Assembly (NCBI GenBank): GCA_016931415.1 | Contig: JAFGEW010000034.1 | Coordinates: 1 to 41,858 of the forward strand | DNA length: 41,858 nt | Reading direction: 5' to 3' | Source of the DNA: Verrucomicrobiota bacterium | GTDB lineage: Bacteria; Auribacterota; JABMQX01; JAFGEW01 | Shown here: positions 1 to 41,858 of the stretch, piece by piece | Numbering within the stretch: the stretch's first letter is position 1 | How the letters are laid out: the number at the start of each line of letters is the position of its first letter | Notes under the pieces: generated by a model | What the model was told of the DNA's origin: nothing | The model's database searches: none | The model's input: the letters and a program-made list of their open reading frames with translations, nothing else | Position numbers and translations under genes: made by a program

Positions 1-295
1 CCCCCCGCCGACAGGCGATGGCCGCGTTGTTGGGCGGGACCTCCCGGCCTCGCCGTCCTCTCGTGGCGTGCCATACGCGAGCTGTCGTGCATCTTGCCTG
101 AGCCCTGGCGCGTCTTGCGCAAGCTTTCGCGCCTTTGGTGCCTCGACAGGGCCGGGCGGCCCCCCTGCAGCGCGCCCGTACAACACCCAGCGCATCAGTG
201 GCTCCGGATTCTGTGATGCTTGGGGTCCACAAAACCCTTGTCGCGGCAACTCGACGTGCCGAAAATGGGTTATAGGAATGATGGAGGTGATGCCC
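1..295. other. 5' edge region without a recognised gene
   Basis: The first 295 bases contain an open frame running into the RseC-like gene, but its translation before about position 278 is Ser/Arg/Ala-rich and resembles nothing I know, so I treat it as non-coding. A possible -10 element (TATAGG, 271-276) lies just upstream of the chosen start, without a convincing -35 element. Confidence 0.5.
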
Positions 296-733
296 GTGCG
301 TGAACGCGGCATTGTCCTGGATCTGAAAGGCAGCCGTGCCCTGGTCGAGATCAGCCCGGCTGAGGGCTGCGGCAGGAATTGCTCGTGCAGCGCTGTGACG
401 GGCGACCCCTCATTGCGCCGTGCCGAGCTGGACGCGCCCGATGGCGTGCGGCCCGGCGCGGTGGTGACGCTCGAGGTCAGCTCGGGCCAAGTGCTCGCTT
501 CGAGCGCGGTAGTGTTTCTCGTCCCGCCCCTGTTCTTCCTCGGGGCGGCGCTCGCGAGCACGCCGGTGCTCGGCGCGCTCGGCGCGCGCGTCAACCCCGA
601 CCTCGGCATGCTGCTCTTCGGCGTGGCGGGTTTTCTGGTCGGGCTGGCCGGGGCGCTCGTCTTCTCGCGGCGCGGCGCGAGACGCGATTGGCTCAAGCCT
701 CGCATCGTCGAGTTCCAGAACCCAGCGTCCTGA
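296..733 (+). CDS. rseC: RseC/MucC-family membrane protein
   Basis: This small two-helix membrane protein has the RseC/MucC layout. An N-terminal cytoplasmic domain (RERGIVLDLKGSRALVEIS) is followed by a Cys cluster (CGRNCSC), a beta-rich segment and two hydrophobic helices, with a basic C-terminal tail. Known relatives modulate sigma-E signalling or help reduce SoxR, and often sit with Rnf-type electron transport; neither partner is seen here. I chose GTG at 296 because GGAGGTGA (283-290) ends 5 nt before it; ATG codons at 278, 281 and 290 are alternatives. It is followed after 31 nt by the amidase gene. The family call rests on topology and the Cys cluster, so the exact function is uncertain. 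Confidence 0.7.
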   Translation: MRERGIVLDLKGSRALVEISPAEGCGRNCSCSAVTGDPSLRRAELDAPDGVRPGAVVTLEVSSGQVLASSAVVFLVPPLFFLGAALASTPVLGALGARVNPDLGMLLFGVAGFLVGLAGALVFSRRGARRDWLKPRIVEFQNPAS

Positions 734-764
734 CCCACCTGAGACTCCGAGAGAGGAACAGCGA

Positions 765-1559
765 ATGCGGCGGTGGCTGCTGTGGACGGTGACGGGCCTC
801 GCCATGCCCATGCTCCTTGCCGGGTGTCGCGCCAACTCCGTCCCGAACGATGCGACGAATCGCAGGGCGCACAAGGCGGCCCGCACGCGCGGCCCGGAAG
901 GCCCCGACGGGGCAAGCGAGACCGAGGCCGGCGATCCCGGCGATGAGCCCTGCCGCTGGCGCATCTCGACCGTCTGCATTGACGCCGGCCACGGCGGCAG
1001 CGACACGGGCACGCAGACCGATGGCGCCGCCGAGAAAACGATCGTGCTCGACCTCGCCCTGCGTGTGCGCGACGCGCTCGAGGCCGAGGGCCTTACCGTT
1101 GTCATGACACGCGAGACCGACCACACCGTCTCGCGCACAGAGCGCGCGGCGATCTGCAACCGCACGGAAGCCGGGGTGTTTCTGAGCATCCACTGCAACG
1201 GCTACCACGACCCGGCCGTCTCGGGCGTCGAGGTCTACTACCTCGGGCGGGGCGCCTCGGCCGAGACGTCGCACTTGGCCACGCTCGTGCACGACGCGCT
1301 TGTCGAGGCGGTTGGTGCGCGCGACCGGGGCATACGGCCCGCGGGCTTCACCGTGCTCGCCGGGACGCACTGTCCCGCCGTGCTTGTCGAGGTCGGCTAC
1401 CTTTCCAACGACAACGACCGTGCACGTCTGCTCGACGAAACGGGCCGGCAGGCCATCGCCGCTGCGCTCGCCGCGGCGGTCATCACGTTTGCCGAGAACG
1501 ACACCGCCGCACCCAGCGGCGCCGCTGGGCGCAGTGGCGCCGCGACTGGCACGGAGTGA
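765..1559 (+). CDS. N-acetylmuramoyl-L-alanine amidase (Amidase_3), lipoprotein
   Basis: This zinc amidase cleaves the bond between MurNAc and the stem peptide of peptidoglycan. Residues 1-21 form a lipoprotein signal ending in the lipobox LLAGC (Cys21), so the enzyme is probably anchored in the periplasm. After a charged linker (about 22-65) comes an Amidase_3 domain. His76 (IDAGHGG), Glu90 and His143 (SIHCNG) are the expected zinc ligands, and Glu209 (VLVEVGYLSN) is the catalytic acid. A low-complexity Ala/Gly/Ser tail ends the 264-aa protein. No AMIN or SPOR targeting domain is seen. The stop overlaps the murI ribosome-binding region (GGAG 1553-1556), suggesting translation as one unit with the racemase; both act on the cell wall. 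Confidence 0.93.
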   Translation: MRRWLLWTVTGLAMPMLLAGCRANSVPNDATNRRAHKAARTRGPEGPDGASETEAGDPGDEPCRWRISTVCIDAGHGGSDTGTQTDGAAEKTIVLDLALRVRDALEAEGLTVVMTRETDHTVSRTERAAICNRTEAGVFLSIHCNGYHDPAVSGVEVYYLGRGASAETSHLATLVHDALVEAVGARDRGIRPAGFTVLAGTHCPAVLVEVGYLSNDNDRARLLDETGRQAIAAALAAAVITFAENDTAAPSGAAGRSGAATGTE

Positions 1560-1561
1560 CC

Positions 1562-2380
1562 ATGCAAAGTGACCGGCGACCCATTGGGGTTTTCGATTCG
1601 GGCCTCGGCGGCCTCACCGTGCTGCGCGCTGTGCGCGAACGGATGCCCGACGAGTCGCTCATCTACTTCGGCGACACGGCCCGCGTGCCGTACGGGAGCA
1701 AGTCGGCCGAGACCGTGACGCGGTTCTCGCGCGAGATCGTTGAGTTCCTCCTCGGCCACGAGGTCAAGGCCGTCGTCGCGGCGTGCAATTCGGCCTCGGC
1801 GCTCGCTGTGCCGCTTCTCAAGGCCGAGTACACCGTGCCCATCATGGGCGTCATCGGCCCCGGCGCGCGGCTCGCCGTCGAGCGGACGCGCTCGGGCCGT
1901 ATCGGCGTCATCGGCACGCGCGCCACGATCGCCAGCGGCGCCTATGAACGCGCGATGGCCGTTCTCGATCCCGCGGCCACAGTCGTCACCCAGCCCTGCC
2001 CGCTCTTCGTCAGCCTCGTCGAGGAAGGATGGACCGACCGGCCCGCCGCGCGCCTGATCGCCGAGGAATACCTCGCGCCGCTGCGCGGGCGTGTCGATAC
2101 GCTCGTCCTCGGGTGCACGCACTACCCGCTGCTCAAACCGCTCATCGCCGAGCTCATGGGGCCCGACGTCGTCCTGATCGACTCGGCCGAAAGCTGTGCC
2201 GCCGAATTGGGGGTACTGCTCAACGCGCACGGTCTGCGGGCGCCCGAGCGCACCGCGGCGACGGAACGCTTCTACGTCTCCGATGCGCCGGAGCTGTTCT
2301 CGAGGCTGAGTACGCGCTTCCTGGGGCGCGACGTGGGCGACGTGCGCCACGTGCCCGAAGTCGCCGAGCTGAAAGGATAG
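1562..2380 (+). CDS. murI: Glutamate racemase
   Basis: MurI interconverts L- and D-glutamate and supplies D-Glu for the peptidoglycan stem. The two catalytic cysteines are in their standard contexts: Cys75 (AACNSAS) and Cys185 (LGCTHYPLL). The N-terminal substrate motif FDSGLGGLTV (11-20) and YFGDTARVPYG (35-45) are intact. At 272 aa the length is normal. I chose ATG 1562 over GTG 1556 because GGAG (1553-1556) sits 5 nt upstream of it; GTG 1556 overlaps the amidase stop. The gene is sandwiched between the amidase and the PTPS homologue and is probably co-transcribed with both. Confidence 0.96.
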   Translation: MQSDRRPIGVFDSGLGGLTVLRAVRERMPDESLIYFGDTARVPYGSKSAETVTRFSREIVEFLLGHEVKAVVAACNSASALAVPLLKAEYTVPIMGVIGPGARLAVERTRSGRIGVIGTRATIASGAYERAMAVLDPAATVVTQPCPLFVSLVEEGWTDRPAARLIAEEYLAPLRGRVDTLVLGCTHYPLLKPLIAELMGPDVVLIDSAESCAAELGVLLNAHGLRAPERTAATERFYVSDAPELFSRLSTRFLGRDVGDVRHVPEVAELKG

Positions 2381-2386
2381 GGACGC

Positions 2387-2776
2387 ATGTTCAGCGTCAT
2401 GGTCCGGACGCGGTTCAACGCTTCGCACAGCGTGCGCATCGGTGCGGCGCCGCGCGAGACCCCCCACGGCCATGACTGGCTCGTCGAGGTCGAGGTCGCC
2501 GCGGCCGCGCTCGACCGCCACGGGCTGGTCATCGACTTCCACCGCGTCGAGCGGCTGCTTGATGAGTGCCTCGCCGAATTCCGCGGCGCGCTGCTCAACG
2601 ACTTGCCCGCCTTCGCCGATGCCGATCCGACGACGGAACGTGTCGCCGAGACAATCCACCGCCGCCTCGAGCAGAAACTCGGGAACGCGTCCGGTCGCGG
2701 GCGCGCACGCGCCCGCCTGGCGCGCACAACGGTCTGGGAGACCGATACCTGCGGCGCCACCTACCGGCCTGCGTAA
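2387..2776 (+). CDS. 6-pyruvoyl-tetrahydropterin synthase family protein (PTPS-III-like)
   Basis: This 129-aa protein is a PTPS/QueD-fold enzyme. The zinc triad is present: His14 (FNASHS) plus His27 and His29 (HGHDW). So are the central LVIDFHRVERLL segment and the C-terminal ETDTCGATY motif. In QueD and classical PTPS a catalytic Cys lies just before HGH. Here that segment reads PRETPHGH, with Glu24 three residues before His27 and no Cys. Glu at this place is the mark of PTPS-III, which in Plasmodium and some bacteria makes 6-hydroxymethyl-dihydropterin for folate. The gene starts 7 nt after murI (AGGGA 2379-2383 as ribosome site) and converges on folD 13 nt away. A queuosine role as an atypical QueD remains possible. 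Confidence 0.85.
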   Translation: MFSVMVRTRFNASHSVRIGAAPRETPHGHDWLVEVEVAAAALDRHGLVIDFHRVERLLDECLAEFRGALLNDLPAFADADPTTERVAETIHRRLEQKLGNASGRGRARARLARTTVWETDTCGATYRPA

Positions 2777-2789
2777 TCTGCCTGCGTCC

Positions 2790-3677
2790 TTACACGCCCG
2801 TGCGGCGGCGATAGGCGAGCAGCGTGTTGCGCATGAGCATGGCGATGGTCATCGGGCCCACGCCGCCGGGCACGGGCGTGATCTTCGACGCCACTTCAAC
2901 AACGGCATCGAAGTCCACGTCTCCAACGAGCCGGTAGCCGCGTTTGGCCGACGGATCCTCGAGTCGGTTGATGCCGACGTCGATGACCACCGCGCCCGGC
3001 TTGACCATGTCGGCGGTCACATAGCGTGCGCGCCCGATGGCGGCGATGAGGATATCGGCCTGGCGCGCGATGGCGGGCAGGTCGCGCGTGCGCGAGTGGC
3101 AGACGGTGACCGTGGCGTCGGCCCCGGCGGCCTTCTGCATCAGCAGGGCGGCGAGCGGCTTGCCCACGATCGTGCTGCGGCCGATGATGACGACGTGTGC
3201 ACCGCGGGTCTCGACGCCGCTGCGCACGAGGAGTTCCTGAACGCCGGCCGGTGTGCACGAGACAAAGCACTCCTCGCCGATGAGCAGCCGCCCGACGTTG
3301 ACCGGATGGAAGCCGTCGACATCCTTGACGGGGTCGATGAGGTTGATCACCTCGTTCTCGTCGAGGTGCGGGGGCAACGGGCTCTGCACGAGGATGCCGT
3401 CGACGGCCTCATCGGCGTTGAGCTGGCGCACGAGGCCAAGGAGCGTGTCGCGGTCCGTTGCCGCGTCGAGATCGTGAGCCTCCGAGCGAACGCCGAGCGC
3501 GGCGCACGCCTTGCGCTTGCTGCGAACGTAGGTGGCCGACGCCGGATCGGTGCCGACAAGCACGACGGCCAATCCCGGAGGCCGGCCCGCCTTGGGCGCG
3601 AGCCGCTCGAGATCGGCCTTCACCTCGTCCTGAATCGCTGCTGAGATCGTCTTGCCGTCGATGAGCTGAGCCGTCAT
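2790..3677 (-). CDS. folD: Bifunctional methylenetetrahydrofolate dehydrogenase/cyclohydrolase
   Basis: FolD interconverts 5,10-methylene-, 5,10-methenyl- and 10-formyl-tetrahydrofolate in the cytoplasm with NADP. Visible signatures are the YxxxK catalytic pair Tyr50/Lys54 (YVRSK), Gln98 in [15 protein letters not shown] (119-123, folate-binding Asp), the dinucleotide motif [11 protein letters not shown] (164-174), and [10 protein letters not shown] near the C terminus. At 295 aa the length is standard. ATG at 3677 follows GGAGG with a 7-nt spacer. The open frame extends further upstream to 3992, but that extension is not FolD-like and overlaps the pseudopilin gene. Confidence 0.97.
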
Positions 3678-3771
3678 GCCTGTGCCTCCATTACCCGTTG
3701 CGCCGAAGGGCCGCAGCGTATCGACACACAGCAGCTGCGTCAAGGACTTGGAGACACGAGAACGAGGATTC

Positions 3772-4503
3772 TCAGAACGGCGCCAACGGCCCCGGATTGC
3801 GCACCCACCACCGACGCACGGCGTCCCAGTCGAGGAAGGCGAGACCTTCCTTCTCGGTCTTGAAGCGCTGGCCCTCGACGTGGCCGTCGAAGAAAAGCAC
3901 GTTGGCGTAGCACGCACCAGCGGCCGAGTTCGCGTCGGCCCGAAAATGCCAGTGGGGCCAGAAATCGCTCGCGAGGATGTAGGTAGCCTCACGACTCATC
4001 ATCGAACCGTGGCGCACAGGCCTCGCACCGAAGAGCGCCCCCTTGCGGGTGGGGTCGTACCCAGGGCCGGTCACTTCGCGGTAGCATGAGGAGTTGTAGA
4101 GCAGACTCTGCCCCCAGTCTTCGTAGCACGACACGCCGCGAGGAGTAGGGTAGAAGCTCTGACCGGCACAGCCGGTGTCGGCCGGACAGCGCGCCAGTTG
4201 AGGGTCAACCTTACTGCGCTCCAGGAAGCGGCGCAGCGATGGAACACCCGTCGAAGGCTGAGCCATTCTCTTCGGGTCAGACTGGGCCTCAGGTCCGATG
4301 TTGACGAAGGGGATGACCTCGTCATTGGCCGTGGTGTAGGTCTGAACGGTGATGCCGATCTGATGAAGATTGCTGGCGCACTGGATCGCCAAGGCACGAC
4401 GACGCACACCGCCAAGAGCCGGCGCAAGGATCGCCGCCACGACCCCAATAATGGCCGTGACAAAGAGGAGCTCGACGAGCGTAAAGCCCTTCTTGTGCCT
4501 CAT
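3772..4503 (-). CDS. Type II secretion-type pseudopilin with C-terminal DGH signature
   Basis: The N terminus is a class III prepilin signal: a short basic leader, cleavage expected after Gly6, then [18 protein letters not shown] with Glu at mature position 5. This helix packs into a pilus or pseudopilus after processing by a prepilin peptidase. The globular part contains several Cys and ends with [11 protein letters not shown]. This form of the 'H-x9-DG' signature is typical of the large pseudopilin families of Planctomycetota, Verrucomicrobiota and relatives. ATG 4503 places the leader correctly; an in-frame GTG at 4530 would add nine residues. No other secretion genes are nearby, so it looks like an orphan minor pseudopilin. 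Confidence 0.88.
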
Positions 4504-4536
4504 AGGAAGCCGCCCATGTTCTGTCGACACACACGC

Positions 4537-4555
4537 GGGATAGTCATACTATCCC
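4537..4555. promoter_or_regulatory. Perfect 8-bp dyad upstream of pseudopilin gene
   Basis: GGGATAGT (4537-4544) and ACTATCCC (4548-4555) form a perfect inverted repeat around CAT, 34-52 nt upstream of the pseudopilin ATG. The AT-rich half-site differs from its surroundings. It could be a repressor or activator operator, or a hairpin in the 5' leader. Confidence 0.5.
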
Positions 4556-4908
4556 CTATCATCCGTAAGTAGACCACACGGCGACCTGGATTGTCAAGCA
4601 AATTCCGCGCCGTAAAAGAAGGTTTTTTGGGGCCGCGAACGTATGTGCTGGTGGGGAGCTTTTCCAGGGGAAGGAAGCCGGCAGACGCCCCCGCTGGCAG
4701 ATACTGGCCGGCAGGGATGAATATGCAATGCGAGTGAATGGGGGTCACGCCGTCGATAAGCACGAGCGCGCCTCGTTTCTGGCCGTGCGAGCGGACTCGC
4801 CCACCTTCGGCATGCGAGACGGCAGACGGCGCATGACAAGAGAGGCGGGACCTGTTAGTCTCAAAGCGGGAGAGAAAGAGGCCAGGGGCAGGCGAAAATA
4901 ACACGAAT

Positions 4909-4924
4909 TGTTCCACGTGGAACA
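4909..4924. other. parS-like ParB-binding palindrome
   Basis: TGTTCCACGTGGAACA is a perfect 16-bp palindrome. It differs from the Bacillus parS consensus TGTTTCACGTGAAACA by one symmetrical substitution and matches the form known from Pseudomonas. It lies in an intergenic gap 14 bp before manA, the usual setting for parS. I saw no second full copy in this window and no parAB genes. The match is read directly; its function is inferred. Confidence 0.75.
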
Positions 4925-4938
4925 CGGAGACTCGAAGG

Positions 4939-5959
4939 GTGGACAAGTACCCGCTTCTGTTCGACCCGATCCTCAAGGAGCGCGTCTGGGGTGGGCGAGC
5001 CCTCGAGACTCGCTTTGGGCGGTATCTCCCCCGAGGCAAGAGGATCGGCGAGTCATGGGATCTCGTGGACCGCCCGTCCGAAAGCTCCGTCGTGCGCAAC
5101 GGGCCCCTGGCAGGGCGCGCGCTCCGTGACCTCTGCGTGGAGTTCGGCCGGGAGCTCCTCGGCCGGAATGCCCCACAGGCCGACAGATTCCCCCTGATCG
5201 TCAAGCTGCTCGACGCAAACCAACCGCTCAGCGTCCAGGTCCATCCGACGGCGCGCTATGTCGCACAACACCCGGAAGCCGATGCGCCCAAGAGCGAGGC
5301 CTGGTATGTGGTGGATGCTCCTCCCGAGGCGGCTGCCGACCGCCACGATGCGGTCTCACCGCAGGCAGCGATCATATACGGCCTGAAGCCCGGAGTGACC
5401 GTCGCTGACCTGGCGGCCGCGTTGACATCCGGCGAGATCGAACCCATCCTACAGACGGTCGGTGTCGAACCGGGGCACTTCTACTATCTCCCCGCAGGCC
5501 TCATCCACGCATTGCTCCCTGGGAGCCTGATCGTTGAAATCCAGCAGAACTCGGACACCACTTTCCGGCTGCACGACTGGGGGCGTGTAGGCCTGGACGG
5601 CAAGCCGCGCACCCTGCATGTTGCCGAGGGTCTTGAGGCGGCCGCCGGGCTGCTGGCTGATCCCACCATCGGCCGGTTCGTCGAACTGGGGAAGGGACCG
5701 GTTGTCCCGCGCGTCGAACGGACCACGGGTCTGATATGCCCGTCGTTTCAGATTGAGAAGCTCGTTCTGGACGGGGGCGAGGTCGCTCTCCCGCTCGATC
5801 CGGCGTCGTTTACCGTGCTCATCGTCGTCGAAGGGACGGTGTCCGTCTCATGCCAGGAAGGCGCCGCGGTCGAAACGATGGTCAGGGAAGGGGAGACCAC
5901 GCTTGTGCCGGCGGGGCTCTCGGTTGCCCGCTGCCGTTCCGAGGCAGGAGCCGGTCTGA

Positions 5960-5988
<29 letters not shown>
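4939..5988 (+). CDS. manA: Mannose-6-phosphate isomerase, class I
   Basis: This zinc cupin enzyme interconverts mannose-6-phosphate and fructose-6-phosphate, feeding GDP-mannose and polysaccharide synthesis. The opening LFDPILKERVWGGRAL (7-22) is typical of the short bacterial class I form. Metal ligands are expected at Gln100 and His102 (SVQVHP), Glu120 (KSEAWY) and His190 (GLIHAL), and the catalytic Arg region is NSDTTFRLHDWGR (204-216). A second cupin-like domain closes the 349-aa chain. The GTG start at 4939 has GGAGA (4926-4930) 8 nt upstream and lies just after the parS-like site. Its 3' end overlaps the convergent sigma-54 activator gene by 29 bp. Confidence 0.95.
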
Positions 5989-7426
<1,438 letters not shown>

Positions 7427-7435
7427 CGTGTGCTC

Positions 7436-8791
7436 CTACTGGCGCTCGCGCACGGTTCGGGTCGGTAACCGGACTGTGAATTGGGTTCCCACACCAGGCC
7501 GACTCTCGACCGCAACGGTGCCGCCGTACGCCTTTGCGATGCTCTCGACGATGCTCAGGCCAAGGCCCGTCCCGGCCTCCTTGGTCGTGTAGAACGAGTT
7601 GAACACCTTTGCGAGCTCCTCCTCGGCGATCCCCTTGCCGGTATCCGCGATCGTCATCTCGATGGCCCCATCGTCACTGTAGGCGGTCGCCACCGTGATC
7701 TTACCAAGGGAATCGATCGCTTCGCAAGCATTCAGAAGCAGGTTAGACACAAGGGTGCGCAATTGTGCAGGATCAATAAGCAGGGGCGGCAATTGCCGCT
7801 CATAGGCCTTGGTGACAACGATCTTTCGAGCAGCCATCTCATTCTGGAGATCCTCGATCGCCTCGTCAAGGATCTGGTTGACGCTGATGCTGAGGATCTT
7901 GCCTCCTGCCAGCTTGGCGTAGCCGAGCAGGTCCATTATGATCTTGTCCGAGCGCTGGATCTCGGAGGCGATAATCTCGATCTGTCTGCGGAGCTTGGGT
8001 TCGAACTGCGCCTCGTTGCGCCTCAGGATGAAGGCGGCGTTGTTCATCACGGCGAGGGGGTTCTTCAGCTCGTGCGCGATGCTGGTGGCCATGATGGCGG
8101 CCAGGTTGAGTTTCTCCTCGCGGATCACCCGTTCCTGTTCCTCGACCAGTGCGCGTAAGCGATTGCGAATCAGGAAGTTACCGCCATAGCAGCCACCGCC
8201 CACAAGCCCGAGAATGACAAAATGCAGAACGGTGATGGGGCGCTGGCTCTCGCGGTCGAGCGATTCGGCGACGTGCGAGCCGGGCAGCTCGATGATCGTC
8301 GACTGCCACAAGGCTGCGGCGCCGTAGAGGCCGATCGAGATCAGCGTCAACACGCCCATGGTCACCGCGTCGGGGAACAGGAGCACGGCGTGGACGAGGA
8401 CCAGGCAGTAGAGCCAGAACAGCGCCTGTTGGGGTCCAGGCAGCAGCCAGATCAGGGCCGAGACGAAGACCATGTCGATGACGACGAGCAGGAAGCCCGT
8501 CGTTTTGACAAACGCGTAGTGCTTGATCTTGCGGCCGAGCACGAAGAGGAAGAACCAGAAGATGACGTTGCCGATGGTGTACATGCCGAGCTGAAGCCGA
8601 AGGCTCCCGATCCTTCGGACAAACGTCTGCTGGGTAGGGCTAACCGGGCCAGCAAGCTGGCCGATCCCCAACACCAGCACGCTAAAGGCCAGCAGGATCA
8701 CCGCGAGCTTGACGGGCAACACGATGCGCTCGACGCGCGTCACGCGCTGCAGGTACTGACGGACGTCCTCGAGTGTGTGTTCAGGTGCCAT
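7436..8791 (-). CDS. Membrane sensor histidine kinase (NtrB/ZraS-like)
   Basis: About five or six hydrophobic helices (roughly 25-45, 70-86, 98-117, 122-140, 142-162, 187-208) form an integral membrane sensor with little periplasmic exposure. A short coiled linker leads to the dimerisation/phospho-acceptor box SIAHELKNPLAV with His240, then a HATPase domain with NLLLNACEA, DTGKGI and GTGLGLSI motifs. It is the likely kinase for the sigma-54 activator that follows 9 nt downstream. Its start overlaps the end of coaB by 11 bp without a clear ribosome site of its own, so translation is probably coupled. The sensed signal cannot be read from the sequence. Confidence 0.94.
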   Translation of the reverse strand: MAPEHTLEDVRQYLQRVTRVERIVLPVKLAVILLAFSVLVLGIGQLAGPVSPTQQTFVRRIGSLRLQLGMYTIGNVIFWFFLFVLGRKIKHYAFVKTTGFLLVVIDMVFVSALIWLLPGPQQALFWLYCLVLVHAVLLFPDAVTMGVLTLISIGLYGAAALWQSTIIELPGSHVAESLDRESQRPITVLHFVILGLVGGGCYGGNFLIRNRLRALVEEQERVIREEKLNLAAIMATSIAHELKNPLAVMNNAAFILRRNEAQFEPKLRRQIEIIASEIQRSDKIIMDLLGYAKLAGGKILSISVNQILDEAIEDLQNEMAARKIVVTKAYERQLPPLLIDPAQLRTLVSNLLLNACEAIDSLGKITVATAYSDDGAIEMTIADTGKGIAEEELAKVFNSFYTTKEAGTGLGLSIVESIAKAYGGTVAVESRPGVGTQFTVRLPTRTVRERQ

Positions 8792-9434
8792 GGTAGGCGG
8801 TCACAGCCCGGATGATGTAATCGGCCAGGGCGCGCTTCGCCATCAGCGCAAGCGCCTCGATCCGCCCGTCGCGCCAAAGCAGGGTGGCCCGGTTCGTCTC
8901 GACGCCGAATCCGGAGCCCTCGTCGGTGAGGTCGTTGGCCACGATCAGGTCAAGGTTCTTGGCTTCGAGCTTGGCGCGTGCGTTCTCGATGAGGTTCTCC
9001 GTCTCGGCCGCGAAGCCGACGTGCGTGCGCCCTCCCTTGATGCGCGCGCACTCGGCAAGGATGTCGGGCGTGCGATCGAGGGTGAGGTGGAGCGGCCCTT
9101 CGGTTTTCTTGATCTTGTTCGGCGACACGGTCTTTGGGCGATAGTCGGCCACGGCCGCCGCCATAATGAGCACGTCAGTTGTGCGGAGCCGTGCCAGGAC
9201 GGCCTCGCGCATCGCCTGGGCGCTGATGACTCGGACGACCTCGTCGGCCGGAGGCGGTTCGAGGTGCGTCGGCCCTGTCACGAGCCGGACGGTGTGGCCG
9301 GCGGCCATGGCGGCCTCGGCGAGTGCGTAGCCCATCCTGCCGCTCGACGGATTCGAGAGGAAGCGCACGGGATCGATGGCCTCGCGCGTCGGCCCGGCCG
9401 TGATCAAGAAGGTCAGCGGCACAACAGCCCCCAC
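8781..9434 (-). CDS. coaB: Phosphopantothenate-cysteine ligase domain, stand-alone CoaB
   Basis: CoaB joins 4'-phosphopantothenate and cysteine with a nucleoside triphosphate in coenzyme A synthesis. The protein opens with FLITAGPTREAIDPVRFLSN and SSGRMGYALAEAA. It has the AAAVADYRP motif and the catalytic KIKK loop, followed by LTLDRTPDIL and VGFAAET, all typical of the CoaB half of CoaBC. In most bacteria this domain is fused behind CoaC; here it is a separate 217-aa gene 67 bp downstream of coaC. Both GTG 9434 and GTG 9422 are possible starts; the second has a G-run about 5 nt upstream. The stop lies inside the histidine kinase start. Confidence 0.93.
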   Translation of the reverse strand: MGAVVPLTFLITAGPTREAIDPVRFLSNPSSGRMGYALAEAAMAAGHTVRLVTGPTHLEPPPADEVVRVISAQAMREAVLARLRTTDVLIMAAAVADYRPKTVSPNKIKKTEGPLHLTLDRTPDILAECARIKGGRTHVGFAAETENLIENARAKLEAKNLDLIVANDLTDEGSGFGVETNRATLLWRDGRIEALALMAKRALADYIIRAVTAYHGT

Positions 9435-9501
9435 TGCATAGTGCTTCGACTGGTCGGCGCAAGGAGCGTGCGCGACGCGGGGCGGCTTGGACCATTCGGG
9501 A

Positions 9502-10059
9502 TCAGCGCCCGGCCAGCATCTCCTCGACGGTCGCCACCAGCGCGTTCGTCCCGGCCAAGCGGCCCTTGCCTTCGTAGCCGCAGGCCAGGTATCCCGACTC
9601 GGGCTCGGCGAAGCGATACCCGAGGGACTTGAGCTTCTCGATGTTGGCCTGCACGATCGGGTTCTCCCACATGTGCACGTTCATGGCCGGGGCGAACGCG
9701 ACGGGGCAGTGCAGCGCCATGATGAGGCTGGTAAGTACGTCGTCGGCGATGCCGGCGGCCACCTTGCCGATGACGTTCGCCGTGGCCGGCGCCACGATGC
9801 AGGCGTCGGCCCAATCGCTCGTGGCGATGTGCTCGGGCGCCCAGCGCTCGCTCGAGGCAAACAGCGAGGTGAGCACGGGCCGCTCCGAGAGCGTCAGCAG
9901 CGTCTGCTCGCCGATGAAGGCCGCGCCGTGCTCGGTCAGCACGGTCTGCACCTCGGCGCCCGCCTCTTTGAGCCGGCGCACGAGATCGCACGCCTTGTAG
10001 GCGGCGATCGAGCCGGTGATGCCGACAACGATGCGGCGTTCCTTGAGTGTCTCGGCCAT
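9502..10059 (-). CDS. coaC: Phosphopantothenoylcysteine decarboxylase, stand-alone CoaC flavoprotein
   Basis: CoaC is the FMN-dependent decarboxylase that turns phosphopantothenoylcysteine into phosphopantetheine. The HFCD-family features are complete: GITGSIAAYKACDLVRRL (13-30), catalytic His77 (APEHIATS), APATANVIGKVAAGIADD (90-107), the PAMN motif (124-127) and the flexible-loop Cys160 (YLACGYEGKGRL). The 185-aa length fits a single-domain enzyme. ATG 10059 gives the standard N terminus; longer frames add non-conserved sequence. It lies downstream of yicC. The usual gmk and rpoZ genes of the yicC-gmk-rpoZ-coaBC order are absent between them. Confidence 0.94.
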   Translation of the reverse strand: MAETLKERRIVVGITGSIAAYKACDLVRRLKEAGAEVQTVLTEHGAAFIGEQTLLTLSERPVLTSLFASSERWAPEHIATSDWADACIVAPATANVIGKVAAGIADDVLTSLIMALHCPVAFAPAMNVHMWENPIVQANIEKLKSLGYRFAEPESGYLACGYEGKGRLAGTNALVATVEEMLAGR

Positions 10060-10140
10060 GGCCTCTACTCTTCTCTCTTCTCGCCACGGGGTCGCGGGGA
10101 CGACGGGCAATGGTACAGTCTGTTTCTCTGTGGTTCTCTT

Positions 10141-11019
10141 CTACTCGACGTTGCGGACCTGCTCGCGGATCTTTTCGAGGGCGCTCTTGGCGAGCACGAC
10201 GCGGTTGGTGATATCGAGCTCCTGTGACTTGTTGCCCATCGTGTTGAGCTCGCGGTGCATCTCCTGGGTGAGGAACTCGAGCGTGCGCCCGACGGCGGGA
10301 TCATCGGCGCGTAGGTACGAGTGAAACTGCTCGACGTGGCTGCGCAGCCGCATGAGCTCCTCGGAAATGTCGAGCTTGTCGGCGAGAATCGCCGCCTCGC
10401 GCACGAGGCGGTCGCCGTTGTCGACGAGCTCGATGGCCAGCTCGCGCAGCCGCTCGGTGACGCGCTGGCGGAAGCGCTCGACGGCGGCTGGGGCGGCCTG
10501 CTCGATGGCGTCGACGTGGGCGACAATCTCGCCGAGGCGGCCCTCGAAGTCGCGGCGGATCGCCTCGCCCTCGGTCGTCTTCATCTCAAGCAGCCGGGTA
10601 AGCGCCTCGTCGAGCGGCGCTTCGACGGCGGGCCAGAAGCGCTCGGCGTCGGCGGTGCCGTTGCGGAAGGTGAGCACCTCCTTGTTGCGGGCGATGGTCT
10701 CGAACGCCACCGGGCCATCATAGCCCAGCGCGTCGCGCAATTGCTGGTAACTCTCCTTGACCATCCGGGCCAGCGGCTCGTTGGGTTCGACGGCTTGGGT
10801 CTCGCCGGCGGCCAGCCGTGCCGACACCGTGCAGTTGACCTTGCCGCGGCCCGCGGCGGCGAGCCGTCTCCGCACCTGGGGCTCGAGCGCGCTCAGCTCG
10901 CGCGGCAGGTTGACGTCGATCTCGAGGTGCTTGCGGTTGACACTCTGCAGCTCGACGAGGACGGTGCCGTGCTCGTCGGTGTGTTCACCGCGGCCGAATG
11001 CTGTCATGCTCCTGATCAC
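10141..11019 (-). CDS. YicC/YloC-family endoribonuclease
   Basis: This is a 292-aa member of the YicC family, known in E. coli and Bacillus as a stress-linked endoribonuclease. The hallmark start is present as a GTG-initiated VIRSMTAFGRGE. The segment VELQSVNRKHLEIDVNLPREL follows, then a long helical middle. The C-terminal DUF1732 block reads LVREAAILADKLDISEELMRLRSHVEQF and FLTQEMHRELNTMGNKSQ. AGGAGA lies 5 nt before the GTG at 11019 and is itself part of a tandem repeat. It heads the run yicC-coaC-coaB-kinase-regulator. Confidence 0.93.
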   Translation of the reverse strand: MIRSMTAFGRGEHTDEHGTVLVELQSVNRKHLEIDVNLPRELSALEPQVRRRLAAAGRGKVNCTVSARLAAGETQAVEPNEPLARMVKESYQQLRDALGYDGPVAFETIARNKEVLTFRNGTADAERFWPAVEAPLDEALTRLLEMKTTEGEAIRRDFEGRLGEIVAHVDAIEQAAPAAVERFRQRVTERLRELAIELVDNGDRLVREAAILADKLDISEELMRLRSHVEQFHSYLRADDPAVGRTLEFLTQEMHRELNTMGNKSQELDITNRVVLAKSALEKIREQVRNVE

Positions 11020-11022
11020 TCT

Positions 11023-11062
11023 GCTCTCCTGAGCCCGCTCTCCTGAGCGCGCTCTCCTGAGC
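11023..11062. repeat. Three tandem 14-bp repeats over the yicC ribosome-binding region
   Basis: The 12-nt unit GCTCTCCTGAGC occurs at 11023-11034, 11037-11048 and 11051-11062, with a 14-nt period. On the yicC strand each unit reads GCTCAGGAGAGC, an imperfect hairpin (GCTC/GAGC) enclosing a Shine-Dalgarno-like AGGAGA. The copy nearest the gene supplies the likely ribosome site. Confidence 0.8.
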
Positions 11063-11255
11063 GCGTCCTGCCGGACACGGTCGCCCGAACGCAGGCTCCT
11101 CAACGCGTTCTACCGGCGCCGCTGCGGGCGGCGTGCACACACGACACCACACGATGTATGCTGGCAGAAACCACGACGGCCCGCAACGGCAAACTGCCGG
11201 GGCGACCATCACCGGGCAGCCCGATAGTCCGCGCGACGGGGTTGGCGCGAGCGGC

Positions 11256-11909
11256 TCAACGCGCCGTCCGGCGGCGGACGAGGCGCTCGAACGTGGGGCG
11301 GTGTTCGATCTGCCGCCGGATCACCTCGGAGGCGAACCGCTCTTGCTCGGCCGTCATGGTGAAGGAGCCGCGGGGCAGCCCGTCGCGGTAGAAGACGAGC
11401 ATTCGGCGATCGAGCTCATTGGGGGAGAGGTTCGAGCACGATGCTCGCAACAGCTCCCGCATCTCAGCCAGAGCCCAACAGCCGATATCCAGATTGGTTT
11501 CCAGATCGAGCGGTTCGCTGGTCAACGGCTGGCCGCATCCGGGCGCCTGGCAGGTCTGCCTCTCGAGCGCGCTCGTGTATTGCTCGCGCTTGTTCAGGTC
11601 GTGGTTGGGGAACCTGCGGTGGGAGCAGATGTAGCCCCACGCCGTGATGCCGTGGGCGGCGCGGTAGCTCTCCAACACGCCCTGTGTGACCAGCATCAGA
11701 CCGAGCCGGTCCTCGTTGTCGGTCTGGGGCATGCGGGGCAGCACATCGATCAGGGCCTTGACCAGCGCGGGATCGAGATCGTGGCGGTTGGCCGCCTCAG
11801 CGATCATCTCGTCGTGGCGGTGCTCGTACCACCACGAGTAGTGGGAGTATGAAGCGGCAGCGGCGGCGAGAATGACGACGCCGAGCACGATGAGCATGAC
11901 GAGTTTCAT
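11256..11909 (-). CDS. Membrane-anchored lysozyme-fold (SLT-like) protein lacking catalytic Glu
   Basis: Residues 1-20 form a hydrophobic signal anchor. The 217-aa protein then follows the pattern of a soluble lytic transglycosylase: AANRHDLDPALVKALIDV (40-56), GLMLVTQG (70-77), a Cys-containing insertion, and NLDIGCWALAEMREL matching the NIxxGxxYLxxL motif. The catalytic Glu normally follows 'VKAVIxxE'; here the position is Leu57 (DVLPRM). It is therefore probably inactive on peptidoglycan and may bind it or act as a scaffold. It overlaps the upstream peptidase gene by 4 bp (ATGA) and has AGGAG upstream, so the two are co-translated. The fold assignment is by motif only. Confidence 0.65.
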   Translation of the reverse strand: MKLVMLIVLGVVILAAAAASYSHYSWWYEHRHDEMIAEAANRHDLDPALVKALIDVLPRMPQTDNEDRLGLMLVTQGVLESYRAAHGITAWGYICSHRRFPNHDLNKREQYTSALERQTCQAPGCGQPLTSEPLDLETNLDIGCWALAEMRELLRASCSNLSPNELDRRMLVFYRDGLPRGSFTMTAEQERFASEVIRRQIEHRPTFERLVRRRTAR

Positions 11910-13258
11910 GGTGTCTCCTGGTCGACTCCGGTGCCGGCCTGCGGTGCGCCGGGAGCGAGTGCCTTGAGCGCGGCGCGTGCGGCCGACTCGGGGTGCCCCT
12001 CGACGCTGAGCACGCGTGTCCCTTCGCTCACGATGAAGGCGACGGCGTTCTTCCCTGTTATCGTCACAACGGGGCCGTCCTGTTCGGTCTTTCTGCGGCC
12101 CTCGAGTTTCTTGCCGACGACCCTGAGGGAGGCCGCGGCGAATTCCCCGGCATCGCGCTCGGAGTCCCACACCGTGCTCCAGACCAGGATGTAGGCGGCA
12201 GCCGACTCGCCACCGGCCGGTGCCTCGTCGAGAAGGTAGAAGTGCAGGCGGTCGCCGTCCCAGCCGCGCGACGGCTTGCGGGCGCGCAGGCGGCCCAAGT
12301 GGAGGCGGAACAGCGTCTGGATGTAGAGTTCGCCGAGCACATCGTCGGCGGCGAGGCGCCAGTGCTCGCCGAGGCGGGCGCTCAGATCGGGCAGCTCGAC
12401 GGGCGTCGGCTCGTCGCGTGCCTCGATGTACTTCTCGCGGTAATGGAGCACCTGCTCGGTGGAGGTGGGCGGCGCGGCGAAGGCCTCGCCGAGCGCCGCC
12501 CAGCCGCCGCGCTTGTGCAGCGCTTTGGCGAAGTCGAATCCGTTGCGGTAGACAAAGTCCATCTCGCGCTGGAACAGATAGGGCATCGCCGGGCCCTTGG
12601 TCGAGCTGCCGGTCGTTGTCCCGAGCAAGTCGCTCAGGACGAGCTGGGTGTGGCCGCGCGCGTACTCGATCGTGGCGAGCATGGCGTCGCCTTCGACCAG
12701 CGCGAGCGCCGCCGTCGCCGGGTCGCTCAGCGCGCCCTTGAGTGGGAGCGCGTCGAGGTCGAAGTGCTGATCCTGGAGCGCGTGAACCAGCTCATGGAGT
12801 TCGGCGATGCGCTGCATCACGGCGGGCATCTTGAGATCGCCGATCAGGTGGACGGTGTCTGAGTCCTGGTCATAGAAGGCCACCACCCCGTTGGCGTAGG
12901 CCAGGATCATGTCGTCGAGCAGCCCCTCGGCCGACGTGAGGAGGCCGAGCTTCTCGTACGCGAGCCGCTTTTCGTTGAGCCGACGCTCATCGAGCCCTTC
13001 GAGCATCGTTTTGCGCAGGAAGGGGGCAAGCTCCTCGTATCGCAGCCGCTGATACAGCGGCGGCTGTTTGAACTGGAGGCCGCGGGCGGCTTCGGCCATC
13101 TCCTGCATCTTTGTCAGCTCAGTGGGGCGGTAGGGGTCGGCGGCGGCGAGCGACCCCGACGGCGCACCGACGCACAACGCGAGGGCGCCGGCCAGGACGA
13201 CCCACCGCACGCCTTTGCCTCGGCGGCCTCGGGGTGCGCGTGCGGCCGTGCGGCTCAT
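11906..13258 (-). CDS. Secreted HExxH metallopeptidase-like protein
   Basis: This 450-aa protein has a long signal peptide (basic start, hydrophobic 18-40, Ala-rich cleavage region). HELVH (155-159) is a zincin motif, followed by ALQDQHFDLD. LVEGDA, with Glu189 about 30 residues later, gives the usual third zinc ligand of gluzincins. The rest is mixed helical with no second domain I recognise. GGAGGAG lies 7 nt before the ATG. The SLT-like gene follows with a 4-bp overlap, so the pair probably works together at the cell envelope. Substrate and exact peptidase family are unknown. Confidence 0.75.
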   Translation of the reverse strand: MSRTAARAPRGRRGKGVRWVVLAGALALCVGAPSGSLAAADPYRPTELTKMQEMAEAARGLQFKQPPLYQRLRYEELAPFLRKTMLEGLDERRLNEKRLAYEKLGLLTSAEGLLDDMILAYANGVVAFYDQDSDTVHLIGDLKMPAVMQRIAELHELVHALQDQHFDLDALPLKGALSDPATAALALVEGDAMLATIEYARGHTQLVLSDLLGTTTGSSTKGPAMPYLFQREMDFVYRNGFDFAKALHKRGGWAALGEAFAAPPTSTEQVLHYREKYIEARDEPTPVELPDLSARLGEHWRLAADDVLGELYIQTLFRLHLGRLRARKPSRGWDGDRLHFYLLDEAPAGGESAAAYILVWSTVWDSERDAGEFAAASLRVVGKKLEGRRKTEQDGPVVTITGKNAVAFIVSEGTRVLSVEGHPESAARAALKALAPGAPQAGTGVDQETP

Positions 13259-13409
13259 CGTGGTGCTCCTCCGTGCTGATGCGTTCGCGTTCGAGATCCC
13301 TGAGTCTCGGTTCGGACGACGCCCGCAGTCTAGCGGCGGTTGCGCCTTGCGTCAACGTCACGTCGCGCCGCCGGTGCAACGCGGTGACCGGCTCGGCGCG
13401 AAAATGGTG

Positions 13410-13438
13410 TTGACACGCCCTGGAGCGCCTCCTACGAT
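13410..13438 (+). promoter_or_regulatory. Sigma-70-type promoter for the small conserved gene
   Basis: TTGACA (13410-13415), a 17-bp spacer and TACGAT (13433-13438) form a promoter with a perfect -35 box. Transcription would start near 13445, giving a leader of about 145 nt before the gene at 13591. The rest of the 13259-13590 gap shows no gene. Confidence 0.55.
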
Positions 13439-13590
13439 GCGCCCCGAGCCGGATCATCCGCCCGCGAGAGGTCGATCGCCGGCCTCATGGCGCCCGCGCG
13501 ATCGGAATCGCCGGGTCGGCCCCATGTTCTGCGGGTCTGGTTGGCGGCCGGGACGCTGGATCAAGCACGAGCGAGTCGAAGGAGGGAACG

Positions 13591-13791
13591 ATGGCCTATA
13601 GCGTCAAGAGCAAGAAGACAGGCAAGACGTACTTCCTGCACGAGAAAGAAGTGGTCCTCAAGGGCGGCCGCAAGCAGACGATCTACTACTTCGCCGGCGA
13701 AGCCAAGGCGGGAGCGCTGGACGCCCTGCCGGCGGGCCGGGTTGTCATCGAGAACGAGCGCACCGGTCTGCCGATGCTCAAGAAGGGCTGA
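13591..13791 (+). CDS. Small conserved protein of unknown function (66 aa)
   Basis: This basic 66-aa protein begins MAYSVKSKKTGKTYFLH, continues with GGRKQTIYYF and ends with ENERTGLPMLKKG. I recognise it as a type of short, well-conserved protein found in many bacterial genomes without assigned function. Predicted beta strands and many Lys/Arg suggest a small soluble protein, perhaps nucleic-acid binding, but that is a guess. GGAGGGAACG immediately precedes the ATG. A good promoter lies about 150 bp upstream and a stem-loop terminator about 60 bp downstream, so it is a single-gene transcription unit. Confidence 0.88.
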   Translation: MAYSVKSKKTGKTYFLHEKEVVLKGGRKQTIYYFAGEAKAGALDALPAGRVVIENERTGLPMLKKG

Positions 13792-13848
13792 GCCGCCGCT
13801 CGCGCGCGGCGCGAGCATCACACGCTTGCATTCTTACTGGAGCAAACC

Positions 13849-13900
13849 AAGGGGCTGCCCTCTCCGCCGGCCAAGGGCGGAGGGGCGACCCCTTTGTGTT
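13849..13900 (+). terminator. Stem-loop terminator downstream of the 66-aa gene
   Basis: AAGGGG (13849-13854) pairs with CCCCTT (13889-13894). Inside it, CCTCTCCGCC pairs with GGCGGAGGG, and the sequence ends in TTTGTGTTT. The long GC stem with a U-rich tail fits intrinsic termination for the plus-strand gene. It also lies between convergent genes and could serve both. Confidence 0.65.
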
Positions 13901-13957
13901 TGGTGCGTCGCACAGCGCGTCCACCCTCGGGCCGGTGCCAGGTCCATGCGCCGCCGC

Positions 13958-14386
13958 TCAGAACAGGAAGCGGCGTGTCAGCGTCACGATCCAGGCGGCC
14001 AGCGCCAGGGCCAACCCGCCGCGGACGAGCACGCGACACGACCGGTCGAAGAAGCGTTTCGGCACCAGGGCGGCGTACCGCGCGAATACGAGCACGGCCA
14101 ACACGCAGAGGACCATGCCAAGCGGGTTCAACTGCAGCGAGGTGATCGGGTGGCCGCTGGTGAGCGCAAAGATGGCCCGCGTTGTGCCGCAACCGGGGCA
14201 GGGGATGCCGAACAGCGCGCGCAATGGGCAGACCGTCGGCGCGTGGGCCACCACGTGAAGCGCCCACGGTGAGACAAGCACGACCAAGCCGGCTGCCGCG
14301 AGCCCTCCGGCGATCCGCCACACGACCGGCAGCCGCGCGAACCTGATGCCCCACGTCCTTCTGCTTCCATCCACTGTCACATCCAT
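13958..14386 (-). CDS. DUF2752 membrane protein
   Basis: This 142-aa membrane protein has three hydrophobic helices. Its DUF2752 signature is CPLRALFGIPCPGCGTTR followed by GHPITSLQLNPLG. The CPGCGxTR motif is very widely conserved in bacteria, but its function is not established. The start at ATG 14386 is 11 bp after the preceding small membrane gene and removes a 27-residue non-conserved extension. It closes the RodZ-like/small TM/DUF2752 set. Confidence 0.88.
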   Translation of the reverse strand: MDVTVDGSRRTWGIRFARLPVVWRIAGGLAAAGLVVLVSPWALHVVAHAPTVCPLRALFGIPCPGCGTTRAIFALTSGHPITSLQLNPLGMVLCVLAVLVFARYAALVPKRFFDRSCRVLVRGGLALALAAWIVTLTRRFLF

Positions 14387-14397
14387 GTGCCGACCTG

Positions 14398-14583
14398 TCA
14401 GCGGGTCATGAGCGCCGGGTTTCTCATGTTGGGAGCAGACATCCTGTTCTGTTCGTTCGGTTCCCACCTGCGGAACGAGGCCGCCGCAACCGCGAGAACA
14501 GCGAGGTAGGCGAGGATGAGAGACCCGAGAATGCCGAAGATGAGGGCATGCGTCGCCTCCGGCCGCCTACTCCTCCCCCTCAT
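14398..14583 (-). CDS. Putative small single-pass membrane protein
   Basis: This 61-aa frame has a basic N terminus, one strong hydrophobic segment (about residues 12-36, ALIFGILGSLILAYLAVLA) and a polar tail. It starts inside the last codons of the RodZ-like gene (17-bp overlap) and ends 11 bp before the DUF2752 start. Its position fills the gap exactly, and Gly-rich 'FGILGS' helices are common next to DUF2752 genes. It could still be a chance frame; the start is not certain because the G-rich ribosome site lies within it. Confidence 0.45.
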   Translation of the reverse strand: MRGRSRRPEATHALIFGILGSLILAYLAVLAVAAASFRRWEPNEQNRMSAPNMRNPALMTR

Positions 14584-15397
14584 GGGAGAAGTGGAAGCCT
14601 TCGCTGTCGTACGAGATCGTCACGGGGCCGGTGCCGAGGTCCTCGGTGATCGGCGTGCCGTCCGTGTAGACCTGCACCAGTGCGGCGTCGGTCATGGTGA
14701 TTTCGACCCGCTCTTGCCCGGAGGCTGTATAGGAGCCGCCCGCCGCGATAACCTCGTCGGTCTTGGCCACTGTGCCGTCCTGCACGACGCTCTGGAGCAC
14801 AACGTTTTCCTTGGCGACGATCTTGATCTCGTAGTGCCTCCCCGGAGGGAGGGTTGTGCCGCCCGCATCGCCGGGCAACGGGGTCTCGTGTGACAGCCCG
14901 TCGCCGGGGGCATCGCCGGGCGCCGGTTCGTCGTGACGCAGGCCGAGGATCCGGTCAAGGTTGACGTAGACGTAAGCGGCGCCGACCAGGATGGCGGCGA
15001 TGACGACGACAAGGAGCACGGTCCGGACGGCGCGACCCGCGCCGCGGCGCCGGCCGGGGCGGTAGTCCTTGTGCGACATCGGGCCGACGTTGCGCACGTA
15101 GAGCTTGGTCTTGAGCGGGCGCCTCAACGCGTCGAAGGCGCCGAGGATCGCCTCGGCGTCAGCTTCGAGGTACTCAGCATAGATGCGCACAAACCCGCGC
15201 GCGTAGGCCAGCGGGGTGTCGTGGAGCACGCCGCCGGCCTCAATGGCCTCGACTTTGTCGGCCGGGACGCGTGTCGCCTCGGCGACCTGTTGGACCGACA
15301 GCCCTTTGGCCTCGCGCAGGGCCTTGAGCTGGGCGCCGTACGGCTGCGGCGCCTCGCCCGAGGAGTGTTCATCGAGCATCGAGGTCGAGAATGGCAT
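14567..15397 (-). CDS. RodZ-like protein: HTH_25, TM helix, DUF4115
   Basis: The 276-aa protein has a cytoplasmic helix-turn-helix domain (about 18-85: GAQLKALREAKGLSVQQVAEATRVPADKVEAIE). A basic linker (RPGRRRGAGR) leads to one transmembrane helix (about 124-145). The outer domain ends in a DUF4115-type beta fold. In RodZ this arrangement links MreB to the cell-wall elongation machinery. The outer domain here is compact and the linker has a Pro/Gly/Asp-rich stretch. ATG 15397 has AGGTG 4 nt upstream. mreB is not in the window, so a cell-shape role is inference from architecture. Confidence 0.85.
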   Translation of the reverse strand: MPFSTSMLDEHSSGEAPQPYGAQLKALREAKGLSVQQVAEATRVPADKVEAIEAGGVLHDTPLAYARGFVRIYAEYLEADAEAILGAFDALRRPLKTKLYVRNVGPMSHKDYRPGRRRGAGRAVRTVLLVVVIAAILVGAAYVYVNLDRILGLRHDEPAPGDAPGDGLSHETPLPGDAGGTTLPPGRHYEIKIVAKENVVLQSVVQDGTVAKTDEVIAAGGSYTASGQERVEITMTDAALVQVYTDGTPITEDLGTGPVTISYDSEGFHFSHEGEE

Positions 15398-15717
15398 ACG
15401 GCACCTGGTAACCTCATCTCTGTCCGACGCGGGTGCCGCATTCCTGCCAGCCGCACCCGCAGACAGTCTGCCAGAGCCATTACTGCCGCGCAAACGAAAT
15501 CCGTCTCACGAGCGCTTGAGACCCGGCCGGGTCCTCGGCCCGACTGGGTGGTCCCTGGGGAACACGATGCCAACGGTCGAGGGTGTTGCATCTGGCGCGG
15601 GAATTGCGTACGTTGGTGGCGGCAGCGCATGCTTGCTCGCCGGTGTCGTACCGGCACAACGGAGCGTGAACAGGGGTCACATGCAGCACAGGAGCCTTCG
15701 GCTCCTTACGAGCGGCT
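15398..15717. other. Divergent intergenic region between RodZ-like gene and cheX
   Basis: This 320-bp gap should hold promoters for both genes. I see no strong sigma-70 boxes. Short open frames cross it, but none has a recognisable sequence. The clearest structure is the hairpin at 15690-15706. Confidence 0.5.
15690..15706 (+). promoter_or_regulatory. Hairpin in the cheX leader
   Basis: AGGAGCC (15690-15696) and GGCTCCT (15700-15706) form a perfect 7-bp stem with a TTC loop, ending 11 nt before the cheX ATG. No other good ribosome site is seen, so the stem probably affects access to the start region. No T-run follows, so it is not a terminator. Confidence 0.45.
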
Positions 15718-16209
15718 ATGCCAATCGGACAGACCGTTGACGTCAGATACGTCAATCCCTTCGTGGCCAGCGCCATGAACGCGGTTCTCACCTTGTGCAA
15801 GGTCGAGATGCAGCGCGGGGTGCCGTATGTGAAAGACCCCGCACAACCGCGCGACTACGACGTCTCCGGCGGGATCGCCCTGACGGGCCGACTCACGGGC
15901 GTGGTGAGCATCAACTTCACGCGTAACGTGATCTGCTCGCTCGCCACAAAGATCCTGGGCGAACCCGTCTCGACGATCAACCATGTCGTCTGTGACCTCG
16001 TTGGCGAGATGGCCAACATCGTTGCCGGTACGGCCAAGCAGTACATGCCGGAGGAGGAGGACTTCAAGATCTCGCTGCCGACGGTTGTCTCAGGCCGTTT
16101 CCAGTCGCACAGCTACCCGCCCGGGGTCCCCTGCATCGTTGTGCCGTTCAAGACCGCGCCCGGCGAATTCACGATCGAGGTGGCCATCCGCGTCACTCAG
16201 AAGAACTAG
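15718..16209 (+). CDS. cheX: CheX-type chemotaxis phosphatase/CheC-like protein
   Basis: The 163-aa protein has the CheC/CheX fold signature. The segment DLVGEMANIVAGTAKQ places the phosphatase residues Glu97 and Asn100 in the E-x2-N arrangement that removes phosphate from CheY-like proteins. The opening VNPFVASAMNAVLTLCKVEM and the VSGGIALTGRLTGVVSINF strand are also family-typical. Only one E-x2-N motif is present, as in CheX. No chemotaxis genes lie nearby, so it may act on another receiver domain. Its stop and that of the opposite gene share the palindrome CTAG (16206-16209). Confidence 0.88.
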   Translation: MPIGQTVDVRYVNPFVASAMNAVLTLCKVEMQRGVPYVKDPAQPRDYDVSGGIALTGRLTGVVSINFTRNVICSLATKILGEPVSTINHVVCDLVGEMANIVAGTAKQYMPEEEDFKISLPTVVSGRFQSHSYPPGVPCIVVPFKTAPGEFTIEVAIRVTQKN

Positions 16210-16500
16210 TCCGTTCTTTGCCCCTCGGTGAGCCAGTCGAGCGTCTGACCGATGTGCAGTTTGCCTTGGTATGGACTGAGGCAGGCACCGATGAGCTCGC
16301 CGTGCTCCGCCGCGTGGACGTGAAGCGCCGAGAAGGGGGAACAGAACTCCACCTCGTGATTGATGACGGCATACTCGAGATTCGCCGAGAGCGACGCCAG
16401 AGACGTGCGCGCTGACTCAGGCGTGAAGCCGACGAGAATCTCGCGGCTCGCGCCGCTGGAGAACTCATAGAGGCAAACGGGCTTCACGATGCTCTCCGAG
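16206..16500 (-). pseudogene. Frameshifted 3' part of the 16465-17349 gene
   Basis: From about 16500 down to the stop at 16206, a second minus-strand frame looks coding. It reads ESIVKPVCLYEFSSGASR onwards, then SLSANLEYAVINHEVEF and ends with LHIGQTLDWLTEGQ. In the same frame upstream of about 16500 the translation is Arg/Ser-rich shadow sequence. The frame above stops at 16465 after a non-protein-like tail (HREARLPL). A single-base indel near 16480-16505 would join them into one protein of about 380 residues. It may be a true frameshift or a sequencing error; no long homopolymer is present. Confidence 0.65.
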
Positions 16501-17349
16501 GCCGGAGGCGCAGTGGACGAATCCCGTGTGTCCTGCCGGGCAGAGGAACTTGCCGTCGACGAGGTGGCGCATCGTGCTGGACTCCGGGTCGTATTCGCCG
16601 ATCGTGCCCTCGCCGAGCACCAGGGTGTGCGCACCGACCTGGGCTGCCGCTGCTTTGGGCAGTCGCGCCAGCTCCTCGTAGGGCGGCGAGGCGCGCACAA
16701 TGACCGCCTCTCCCTTGCCGTACGGATTCTCCTTGGCCCTGAAACACACGACAATGCACCCGCCCGCCTCGAAGCCGCCGTTAGGCCACTCATTCCTGGC
16801 AGGGTTTCCCGTGACCACCCGGGCGTAGGTATCGCACCCCAAGTCGCAACGGACGGCGTCGTAGTCAACCTGGCAGAGCACGTGCCGCTCGCTCATGCCG
16901 AGCACGGTGTTGGGCGCGGCCCTGCTTTCGTGGAAATCCCGCAGCTCGATCGTCGTGGTTGGGCGTTGGCCCATCGGGTCGATGAAGACGAAGTCCATCT
17001 CGACGCCCCCGCGCGGCGCCGTGCAGGCCATGATTCGGCCGTCGTCGAGCCGTCTCGCGCGCAGGATCATCCTCTTGGTCTTGTAGACGTGTCTGATCTT
17101 GCCGCTGGCGAATCCAACGCGAGAGATCGTCGCAAACGACCTGACGCGTCCCAGCACGATTGCCCGCCCGCCCTGCTCGGCCGTAAGCCGGTCGAGGCGC
17201 TGCTGCTTGTCGGCGTACTCTCTTCGATGGCGCGCCTTCACGGACTCGTAGTGCATCAAGCGCGCCGCAAGGAAGATGCAGCCCGATCCCGAAAGGAGAA
17301 GGAGCAAGAGAACGGTCAACGGGAGGAATCGAGTGGCGTAGGCTCGCAT
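16465..17349 (-). CDS. Membrane-anchored protein of unknown function, interrupted by frameshift
   Basis: Residues 8-31 form an N-terminal hydrophobic anchor (LTVLLLLLLSGSGC), with Cys24 in only a weak lipobox. A charged coiled segment follows (35-60: HRREYADKQQRLDRL). The remainder alternates short strands and turns such as AIVLGRVRSF, DDGRIMAC, EMDFVFIDP, NTVLGMSERHVLCQVDY and HTLVLGEGTIGEYD, which resembles a beta-propeller. The last residues are out of frame: the natural C terminus continues in another frame down to 16206. It is transcribed divergently from the HEAT/PQQ gene, which also has an N-terminal anchor and propeller repeats, so the two may be related in function. Confidence 0.7.
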   Translation of the reverse strand: MRAYATRFLPLTVLLLLLLSGSGCIFLAARLMHYESVKARHRREYADKQQRLDRLTAEQGGRAIVLGRVRSFATISRVGFASGKIRHVYKTKRMILRARRLDDGRIMACTAPRGGVEMDFVFIDPMGQRPTTTIELRDFHESRAAPNTVLGMSERHVLCQVDYDAVRCDLGCDTYARVVTGNPARNEWPNGGFEAGGCIVVCFRAKENPYGKGEAVIVRASPPYEELARLPKAAAAQVGAHTLVLGEGTIGEYDPESSTMRHLVDGKFLCPAGHTGFVHCASGLGEHREARLPL

Positions 17350-17537
17350 TGGCCGGAGCCCCTTCTGCTGGTCTGATGCGCGCGGCGATCTTGCTGCGCT
17401 CCCCGTTCTGTGGGGACCGCAGGCGCGATGAAAGGTTCAGTCCGGTTTCGTCGGAGTTCTCCGGTTCGTGCCTTGCGGGCATCCGCTTCCCGGCGTACAT
17501 ACACGGTAGGAATGCTCGAGAGAAGGGAACTCTGCCG

Positions 17538-19550
17538 ATGCCCAAGCGGTGGACTCATCGCCGGATCCTCAAGTGCTCCCTGGCGCTTGTCGTCATACTG
17601 ATCGCCGGCGTTGTCGTGGTGGTCGGCGGCGCCTGCATCATCACGACGACAGGTTTCTTCGACAAGCTCTCGCCGGGCATCCAGCGCCAGGTCCTTCACA
17701 TAGCCCTGCTCGCCCCCGTCGACCATCACGACGACTACATCCACCTGATCTACATCGGCGATGAGTCCTCCGTGCCTTTCCTTATCTGGAGTCTTCGCTG
17801 GGAAGAGCGGTCTCCGGATGGGTCGATGGTCTGCACGAAGGCCCATTGCCTCGAGGCCCTGGAGCAGATCACCAACAACGATCCCGGCTGCGAGCATGAG
17901 GACTGGCAGCGCTGGTGGCGCGCGAACCGGCGCAAGTCGAGGCGCGAATGGATCTTCGACGGATTCAAGGCGGCCGGTTACGTCGTCTCCGACCCGCTCG
18001 ACGAGGAGTCCATTTGCGTGCTCCTTGCGGCTTCCGTGGATCGAGCGCAACATCTGCGGGATCACGCACAGGCACTGCTGGACAGGGTGCCGCCAAGCAC
18101 GCTGCTTCGATGCGCCCACAGAGCCACGGAGTCCCAATCGCCGAAGCAACGTCTTGGCGGAGCGACTGCCCTAACCGTGATCGGGGGCGAGGGGACGATC
18201 GAGCGTCTGCGACTGCTGACGGCTGACAAAGACGCCATCGTGGCACGGTGCACCCTCGGTCTGCTGAACTCGGTGCTCAGGCGCGAGATGCCATCCTGTC
18301 ATGAGGCCTGCCTGGTCTGGCGCGGCACGCTCCCCTTCAGGCCTGACCTTGTGCAGGCTGTTTCATCGGAGAACACCGTGCTGCTGGTGCACGCCGGTAG
18401 CAGTCGCATGCGGAACGACGCCGGGATGGTTCTCGCGTTCAACCTCGCCGAGAAGAAGCCGGCGTGGCACTACGAGCTTCCTGGCCCGCTGGCCGAGGGG
18501 ACCGTGGGTTCGGGCAGCAGGATATTCCTCGCCTGCGCGGACGATTCGGTGCATTGCCTGGACGCGTCAACGGGCGCCCTGCTCTGGCAGCGTGAACGGG
18601 AGCCATCGGCGCAGCGCAAACGCCGCGTGCGGCCTCCGGCGTCCCCAGGGACGTTCACGGGCCATGTAGCGGCTACGGGGGACCGCGTGTTCCTCGCCTG
18701 CGCAGACGGCTGTGTGCGGTGTCTCGACGCGTCGAGCGGTGTCGTATTATGGGAGCGCGACAAGGAGCCCTTGACCTGTCAGACGACCCCGAGACGACCC
18801 CCCGGTTCGGGAGCGCTGGCTGCGTTGACGGAGCTCGGCGGAAGCGTGGGTGTTCTCGACGGTGGCCTCCTCTGGGCCTTCGACCAGACCAACGGGCACA
18901 CGTTGTGGAGCCTGCCCGGAGAGCGGATTGAGGCGGGTCCTTTCGCCGTTAGGGATGCTCTGTACGCTCTGACAGCGAGGAACACGTTGCTTCGGATCTC
19001 TCTGACCGGTGAGGCACTGGCCGGCATTGTTGTGGGCGATCCGCACACGTTTCTTCTCCGCGACTCGTTTTGTCAGGTTGTCGTCGCAGAAGAGACAGTA
19101 TGCGTTGTCACAGGCCACGATCGGGGCGAGATCGCTTGTTATTCGATTCCGTCACTGTCGAAGCTCTGGCAGCGCGAGGTGGGGCAAGTCCACGATTCCT
19201 TTCTTCTGTCGCAAGACTGTTACATCGTGAGGACCTCCTATCCGCACGCGATCCTCGCTCTCGACCGGTCGTCCGGAACGCCGCTCTGGGGCACGCAGGA
19301 ACGAGCCACATTGCTGGGTCTAGTCGGTCCGCAGCAGTTGGCCGTGATCAACTCCAAGCGCAAGATTGAGCTGCGAAGCGTGCGGACCGGGGAGGTTCAG
19401 CACCTCTACAAGGAACCCGTCCTGGATGACTACCCCTGGGCTTCTGTCTGCGGCGATCTGATCGTCGCCCTCGACAAAGAAGGCCGAACGTGGTTTCTGC
19501 GACTACCGGACGCGGCTAGCGAGCCCGACGCAGGAGGACCCTCCAGCTGA
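17538..19550 (+). CDS. Membrane-anchored HEAT-like and PQQ/WD-type repeat protein
   Basis: The 670-aa protein starts with a basic leader and a transmembrane helix (about 13-36). A HEAT-like region follows (IGDESSVPFLIWSLRW, CLEALEQITNN, EDWQRWWRANR), a form common in PVC-group genomes. The C-terminal half has PQQ-type beta-propeller repeats: LACADDSVHCLDASTGALLW, LACADGCVRCLDASSGVVLW, GLLWAFDQTNGHTLW and AILALDRSSGTPLW. Such propellers usually bind partners rather than PQQ; no dehydrogenase residues are visible. ATG 17538 follows AAGGGA by 9 nt; the frame is open upstream to 17349 but that part is not conserved-looking. It is probably an envelope scaffold or sensor. Confidence 0.85.
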   Translation: MPKRWTHRRILKCSLALVVILIAGVVVVVGGACIITTTGFFDKLSPGIQRQVLHIALLAPVDHHDDYIHLIYIGDESSVPFLIWSLRWEERSPDGSMVCTKAHCLEALEQITNNDPGCEHEDWQRWWRANRRKSRREWIFDGFKAAGYVVSDPLDEESICVLLAASVDRAQHLRDHAQALLDRVPPSTLLRCAHRATESQSPKQRLGGATALTVIGGEGTIERLRLLTADKDAIVARCTLGLLNSVLRREMPSCHEACLVWRGTLPFRPDLVQAVSSENTVLLVHAGSSRMRNDAGMVLAFNLAEKKPAWHYELPGPLAEGTVGSGSRIFLACADDSVHCLDASTGALLWQREREPSAQRKRRVRPPASPGTFTGHVAATGDRVFLACADGCVRCLDASSGVVLWERDKEPLTCQTTPRRPPGSGALAALTELGGSVGVLDGGLLWAFDQTNGHTLWSLPGERIEAGPFAVRDALYALTARNTLLRISLTGEALAGIVVGDPHTFLLRDSFCQVVVAEETVCVVTGHDRGEIACYSIPSLSKLWQREVGQVHDSFLLSQDCYIVRTSYPHAILALDRSSGTPLWGTQERATLLGLVGPQQLAVINSKRKIELRSVRTGEVQHLYKEPVLDDYPWASVCGDLIVALDKEGRTWFLRLPDAASEPDAGGPSS

Positions 19551-19724
19551 TCTTCCCAGCCCGCTGCAGGCCTGTCTCCGCGCCCGCGCTTCTGAGTGCG
19601 CTCGCGTCTCCGCGCGCGATCCTCCTCCTCTCGCAGCGGCGCAGAGCTCCCGGAGTGCTGGCGGAGCGGCGCCAGGCGTGGCATAATGCGGGCGTTTTCG
19701 GCAACCGCGGACCGAGGATGATCG

Positions 19725-20987
19725 ATGGCGCTGGGGCCGCCGAAAGGAACACGCGACTTCTATCCCGACGAGTGCCGGCGGCGCAACTGGCTCTTCGGCC
19801 TCTGGCGCGACGCCGCGTTGCGCTTCGGCTTCGAGGAGTATGACGGGCCCGTGCTCGAGACCGAGGAGCTGCTCACGCGCAAGGCGGGCGAGGAGATCGT
19901 TGACCAGCTCTACACGTTTGAGGACAAAGGCGGCCGGCGCGTCGCGTTGCGGCCCGAGATGACGCCGACGCTGGCGCGCATGATCATCGCGCGCGGCTCC
20001 GCGCTGCCCAAGCCGATCAAGTGGTTCGCCATCCCGCAGTGTTGGCGCTACGAACGCACGCAGCGCGGGCGCGGGCGCGAGCATTACCAGTTCAACCTTG
20101 ACGTGGTCGGCGTGCCCGGCGTGCAGGCCGAATGCGAGGTGCTCGCCTGCTGCGTCGCCGCGCTCGAGGGGATGGGGCTTTCGCACGAGCAGGTGCAGAT
20201 CCGCTACTCGAGCCGGCGGCTGCTCGCCGATCTCATGCTGCTTGCGGGGATTGCGCCCGAAAAGGCCGGCGCCGTCTGTCTCATGCTCGACAAGCGCGGC
20301 AAGGTGCCCGATGACGTCGTCGAGAAAATGCTCGCCGATGCGGGGCTCAAAGCGACCCAGGTCGAGTCCGTCCTCGGCATGATGCGGCTGAGCTGCCTGG
20401 CCGAGACGCGTGAGAAGCTCGGCGCATCGCCGTCCGCTGGGCTCGACGAGCTCGAGGCGCTCGGCGCGCTCGCCGAGGCGTACGGCATCGCGCGCTGGCT
20501 CACGTTTGACATCGGCGTCATCCGCGGGCTCGCGTACTACACGGGCATCGTGTTCGAGTGCTTCGATGTCGAGAAAAAGTTCCGAGCCGTCTTCGGCGGG
20601 GGCCGCTACGACAACCTCCTCAGAAACCTCGGCGGCGAGGACGTTACCGCTGTCGGTTGCGGCTTCGGCGACATGGTCATCATGGAAGTGCTCGCCGACC
20701 TGAGGCTCTTGCCGGAGTTCACAAGAGAACTCGACGTGATGGTGCTGCCGTTCGGCGAGAGCGAGCGCAAGACGGCCATCGAGGTTGCCTCGCGGCTTCG
20801 TGCGAAAGGCGAACGCGTCGAGATCGCCTTGCTCGACCGCAAGCTCGGGAAGGCGCTTGCCGACGCCGCCCGCGCCGGCGCCGGGCGCGTTATCATCGTC
20901 GCCCCCGACGAGCTCTCCAAAGGTCTCGTCGTCGAACGCGACATGAAGACGGGTGAGGAGCGCAAGGTGGAGATCGCGAGCATCTGA
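19725..20987 (+). CDS. hisS: Histidine-tRNA ligase
   Basis: HisRS charges tRNA-His. The class II motifs are visible in order: GTRDFYP (8-14), RPEMTPTLAR (76-85), motif 2 IPQCWRYERTQRGRGREHYQF (103-123), and the histidine-A motif RGLAYYTG (VIRGLAYYTGIVFE). Motif 3 is GCGFGDMVIMEVL. It lacks the usual Arg of GFGxGxER, but matches the 'GFGFGD' form found in a subset of bacterial HisRS. The C-terminal anticodon domain begins around LDVMVLPFGESERK. At 420 aa the length is normal. GAGG lies 7 nt before ATG 19725. The gene stands alone, followed by a large inverted repeat. Confidence 0.96.
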   Translation: MALGPPKGTRDFYPDECRRRNWLFGLWRDAALRFGFEEYDGPVLETEELLTRKAGEEIVDQLYTFEDKGGRRVALRPEMTPTLARMIIARGSALPKPIKWFAIPQCWRYERTQRGRGREHYQFNLDVVGVPGVQAECEVLACCVAALEGMGLSHEQVQIRYSSRRLLADLMLLAGIAPEKAGAVCLMLDKRGKVPDDVVEKMLADAGLKATQVESVLGMMRLSCLAETREKLGASPSAGLDELEALGALAEAYGIARWLTFDIGVIRGLAYYTGIVFECFDVEKKFRAVFGGGRYDNLLRNLGGEDVTAVGCGFGDMVIMEVLADLRLLPEFTRELDVMVLPFGESERKTAIEVASRLRAKGERVEIALLDRKLGKALADAARAGAGRVIIVAPDELSKGLVVERDMKTGEERKVEIASI

Positions 20988-20992
20988 ACTCA

Positions 20993-21070
20993 CCACGGAT
21001 CGGCACAGATCAGACAGATCAGCGCGGATCGGATAGGAGACCGACCTGTGCGATCTGTGGGGATCTGTGG
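20993..21070. repeat. Large imperfect inverted repeat between convergent genes
   Basis: Arms of 25 nt at 20993-21017 and 21046-21070 pair with five mismatches. Each arm is built from short repeats of the type 'CACAGATC'/'GATCTGTG'. It lies between convergent hisS and the MBL gene, so a transcript from either strand would form a long stem. This 'CCACGGATC..CACAGATC' type of sequence is common as dispersed intergenic repeat in PVC-like genomes. Confidence 0.65.
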
Positions 21071-21083
21071 CTGATTCCTTCTC

Positions 21084-21743
21084 CTACTTCCGCGGCAGGG
21101 CGGGGACCCAGTAGCTCGTCGGTGGCGGAAGCGTGACCTTGGTGATCTCCATCTCGTTGGGCTTCTGCTCGACGGGCGATTTGCCGCGCGTGAAGTCGGT
21201 CACGGGCGCGATCGGGAAGCCGCACATCGCGTTCTTGTAGTGCATGGGGAGGCAGACGTTCGGCTTGAGGCGCTGAACGATCTGTGTGGCCGTCTTCGCG
21301 TCGATGGTGAAGAAGCCGCCGACGGGGATGAGGAGGACGTTCGTCCCTTTGGCCGCGTCGTACTGCGCATCGCTCGGCTCGTAGCCCAGGTCGCCGCAAT
21401 GGGTGACCCTGACGCCGTCAACTTCGAGGGTGAAGACGACGTTCTTGCCGCGCTGCTTGCCCTTGGCGTCGTCGTGGAACGTGTCGAGGCCCGTGATCGT
21501 GATCCTCTTGGCGGTGTGCGCGCCGGCGACCGCGAACGTCTTGGGGTTGCCTTTGACGGCGCTTGCCCCGCTGTGGTCGGGATGCTGGGTGTGGCTTATG
21601 AGAACGATGTCGGCCGTCTCGTTGATCGGCGGGTACCCGATCCCACCGTCGTACGCGCCCGCCTCGAACGGGTCGAACACGATCTTTGTGCCGTCGCTTG
21701 CCGTAATCAACCACGCCGAATGTCCAAGCCATCTGAGCTTCAT
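21084..21743 (-). CDS. MBL-fold metallohydrolase, UlaG-like
   Basis: The 219-aa protein starts MKLRWLGHSAWLI and has FDPF, DIVLISHTQHPDHSG, an HCGDLGYEP strand, LLIPVGGFFTI and PMHYKN. This is the layout of the UlaG/YtnP-like MBL group (COG2220). Metal-binding residues include His51, His54, Asp56 and His57, a later His in THCGD and His in MHYK. The HxHxDH motif is stretched by one residue (HTQHPDH). No substrate can be named. GGAGG lies 9 nt before the ATG. It is the last gene of the accessory string and follows the attC-like site. Confidence 0.88.
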   Translation of the reverse strand: MKLRWLGHSAWLITASDGTKIVFDPFEAGAYDGGIGYPPINETADIVLISHTQHPDHSGASAVKGNPKTFAVAGAHTAKRITITGLDTFHDDAKGKQRGKNVVFTLEVDGVRVTHCGDLGYEPSDAQYDAAKGTNVLLIPVGGFFTIDAKTATQIVQRLKPNVCLPMHYKNAMCGFPIAPVTDFTRGKSPVEQKPNEMEITKVTLPPPTSYWVPALPRK

Positions 21744-21841
21744 CCTTCACATCCTCCCGCTTCGAATGAGCAGTTCCTTACTCATAGAAAACCACGGGGC
21801 CGTTCTTGTCCAGCGTTGCCTGCGTCCCATCTCCGGAGCAC

Positions 21842-21899
21842 GCCCCAACGCTTCGAATCAACCGCGAGTCTACGAGTCGGCTGCATTCGGTTGTTGGGC
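21842..21899 (-). repeat. attC-like site (integron cassette recombination site)
   Basis: Read on the gene strand, the site begins with GCCCAAC (21899-21893), fitting RYYYAAC. It ends with GTTGGGGC (21849-21842), which is GTTRRRY with one extra G. Between them CGAAT pairs with ATTCG after short unpaired spacers. Then an extrahelical G is followed by CA/TG, a wobble pair and CCG/CGG around a loop. R-box, spacer, L-box and extrahelical base on one arm are the architecture of an attC. The stop codon of the DUF1080 gene lies in the loop, as is common in cassettes. Confidence 0.55.
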
Positions 21900-22502
21900 G
21901 ATTCTCTGAGAGTTCTCGTAGTTCTTCCAGTTCGTTGATGCGTCCAGTCTGTATTCCTCAAGCTGCTGCGCCGTTGGGGAGAGAAACTGAATCCTGATGT
22001 TCCGCAACCGCGGCTCGGCGTTCCGAATGGCCTTCACTACAACGCCAGGCATGCCCTTTGTGCCATGGGGGCTTTTGCCCGTGACGATCTCGTGGCCATC
22101 CAGCGCAGCAGTGATGTAGTTCTGCTGGGCTTTCATCTGGAGGGTGTGCCAGACATCATCCTGCAACTTCACCGCGGCGCTACCGAAGTGTGCCGTCCCG
22201 CGCTTCCGATCCGAGTAGTGTGCAAGGACCATGCTGTCGGGCAGGAGTTGGCAGTATACGCAGGTTCCTGCGGCAGTAAGCTCGACCTGGAAGTAGGCGT
22301 TATCCGCGCGCCTCCTGAGTATGACGTCGGCACTGAGCACGTAGTCATCCCACGACATCCCTCCCACTTCGGCTCGGACGTCTGGGCCTGTGAAGACAAG
22401 CGTGTCCCCATCAACCCTCAGCCCGTCGGAGGTATCGATCCACCATTTGGACAGATCCCCCCCAGGTGTCAGCGGTAGCCAGTCTGTGGGGTGTGAAGTC
22501 AT
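21870..22502 (-). CDS. DUF1080 (3-keto-disaccharide hydrolase) family protein
   Basis: The 210-aa protein has the jelly-roll pattern of DUF1080: DWLPLTPGGDLSKWW, YVLSADVILRR, NAYFQVEL, a central strand set, DDVWHTLQMKA, ITAALDGHEIVTGKSP, and an ending RNAEPRLRNIRIQFLSPT. Relatives are lectin-like domains or glycoside hydrolases acting on 3-keto-sugars, abundant in Planctomycetota. No signal peptide is present, which is unusual for this family. The start is uncertain: ATG 22502 or GTG 22526. A GTTGGGC heptamer (22521-22515) just upstream resembles an integron core site. Confidence 0.75.
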   Translation of the reverse strand: MTSHPTDWLPLTPGGDLSKWWIDTSDGLRVDGDTLVFTGPDVRAEVGGMSWDDYVLSADVILRRRADNAYFQVELTAAGTCVYCQLLPDSMVLAHYSDRKRGTAHFGSAAVKLQDDVWHTLQMKAQQNYITAALDGHEIVTGKSPHGTKGMPGVVVKAIRNAEPRLRNIRIQFLSPTAQQLEEYRLDASTNWKNYENSQRIAQQPNAADS

Positions 22503-22566
22503 GTCATGTCCATTGCCCAACGACACTGGGTTCTGCCGCCAGGCGGATCTGCAGCGCGTCCCGGAA

Positions 22567-23478
22567 CTACACCTGGAGAACTGTGGGATTCCTATCCATA
22601 CAGGGAATACCGAATTGGCACAACGCGCATCCTACGGGGTGCCTTACCCTCGTTTCTCCGTTGATCTTCAGTTGACTGGAGGCCAACAGCGACTTCAGTG
22701 GCCGTTTCAGCATCTCGTCCCTTACCTTCCGACAATGCCAAGAGCACTTCTGCTTGTCATGCCCTTGTTCTGTGATTGCGCCCGCGGGGCATTTCGCTAT
22801 ACACGCCCCGCAGACGCCACGTGCGAAGTGCAGGCAGTCGGCATGTGGCTCGTCGTTTTTTCTCGGGGTTCGTTTGAGTGGTGCGTCGGTGATAACCGAA
22901 CCCAGACGAATATTACACCCTACCTCTGTGATTAAGCCCTCATGCAAGCCAAACGTGCCCAGCCCGGCCGCAAAAGCTACGTGCCTCTCAGACCACGTGG
23001 AGGAGATGCGGTGTGGCTCCTGTTCGGTCAGCACTTCGTACGCTGCACTGTGTGTCACGGCCACCGCGCGAGAACCTCGTTCCTGGAAGAACTGCTCCAC
23101 GCGTCTCTGGACACCGTTCATGAATGGATTGGCACGGTTGCGGGCCACGCAGTAAGCCTCAGGCGGCATCCCTCCATCACCGCCCGCCTCACCTGCCCTG
23201 CGAATCTGGTCGGTGTATGGGAAGACAACGGACACAACTCGAAGACGCGCCGCAAGGTCCTCGCCGTCGGGGAGGCCACTCCGAATCCACGCCTCGGCGG
23301 GGGTCAGATGCTCTGGCCCAACAACCTCCTTGAGCTTCTGGAAGATGTGGTCATCGCCCCGGGCAACACCGATCAACGGCCGGGCGAAGAACCGTCCGCC
23401 ACCGTATGTCGCAGGGAGGCGGTTCAGCTCGCTCGAGCTGAACAGGTCCTCTACGAACGCCTGTAACGCCTCATTCAT
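22567..23478 (-). CDS. QueG-like 4Fe-4S protein (epoxyqueuosine reductase family)
   Basis: The 303-aa protein shows the QueG/reductive-dehalogenase-like core, with ERHVAFAAGLGTFGLHEGLITEVG (165-187) and RLGSVITD (191-198). A ferredoxin-like segment follows: Cys215, Cys223, Cys226, Cys230 (GVCGACIAKCPAGAI). Later cysteines at 245, 249, 284, 287 and 293 (CALCQFGIPC) complete a second cluster. True QueG reduces epoxyqueuosine using cobalamin. This protein is shorter and has a different N terminus, so its substrate may differ. It sits among unrelated accessory genes, and its region appears less GC-rich than the flanks. Confidence 0.8.
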   Translation of the reverse strand: MNEALQAFVEDLFSSSELNRLPATYGGGRFFARPLIGVARGDDHIFQKLKEVVGPEHLTPAEAWIRSGLPDGEDLAARLRVVSVVFPYTDQIRRAGEAGGDGGMPPEAYCVARNRANPFMNGVQRRVEQFFQERGSRAVAVTHSAAYEVLTEQEPHRISSTWSERHVAFAAGLGTFGLHEGLITEVGCNIRLGSVITDAPLKRTPRKNDEPHADCLHFARGVCGACIAKCPAGAITEQGHDKQKCSWHCRKVRDEMLKRPLKSLLASSQLKINGETRVRHPVGCALCQFGIPCMDRNPTVLQV

Positions 23479-23512
23479 TGAGTGCCGAGTACTCCTTGTC
23501 GGATCTCGGGCG

Positions 23513-23552
23513 GTCTAACGTTCAGCGCATCAGCGGCCTCGGTCCGTTGGAT
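23513..23552 (-). repeat. Possible short attC-like site
   Basis: On the gene strand ATCCAAC (23552-23546) fits RYYYAAC and GTTAGAC (23519-23513) fits GTTRRRY exactly. The site is 40 nt long, lies 20 nt after the histidine phosphatase stop and ends 35 nt before the QueG-like start, as expected for a cassette junction. The internal stem is weak, so this could be chance. Confidence 0.3.
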
Positions 23553-23571
23553 GCGTCCGTCCCGCGTGGCC

Positions 23572-24207
23572 TCAACGGAAGGCAGCCAAGTGCGCGCGAT
23601 CGTTCAGGGTCCTGATACGGGGGTTGCCATGCTGGTTCCTGCTGAGCATCGACACGCTTCCCGGAGAGGCCGCGAAACACGTTCGCTCCGGCAGTACGTC
23701 GAGAGGAATCCCGAGCCACCAGACCACGATGTTGCTCAGAGTCCCTCCGTGGACACAGAAGATGGTCAGCTCGTCGTCCGAGTGCCGCGCGGCTACGCCG
23801 TCCATCGCCGCTGCCACGCGCGTGTAGAACTCGCGCCACGTCTCGGCTTCCGGGAAGGGACGCCAGTCGAAGAGCGACCAGTTCGACTCGTCGACGGGCC
23901 GTTCCTCGCCGTCCTCTGTTCGTTCCAGCGCGAAGCGGCCGAGGTATTCGTGAAGGTCGTACGCGGTCTCGGGGGTGACGCCAAGTTCGTTGCTGATGAT
24001 CTCCGCGGTTTCCGCGGCACGTCTCATTGGACTGGTGTAGACGTGACAGGACTGCCCATCGAGCTCGCCGCGCAATCGTTTCGCCAGGCACTGCGCTTGG
24101 CGTTGGCCCAGTTCGGTCAACCCATTGCGGACGTCGGGCCATAGCCGCGCTTGACGATCGACGTGATGATGGGACTGGCTATGTTGCACCAGGAACACGG
24201 TCTTCAA
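23572..24207 (-). CDS. Histidine phosphatase family protein
   Basis: The 211-aa protein belongs to the phosphoglycerate-mutase-like superfamily. The N-terminal phospho-acceptor motif reads LVQHSQSHHHVD, keeping the catalytic His but with Gln where most members have Arg (RHG). Then come LTELGQRQAQCLAKRL, YTSPMRRAAETAEII, the acid residues around DWRPFPEAETW, and the second His in FCVHGGTLSNIV. TTG at 24207 is the best start: GGAGG lies 7 nt upstream and it gives the expected MKTVFLVQH opening. The substrate is unknown. Confidence 0.88.
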   Translation of the reverse strand: MKTVFLVQHSQSHHHVDRQARLWPDVRNGLTELGQRQAQCLAKRLRGELDGQSCHVYTSPMRRAAETAEIISNELGVTPETAYDLHEYLGRFALERTEDGEERPVDESNWSLFDWRPFPEAETWREFYTRVAAAMDGVAARHSDDELTIFCVHGGTLSNIVVWWLGIPLDVLPERTCFAASPGSVSMLSRNQHGNPRIRTLNDRAHLAAFR

Positions 24208-24241
24208 GGATGAGCCTCCTGTTGACGCCGAGCGCTGTGCC

Positions 24242-24766
24242 TCAGCTGCGCGGCTTGTCTGCGTTGTCCGCATCGGTCGGCAGCGTCTTGCTTTCTCTCA
24301 AGTCGAGTTCCAGCCGCTCGGTCAACGGTGCGAATCCTTGACGGCGGTAGAACTCCCTCGTCTGTGTATTGGCCGACCAGACCGTGGTCTGAATATGATC
24401 GAGACCACGCTCCCGTGTCCAGGCGACGGCGGCATTGAACAACTGCGTGCCGATGCCACCGCCCCTGTGCGATTTCTCCACGACAACGTTGTCGATCAGC
24501 GCGAACTCATGACGCCGGAACATCGGATACCGTGGATGATCCGCTTTCCGGATATCCAAGCATCCAATGATTTGTCCATCGTCTTCCGCAAGCAAGTAAT
24601 CCGCATCGGGGTTTTCGATCCGATCTCGAACGAGCGAGTCAGGCCGGGCATCTTCGGTCAACGCTCGGAAGAAAGCCGGCAACAGCTCGGCGTGATAGCG
24701 GTCCAATTCCCGGTACAGACGTTGGATCGCCGGGACATCATGGACTGTGGCGTGTCGGGTCTTCAT
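24242..24766 (-). CDS. GNAT-family N-acetyltransferase
   Basis: The 174-aa protein has the GNAT order: RHATVHDVPAIQRLYREL at the start, LIDNVVVEKSHRGGGIGTQLF with the acetyl-CoA pyrophosphate loop HRGGGIG, and a C-terminal SANTQTREFYRRQGF motif. The acceptor substrate cannot be told. The start at ATG 24766 follows the family pattern; a longer frame to 24835 exists. It lies 34 bp upstream of the phosphatase gene, in the same direction. Confidence 0.87.
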   Translation of the reverse strand: MKTRHATVHDVPAIQRLYRELDRYHAELLPAFFRALTEDARPDSLVRDRIENPDADYLLAEDDGQIIGCLDIRKADHPRYPMFRRHEFALIDNVVVEKSHRGGGIGTQLFNAAVAWTRERGLDHIQTTVWSANTQTREFYRRQGFAPLTERLELDLRESKTLPTDADNADKPRS

Positions 24767-24868
24767 CTGATCTCTTGCCTCATGTTGCAGCTCAGCCGCG
24801 CGGAACGCCCAAGCCTTCGGAGTGTCATTGTTCACATCGTTCTGATTGCGACAAGCACTTCTCGGTCC

Positions 24869-25810
24869 TCAGTATGCGGCCAGGATGTCGGCGCATGTTT
24901 TGGCTATCCGATCGTGGAACTCGGGGCCGAAACCGAGCCAGACATGCGTCATGCACGTGTCGAGCCAGTAGAACAGCTTGCGGTGCTCGTAGCCCGTCCG
25001 GAGAGGTCTGGCCGCCGTGTAGGTTCGGAAGAACTCATCGCCTACCGTGTTGAACACTTCGAGGTAGGCCAGCTCCTTCTCCACGTCGGCGTACTGCAGG
25101 CCGACCGGGTCGATTAGACCGCTCAGGTGCCATCCGTTCGCCCGCTCGTCGACGATGATGTTTCCCGCCCAGACGTCGTTGTGGATGAGTGTGGGCGCGC
25201 CCTGGTTCCGGAACGCGGTCTCAGCGAGCGGCAGAACGGTGTCGAGCTTCCGAAGGAGCGCGTCCGAAAGCAGGCTGTCCATGTCCCGGCGGTTCTCGTC
25301 GAGAGTGGGCAGGAACACGTTCGCCCACTGGCGAACGCCTTCGGACTGCCCGGTCTCGTGGAATACCTCCGCCGTGTGTGAATGCAGCTCGAGCAGCGTT
25401 TCCGCCAATTCTCTCTCTACGGTCCTCCGTGACGAGGCTGAGAGGTGGACGGCCTCGAGATTCGTGCCAGCCAGGCATTCCATCAGAAGAAAGGAGTAGG
25501 GGATGATCGTGCGGGAGGTGTCCTGAAGGTAGACGCGCGGACACGGCACGGCCGTGTGCTGGTGCAGGTGCTCGAGTTTCCGGCACTCACGAGGCAGGGG
25601 ATCATCTTCGTTGTCGGCCTGCAACTTGACCACGCTTACGTAGGGAGGCGTCTCGAACTGCAGGCGGAAGACGGCGCTGCAGATGCCGCCGTGCAGGGGC
25701 TCAACCTCCCGGCAGTCGGTCTCTCTTCCAAGCCAATGGCCGAGCAGTGTCGACGCCTGTGCCCGTGTCAACGGCGTCTCGTTGTGTCGTGATGTCTCAG
25801 GGACGCTCAT
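24869..25810 (-). CDS. Aminoglycoside-phosphotransferase-fold kinase, fructosamine-kinase-like
   Basis: The 313-aa protein has the APH kinase fold. Lys62 (VVKLQ) is the probable ATP-binding Lys, the catalytic loop is LIHNDVWAGNIIVDE (His210, Asp212, Asn217), and the metal motif is LIDP (Asp234). The stretch GLIDPVGLQYADVEKELAYL resembles fructosamine-3-kinases more than antibiotic kinases, where it reads 'IDPAxYYGxREADLA'. A deglycation or small-molecule kinase role is therefore more likely than resistance. The start overlaps the preceding GNAT gene by 14 bp, suggesting both entered as one unit. Confidence 0.85.
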   Translation of the reverse strand: MSVPETSRHNETPLTRAQASTLLGHWLGRETDCREVEPLHGGICSAVFRLQFETPPYVSVVKLQADNEDDPLPRECRKLEHLHQHTAVPCPRVYLQDTSRTIIPYSFLLMECLAGTNLEAVHLSASSRRTVERELAETLLELHSHTAEVFHETGQSEGVRQWANVFLPTLDENRRDMDSLLSDALLRKLDTVLPLAETAFRNQGAPTLIHNDVWAGNIIVDERANGWHLSGLIDPVGLQYADVEKELAYLEVFNTVGDEFFRTYTAARPLRTGYEHRKLFYWLDTCMTHVWLGFGPEFHDRIAKTCADILAAY

Positions 25811-26246
25811 CACGCTTCTCGAACAGCAGATGCGTATCGGTTTCACCCGTGCGCGCGAAGCCGAGTCGTTCGAAGAACGCCTGGGCCCGAGCGTTGACCT
25901 TCAGCACCCGAAGGCGGATGGGCACCCCGAGTTGACGCGCCTCTTCCATGACGAGCGCCATGCATCGGCGGCCGATGCCCTTGTGCTGGTGCTCGGGCAA
26001 GAGAAAGATCTGATTCACCGCGATGCAGTCAGAAGTCGTGACCACGGCCATGACTCCGACGTCCGTTCCGGCCACGTTGACGATCCGAACATCCTGCGAC
26101 TCGAATCGCTGCTCATGGAGCCGCCGCTGCTCCTCTTCATCCCAGCCCCAGACCTTCTCCACGTACTCCCGGAACGCCGCTTTCTTCACGCGGTAGGCGA
26201 ACTCGCCATCATCCGGGCGCGCCTCTCTCAACGTGATGCGGTCCAT
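25797..26246 (-). CDS. GNAT-family N-acetyltransferase
   Basis: The 149-aa GNAT protein opens ITLREARPDDGEFAYRVKKAAF and has VNQIFLLPEHQHKGIGRRCM, with the QHKGIG acetyl-CoA loop. It ends LRVLKVNARAQAFFERLGF then GETDTHLLFEK, typical of RimI-like small acetyltransferases. ATG 26246 is chosen; the upstream extension to 26354 is Arg-rich and not family-like. It is the first gene of the minus-strand accessory string, about 120 bp from a strong stem-loop. Confidence 0.88.
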   Translation of the reverse strand: MDRITLREARPDDGEFAYRVKKAAFREYVEKVWGWDEEEQRRLHEQRFESQDVRIVNVAGTDVGVMAVVTTSDCIAVNQIFLLPEHQHKGIGRRCMALVMEEARQLGVPIRLRVLKVNARAQAFFERLGFARTGETDTHLLFEKRDERP

Positions 26247-26369
26247 AGGCTCACAACAGGAGCTGAATGGTCGTCGGGGAAACCGGCGTTCGTGTCGTCC
26301 CCTCGTCGGTGCGCGGACTGACACTGCTCCCAGCATAGAGAATGGGCGCGGCACTGTCCAGATAGAGTC

Positions 26370-26401
26370 GGCCCCGCGGCGGCCGAAGCCGCCGCGGGGC
26401 C
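26370..26401. terminator. Very stable 14-bp stem-loop downstream of citrate synthase
   Basis: GGCCCCGCGGCGGC (26370-26383) pairs perfectly with 26388-26401 around a CGAA tetraloop. It lies past the citrate synthase stop and before the next minus-strand gene. No T-run follows on either strand, so it is a strong hairpin with possible terminator or mRNA-end-protecting role rather than a textbook intrinsic terminator. Confidence 0.6.
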
Positions 26402-26432
26402 ATGTTCCTCCCTATCCCGACAGCCGCAGGCG

Positions 26433-26530
26433 CGACGCTCTGCGTCGGCGGACAACGCTGGGCATCGCCGGGCGATGCGGGGCAACGCCTTGGCCGTTCC
26501 TTCGGAACGGCGCTGTTGCGGTGCAACAGC
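26433..26530. repeat. Cluster of four small perfect hairpins
   Basis: Four perfect inverted repeats with 3-nt loops follow one another: CGACGC-TCT-GCGTCG (26433-26447), GCATCGC-CGG-GCGATGC (26462-26478), GCCGTTCC-TTC-GGAACGGC (26493-26511) and GCTGTTGC-GGT-GCAACAGC (26512-26530). The last two abut. All lie within 115 bp of the citrate synthase stop. Confidence 0.8.
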
Positions 26531-26548
26531 CGGTATAGGCGCGTTCCG

Positions 26549-27829
26549 CTAAGCCTTGGCTGCGACCTGGTTCTTGATCCAGTCGGTGGTGACGGACTTT
26601 GGCCGGGTGATCGGACTGGCGAGCGCGCGATTGACGATCATCTGCGCCAGCATGCCTTGGGCGCGGCTCACGGCGAACAGCACGGTGTAGTACTCGAACT
26701 CGGTCATCCCGTAGTGATAGAGCACCGCGCCCGAGCTGGCATCCACGTTGGGCCATGGGTCCGAGATCTTCTTGATCTCTCCCAGGATCGGCGGCACGAC
26801 CTCGAAGAGCAACGCCACGATCCTGAACACCGGGTCGTCGGGGAAGTGCTTCTTGCCGAATTCGAGGAGCCCGGTGAACCGCGGGTCGGTGGCGCGCAGC
26901 ACGGCATGGCCATAGCCGGGGATGACCTGGCCGGCGTCGACAAGGGCCTGCGTTTTCCTTGCCAGTTGTTCCTTGGTCGGCATGTCGCCAAACTCCTCCA
27001 TGAGCGCGAGCACCCATTTGAGGCAGTTCTGGTTCGCCAATCCGTGGAGCGGGCCCGCCAGGCCATTGAGGCCGGCGCTGACGGAGTAGTAGGCGTCGGA
27101 GAGCGCGCTCGCCACCGTGTGGCATGAGAACGACGAGACGTTCCCGCCCTCGTGGTCGTTGTGGAACAGCAGGTAGAGGCGTATGAGCTCGGCGAACGTC
27201 GGATCGTCGGTCACGCCGAGCATCTTCGCGCAGTTGGCGCCCCAGTCGAGGCCCGGAGTGTGCGCGATGCGCGGTCCCTTCTTGTAGCGCAGGCGGTAGA
27301 CGCCGGCGGCCAGCTCGGGCAACCGGGCGAGCAGGGTCAGCGCGTCCTCGAGCACGGGCTGCCAGTACTCGCTTTTCCGGATGCCCTCGGCATAGGCCTT
27401 GGCGAAGACGCTCTCGCGTTGCATGACCAGGATACCCGTGTCGAACATACACATCGGGTGCGAGTCCTCGGGCATCGCCTCGAGCACCTTCCAGACGTAG
27501 TCGGGCACGCCCGCGCGCTTATCGAAGTCGTCTTGGAGCGCTTGAACCGCGTCCTTGTCGGGCCTCTCTCCGGTCAGCAGCAGGAAGAATCCTTCCTCGG
27601 GCGTCAGATCCTGGATCTCGAGCAACGGATAGTCGCGGATGATAAGACCTTCCTGGGGATCGACGAACGAGGTGTCGCATACGAGCCCCTTGACTCCCCG
27701 CATGCCGCCGTAGGCCTGTTTGACCGTGACCTCGGAGATCACCCGGTGGCCGTCGGTCTTGACCAGTTCCTTGATCTCATCACGCAGGGCGGGGATTTGG
27801 CGCGCAAGGATCTCCTGCAGAGTTGCCAT
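26549..27829 (-). CDS. gltA: Citrate synthase, eukaryotic (Si) type
   Basis: This enzyme condenses oxaloacetate and acetyl-CoA to citrate. Catalytic residues are His262 (AGPLHGLANQ), His308 (PGYGHAVLR) and Asp363 (PNVDASSGAVLYHYG); FHNDHEGGNVSSFSCH (222-237) supports the substrate site. The sequence resembles mitochondrial citrate synthases (YGGMRGVKGLVCDTS, DPQEGLIIRDYPL) rather than the hexameric E. coli type, and the 426-aa length agrees. GGAGG precedes the ATG. It follows the ferredoxin oxidoreductase genes in the same direction after 182 bp, placing citrate and 2-oxoglutarate steps together. Confidence 0.96.
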   Translation of the reverse strand: MATLQEILARQIPALRDEIKELVKTDGHRVISEVTVKQAYGGMRGVKGLVCDTSFVDPQEGLIIRDYPLLEIQDLTPEEGFFLLLTGERPDKDAVQALQDDFDKRAGVPDYVWKVLEAMPEDSHPMCMFDTGILVMQRESVFAKAYAEGIRKSEYWQPVLEDALTLLARLPELAAGVYRLRYKKGPRIAHTPGLDWGANCAKMLGVTDDPTFAELIRLYLLFHNDHEGGNVSSFSCHTVASALSDAYYSVSAGLNGLAGPLHGLANQNCLKWVLALMEEFGDMPTKEQLARKTQALVDAGQVIPGYGHAVLRATDPRFTGLLEFGKKHFPDDPVFRIVALLFEVVPPILGEIKKISDPWPNVDASSGAVLYHYGMTEFEYYTVLFAVSRAQGMLAQMIVNRALASPITRPKSVTTDWIKNQVAAKA

Positions 27830-28011
27830 AACCTCGTCCTCCTTCGTGGCGGGGTATCCATCGGGTTGTTCTCGTCACGGGCTCTGCGCACAGAGATGGT
27901 CCGGCTTCGGCACGGATGCTGCGGCTGCAGGTGGATGTCCGTCATGACGGGGCGTCGTTCCGACAGAGCCGCCATGCCCGGCGGCGCGTCGTGTCTGACG
28001 GTTCTTGAAGC

Positions 28012-29520
28012 CTATCTCGGGCGCCGACCCGACTCGAGGCCGCGGGCTGCCTTGATTCCTTCGTTGAACGCGCTGGTATTGAGCTCGGCGGTGCCTTTCG
28101 GCGCCGCATCGAGCACAGCGGCACGCAACGCCGCCTCACTCACCACGGGTGATAGCACGGAGAGGGCTCCCAGAGCGACAACATTCGCCGTGACTTGGCG
28201 GCCCACCACGTTGCGGGCGATCTCGGTGAGCGGCAGCGCGCAGGCGCCCTCGGTGGGGCACTCGGTCACGTAGAGCGAATCGACCAGCAGCGTGCCGCCC
28301 GGCTTCAGATGCGGCGCGTAGCGGTTGCACGCCTCCTGCGTCATGCAGAGCATGAGGTCGAACTCGTCAGCCTCGGGGTAGACGATGGGCCGGTCGTGGA
28401 CGATGACGTCGGATTTGCTCGCGCCGCCGCGGGCCTCAGGGCCGTAGCTCTGGGTCTGTGCGGCGAACCGGCCGTCGTAGACCGAGGCGGCGCGGCCATA
28501 GATGACGCCGGCGAGGATCAGGCCCTGGCCGCCGCTGCCGCTGAGGCGCACGGCGACCGGCTCGGCCATCGGCGCAGGCTTCGGCACCTCGACAGGGGCG
28601 GGGGGCGTCCCCGTCTCGGCCTCGGCGTTGCGGGCGCGCTCGATGATCTGGTTGTAGAGTGTGACGTAGTCGGGGCGCGGTTCGCTGTGGAGCACGCCGA
28701 CGCAGAAGGCGCCCTCGGGGCGTTCGGCGGGTTCGGTGCTGTCCCACTTCTTCTTCTCGACGGCATGGTCCTTGAGCCAGCGGATCAGGTCGATCGGATT
28801 GCGCAGCTTGTTGCGGCGTCCGTAAGTGGTGTGGCAGTTCGACATCACCTCGACGACCGAGAAGCCCGGGTTCTGGACGGCCTCCTTGACGTACTGGGTG
28901 ATCTTCGTGGCGTGGTACGCCGTGGTGCGGGCGACGTACGAGGCGCCGGCGGCGGTGACAAGGCGGCTGACGTCGAACGGCGGCTCGATGCCGCCATAGG
29001 GGGCCGTCGAGGCCTTGGAGCCCACGGGCGTCGTGGGCGAGTACTGCCCGCCCGTCATGCCGTAGATGTAGTTGTTGACCACGATAGCGTTGAGGTCGAT
29101 GTTGCGCCGCGCCGCGTGGATGAGGTGATTGCCGCCGATGGCCGTCGCGTCCCCGTCGCCCATGACGACGAAAACGGTGAGCTCGGGGTTGGCGAGCTTA
29201 ATGCCCGTGGCCGCCGGGATGGCGCGGCCATGGGTAACGTGCAGTGTGTTGAAGTCCAGATAGGTCGGCATCCGGCCCGTACAGCCGATGCCGGCGACGA
29301 ACATCACGTTGTCTTTCTCGAGGCCGAGCTCGTCGACTGCGCGCACGATGGCGCCCTGGATGATGCCGAGCCCGCAGCCCGGGCACCACACCGTCGGCAG
29401 CTTCTTGAACGGGCGCAGGTACTGGCGCGTCGAGGCGAGGACGTCGGCGGTGTTGCCTAACGCATCGGTGAGGCCGGGGGCATCGTCGTGTTGTTTGGGA
29501 TTACCGGTGACCGGGCCCAT
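28012..29520 (-). CDS. korB: 2-oxoacid:ferredoxin oxidoreductase, beta-gamma fusion
   Basis: The 502-aa protein joins two subunits. Residues 1-295 are the thiamine-diphosphate beta subunit: CPGCG with Cys46/Cys49, GIGCTGR with Cys80, MGDGDA (120-125) and NNYIYGMTGGQYSPT (149-163). These bind TPP and an Fe-S cluster. After a Pro/Ala linker (about 300-320), residues 322 onward are the gamma subunit: LSGSGGQG (326-333), SYGPEARGGASKSDV and LLVDSLY. The set resembles 2-oxoglutarate:ferredoxin oxidoreductase, but pyruvate or branched-chain acids are not excluded. ATG 29520 has GGGGAG about 10 nt upstream; GTG 29529 overlaps the alpha stop by 4 bp and is an alternative. Confidence 0.92.
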   Translation of the reverse strand: MGPVTGNPKQHDDAPGLTDALGNTADVLASTRQYLRPFKKLPTVWCPGCGLGIIQGAIVRAVDELGLEKDNVMFVAGIGCTGRMPTYLDFNTLHVTHGRAIPAATGIKLANPELTVFVVMGDGDATAIGGNHLIHAARRNIDLNAIVVNNYIYGMTGGQYSPTTPVGSKASTAPYGGIEPPFDVSRLVTAAGASYVARTTAYHATKITQYVKEAVQNPGFSVVEVMSNCHTTYGRRNKLRNPIDLIRWLKDHAVEKKKWDSTEPAERPEGAFCVGVLHSEPRPDYVTLYNQIIERARNAEAETGTPPAPVEVPKPAPMAEPVAVRLSGSGGQGLILAGVIYGRAASVYDGRFAAQTQSYGPEARGGASKSDVIVHDRPIVYPEADEFDLMLCMTQEACNRYAPHLKPGGTLLVDSLYVTECPTEGACALPLTEIARNVVGRQVTANVVALGALSVLSPVVSEAALRAAVLDAAPKGTAELNTSAFNEGIKAARGLESGRRPR

Positions 29521-29525
29521 GGCGC

Positions 29526-30812
29526 TCACGCTCCCCCATTGACGCCGAGAAGTGCGCGGGCCTTCTCGACGATCTCGTGCGGCGCCCACAGTTCGCTGGT
29601 CACCTTGGTCATTGAGTGCACGCGGGCATGGCCCGAAGCGGCGCGTTCGACCTCGCGCACCATCTGGCCCATGTTGAGCTCCGGTACGATGAGGTGCTTG
29701 GCCTGCGCGGCGGCTTCGCGGATCACGGCGGTCGGGAACGGCCAGAGGATGACGAGCCGGATCATGCCGAGCTTGAGGCCCTCGGCGCGGGCCAAGTCTA
29801 CGGCACCCTTGGCGGCGCGCGCCGACGAGCCGTACGCGACCAGCGCGATCTCGGCGTCGTCCATCTTGTAGTGTTCGACAAGCCGCAGCTCGGCGATGTC
29901 CTCGCTGATCTTGCGCGCGTGGCGGCGCAGCAGCTCGTCAATCTCCTCAAAAGCTTCGGTCGGGAAGCCCGTGCGGTTGTGCGTCAGCCCGGTGGCGTGG
30001 TAGCGGTAGCCGGTGCCGTAGGCGGCGAACGGCGGCACGTCGCCGAACCGGTCGTCGAACGGCAAATACTCGCCGGGGGGCACGCTCGGGGCCGTGCGCT
30101 CGAAGAGCGCGATCGCCTCGGGCGGCGGGATCTCGATCTTCTCGCGCATGTGGCCGGTGGCCTCCTCGAGCAGCAGCACCACCGGCGTGCGGTACTTCTC
30201 GGCGAGATTGAAGGACGTGATCGTCAGATCGAACGCGTCCTGGACCGAAGCGGCGGTGAGCACGATGATCGGGTAATCGCCGTGGCTGCCCCAGCGCGCC
30301 TGCATCACGTCGGCCTGGTGCGTCTTGGTCGGCAGCCCGGTCGAGGGACCGCCGCGCTGGACGTTGACGATGACGCACGGGGCCTCGAGCATGGCGGCCA
30401 GCCCGATGTTCTCGACCATGAGCGAGAAGCCCGGCCCGCTGGTGGCCGTCATGCTCTTGGCGCCCGCCATCGAGGCGCCGATGATGGCCGCCATCGAGGC
30501 GATCTCGTCTTCCATCTGGATAAAGCGGCCGCCGCGCTTGGGCAGCTCTTCGGAGATGATCTCGGCAATCTCGGTCGAGGGCGTGATCGGGTAGCCGGCG
30601 AAAAACCGAAGCCCGGCGGCTAACGCGCCACGGGCACAGGCCGCATTGCCCTGAACGAATATAGACGTGCTCTCTGCGGACCTTTGGCCCGCCGACTCCC
30701 GTTGTGCGGCTGTCTCCGTGGCATTCCCGCCGGCGTCGAACCGGCGGCCTCTGTCCTGTGTTGGGTCAGGAGCCGGCGGCTTTCTTCGCCTTCGGCTCGA
30801 GGAGGATGGCAT
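29526..30812 (-). CDS. korA: 2-oxoacid:ferredoxin oxidoreductase, alpha subunit
   Basis: The alpha subunit is clear from about residue 50: QGNAACARGALAAGLRFF, GYPITPSTEIAE, MEDEIASMAAIIGASMAGAK, TATSGPGFSLMVEN, PSTGLPTKTHQADV and the C-terminal PELNMGQMVREVE. There is no N-terminal gamma domain; that part is fused to beta downstream. The only ATG/GTG/TTG start in frame is 30812, which overlaps the ferredoxin gene by 47 bp and adds about 50 Arg/Ser-rich residues not expected in the family. A non-standard start (ATA or ATT near 30660) or translation coupling are the alternatives. Confidence 0.9.
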   Translation of the reverse strand: MPSSSSRRRRKPPAPDPTQDRGRRFDAGGNATETAAQRESAGQRSAESTSIFVQGNAACARGALAAGLRFFAGYPITPSTEIAEIISEELPKRGGRFIQMEDEIASMAAIIGASMAGAKSMTATSGPGFSLMVENIGLAAMLEAPCVIVNVQRGGPSTGLPTKTHQADVMQARWGSHGDYPIIVLTAASVQDAFDLTITSFNLAEKYRTPVVLLLEEATGHMREKIEIPPPEAIALFERTAPSVPPGEYLPFDDRFGDVPPFAAYGTGYRYHATGLTHNRTGFPTEAFEEIDELLRRHARKISEDIAELRLVEHYKMDDAEIALVAYGSSARAAKGAVDLARAEGLKLGMIRLVILWPFPTAVIREAAAQAKHLIVPELNMGQMVREVERAASGHARVHSMTKVTSELWAPHEIVEKARALLGVNGGA

Positions 30813-31047
30813 AGTCGGGGCAGTGCAGCGCGCAGATGTTGCACTGGATGCAGGCCTCGGGCGATTTGACGTAGACGCGCCCGGTCGGCTGCACGTCGAA
30901 GACGCTCTTGGGGCAGAGCTCGAAGCAGAGTTGGCAGCGCTTGCACCACGGCTCGTAGATGTCCACCGGGTGTGTGCGCATGTCGGCCAGACTCGGGAAC
31001 CGCTGCATCACGGGCATGCCCGGCGAGGTGTCCTGCCGCTTCGACAC
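30766..31047 (-). CDS. korD: 2x[4Fe-4S] ferredoxin subunit of the oxidoreductase
   Basis: This 93-aa ferredoxin has two complete cluster motifs: Cys35, 38, 41, 45 (CKRCQLCFELCP) and Cys66, 69, 72, 76 (CIQCNICALHCP). It is the delta-type subunit that carries electrons from the TPP/Fe-S core. AGGAGG lies 4 nt before the GTG start at 31047. It heads the order ferredoxin, alpha, beta-gamma, citrate synthase and is served by the promoter at 31093-31120. Confidence 0.93.
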   Translation of the reverse strand: MSKRQDTSPGMPVMQRFPSLADMRTHPVDIYEPWCKRCQLCFELCPKSVFDVQPTGRVYVKSPEACIQCNICALHCPDYAILLEPKAKKAAGS

Positions 31048-31092
31048 CGCTCCTCCTGTTGACCTGTTGTTCTCGGCGCCGTTTGGTTACGC

Positions 31093-31120
31093 AGTATAGC
31101 ACGCAATGAACCTGCGCCAA
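31093..31120 (-). promoter_or_regulatory. Extended -10 promoter of the ferredoxin oxidoreductase operon
   Basis: On the minus strand TTGGCG (31120-31115), a 16-bp spacer and TATACT (31098-31093) form a sigma-70-type promoter. TGC directly precedes the -10 box, giving an extended -10. The leader to the ferredoxin start would be about 40 nt. Confidence 0.55.
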
Positions 31121-31204
31121 CCTTTTTCGTTGAAAACGGTCCATCAAGACCCAAACATGGCGTCGAGATCGACCGGGTCCGATAACCCCGGAGGCGGAGA
31201 CACG

Positions 31205-32878
31205 ATGGCGACACGACGACGCGCCGAACGCACCGGCCCGCGCGACAAGCGCCGGCTGCGGCGTACCATCCAACTCGTGGTGCTTGCGCTGTTCCTTGTC
31301 GTGCTCGTCAACGCGAGCACGCCGATGAAGTTCCCCCTGCCGGTCGACACCTTCCTCCAGCTCTCGCCGCTCAACGCACTGGTGAGCAGCGTCGCTGGAC
31401 GAGGCCTTGTGCACGCCTGGTGGCTGGGGCTGATCGTGCTGGCGCTCACGCTCCCGCTGGGACGCTACTTCTGCGGCTGGGTGTGCCCACTGGGAACCAC
31501 GCTCGACATCACCGACCGCCTCTTCCGGCGCGCGCGCCGCCGACAGCGTCGCGAGCTGGGCCGCAACCTGCATCACGGCAAGTACCTCGTGCTTGGTGTG
31601 CTCATTGCCCTGGCGGTGTTCTCGGTCAACCTGGCGGGCTGGTTCGACCCGTTGAGCTGGGTGACACGCTTCTACGGGCTGGTGGTCCACCCGGGCGCCT
31701 ACTGGCTTGCGCGGTTCCTGGGCGTCACGAGATCGGGATTCCTGGAACGATACCTGTTTCATCCGCAGTTGGAGCCGGGCACGTTCGCGCAGCCGCACTT
31801 CGAGTATGCGGCGACCATCGCCTTGGTGTTCGTCGGCATCGTGCTGCTCGGGCTGATGCGCAGGCGGTTCTACTGCCGGGCAATCTGCCCGCTCGGGGCA
31901 CTGTTCGCCGTCTGCACGAGGATCAGCCCGTTGCGGCGCAAAGTCAGCGATGCGTGCACCGAATGCGGGCGGTGCGTGACCGACTGTAAGATGGGCGCAA
32001 TCGGCCCGACCGGCAAAGGCACGCGCCACGGCGAGTGCATTCTGTGTCTCGACTGCGAGGCTGTCTGCCCGACCGCGGCGATCGCGTTCGATCCGGCGTA
32101 CGTCAAGCGAAAGCAGATGGCGCTCGTTTCAGAGGCGTTGCCGACGGATTTCTCGCGCCGCGAGCTGCTTGCGGCCCTCGTCGGCGGTGTCGCGGCGGCG
32201 CCGTTGTTCCGGCTCGCGTTTGCCGCCGAGGAGCCGTCGACGGGCGAGGGCATGCCGGCCAACGACCCGGCGGCGCGCGTGATTCGTCCGCCGGGCGCCG
32301 TGAGCGAACGGGCGTTCCTGGCCGCGTGTGTGCGCTGTGGCGCGTGCATGAAGGTCTGCCCCATCAACGCCATCCAGCCGGTGCTCTTTCAGCAGGGCCT
32401 CGAGTCGGTGTGGACGCCCACGATCGTGCCGCGTATCGGCTACTGCCAGTACCAGGGCGACTGCCGGTTGTGCATCCAGGCGTGCCCGACGCGCGCGCTC
32501 GGCGAGCTGACCGCCGAGGAGAAGAAACGCTTCGTCCTCGGCAAGGCACGCGTCGACCGCAATAAGTGCATCCCCTGGCGGGCGTGGTCCATCCACGGCG
32601 ACGCGGAGCATTGGAGCGATGCGTACAACTGCGGCGTGTGCGAGGAGCACTGCCCGTCGCGGTCCGCCGCGGACGGCGGCAAAGCGATCCGCTACGATGA
32701 CGTGCTTGGGCCCGAGGGCCACGTGTTCCGCCGCGTCTACGTCGAGCCGGAGGTCTGCGTCGGCTGCGGCCACTGCGAGCACGTCTGTCCCGTCGAGGGC
32801 GAGGCCGCCATCCGCGTCGCCCGCACCGCCCAGCGCGGGCCATCGCCGAAAATCTCGGGCGACGTGCAAGCCATGTAG
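31205..32878 (+). CDS. NapH-like membrane Fe-S protein fused to a Tat-type polyferredoxin
   Basis: The 557-aa protein combines two modules. The N-terminal membrane module (about four or five helices, 21-220) has the NapH/YccM motifs FCGWVCPLG (89-97) and YCRAICPLG (223-231), then two 4Fe-4S motifs (Cys251/254/257/261; Cys278/281/284/288). At 317-341 lies a twin-arginine-like sequence FSRRELLAALVGGVA. Behind it is a NapG/MauM-like ferredoxin domain with at least three further Cys motifs (CVRCGACMKVCP, CRLCIQACP, CVGCGHCEHVCP). It probably moves electrons across or along the membrane. GGAG lies 6 nt before ATG 31205. It diverges from the ferredoxin oxidoreductase operon. Confidence 0.88.
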   Translation: MATRRRAERTGPRDKRRLRRTIQLVVLALFLVVLVNASTPMKFPLPVDTFLQLSPLNALVSSVAGRGLVHAWWLGLIVLALTLPLGRYFCGWVCPLGTTLDITDRLFRRARRRQRRELGRNLHHGKYLVLGVLIALAVFSVNLAGWFDPLSWVTRFYGLVVHPGAYWLARFLGVTRSGFLERYLFHPQLEPGTFAQPHFEYAATIALVFVGIVLLGLMRRRFYCRAICPLGALFAVCTRISPLRRKVSDACTECGRCVTDCKMGAIGPTGKGTRHGECILCLDCEAVCPTAAIAFDPAYVKRKQMALVSEALPTDFSRRELLAALVGGVAAAPLFRLAFAAEEPSTGEGMPANDPAARVIRPPGAVSERAFLAACVRCGACMKVCPINAIQPVLFQQGLESVWTPTIVPRIGYCQYQGDCRLCIQACPTRALGELTAEEKKRFVLGKARVDRNKCIPWRAWSIHGDAEHWSDAYNCGVCEEHCPSRSAADGGKAIRYDDVLGPEGHVFRRVYVEPEVCVGCGHCEHVCPVEGEAAIRVARTAQRGPSPKISGDVQAM

Positions 32879-32928
32879 CACCAGTACGCGCGGCGGGGCC
32901 CGCAGTTGGGCCTTCAGCAGTGCCGTTC

Positions 32929-33513
32929 TCAACCCAATGCCGGAGCCTTGACGACGACAATGGGACGAGTCTGTCCAACCTCAACGCCCGCGGGGACTTC
33001 GCCCGTCGACCTGAAGTGCCTCAAGACGAGGCGTTTGTCAACCTGGAGGCTTCGAAATGCGTCGGGGACGCGGTCCTTGTCCACGACTCGCACTGAGGCC
33101 TGCGGCTGGCCAATGCTGACTCTGAAGCTGCCAACGGTTCGTTTGGTGTTGACGCCGAGCATCGCGGCAAGCGTGTCCTTGGCCGACCGGAGCGTGGCGG
33201 ACAACTGGTCGATCTCACGCTGGACGCCCGCAATCCGTGTCACGAGGTCCTGCAGAACCGGCTCGCTGGAGCTCAGTTGCGTCAGCTCTCCGCTCAGCAC
33301 GCCGATCATATCGCGCATCCTGGCGGCATGCGCGTTGCCGGCATGTGGGAGGCGCGTCTCGAGGAAGCATCGCATCGCCTGCAGGACCGTCGGATCCGGC
33401 GCGCTGCCGATCAAGCTGTTCAGCGACGGGCGCCATTCTTCGTCGGGCAGCTTGAGTACGGCTCGCAGTCGTGCAACCGACTCGTCGTTGAGCAAGAAGC
33501 TGTCAGCCGTCAT
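32929..33513 (-). CDS. Gp157-like (siphophage) family protein
   Basis: The 194-aa protein has a helical N-terminal half with a probable coiled coil (about 80-115, VLQDLVTRIAGVQREIDQL). Its C-terminal half has the pattern of siphovirus Gp157: RTVGSFRVSIGQPQASVRVV, then VPDAFRSLQVDKRLVLRHF and GEVPAGVEVGQTRPIVV. Gp157 genes are found in phages and linked to phage resistance in Streptococcus. No other phage gene is seen here. GGAGG lies 10 nt before ATG 33513. It ends close to the NapH fusion and stands alone on this strand. Confidence 0.65.
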   Translation of the reverse strand: MTADSFLLNDESVARLRAVLKLPDEEWRPSLNSLIGSAPDPTVLQAMRCFLETRLPHAGNAHAARMRDMIGVLSGELTQLSSSEPVLQDLVTRIAGVQREIDQLSATLRSAKDTLAAMLGVNTKRTVGSFRVSIGQPQASVRVVDKDRVPDAFRSLQVDKRLVLRHFRSTGEVPAGVEVGQTRPIVVVKAPALG

Positions 33514-33730
33514 CTTTCAGGAACCTCCACCTCGTTTCGCCCTGCCACGCATCATACAACACGTTGCAGCCATCGCAAGGCCTGCATAGGAGGTGGATGG
33601 GTGATCGGAGTAAGCCAAGGTCGCCAGTGGGAGCGAGCGATGCTTGTGCTACCTCGCGGAGGCTCCGGGGGTGTGCTTCACGGCAATCTGGGATCTCACG
33701 TTTCTGTCGTATGTCTGCCCGGCGTCTGCG

Positions 33731-33805
33731 CCTTGACGCCGCAGCGAGCATGTGAGACATGACAGGGCAGAGACTAACACATTGGCGCGGCTGGGAGAGA
33801 CGCCT
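33731..33805 (+). promoter_or_regulatory. Leader of module A with conserved CCTTGAC-N18-GACAT
   Basis: CCTTGAC (33731-33737) and GACAT (33756-33760) are 18 nt apart, and the GTG start follows exactly 75 nt after the first base. GGCGCGGCTGGGAGA near the end contains the ribosome site. The same spacing and blocks recur in modules B and C. The rest of the 33514-33805 gap shows no gene. Confidence 0.7.
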
Positions 33806-34549
33806 GTGAGCGAGCGGAAGCTCTACAAGACTCTTCAGATTGCGTTCACCGCAGCCACGCTGACATGCGTGGTTATCGCCGGCATGCTGTACGCCAACGG
33901 CACGACGGTGTTCAAGAAGAGGCACGCAGCGTGGGGCCTCCTGCGCAGCCAGGACTATGCCGCTGCCGTGAAAGCCCTCGAGGACTGCGTGGGAAGGCGC
34001 CCCAGGTCGTCCAGCTGTTGGGAGGGTCTGGCGATCGCGCGTTTCCACGCGGGCGACTTCAAGGGCGCGGCAGAGGCGCTCCGGACATGCTGGGCGCTCA
34101 GGCACGAAGCGGATATGCCTGGCACGGCCTCACATCTCGTCTATCTCCGCGCGCTGGAGCACGACGAGATCCCGGGTAGTGCGCTCCCGGGTCTTTTTAC
34201 CATCCACTCTCCCGGCGAACCACCGAAGGAGTATCGCGATGCCGGACGGAATCTCAGGCCGGGCAAGTACGCCGAGGCGGCGGCCAGCTTCGAGGCATGC
34301 CTCGGCCGGATGCCCGGGACGCCGGGCGAGGCCGACGCCCTCTGGGGCTTGGCCGTCGCGCGCTTCTTCATGGACGATTACACCGGCGCCCTTGAGGCCA
34401 TCGAGCGGATCCGCGTTGGATCCGACAAGGCGCCGAGTAAGGAGTTTGAGGCCGTGGTTGCCTACATCAGCGCGAGGGCCGAGGGGCGCTCACCTTCGGA
34501 GCCGATGCCACCGGTGCTGCGGCACCATGTTCCTCGGGGAAGAAAGTGA
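33806..34549 (+). CDS. Module A: membrane-anchored TPR protein
   Basis: The 247-aa protein has a short N-terminal leader (SERKLYKTLQ), one transmembrane helix (about 10-32) and two TPR blocks. The first is AAWGLLRSQDYAAAVKALED; the second is KYAEAAASFEACLGRMP then ADALWGLAVARFFMDDYTGA. It is clearly homologous to module B (EACxGRMPGxPG, DALWGxAxARF, RIR). GTG 33806 is fixed by the identical 75-nt leader of all three modules and GGGAGA upstream. It is followed after 3 nt by the second gene. The TPR part should face away from the membrane and bind proteins; function is unknown. Confidence 0.8.
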   Translation: MSERKLYKTLQIAFTAATLTCVVIAGMLYANGTTVFKKRHAAWGLLRSQDYAAAVKALEDCVGRRPRSSSCWEGLAIARFHAGDFKGAAEALRTCWALRHEADMPGTASHLVYLRALEHDEIPGSALPGLFTIHSPGEPPKEYRDAGRNLRPGKYAEAAASFEACLGRMPGTPGEADALWGLAVARFFMDDYTGALEAIERIRVGSDKAPSKEFEAVVAYISARAEGRSPSEPMPPVLRHHVPRGRK

Positions 34550-34552
34550 ACG

Positions 34553-34897
34553 ATGGCGGCACGTATCTTCAACACCACGCGCGTACGACTTCTCGTTCTC
34601 GGGCTGTGGACACTGCTCGTCGTGGCGGTCGGTGCGTATCATCATCTGCGGTTCGAGGTAGTCCGGCGCGCGTGGTGGCATGAAGGCTCTTTCCCGTTCT
34701 ACCCTGCATGGCTGCTGTTCCTCGACGTCCTGCTGATCGCGGCGGGATTCGGGCTGCTGTCGATCGGCGCCATTACCGGGCGGACGCGCAGCCAGCGGTT
34801 CTGGTACACCTCCTGGGTCGGATTCATGTGTTTTGCAGCGGCGGGCAACGTCGTATTCGATGCGTGGCGGCAGCTTCTCTACACGATACTCAACTGA
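34553..34897 (+). CDS. Module A: small membrane protein, family 2
   Basis: The 114-aa protein has three predicted transmembrane helices. Features shared with modules B and C are LGLWTLLVV in the first helix, an Arg soon after it, then AGFGLLS, a GRT turn, and W..YVG-like and FDA residues near the end. No known domain is recognised. It lies between the TPR gene and the family 3 gene and is almost certainly co-expressed with both. Confidence 0.78.
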   Translation: MAARIFNTTRVRLLVLGLWTLLVVAVGAYHHLRFEVVRRAWWHEGSFPFYPAWLLFLDVLLIAAGFGLLSIGAITGRTRSQRFWYTSWVGFMCFAAAGNVVFDAWRQLLYTILN

Positions 34898-34909
34898 AGG
34901 ATGCGGGCG

Positions 34910-35287
34910 ATGGCGGAGACAGCGCAGACACGACGGGTCCTCGGGATGCGCGTCCGGCCCAGGTGGCCCCTCGGCTGGCCGCTCTTTCTCACCACATTGC
35001 CGTCGTACCTGGGCTTCGCGATGTGCGGCGTCGGGTTCCGGAAGGCGTCGCTGGGGCAGGGTGTCGTGCACGATACCTTCATGCTCATGGCTGGCCCGCC
35101 CGTTGTGTGGCTCATCGCTGCCCTCTGGCTGGGTCTAGATCTCTGGATCCTCTACCGCGTGCGGCGAGCCTGGTGGACCGACGGCGAGCCGGCACGTCCG
35201 CTGAAGCTGTTCTTCGTGTGGCAAGTGACCAAGATCGCCTTCTGCCTGGTCTACCCGGCGCTGGTGTACGCGTACTTCCGTCCCTGA
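34910..35287 (+). CDS. Module A: small membrane protein, family 3
   Basis: The 125-aa protein has about three or four hydrophobic helices. The family 3 pattern is a WPL....P.Y opening (GWPLFLTTLPSYLG), VVWLIAALWLGLDLW in the middle, then EPARPLKLFFVWQVTKIAF. The EPARP and WQ.TK.AF blocks are the most conserved parts across the three modules. ATG 34910 has GAAGG 9 nt upstream; ATG 34901 is the alternative. No known function. Confidence 0.78.
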   Translation: MAETAQTRRVLGMRVRPRWPLGWPLFLTTLPSYLGFAMCGVGFRKASLGQGVVHDTFMLMAGPPVVWLIAALWLGLDLWILYRVRRAWWTDGEPARPLKLFFVWQVTKIAFCLVYPALVYAYFRP

Positions 35288-35289
35288 AA

Positions 35290-35364
35290 CCTTGACTCCT
35301 GGAGGCTCCCGGGCGACATGGGAGTGGAGAGACGAACATGTCGGCGCGGCTGGGAGATGCGCCC
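35290..35364 (+). promoter_or_regulatory. Leader of module B with conserved CCTTGAC-N18-GACAT
   Basis: CCTTGAC (35290-35296), 18 nt, GACAT (35315-35319), then GGCGCGGCTGGGAGA and GTG exactly 75 nt after the first base. The leader begins 3 nt after the last gene of module A. Confidence 0.7.
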
Positions 35365-36153
35365 GTGAACGAGCAGAAGCTGTACAGAATCCTGCAGGTC
35401 GTCTTCGGCGTCATTCTCGCCGGGTTGCTGATCCCGGCGCTGATCATCTTCGCCAACGGCAACCGCCTCCACCGCAAGTACTGGCGTGCGCTTGACGACC
35501 TCCAGCATGAGCGCTACCCGGAGGCAGTTGCGGGTCTCAGTCTGTGCGCCGAAGCAAGGCCGCATGACGCGGACGGCTGGTGGAGTCTGTCAATAGCTCG
35601 CTTCTATGTCGATGACGCTCAAGGCGCCCAAGCCGCCTTCGAGCGCTGCCTTGAGACTCGCGATTCGCTGCTGCCGGACAACGAGATCATCTGGCGCGAC
35701 TACTTCAGGGCATGTGCCGAGGGCGCCCTGCCTGTAGGGATGCTCCCGAGTTGGGTGTACCACCACCGTTGGAGGCGCATCCCAGACGCGTTCAACTCGG
35801 CCCTTCGCATCATGCGCACGGCGAGGGACGGTGGTGACGCCCATCGGGAGGCGGCTGAGGCGTTTGAGGCGTGCGTGGGGAGAATGCCCGGGAGGCCCGG
35901 CGACGTCGATGCGCTGTGGGGAGTGGCGATTGCGCGATTCCATGCCGGTGACTTCGAGGCGTCGCTCGAGGCCTTGGGCAGGATCCGCAACAACTGGGGC
36001 AAAGAGCCAGGCGAGCAGTTCGAAGCCGTTGTCGAGTATGTGAGGTCGTGCGTGCCCGATGAGCCGCGGCCGCTCGGCATGCCCCTCGTGCTGAGAGTGG
36101 GAGCGCCGTACGACGAACAGCAGCGCCAGAAAGCGGCAGCGGGGGAGCAATGA
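35365..36153 (+). CDS. Module B: membrane-anchored TPR protein
   Basis: The 262-aa protein has the same plan as module A: NEQKLYRILQ leader, one transmembrane helix (about 10-30), a TPR block (RYPEAVAGLSLCAEARPHDA and DAQGAQAAFERCLE), and a second block EAFEACVGRMPGRPG with DALWGVAIARFHAGDFEAS. The middle segment differs most from module A. GTG 35365 is set by the conserved leader. The last bases (ATGA) overlap the start of the next gene, so the two are translated together. Function unknown. Confidence 0.8.
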   Translation: MNEQKLYRILQVVFGVILAGLLIPALIIFANGNRLHRKYWRALDDLQHERYPEAVAGLSLCAEARPHDADGWWSLSIARFYVDDAQGAQAAFERCLETRDSLLPDNEIIWRDYFRACAEGALPVGMLPSWVYHHRWRRIPDAFNSALRIMRTARDGGDAHREAAEAFEACVGRMPGRPGDVDALWGVAIARFHAGDFEASLEALGRIRNNWGKEPGEQFEAVVEYVRSCVPDEPRPLGMPLVLRVGAPYDEQQRQKAAAGEQ

Positions 36154-36521
36154 TGGCCGGCGACGGGCTCAGAGCTAAGGACGAGATCGTCGTCCGGATG
36201 AAGATGGGGCCGACCATCCTTGGGCTGTGGACGATACTCGTCGTCGTCCTAGGGCTCTTCCATCACTGGCGCTTCGAACACTGGATGCGGTTGGAGTCCC
36301 CCAGGAACCTTCTCGTTCTCCCGTTCTGGCTTCTTGCCATGGACGCCGTGGTCATCGCCGGGGGATTTGGACTGCTCAGGATCAGGCCGGTAGGCGGTCG
36401 AACGCCCACCTGGCGGTACTGGGCGACGATCTACGTCGGCCTGATTGCCGTTGCCGCGATGGCGCTGCTGTTCTGGGACGCGCTGCGGTACATGTTCGTC
36501 GGTTCCTCCTACACAATGTGA
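36150..36521 (+). CDS. Module B: small membrane protein, family 2
   Basis: The 123-aa membrane protein has three helices and the family 2 features: LGLWTILVVVLG, HHWRFE, AGGFGLLR, a GGRTP turn, Y.GLIAVAA and a FWDALRY end. Compared with module A it has a longer N terminus (about 18 residues), so ATG 36153 or a start near 36198 is also possible. GGGGGAG lies just before the start. It overlaps the TPR gene stop by 4 bp. Confidence 0.78.
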   Translation: MMAGDGLRAKDEIVVRMKMGPTILGLWTILVVVLGLFHHWRFEHWMRLESPRNLLVLPFWLLAMDAVVIAGGFGLLRIRPVGGRTPTWRYWATIYVGLIAVAAMALLFWDALRYMFVGSSYTM

Positions 36522-36529
36522 GGCGGGTG

Positions 36530-36952
36530 ATGAAGCCAAACACAATCCTGGGGAAGGAACTCTGGCCGCGAGGCGTTATCCCCTGGAAGCGTCTCGCCTG
36601 GCCGCTCGTCATGTTGGCGGTGCCCGCCTACTACGGTCTCTTCCACTACGTCCGGCTGCTGAGCGGTGGCTTCCGGTACTCCAACTGGTCCCTGCACCCG
36701 GTCTGCCTCTTCCTCAGTCAGCCGCTCACCGTATGGACCGTCGCCGTTGTCTGGCTTGTCATCGATGCGCTGCTGTTCTTCTGGGCGTCCCGTTCGCTGT
36801 GGCGGCGCGAAGAGGCGGCTCGCCCGGCCGGGCTCTTCTTCCTGTGGCAAAGCACCAAGTTCGCTTTCTTCCTGTTCTACTTCTCGATCATGTTCACCCA
36901 TCGCCCCTTCCAACCGTTCTTCGATCTTTGCAGGGCAATCGCTGCGAGCTGA
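36530..36952 (+). CDS. Module B: small membrane protein, family 3
   Basis: The 140-aa membrane protein shares with its paralogues AWPLVMLAVPAYYG, CLFLSQPLTVWTVAVVWLVID, and AARPAGLFFLWQSTKFAFFLF. A Trp/Arg/Glu-rich loop (SLWRREEAARP) precedes the last helix. ATG 36530 has GAGG 6 nt upstream; the longer frame from 36227 runs over family 2 and is a shadow. Function unknown. Confidence 0.78.
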   Translation: MKPNTILGKELWPRGVIPWKRLAWPLVMLAVPAYYGLFHYVRLLSGGFRYSNWSLHPVCLFLSQPLTVWTVAVVWLVIDALLFFWASRSLWRREEAARPAGLFFLWQSTKFAFFLFYFSIMFTHRPFQPFFDLCRAIAAS

Positions 36953-37009
36953 GTCGGCGGCGTGGCACATGCGCCGAGGACTTGATCGCGTTCCTGTCGA
37001 CATGGTCGG

Positions 37010-37084
37010 CCTTGACGGGACAGCAGGTTCGGGCGACATAAGAGTACAGAGACCAACGCGTTGGCGCGGCAGGGAGAAGTGCTC
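37010..37084 (+). promoter_or_regulatory. Leader of module C with conserved CCTTGAC-N18-GACAT
   Basis: CCTTGAC (37010-37016), 18 nt, GACAT (37035-37039), then GGCGCGGCAGGGAGA and GTG exactly 75 nt after the first base. In modules A and B this leader serves a TPR gene; here it is joined directly to a family 2 gene. Confidence 0.7.
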
Positions 37085-37429
37085 GTGAGCCAGTGGGAAA
37101 CCATGAGTATCAGGACGCGCCTGATCATTCTTGGTGCTTGGACGCTACTTGTCGCGCTGTTGGTCTTGTTCCAGTTTCTGCGCTTGCACTACAAGATCGC
37201 GCAGCCACGCTACATGGACCCATGGCTCATCCCGACGTGGATCCCGTTGGCGACATTCGTGCTGGTGGGCGCCGGGTTCGGGCTTGTCTCCGCGAGGTGG
37301 ATGCTGGGGCGAACGCCTCTCGGACGCTGCTGGACCACCCTCTACGTTGGGATCGTCTCCCTGGCCGCGGTGTTCGCACTGGCATTCGATATGGCGCTGC
37401 ACGTGAGCTTGAGGGCGTCGCCGTGGTAA
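37085..37429 (+). CDS. Module C: small membrane protein, family 2, fused to the TPR leader
   Basis: The 114-aa membrane protein matches family 2: LGAWTLLVALLV, VGAGFGLVS, LGRTPLGRCW, TLYVG and AFDMAL. Its first codons (GTG AGC CAG) align with the first codons of the TPR genes in modules A and B, while MSIRTRL from ATG 37103 aligns with the family 2 start. This is what an in-frame deletion of a TPR gene would leave. Translation may start at GTG 37085 or ATG 37103. Confidence 0.78.
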   Translation: MSQWETMSIRTRLIILGAWTLLVALLVLFQFLRLHYKIAQPRYMDPWLIPTWIPLATFVLVGAGFGLVSARWMLGRTPLGRCWTTLYVGIVSLAAVFALAFDMALHVSLRASPW

Positions 37430-37445
37430 GCGCAGGAGGCGGGCC

Positions 37446-37847
37446 ATGAACTTGGGGGACATCTTTCGCGCGCAGCTCTGGCCTCCACGGAAGTACGCGT
37501 GGCCGCTCCTCGTGGTCACCGTGCCCATGTATGTCGTGCTGTTCCTGGTGGCTCATCCGTTGCGGGCGGGCCGGATTGGGCTCAACTGGCATGTTCACGA
37601 GTTCTGCATGTTCCTAAGCCGGACGCCAATTGTGTGGGCCTTGGCAGCTGTGTGGTTCGCCATGGACGTTGGCCTCGTCGTATGGATGGATCGAGCCCTG
37701 AACCGCGACGGTGAGCCGGCTCGGCCGGCCAGGTCGTTCCTTATGTGGCAGTTCACGAAGCTCGCCTTCCTCTTTCTGTTCTTCTCCGTCCTGATCGCGC
37801 ATGGGCCGCTCGACCACACGATCCTCGAGCACCCGACCTTCGAGTGA
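37446..37847 (+). CDS. Module C: small membrane protein, family 3
   Basis: The 133-aa membrane protein carries the family 3 blocks YAWPLLVVTVPMY, FLSRTPIVWALAAVWFAMD and EPARPARSFLMWQFTKLAFLF. AGGAGG lies 6 nt before the ATG. A few His residues (NWHVHEF; an ending with DHTILEH) are visible but are not conserved across the modules. It is the last gene of the tandem array. Confidence 0.78.
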   Translation: MNLGDIFRAQLWPPRKYAWPLLVVTVPMYVVLFLVAHPLRAGRIGLNWHVHEFCMFLSRTPIVWALAAVWFAMDVGLVVWMDRALNRDGEPARPARSFLMWQFTKLAFLFLFFSVLIAHGPLDHTILEHPTFE

Positions 37848-37943
37848 CGCTTGCCCCTGGCGCATACAGCTAGCGGAAGATGGACGATGCCCGGAGGTGG
37901 TCTGTCTGCTATGCTGCCAGGACGTGAGGAGGCGTGACCTGTT

Positions 37944-38609
37944 GTGATCGGCTATCTTGTCGCAGGCATCGTGGTGTCGTACCTGGTGGGGTCGGTGCCG
38001 TTTGCGTACGTGTTCGGGAAGCTGGTCCGGGGCGTTGACGTACGGCGCGTGGGCAGCGGCAACGTAGGCGGCACGAACCTGATGCGGTCAGCGGGCAAGG
38101 CCTGGGGCGCACTGGTGATCGCGCTCGATCTGGGCAAGGGGGCGTGTGCGGCGGGCCTGGTCGCCTGGCTGTTCTATCGCGACGGGATGCCGGTGAGCTA
38201 CGAGGTCTTTGGGGTCATCTGCGGCGCGATGGCGGTGGTTGGTCATAATTGGCCCGTCTGGCTGCGGTTCCACGGCGGCAAGGGGGTGGCGGCGAGCGTG
38301 GGCGTGTTCTTTGCGCTCACGCCGCTGGCGGCGGCGTGCGCATTGGGCGTGTGGTTCGTCGTGCTGGCGTTGACGCGCATCGTGTCGATCTCGTCGATGA
38401 TCGCGTCGCTGTCACTGACGGGATGGAACGTCCTGTTCGAGTCGCCACGGGCGTACACGATCGCCGGGCTGGTGCTCGCGCTGCTCATCGTGGTGATGCA
38501 TAGGGCCAACATCCGGCGTCTGCTCACGGGCACGGAGCTCAAGCCGTTCGGGCCCGTTGGGCCGAGCAGGAAGGAACCTGCCACGGAGGACACGGCGAGC
38601 ACGGAGTAG
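37944..38609 (+). CDS. plsY: Glycerol-3-phosphate acyltransferase PlsY
   Basis: PlsY transfers acyl groups from acyl-phosphate to glycerol-3-phosphate in the membrane, the first step of phospholipid synthesis. The three motifs are visible: VGSGNVGGTN (36-45), GHNWPVWLRFHGGKGVA (100-116) and a weaker C-terminal one (VVMHRANIRRLLTGTE). Five to seven hydrophobic helices and 221 aa fit the family. GTG 37944 has GGAGG 11 nt upstream. The tail after GTELKPFG is variable. Confidence 0.95.
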   Translation: MIGYLVAGIVVSYLVGSVPFAYVFGKLVRGVDVRRVGSGNVGGTNLMRSAGKAWGALVIALDLGKGACAAGLVAWLFYRDGMPVSYEVFGVICGAMAVVGHNWPVWLRFHGGKGVAASVGVFFALTPLAAACALGVWFVVLALTRIVSISSMIASLSLTGWNVLFESPRAYTIAGLVLALLIVVMHRANIRRLLTGTELKPFGPVGPSRKEPATEDTASTE

Positions 38610-38623
38610 TCCGGGGTTTTCGC

Positions 38624-38652
38624 TTGTGTCGAGAGACCTCGTCGGATATAAT
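38624..38652 (+). promoter_or_regulatory. Sigma-70-type promoter for the MerR-family gene
   Basis: TTGTGT (38624-38629), a 17-bp spacer and a perfect TATAAT (38647-38652). The leader to ATG 38702 would be about 40 nt. It lies just after the plsY stop, so the regulator has its own promoter. Confidence 0.6.
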
Positions 38653-38701
38653 GGGGTTTTGATGATGGTGGTGGATGCTTCCTTTTCGGAGAGTGGGCGG
38701 T

Positions 38702-39091
38702 ATGCAGACGCTCAAGACCCCTGACAAGCTGTACTATTCGATCGGCGAGGTCCGTGCGCTCACGGACCTCGAGCCGTATGTGCTGCGCTACTGGGAGTCG
38801 GAGTTCCCGCAGCTCAAGCCGAAGAAGAACAGCGGCGGCCAGCGTGCTTACCAGCGCAAGGACATCGAACTGATCCTGCGCATCAAAGAGCTGCTCTACG
38901 AGCAGGGTTACACGATCAAGGGGGCGCGCGCCCTGTTGCGCGGCGAGCGTCGTGGCAAGGGAGATGCATCGGGCAATGGCGGCGGGCGCACTGACGACAC
39001 GCGCGCGTTCCTCAAGAAGCTGCACACGGAGCTCGTGTCGCTGCAGAAGATGATCGCGGGCCACAAGCCCGAGGACCTGTTCGCCGAGTAG
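38702..39091 (+). CDS. MerR-family transcriptional regulator
   Basis: The 129-aa protein has an N-terminal MerR winged helix-turn-helix: YYSIGEVRALTDLEPYVLRYWE, then FPQLKPKKNSGGQRAYQRKDIELI and LYEQGYTIKGARALL. The short C-terminal part is a probable dimerisation coiled coil (RAFLKKLHTELVSLQKMI) without Cys or ligand-binding domain, so no metal or drug sensing is suggested. Such short MerR proteins are common housekeeping-linked regulators in several phyla. ATG 38702 is chosen; GGAGAG and GGGCGG lie upstream. The next gene starts 8 bp after its stop. Confidence 0.9.
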   Translation: MQTLKTPDKLYYSIGEVRALTDLEPYVLRYWESEFPQLKPKKNSGGQRAYQRKDIELILRIKELLYEQGYTIKGARALLRGERRGKGDASGNGGGRTDDTRAFLKKLHTELVSLQKMIAGHKPEDLFAE

Positions 39092-39098
39092 CCCGCGC

Positions 39099-41696
39099 AT
39101 GCATCAGACCCAGAAGTACCTGCTCATCGGCCCGATCGCGCTGTTCATCGCGTTCGGCGTGGCCGTCTACGTCAAGCGCCAAGCGTCGCGGCCGCGCAAC
39201 CCGGAGGCGCAGCTCCTCTTCGCCAAGCGGCTCGAAATGCGGCTTGGTGCCGATGCAACGGCCACCCAGGCCGAGTGGCAGTCGTGCCTCGATGCCTATG
39301 AGCGCATCTTCAAGGTCTGGCCCAAGAGCAAGGAGGTCCCCGAGGCCTACGCGTCCATCGGGCGCGTCTACAAGCAGCGGCTCAAGGATCCCGAGCAGGC
39401 GTTTGCTTGGTTCACGCGCGTCACGGAGGAATTCCCGGACTCGGAGGTGGCCGAGGGCGTGCGGGACGAACGGCGAGCGCTCGCCTACCACTACGCCGAG
39501 AGCGACGCGACGCTGCCCGAGTTTGCCGCCGCGCTCAGCGACTACGTCAACCACAATCCCGAGGCGTTCGATCTGGACAAGGTGCTGCGCGACCGTGGCA
39601 TAGCCTACCTCAAGCTTGGGCTGAGCGACGAGGCGATCGCCGATTTCGAGCGCATCATCGCCGAGTTCCCCAAGGGAAGCTGGGCCGACGACGCGGTGTT
39701 CTACATCGGCAAGGCGCACAACGAGCGCGGCGACGACGACAAGGCGCTCGAGCAATTCGACAGGCTCATCAAAGATTACCCGTCGAGCAACCAGATTGGC
39801 GTGGCGCGCCAGCGCGTGAGCCAGATCTGGGAGCGGCGCCTCGACGCGCGCCTCGACGAGTTTTTCAGGGTCCGCTACGGCGTCGAACGGGCGACGATGT
39901 TCTTCAACCCGCCGCGGCCCCTCTACGACGTCGATTCGAAGCAGGACGCCGAGCGCGTCGACGCGGCGCTCGCGCAGGCGCTTGATCTCGACTCGGCCGA
40001 GCTCAGCGTTGAGATCACCGGGACGACGCTGACGGTCACGGGGTCGCTCGTGATCAGGAACCCGTCTGCCGTCGAGGAGGCGGACCGTGCGGAAGACGGC
40101 GGCGAGGACGCGGCCGGAGATGAGAAGAAGAGCGACGATGAGCAGAAGGCGCCGACGGAAGCGAAAACGCTTTGGCTCCTGCTCAACGCAGGGATGGCGA
40201 TCGAGAGCCTGACGCAGGGCGAGACGGCGCTCGAGTTCAAGCGGGACAGGAATCTCGTCGAGGTGACACTGGCTGAGCCGATCGCCGTCGACGGACAGGC
40301 GACGCTTGCCTTCAGGGTCACCAACGGCGGCGAGGATGCCCCGGGGATCGTCATCGGCGAGAACACCGGTCACGCGTTCGCCGAAGCGTTCTGGTTCCCG
40401 ACGCTGACGCTCGATGACGCGTTTGAGTCCCGCATCAGCATCCGGCGCGAGAGCGAGGACGCGATCTCGAACGGCGCGAACATCCTCGCCCGGCCCCAGG
40501 GCCTTCTCGTCTGCACGTGCGCGCCGCCGGTCCAGGGCCGGTTTCTCGCGTACGGCTCCCGGCAGCGGGAGCAGGTGTCCTGGGGCGATCGGCAGTTGCT
40601 GTTCATGCATAGCGAAGGCACCCCGTCGGCGTCTGTTCAGGCCTTCCTCGACGAGGCGGTGAAGGCGGCCGATTACTTGCTCGGCGTGTTCGGCACGTAT
40701 CCGTACGACAAGATCGTTTTTGCGCAGAGCGCGGACGTGAAGGACACGGTGTTCGAGTACGGTGCGGGGTTGATCCTCATCAATGACTCGGTGCCGCTCG
40801 AGTCGATCAAGCCGGAGCAACTGTGCAACGTGCTCGTGCAGCAATGGTACGGCGCGCTCGTGCGGCCGATCAGCCGCGAGATGCTCTGGTACACGGCGGG
40901 CACGGCGAGCTACTACGAGACGCTCTACCTCGCACACCGCTACGGCAACGAGGCGATGGCCGCGCACTGGGCCGAGCTGCGGGCGCTCTACGACGAGCTG
41001 TTCGCGCACCTCGACCAGCGCGCGATGGCGTTCCGCCAGCGCGAGGAGAGCACGCGCATCTTCGACGCACTCGTCTACACCAAGGGCGCGTGGTTCCTGC
41101 GCGCGTTGCGCTGGGACATTGGAGCCGATGACGGCGCTCGCGGCGACGCGGCATTCGTCGAGGCCCAACGCGCGTTTTTTGCCAAGCAGTCTTTCAAGCC
41201 CGTGACGTTTCGCGACCTACGCGTCGAGTTCGACGAGGCCGCAGGCGACGAGTACGAGACGATGTTCGGCGCTTGGCTTCTCGGGGCAAGTGCGCCGTCA
41301 TTCACCGTCGAGGAGTGGACCAGCAGCCCCGTGTCCGAGGGGCCCATGCCTGACGCGGTGCCTCCCGAGGGGACGTCGGCGGACGAGACGCCGGGCGAGG
41401 AGTACGACGTCTTGTTCAAGCTCGCGCAGGCGACGACGCCCAAGTTTGCCCTCGCGGTCGAGGTGGCGTTCGAGGCCGGCGAGCAACGCGTCGTGCGCGT
41501 GGCGCGCATCACGAAGACCACCGAAGGCGAAGGCAAGGACGCGAAGGACGTCTGGTACGAGGCGTTCACGTTCGCCCTGCCGTTCGATCCCGAACGCATC
41601 GTGCTCGATCCGAACGAGCACCTCCTGTTCTCACCGAACGCTCAGCGCGTCTGGGACCGCTCCCAGCCCGACGAGAACCCCGCCGTCACGCCGTGA
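39099..41696 (+). CDS. TPR protein fused to a degenerate M1-aminopeptidase-like domain
   Basis: The 865-aa protein has an N-terminal transmembrane helix (about 7-24) and a TPR/BamD-like region (about 60-250: YASIGRVYKQRLKDPEQAFAW, FERIIAEFPKGSWADDAVFY, FDRLIKDYPSSNQ). An Asp/Glu/Lys linker (about 325-355) leads to an M1-peptidase-like region. The segment GTYPYDKIVFAQS and the following VFEYGAGLILIN match M1 architecture. The zinc motif HExxHxWxG is replaced by NVLVQQWYG (577-585), and the later Glu is Ala600 (LWYTAGTASYYE). It is therefore very probably not a peptidase. It follows the MerR gene by 8 bp. Confidence 0.8.
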   Translation: MHQTQKYLLIGPIALFIAFGVAVYVKRQASRPRNPEAQLLFAKRLEMRLGADATATQAEWQSCLDAYERIFKVWPKSKEVPEAYASIGRVYKQRLKDPEQAFAWFTRVTEEFPDSEVAEGVRDERRALAYHYAESDATLPEFAAALSDYVNHNPEAFDLDKVLRDRGIAYLKLGLSDEAIADFERIIAEFPKGSWADDAVFYIGKAHNERGDDDKALEQFDRLIKDYPSSNQIGVARQRVSQIWERRLDARLDEFFRVRYGVERATMFFNPPRPLYDVDSKQDAERVDAALAQALDLDSAELSVEITGTTLTVTGSLVIRNPSAVEEADRAEDGGEDAAGDEKKSDDEQKAPTEAKTLWLLLNAGMAIESLTQGETALEFKRDRNLVEVTLAEPIAVDGQATLAFRVTNGGEDAPGIVIGENTGHAFAEAFWFPTLTLDDAFESRISIRRESEDAISNGANILARPQGLLVCTCAPPVQGRFLAYGSRQREQVSWGDRQLLFMHSEGTPSASVQAFLDEAVKAADYLLGVFGTYPYDKIVFAQSADVKDTVFEYGAGLILINDSVPLESIKPEQLCNVLVQQWYGALVRPISREMLWYTAGTASYYETLYLAHRYGNEAMAAHWAELRALYDELFAHLDQRAMAFRQREESTRIFDALVYTKGAWFLRALRWDIGADDGARGDAAFVEAQRAFFAKQSFKPVTFRDLRVEFDEAAGDEYETMFGAWLLGASAPSFTVEEWTSSPVSEGPMPDAVPPEGTSADETPGEEYDVLFKLAQATTPKFALAVEVAFEAGEQRVVRVARITKTTEGEGKDAKDVWYEAFTFALPFDPERIVLDPNEHLLFSPNAQRVWDRSQPDENPAVTP

Positions 41697-41730
41697 GGCG
41701 CAGCACACCCGACGGGGCGCCGATTCTCAG

Positions 41731-41858
41731 TCCGAGCCCGCGCAGCGGGCGGCAAGTTGCAGCCTCGGGCATCAGCCCGTGGATTCCAGGGCATGGGTAG
41801 TTCCGAGCCCGCGCAGCGGGCGGCATGTTGTAGCCTCGGGCGTCAGCCCGTGGATTCC
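41731..41858. repeat. Two copies of a 57-nt hairpin repeat at the window edge
   Basis: Units at 41731-41787 and 41802-41858 differ at three positions and are spaced 71 nt apart. Each contains GCCCGC-GCA-GCGGGC and a second inverted repeat CGGGC/GCCCG ('CTCGGGCrTCAGCCCGTGG'). Such units are typical dispersed intergenic repeats in PVC-like genomes. The array may continue beyond the window. Confidence 0.85.

Follow-up and report, generated by a model that had tools for sequence, protein, structure and literature searches.

A tandem array of three anciently duplicated modules of predicted membrane proteins behind a shared leader in an Auribacterota genome

Eight intact open genes, all on the plus strand, lie head to tail in three modules at positions 33731-37847 of the window (the whole stretch of DNA that was analysed, 41,858 nucleotides). 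The three modules are old paralogous copies of one gene set, and each is headed by the same leader. Modules A and B carry a gene for a tetratricopeptide-repeat (TPR) protein followed by genes for two small proteins, here called fam2 and fam3, and module C carries fam2 and fam3 without the TPR gene. Our preferred reading, which we hold to be roughly an even call, is that the array is an old co-regulated operon for a membrane-anchored TPR scaffold and two three-helix partners, triplicated in one lineage. The host genome (4.06 Mb in 134 contigs, 98.9% complete) carries the array on contig 34.

The array and its proteins

Module A, 33731-35287, plus strand: TPR, fam2 and fam3 genes, in that order
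Leader A, 33731..33805, plus strand: 75 nt directly before GTG 33806
TPR protein A, 33806..34549, plus strand: 247 aa, GTG start
fam2 A, 34553..34897, plus strand: 114 aa, three predicted membrane helices, the third weak
fam3 A, 34901..35287, plus strand: 128 aa, three predicted membrane helices
Module B, 35290-36952, plus strand: TPR, fam2 and fam3 genes, in that order
Leader B, 35290..35364, plus strand: 75 nt before GTG 35365
TPR protein B, 35365..36153, plus strand: 262 aa, GTG start
fam2 B, 36150..36521, plus strand: 123 aa, start overlapping the TPR stop by 4 nt (ATGA)
fam3 B, 36530..36952, plus strand: 140 aa
Module C, 37010-37847, plus strand: fam2 and fam3 genes, in that order, without a TPR gene
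Leader C, 37010..37084, plus strand: followed by about five TPR-like codons fused to fam2
fam2 C, 37085..37429, plus strand: 114 aa from GTG; its own ATG at 37103 is a possible start
fam3 C, 37446..37847, plus strand: 133 aa

The original prediction placed a three-module tandem array at these coordinates, and all eight reading frames proved open and intact. It also gave the modules a common plan. Gene order, protein families and leader are indeed alike in A, B and C, but the plan is incomplete in module C, where the TPR gene is absent. Neighboring genes are separated by 3 and 3 nt in module A, by the 4-nt ATGA overlap and then 8 nt in module B, and by 16 nt in module C. Such tight or overlapping junctions (3-16 nt) would fit one transcript per module. 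The window gave no Rfam match and no tRNA.

TPR proteins A and B each have one N-terminal hydrophobic helix, as judged by hydropathy, and two TPR blocks, which are an internal duplication (repeat z 13 in A and 7.7 in B). TPR A matches Pfam TPR_16 at E 2.2e-12, with 47.6 bits against a curated cut-off of 32.7. TPR B matches the same profile at E 2e-4, under the curated cut-off, and is classed as a tetratricopeptide-repeat protein from its homology to A together with sub-threshold matches. Positive charges flank the membrane helix on both sides and leave the orientation of the TPR domain across the membrane ambiguous. Three cysteines are conserved between the two proteins (C69, C103 and C173 in alignment numbering) and could pair in disulfides should the domain face away from the cytoplasm. 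An assignment as the outer-membrane lipoprotein BamD was rejected: TIGR03302 scored 27.1 bits against a cut-off of 81.4, and the N-terminus, MSERKLYKTLQ, is without a lipobox Cys.

Three hydrophobic segments are predicted in each of fam2 and fam3, the third of fam2 A falling under the cut-off used. The original prediction had called fam2 a three-helix protein and fam3 a membrane protein, and both descriptions agree with this; fam2 too is a predicted three-helix membrane protein, hence both small families are probably membrane-bound. Their charges suggest that the N-terminus is inside and the C-terminus outside in both. In fam2 the conserved features are LG.WT.LV, GFGL, GRT and an Asp where helix 3 ends. 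In fam3 they are WPL..P.Y, GEPARP (AARP in B) and WQ.TK.AF, along with three residues invariant in all copies: a His in the first loop, an Asp in helix 2 and a Lys in helix 3, the last within WQ.TK.AF. AlphaFold2 models made from three-sequence alignments consist mostly of three long helices in each protein, with low confidence (pLDDT 67.5 and 65.9), and a structure search with these low-confidence models matched no solved fold below E 0.8. The idea that fam2 and fam3 are diverged copies of one another was dropped (hhalign probability 0.2%, shuffle z 0.9-3.2).

Age of the copies, the leader and module C

Pairwise alignment gives 37% identity between TPR A and TPR B, 33-42% among the fam2 copies and 31-41% among the fam3 copies. 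Local-alignment scores of paralogue pairs lie 18-68 sd above those of shuffled sequences, and leave-one-out profiles, each built from two copies, recover the remaining one with E-values between 6e-15 and 1e-27 when scaled to 40,000 sequences. On these comparisons the paralogy of the module genes is beyond doubt. At fourfold sites within shared codons, copies have the same third base in 30-48% of cases, where the chance level from third-position composition is about 32-38%, and synonymous sites are essentially saturated. Second codon positions agree between copies in 54-69%. Near saturation of synonymous sites points to an old duplication whose proteins were kept by selection, and this agrees with the earlier view that the copies were maintained rather than recently duplicated.

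The two small families differ in which copies are closest. In fam2, 19 positions are common to A and B only and 10 to B and C only, so that A and B are closest, while in fam3, 24 positions are common to B and C only against 13, so that B and C are closest (Fisher p = 0.025 for the contrast, a comparison picked after seeing the data). This suggests that the modules have not evolved strictly as units. The contrast would fit either faster change of fam2 in module C after loss of the TPR gene or exchange between modules, and we treat it as a lead only.

The three leaders align over about 75 nt without gaps, at 67-69% pairwise identity. All three are identical in 42 of the 75 columns, where about 6 would be expected. 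The 100 nt that precede each leader show no relationship (21-31% identity). The shared elements are, in order, TTGAC, 18 nt, GACATR (GACATG in leader A), AGAGAC.AAC, GGCGCGGC.GGGAGA and GTG. The window holds three copies of TTGAC-N18-GACATR, where 0.02 would be expected. A longer pattern derived from the leader has exactly three matches in the whole genome, all in the array, and a control pattern has none. The leader that had been proposed as common to all modules is thus both real and, in this genome, confined to the array.

GGGAGA ends 7 nt ahead of GTG in all three modules and is probably the ribosome-binding site. Its position makes GTG the likely start, and GTG 33806 and GTG 35365 are probably the TPR start codons; earlier in-frame starts are possible at 33782 (TTG) in A and 35338 (ATG) in B. 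TTGAC resembles a -35 box and GACATR is poor as a -10 box; a consensus scan gave no call for a standard sigma-70 promoter in the leader. An RNA hairpin around the start site was also discarded, since folding was no better than for shuffled sequences (z 0.0 to 0.5). The most fitting interpretation of the leader is a promoter-plus-start region common to the modules, itself under selection while silent coding sites were randomised.

In module C the leader runs into about five TPR-like codons (GTG AGC CAG TGG GAA) and then into fam2. Module C matches A and B up to about TPR codon 5, where the likeness stops. This direct join of TPR leader and first TPR codons to fam2 suggests that the TPR gene was lost from C, most likely by a deletion which left fam2 behind the TPR start. 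Because C retains fam2 and fam3, the TPR protein seems at least dispensable there. The HHxRFE segment after helix 1 of fam2 is common to A and B and altered in C, which makes it a candidate contact for the TPR protein.

Relatives and genomic setting

The original prediction recognised no known system, and the searches point the same way. Neither fam2 nor fam3 had a match above cut-off in Pfam, NCBIfam, PHROGs or PADLOC, or a relative among PDB sequences, and profile searches with the array families found no transporter or secretion component. Matches below cut-off to Phage_holin_4_2 (19.1 bits against 28.8), a VKOR family (18.2 against 182) and CcmD (13.4 against 25.95) each span a single helix only. 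Among the PADLOC profiles for anti-phage defence the one match was a TPR match at E 0.039.

In the host genome, copies of fam2 and fam3 are limited to the three in the array. Profile searches of 383 other genomes, 43 of them from the same phylum, found no relative of either family, and hence none in which fam2 and fam3 occur apart. In the leave-one-out control, relatives at about 33% identity should clear the profile threshold by far. GTDB r220 and IMG/VR were also scanned with patterns, without a match; this is weaker evidence, as such scans require conserved peptides. Tblastn with fam3 against phages and with fam2 against plasmids gave no match. Several weak matches (L005, L007-L010, L013 and L085) were set aside as chance: they are off-frame with stops, lie in short or low-complexity frames, or are part of one large membrane protein. 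From these searches fam2 and fam3 appear to be lineage orphans. The nearest genome searched shares only its class with the host; thin sampling of the lineage thus accounts for part of the orphan status.

Next to the array on its upstream side, at 32929-33513 on the minus strand, is a single-copy gene for a 194-aa protein. Its matches to Siphovirus Gp157 (Pfam, E 0.0015) and Mu Gam-like end protection (PHROGs, E 0.0018) stay below threshold; the gene may be of phage origin, domesticated or left over. Further upstream, at 29526-32878, a 2-oxoacid:ferredoxin oxidoreductase alpha-type gene and a small ferredoxin gene (minus strand) stand beside a divergent gene for a 590-aa membrane polyferredoxin (plus strand). 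Directly after the array come plsY (37944-38609) and a MerR-type gene (38675-39091). Many other genomes of the phylum instead have open reading frames of about 430-470 and about 330-410 aa on either side of plsY, which suggests that the locus was rearranged in this lineage. In 20 other genomes of the phylum, no set of a TPR gene and small three-helix genes was found within about 1.5 kb of plsY, judged by ORF length and hydropathy only. At 39099-41696 an 865-aa protein joins N-terminal TPR repeats to an M1-like peptidase region (Pfam E 6e-9), and has only TPR-level or partial matches in the phylum.

A possible membrane assembly, its alternatives and known systems

The co-regulated operon could have arisen and worked as follows, in a proposal that takes up the three-component complex put forward in the original prediction. 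A three-gene operon with its own conserved leader would have been duplicated in tandem long ago in the lineage, and the copies would then have diverged under purifying selection. In the third copy a deletion would have removed the TPR gene and set fam2 behind the TPR leader and start. Fam2 and fam3, which are adjacent and kept together in all three modules, would form the membrane core of a small inner-membrane assembly. The TPR protein would dock on this core and act as a scaffold to hold a client or partner protein, broadly as YfgM or LapB do. Paralogous modules may handle different clients, and module C may work without a scaffold or borrow the TPR protein of A or B. The bolder claim, that fam2 and fam3 are two new families forming an undescribed membrane machine with the TPR scaffold, present in three co-regulated versions of which one is scaffold-free, is tentative and on the doubtful side.

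The modules could instead encode a small transporter, channel or redox unit in which fam2 and fam3 are the conducting or catalytic parts, with the Asp and Lys of fam3 involved in moving ions or protons and the TPR protein serving only to stabilise the unit. The invariant Asp, Lys and first-loop His of fam3 would suit such a unit, as would a TPR protein that module C can do without. However, a buried Asp and Lys may serve structure alone, none of the transporter, channel or redox families scored above cut-off (the weak matches being the single-helix ones), and no solved fold was matched, and we consider this unlikely.

It also seems improbable that there is no joint system, and that the genes encode unconnected small membrane proteins in a region that evolves fast and is specific to the lineage, co-duplicated as neighbors under one leader. 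The retention of fam2 and fam3 without the TPR gene in C and the differing closeness of the fam2 and fam3 copies, with the post hoc choice of that comparison, would both be expected of independent genes, but gene order was kept across a divergence that saturated synonymous sites, and fam2 and fam3 are adjacent every time. Finally, module C, which is shorter yet complete for fam2 and fam3, is very unlikely to be the ancestral two-gene form with the TPR gene inserted later in the ancestor of A and B: loss needs one event, and an ancestral C would account less simply for the TPR leader and start codons that C itself carries.

If the complex of TPR scaffold and fam2/fam3 core is true, the array is a natural experiment, with two complete modules and one TPR-less module behind the same leader, and it would reveal which stretches of fam2 need the TPR protein. 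Otherwise, the array contributes two orphan membrane families to a long list of lineage-specific genes from poorly sampled bacteria; orphan operons with small membrane proteins, specific to one lineage, are common.

Three known systems resemble the array in part. In cytochrome c maturation, too, a TPR protein anchored in the membrane, CcmI/CycH, accompanies small membrane proteins. The match of TPR B to PF23914, the CcmH/CycH TPR profile (E 0.004), has 17.3 bits against a cut-off of 42, and there is no cytochrome c maturation gene among the typed neighbors of the array.

The small membrane protein LapA is encoded beside the membrane-anchored TPR protein LapB, and the array has the same pairing of a small membrane protein gene with a membrane-anchored TPR gene. 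It differs in having two small three-helix families in repeated modules, and its proteins match no LapB or LapA profile in Pfam or NCBIfam. LapA/LapB are described as acting in lipopolysaccharide assembly and LpxC turnover (PMC7730581).

YfgM is described as acting with PpiD at the SecYEG translocon (PMC9643414). The array TPR proteins differ from it in having no TPR_21 match at E up to 1 (Pfam), and in their proposed partners, which are two three-helix orphan proteins where YfgM has PpiD; the PpiD and SecYEG genes are not linked to the array. Like YfgM, they have one membrane segment at the N-terminus and a TPR-type domain after it. YfgM is a membrane-anchored scaffold or chaperone in a complex, and we propose that the TPR proteins of the array may play a similar role.
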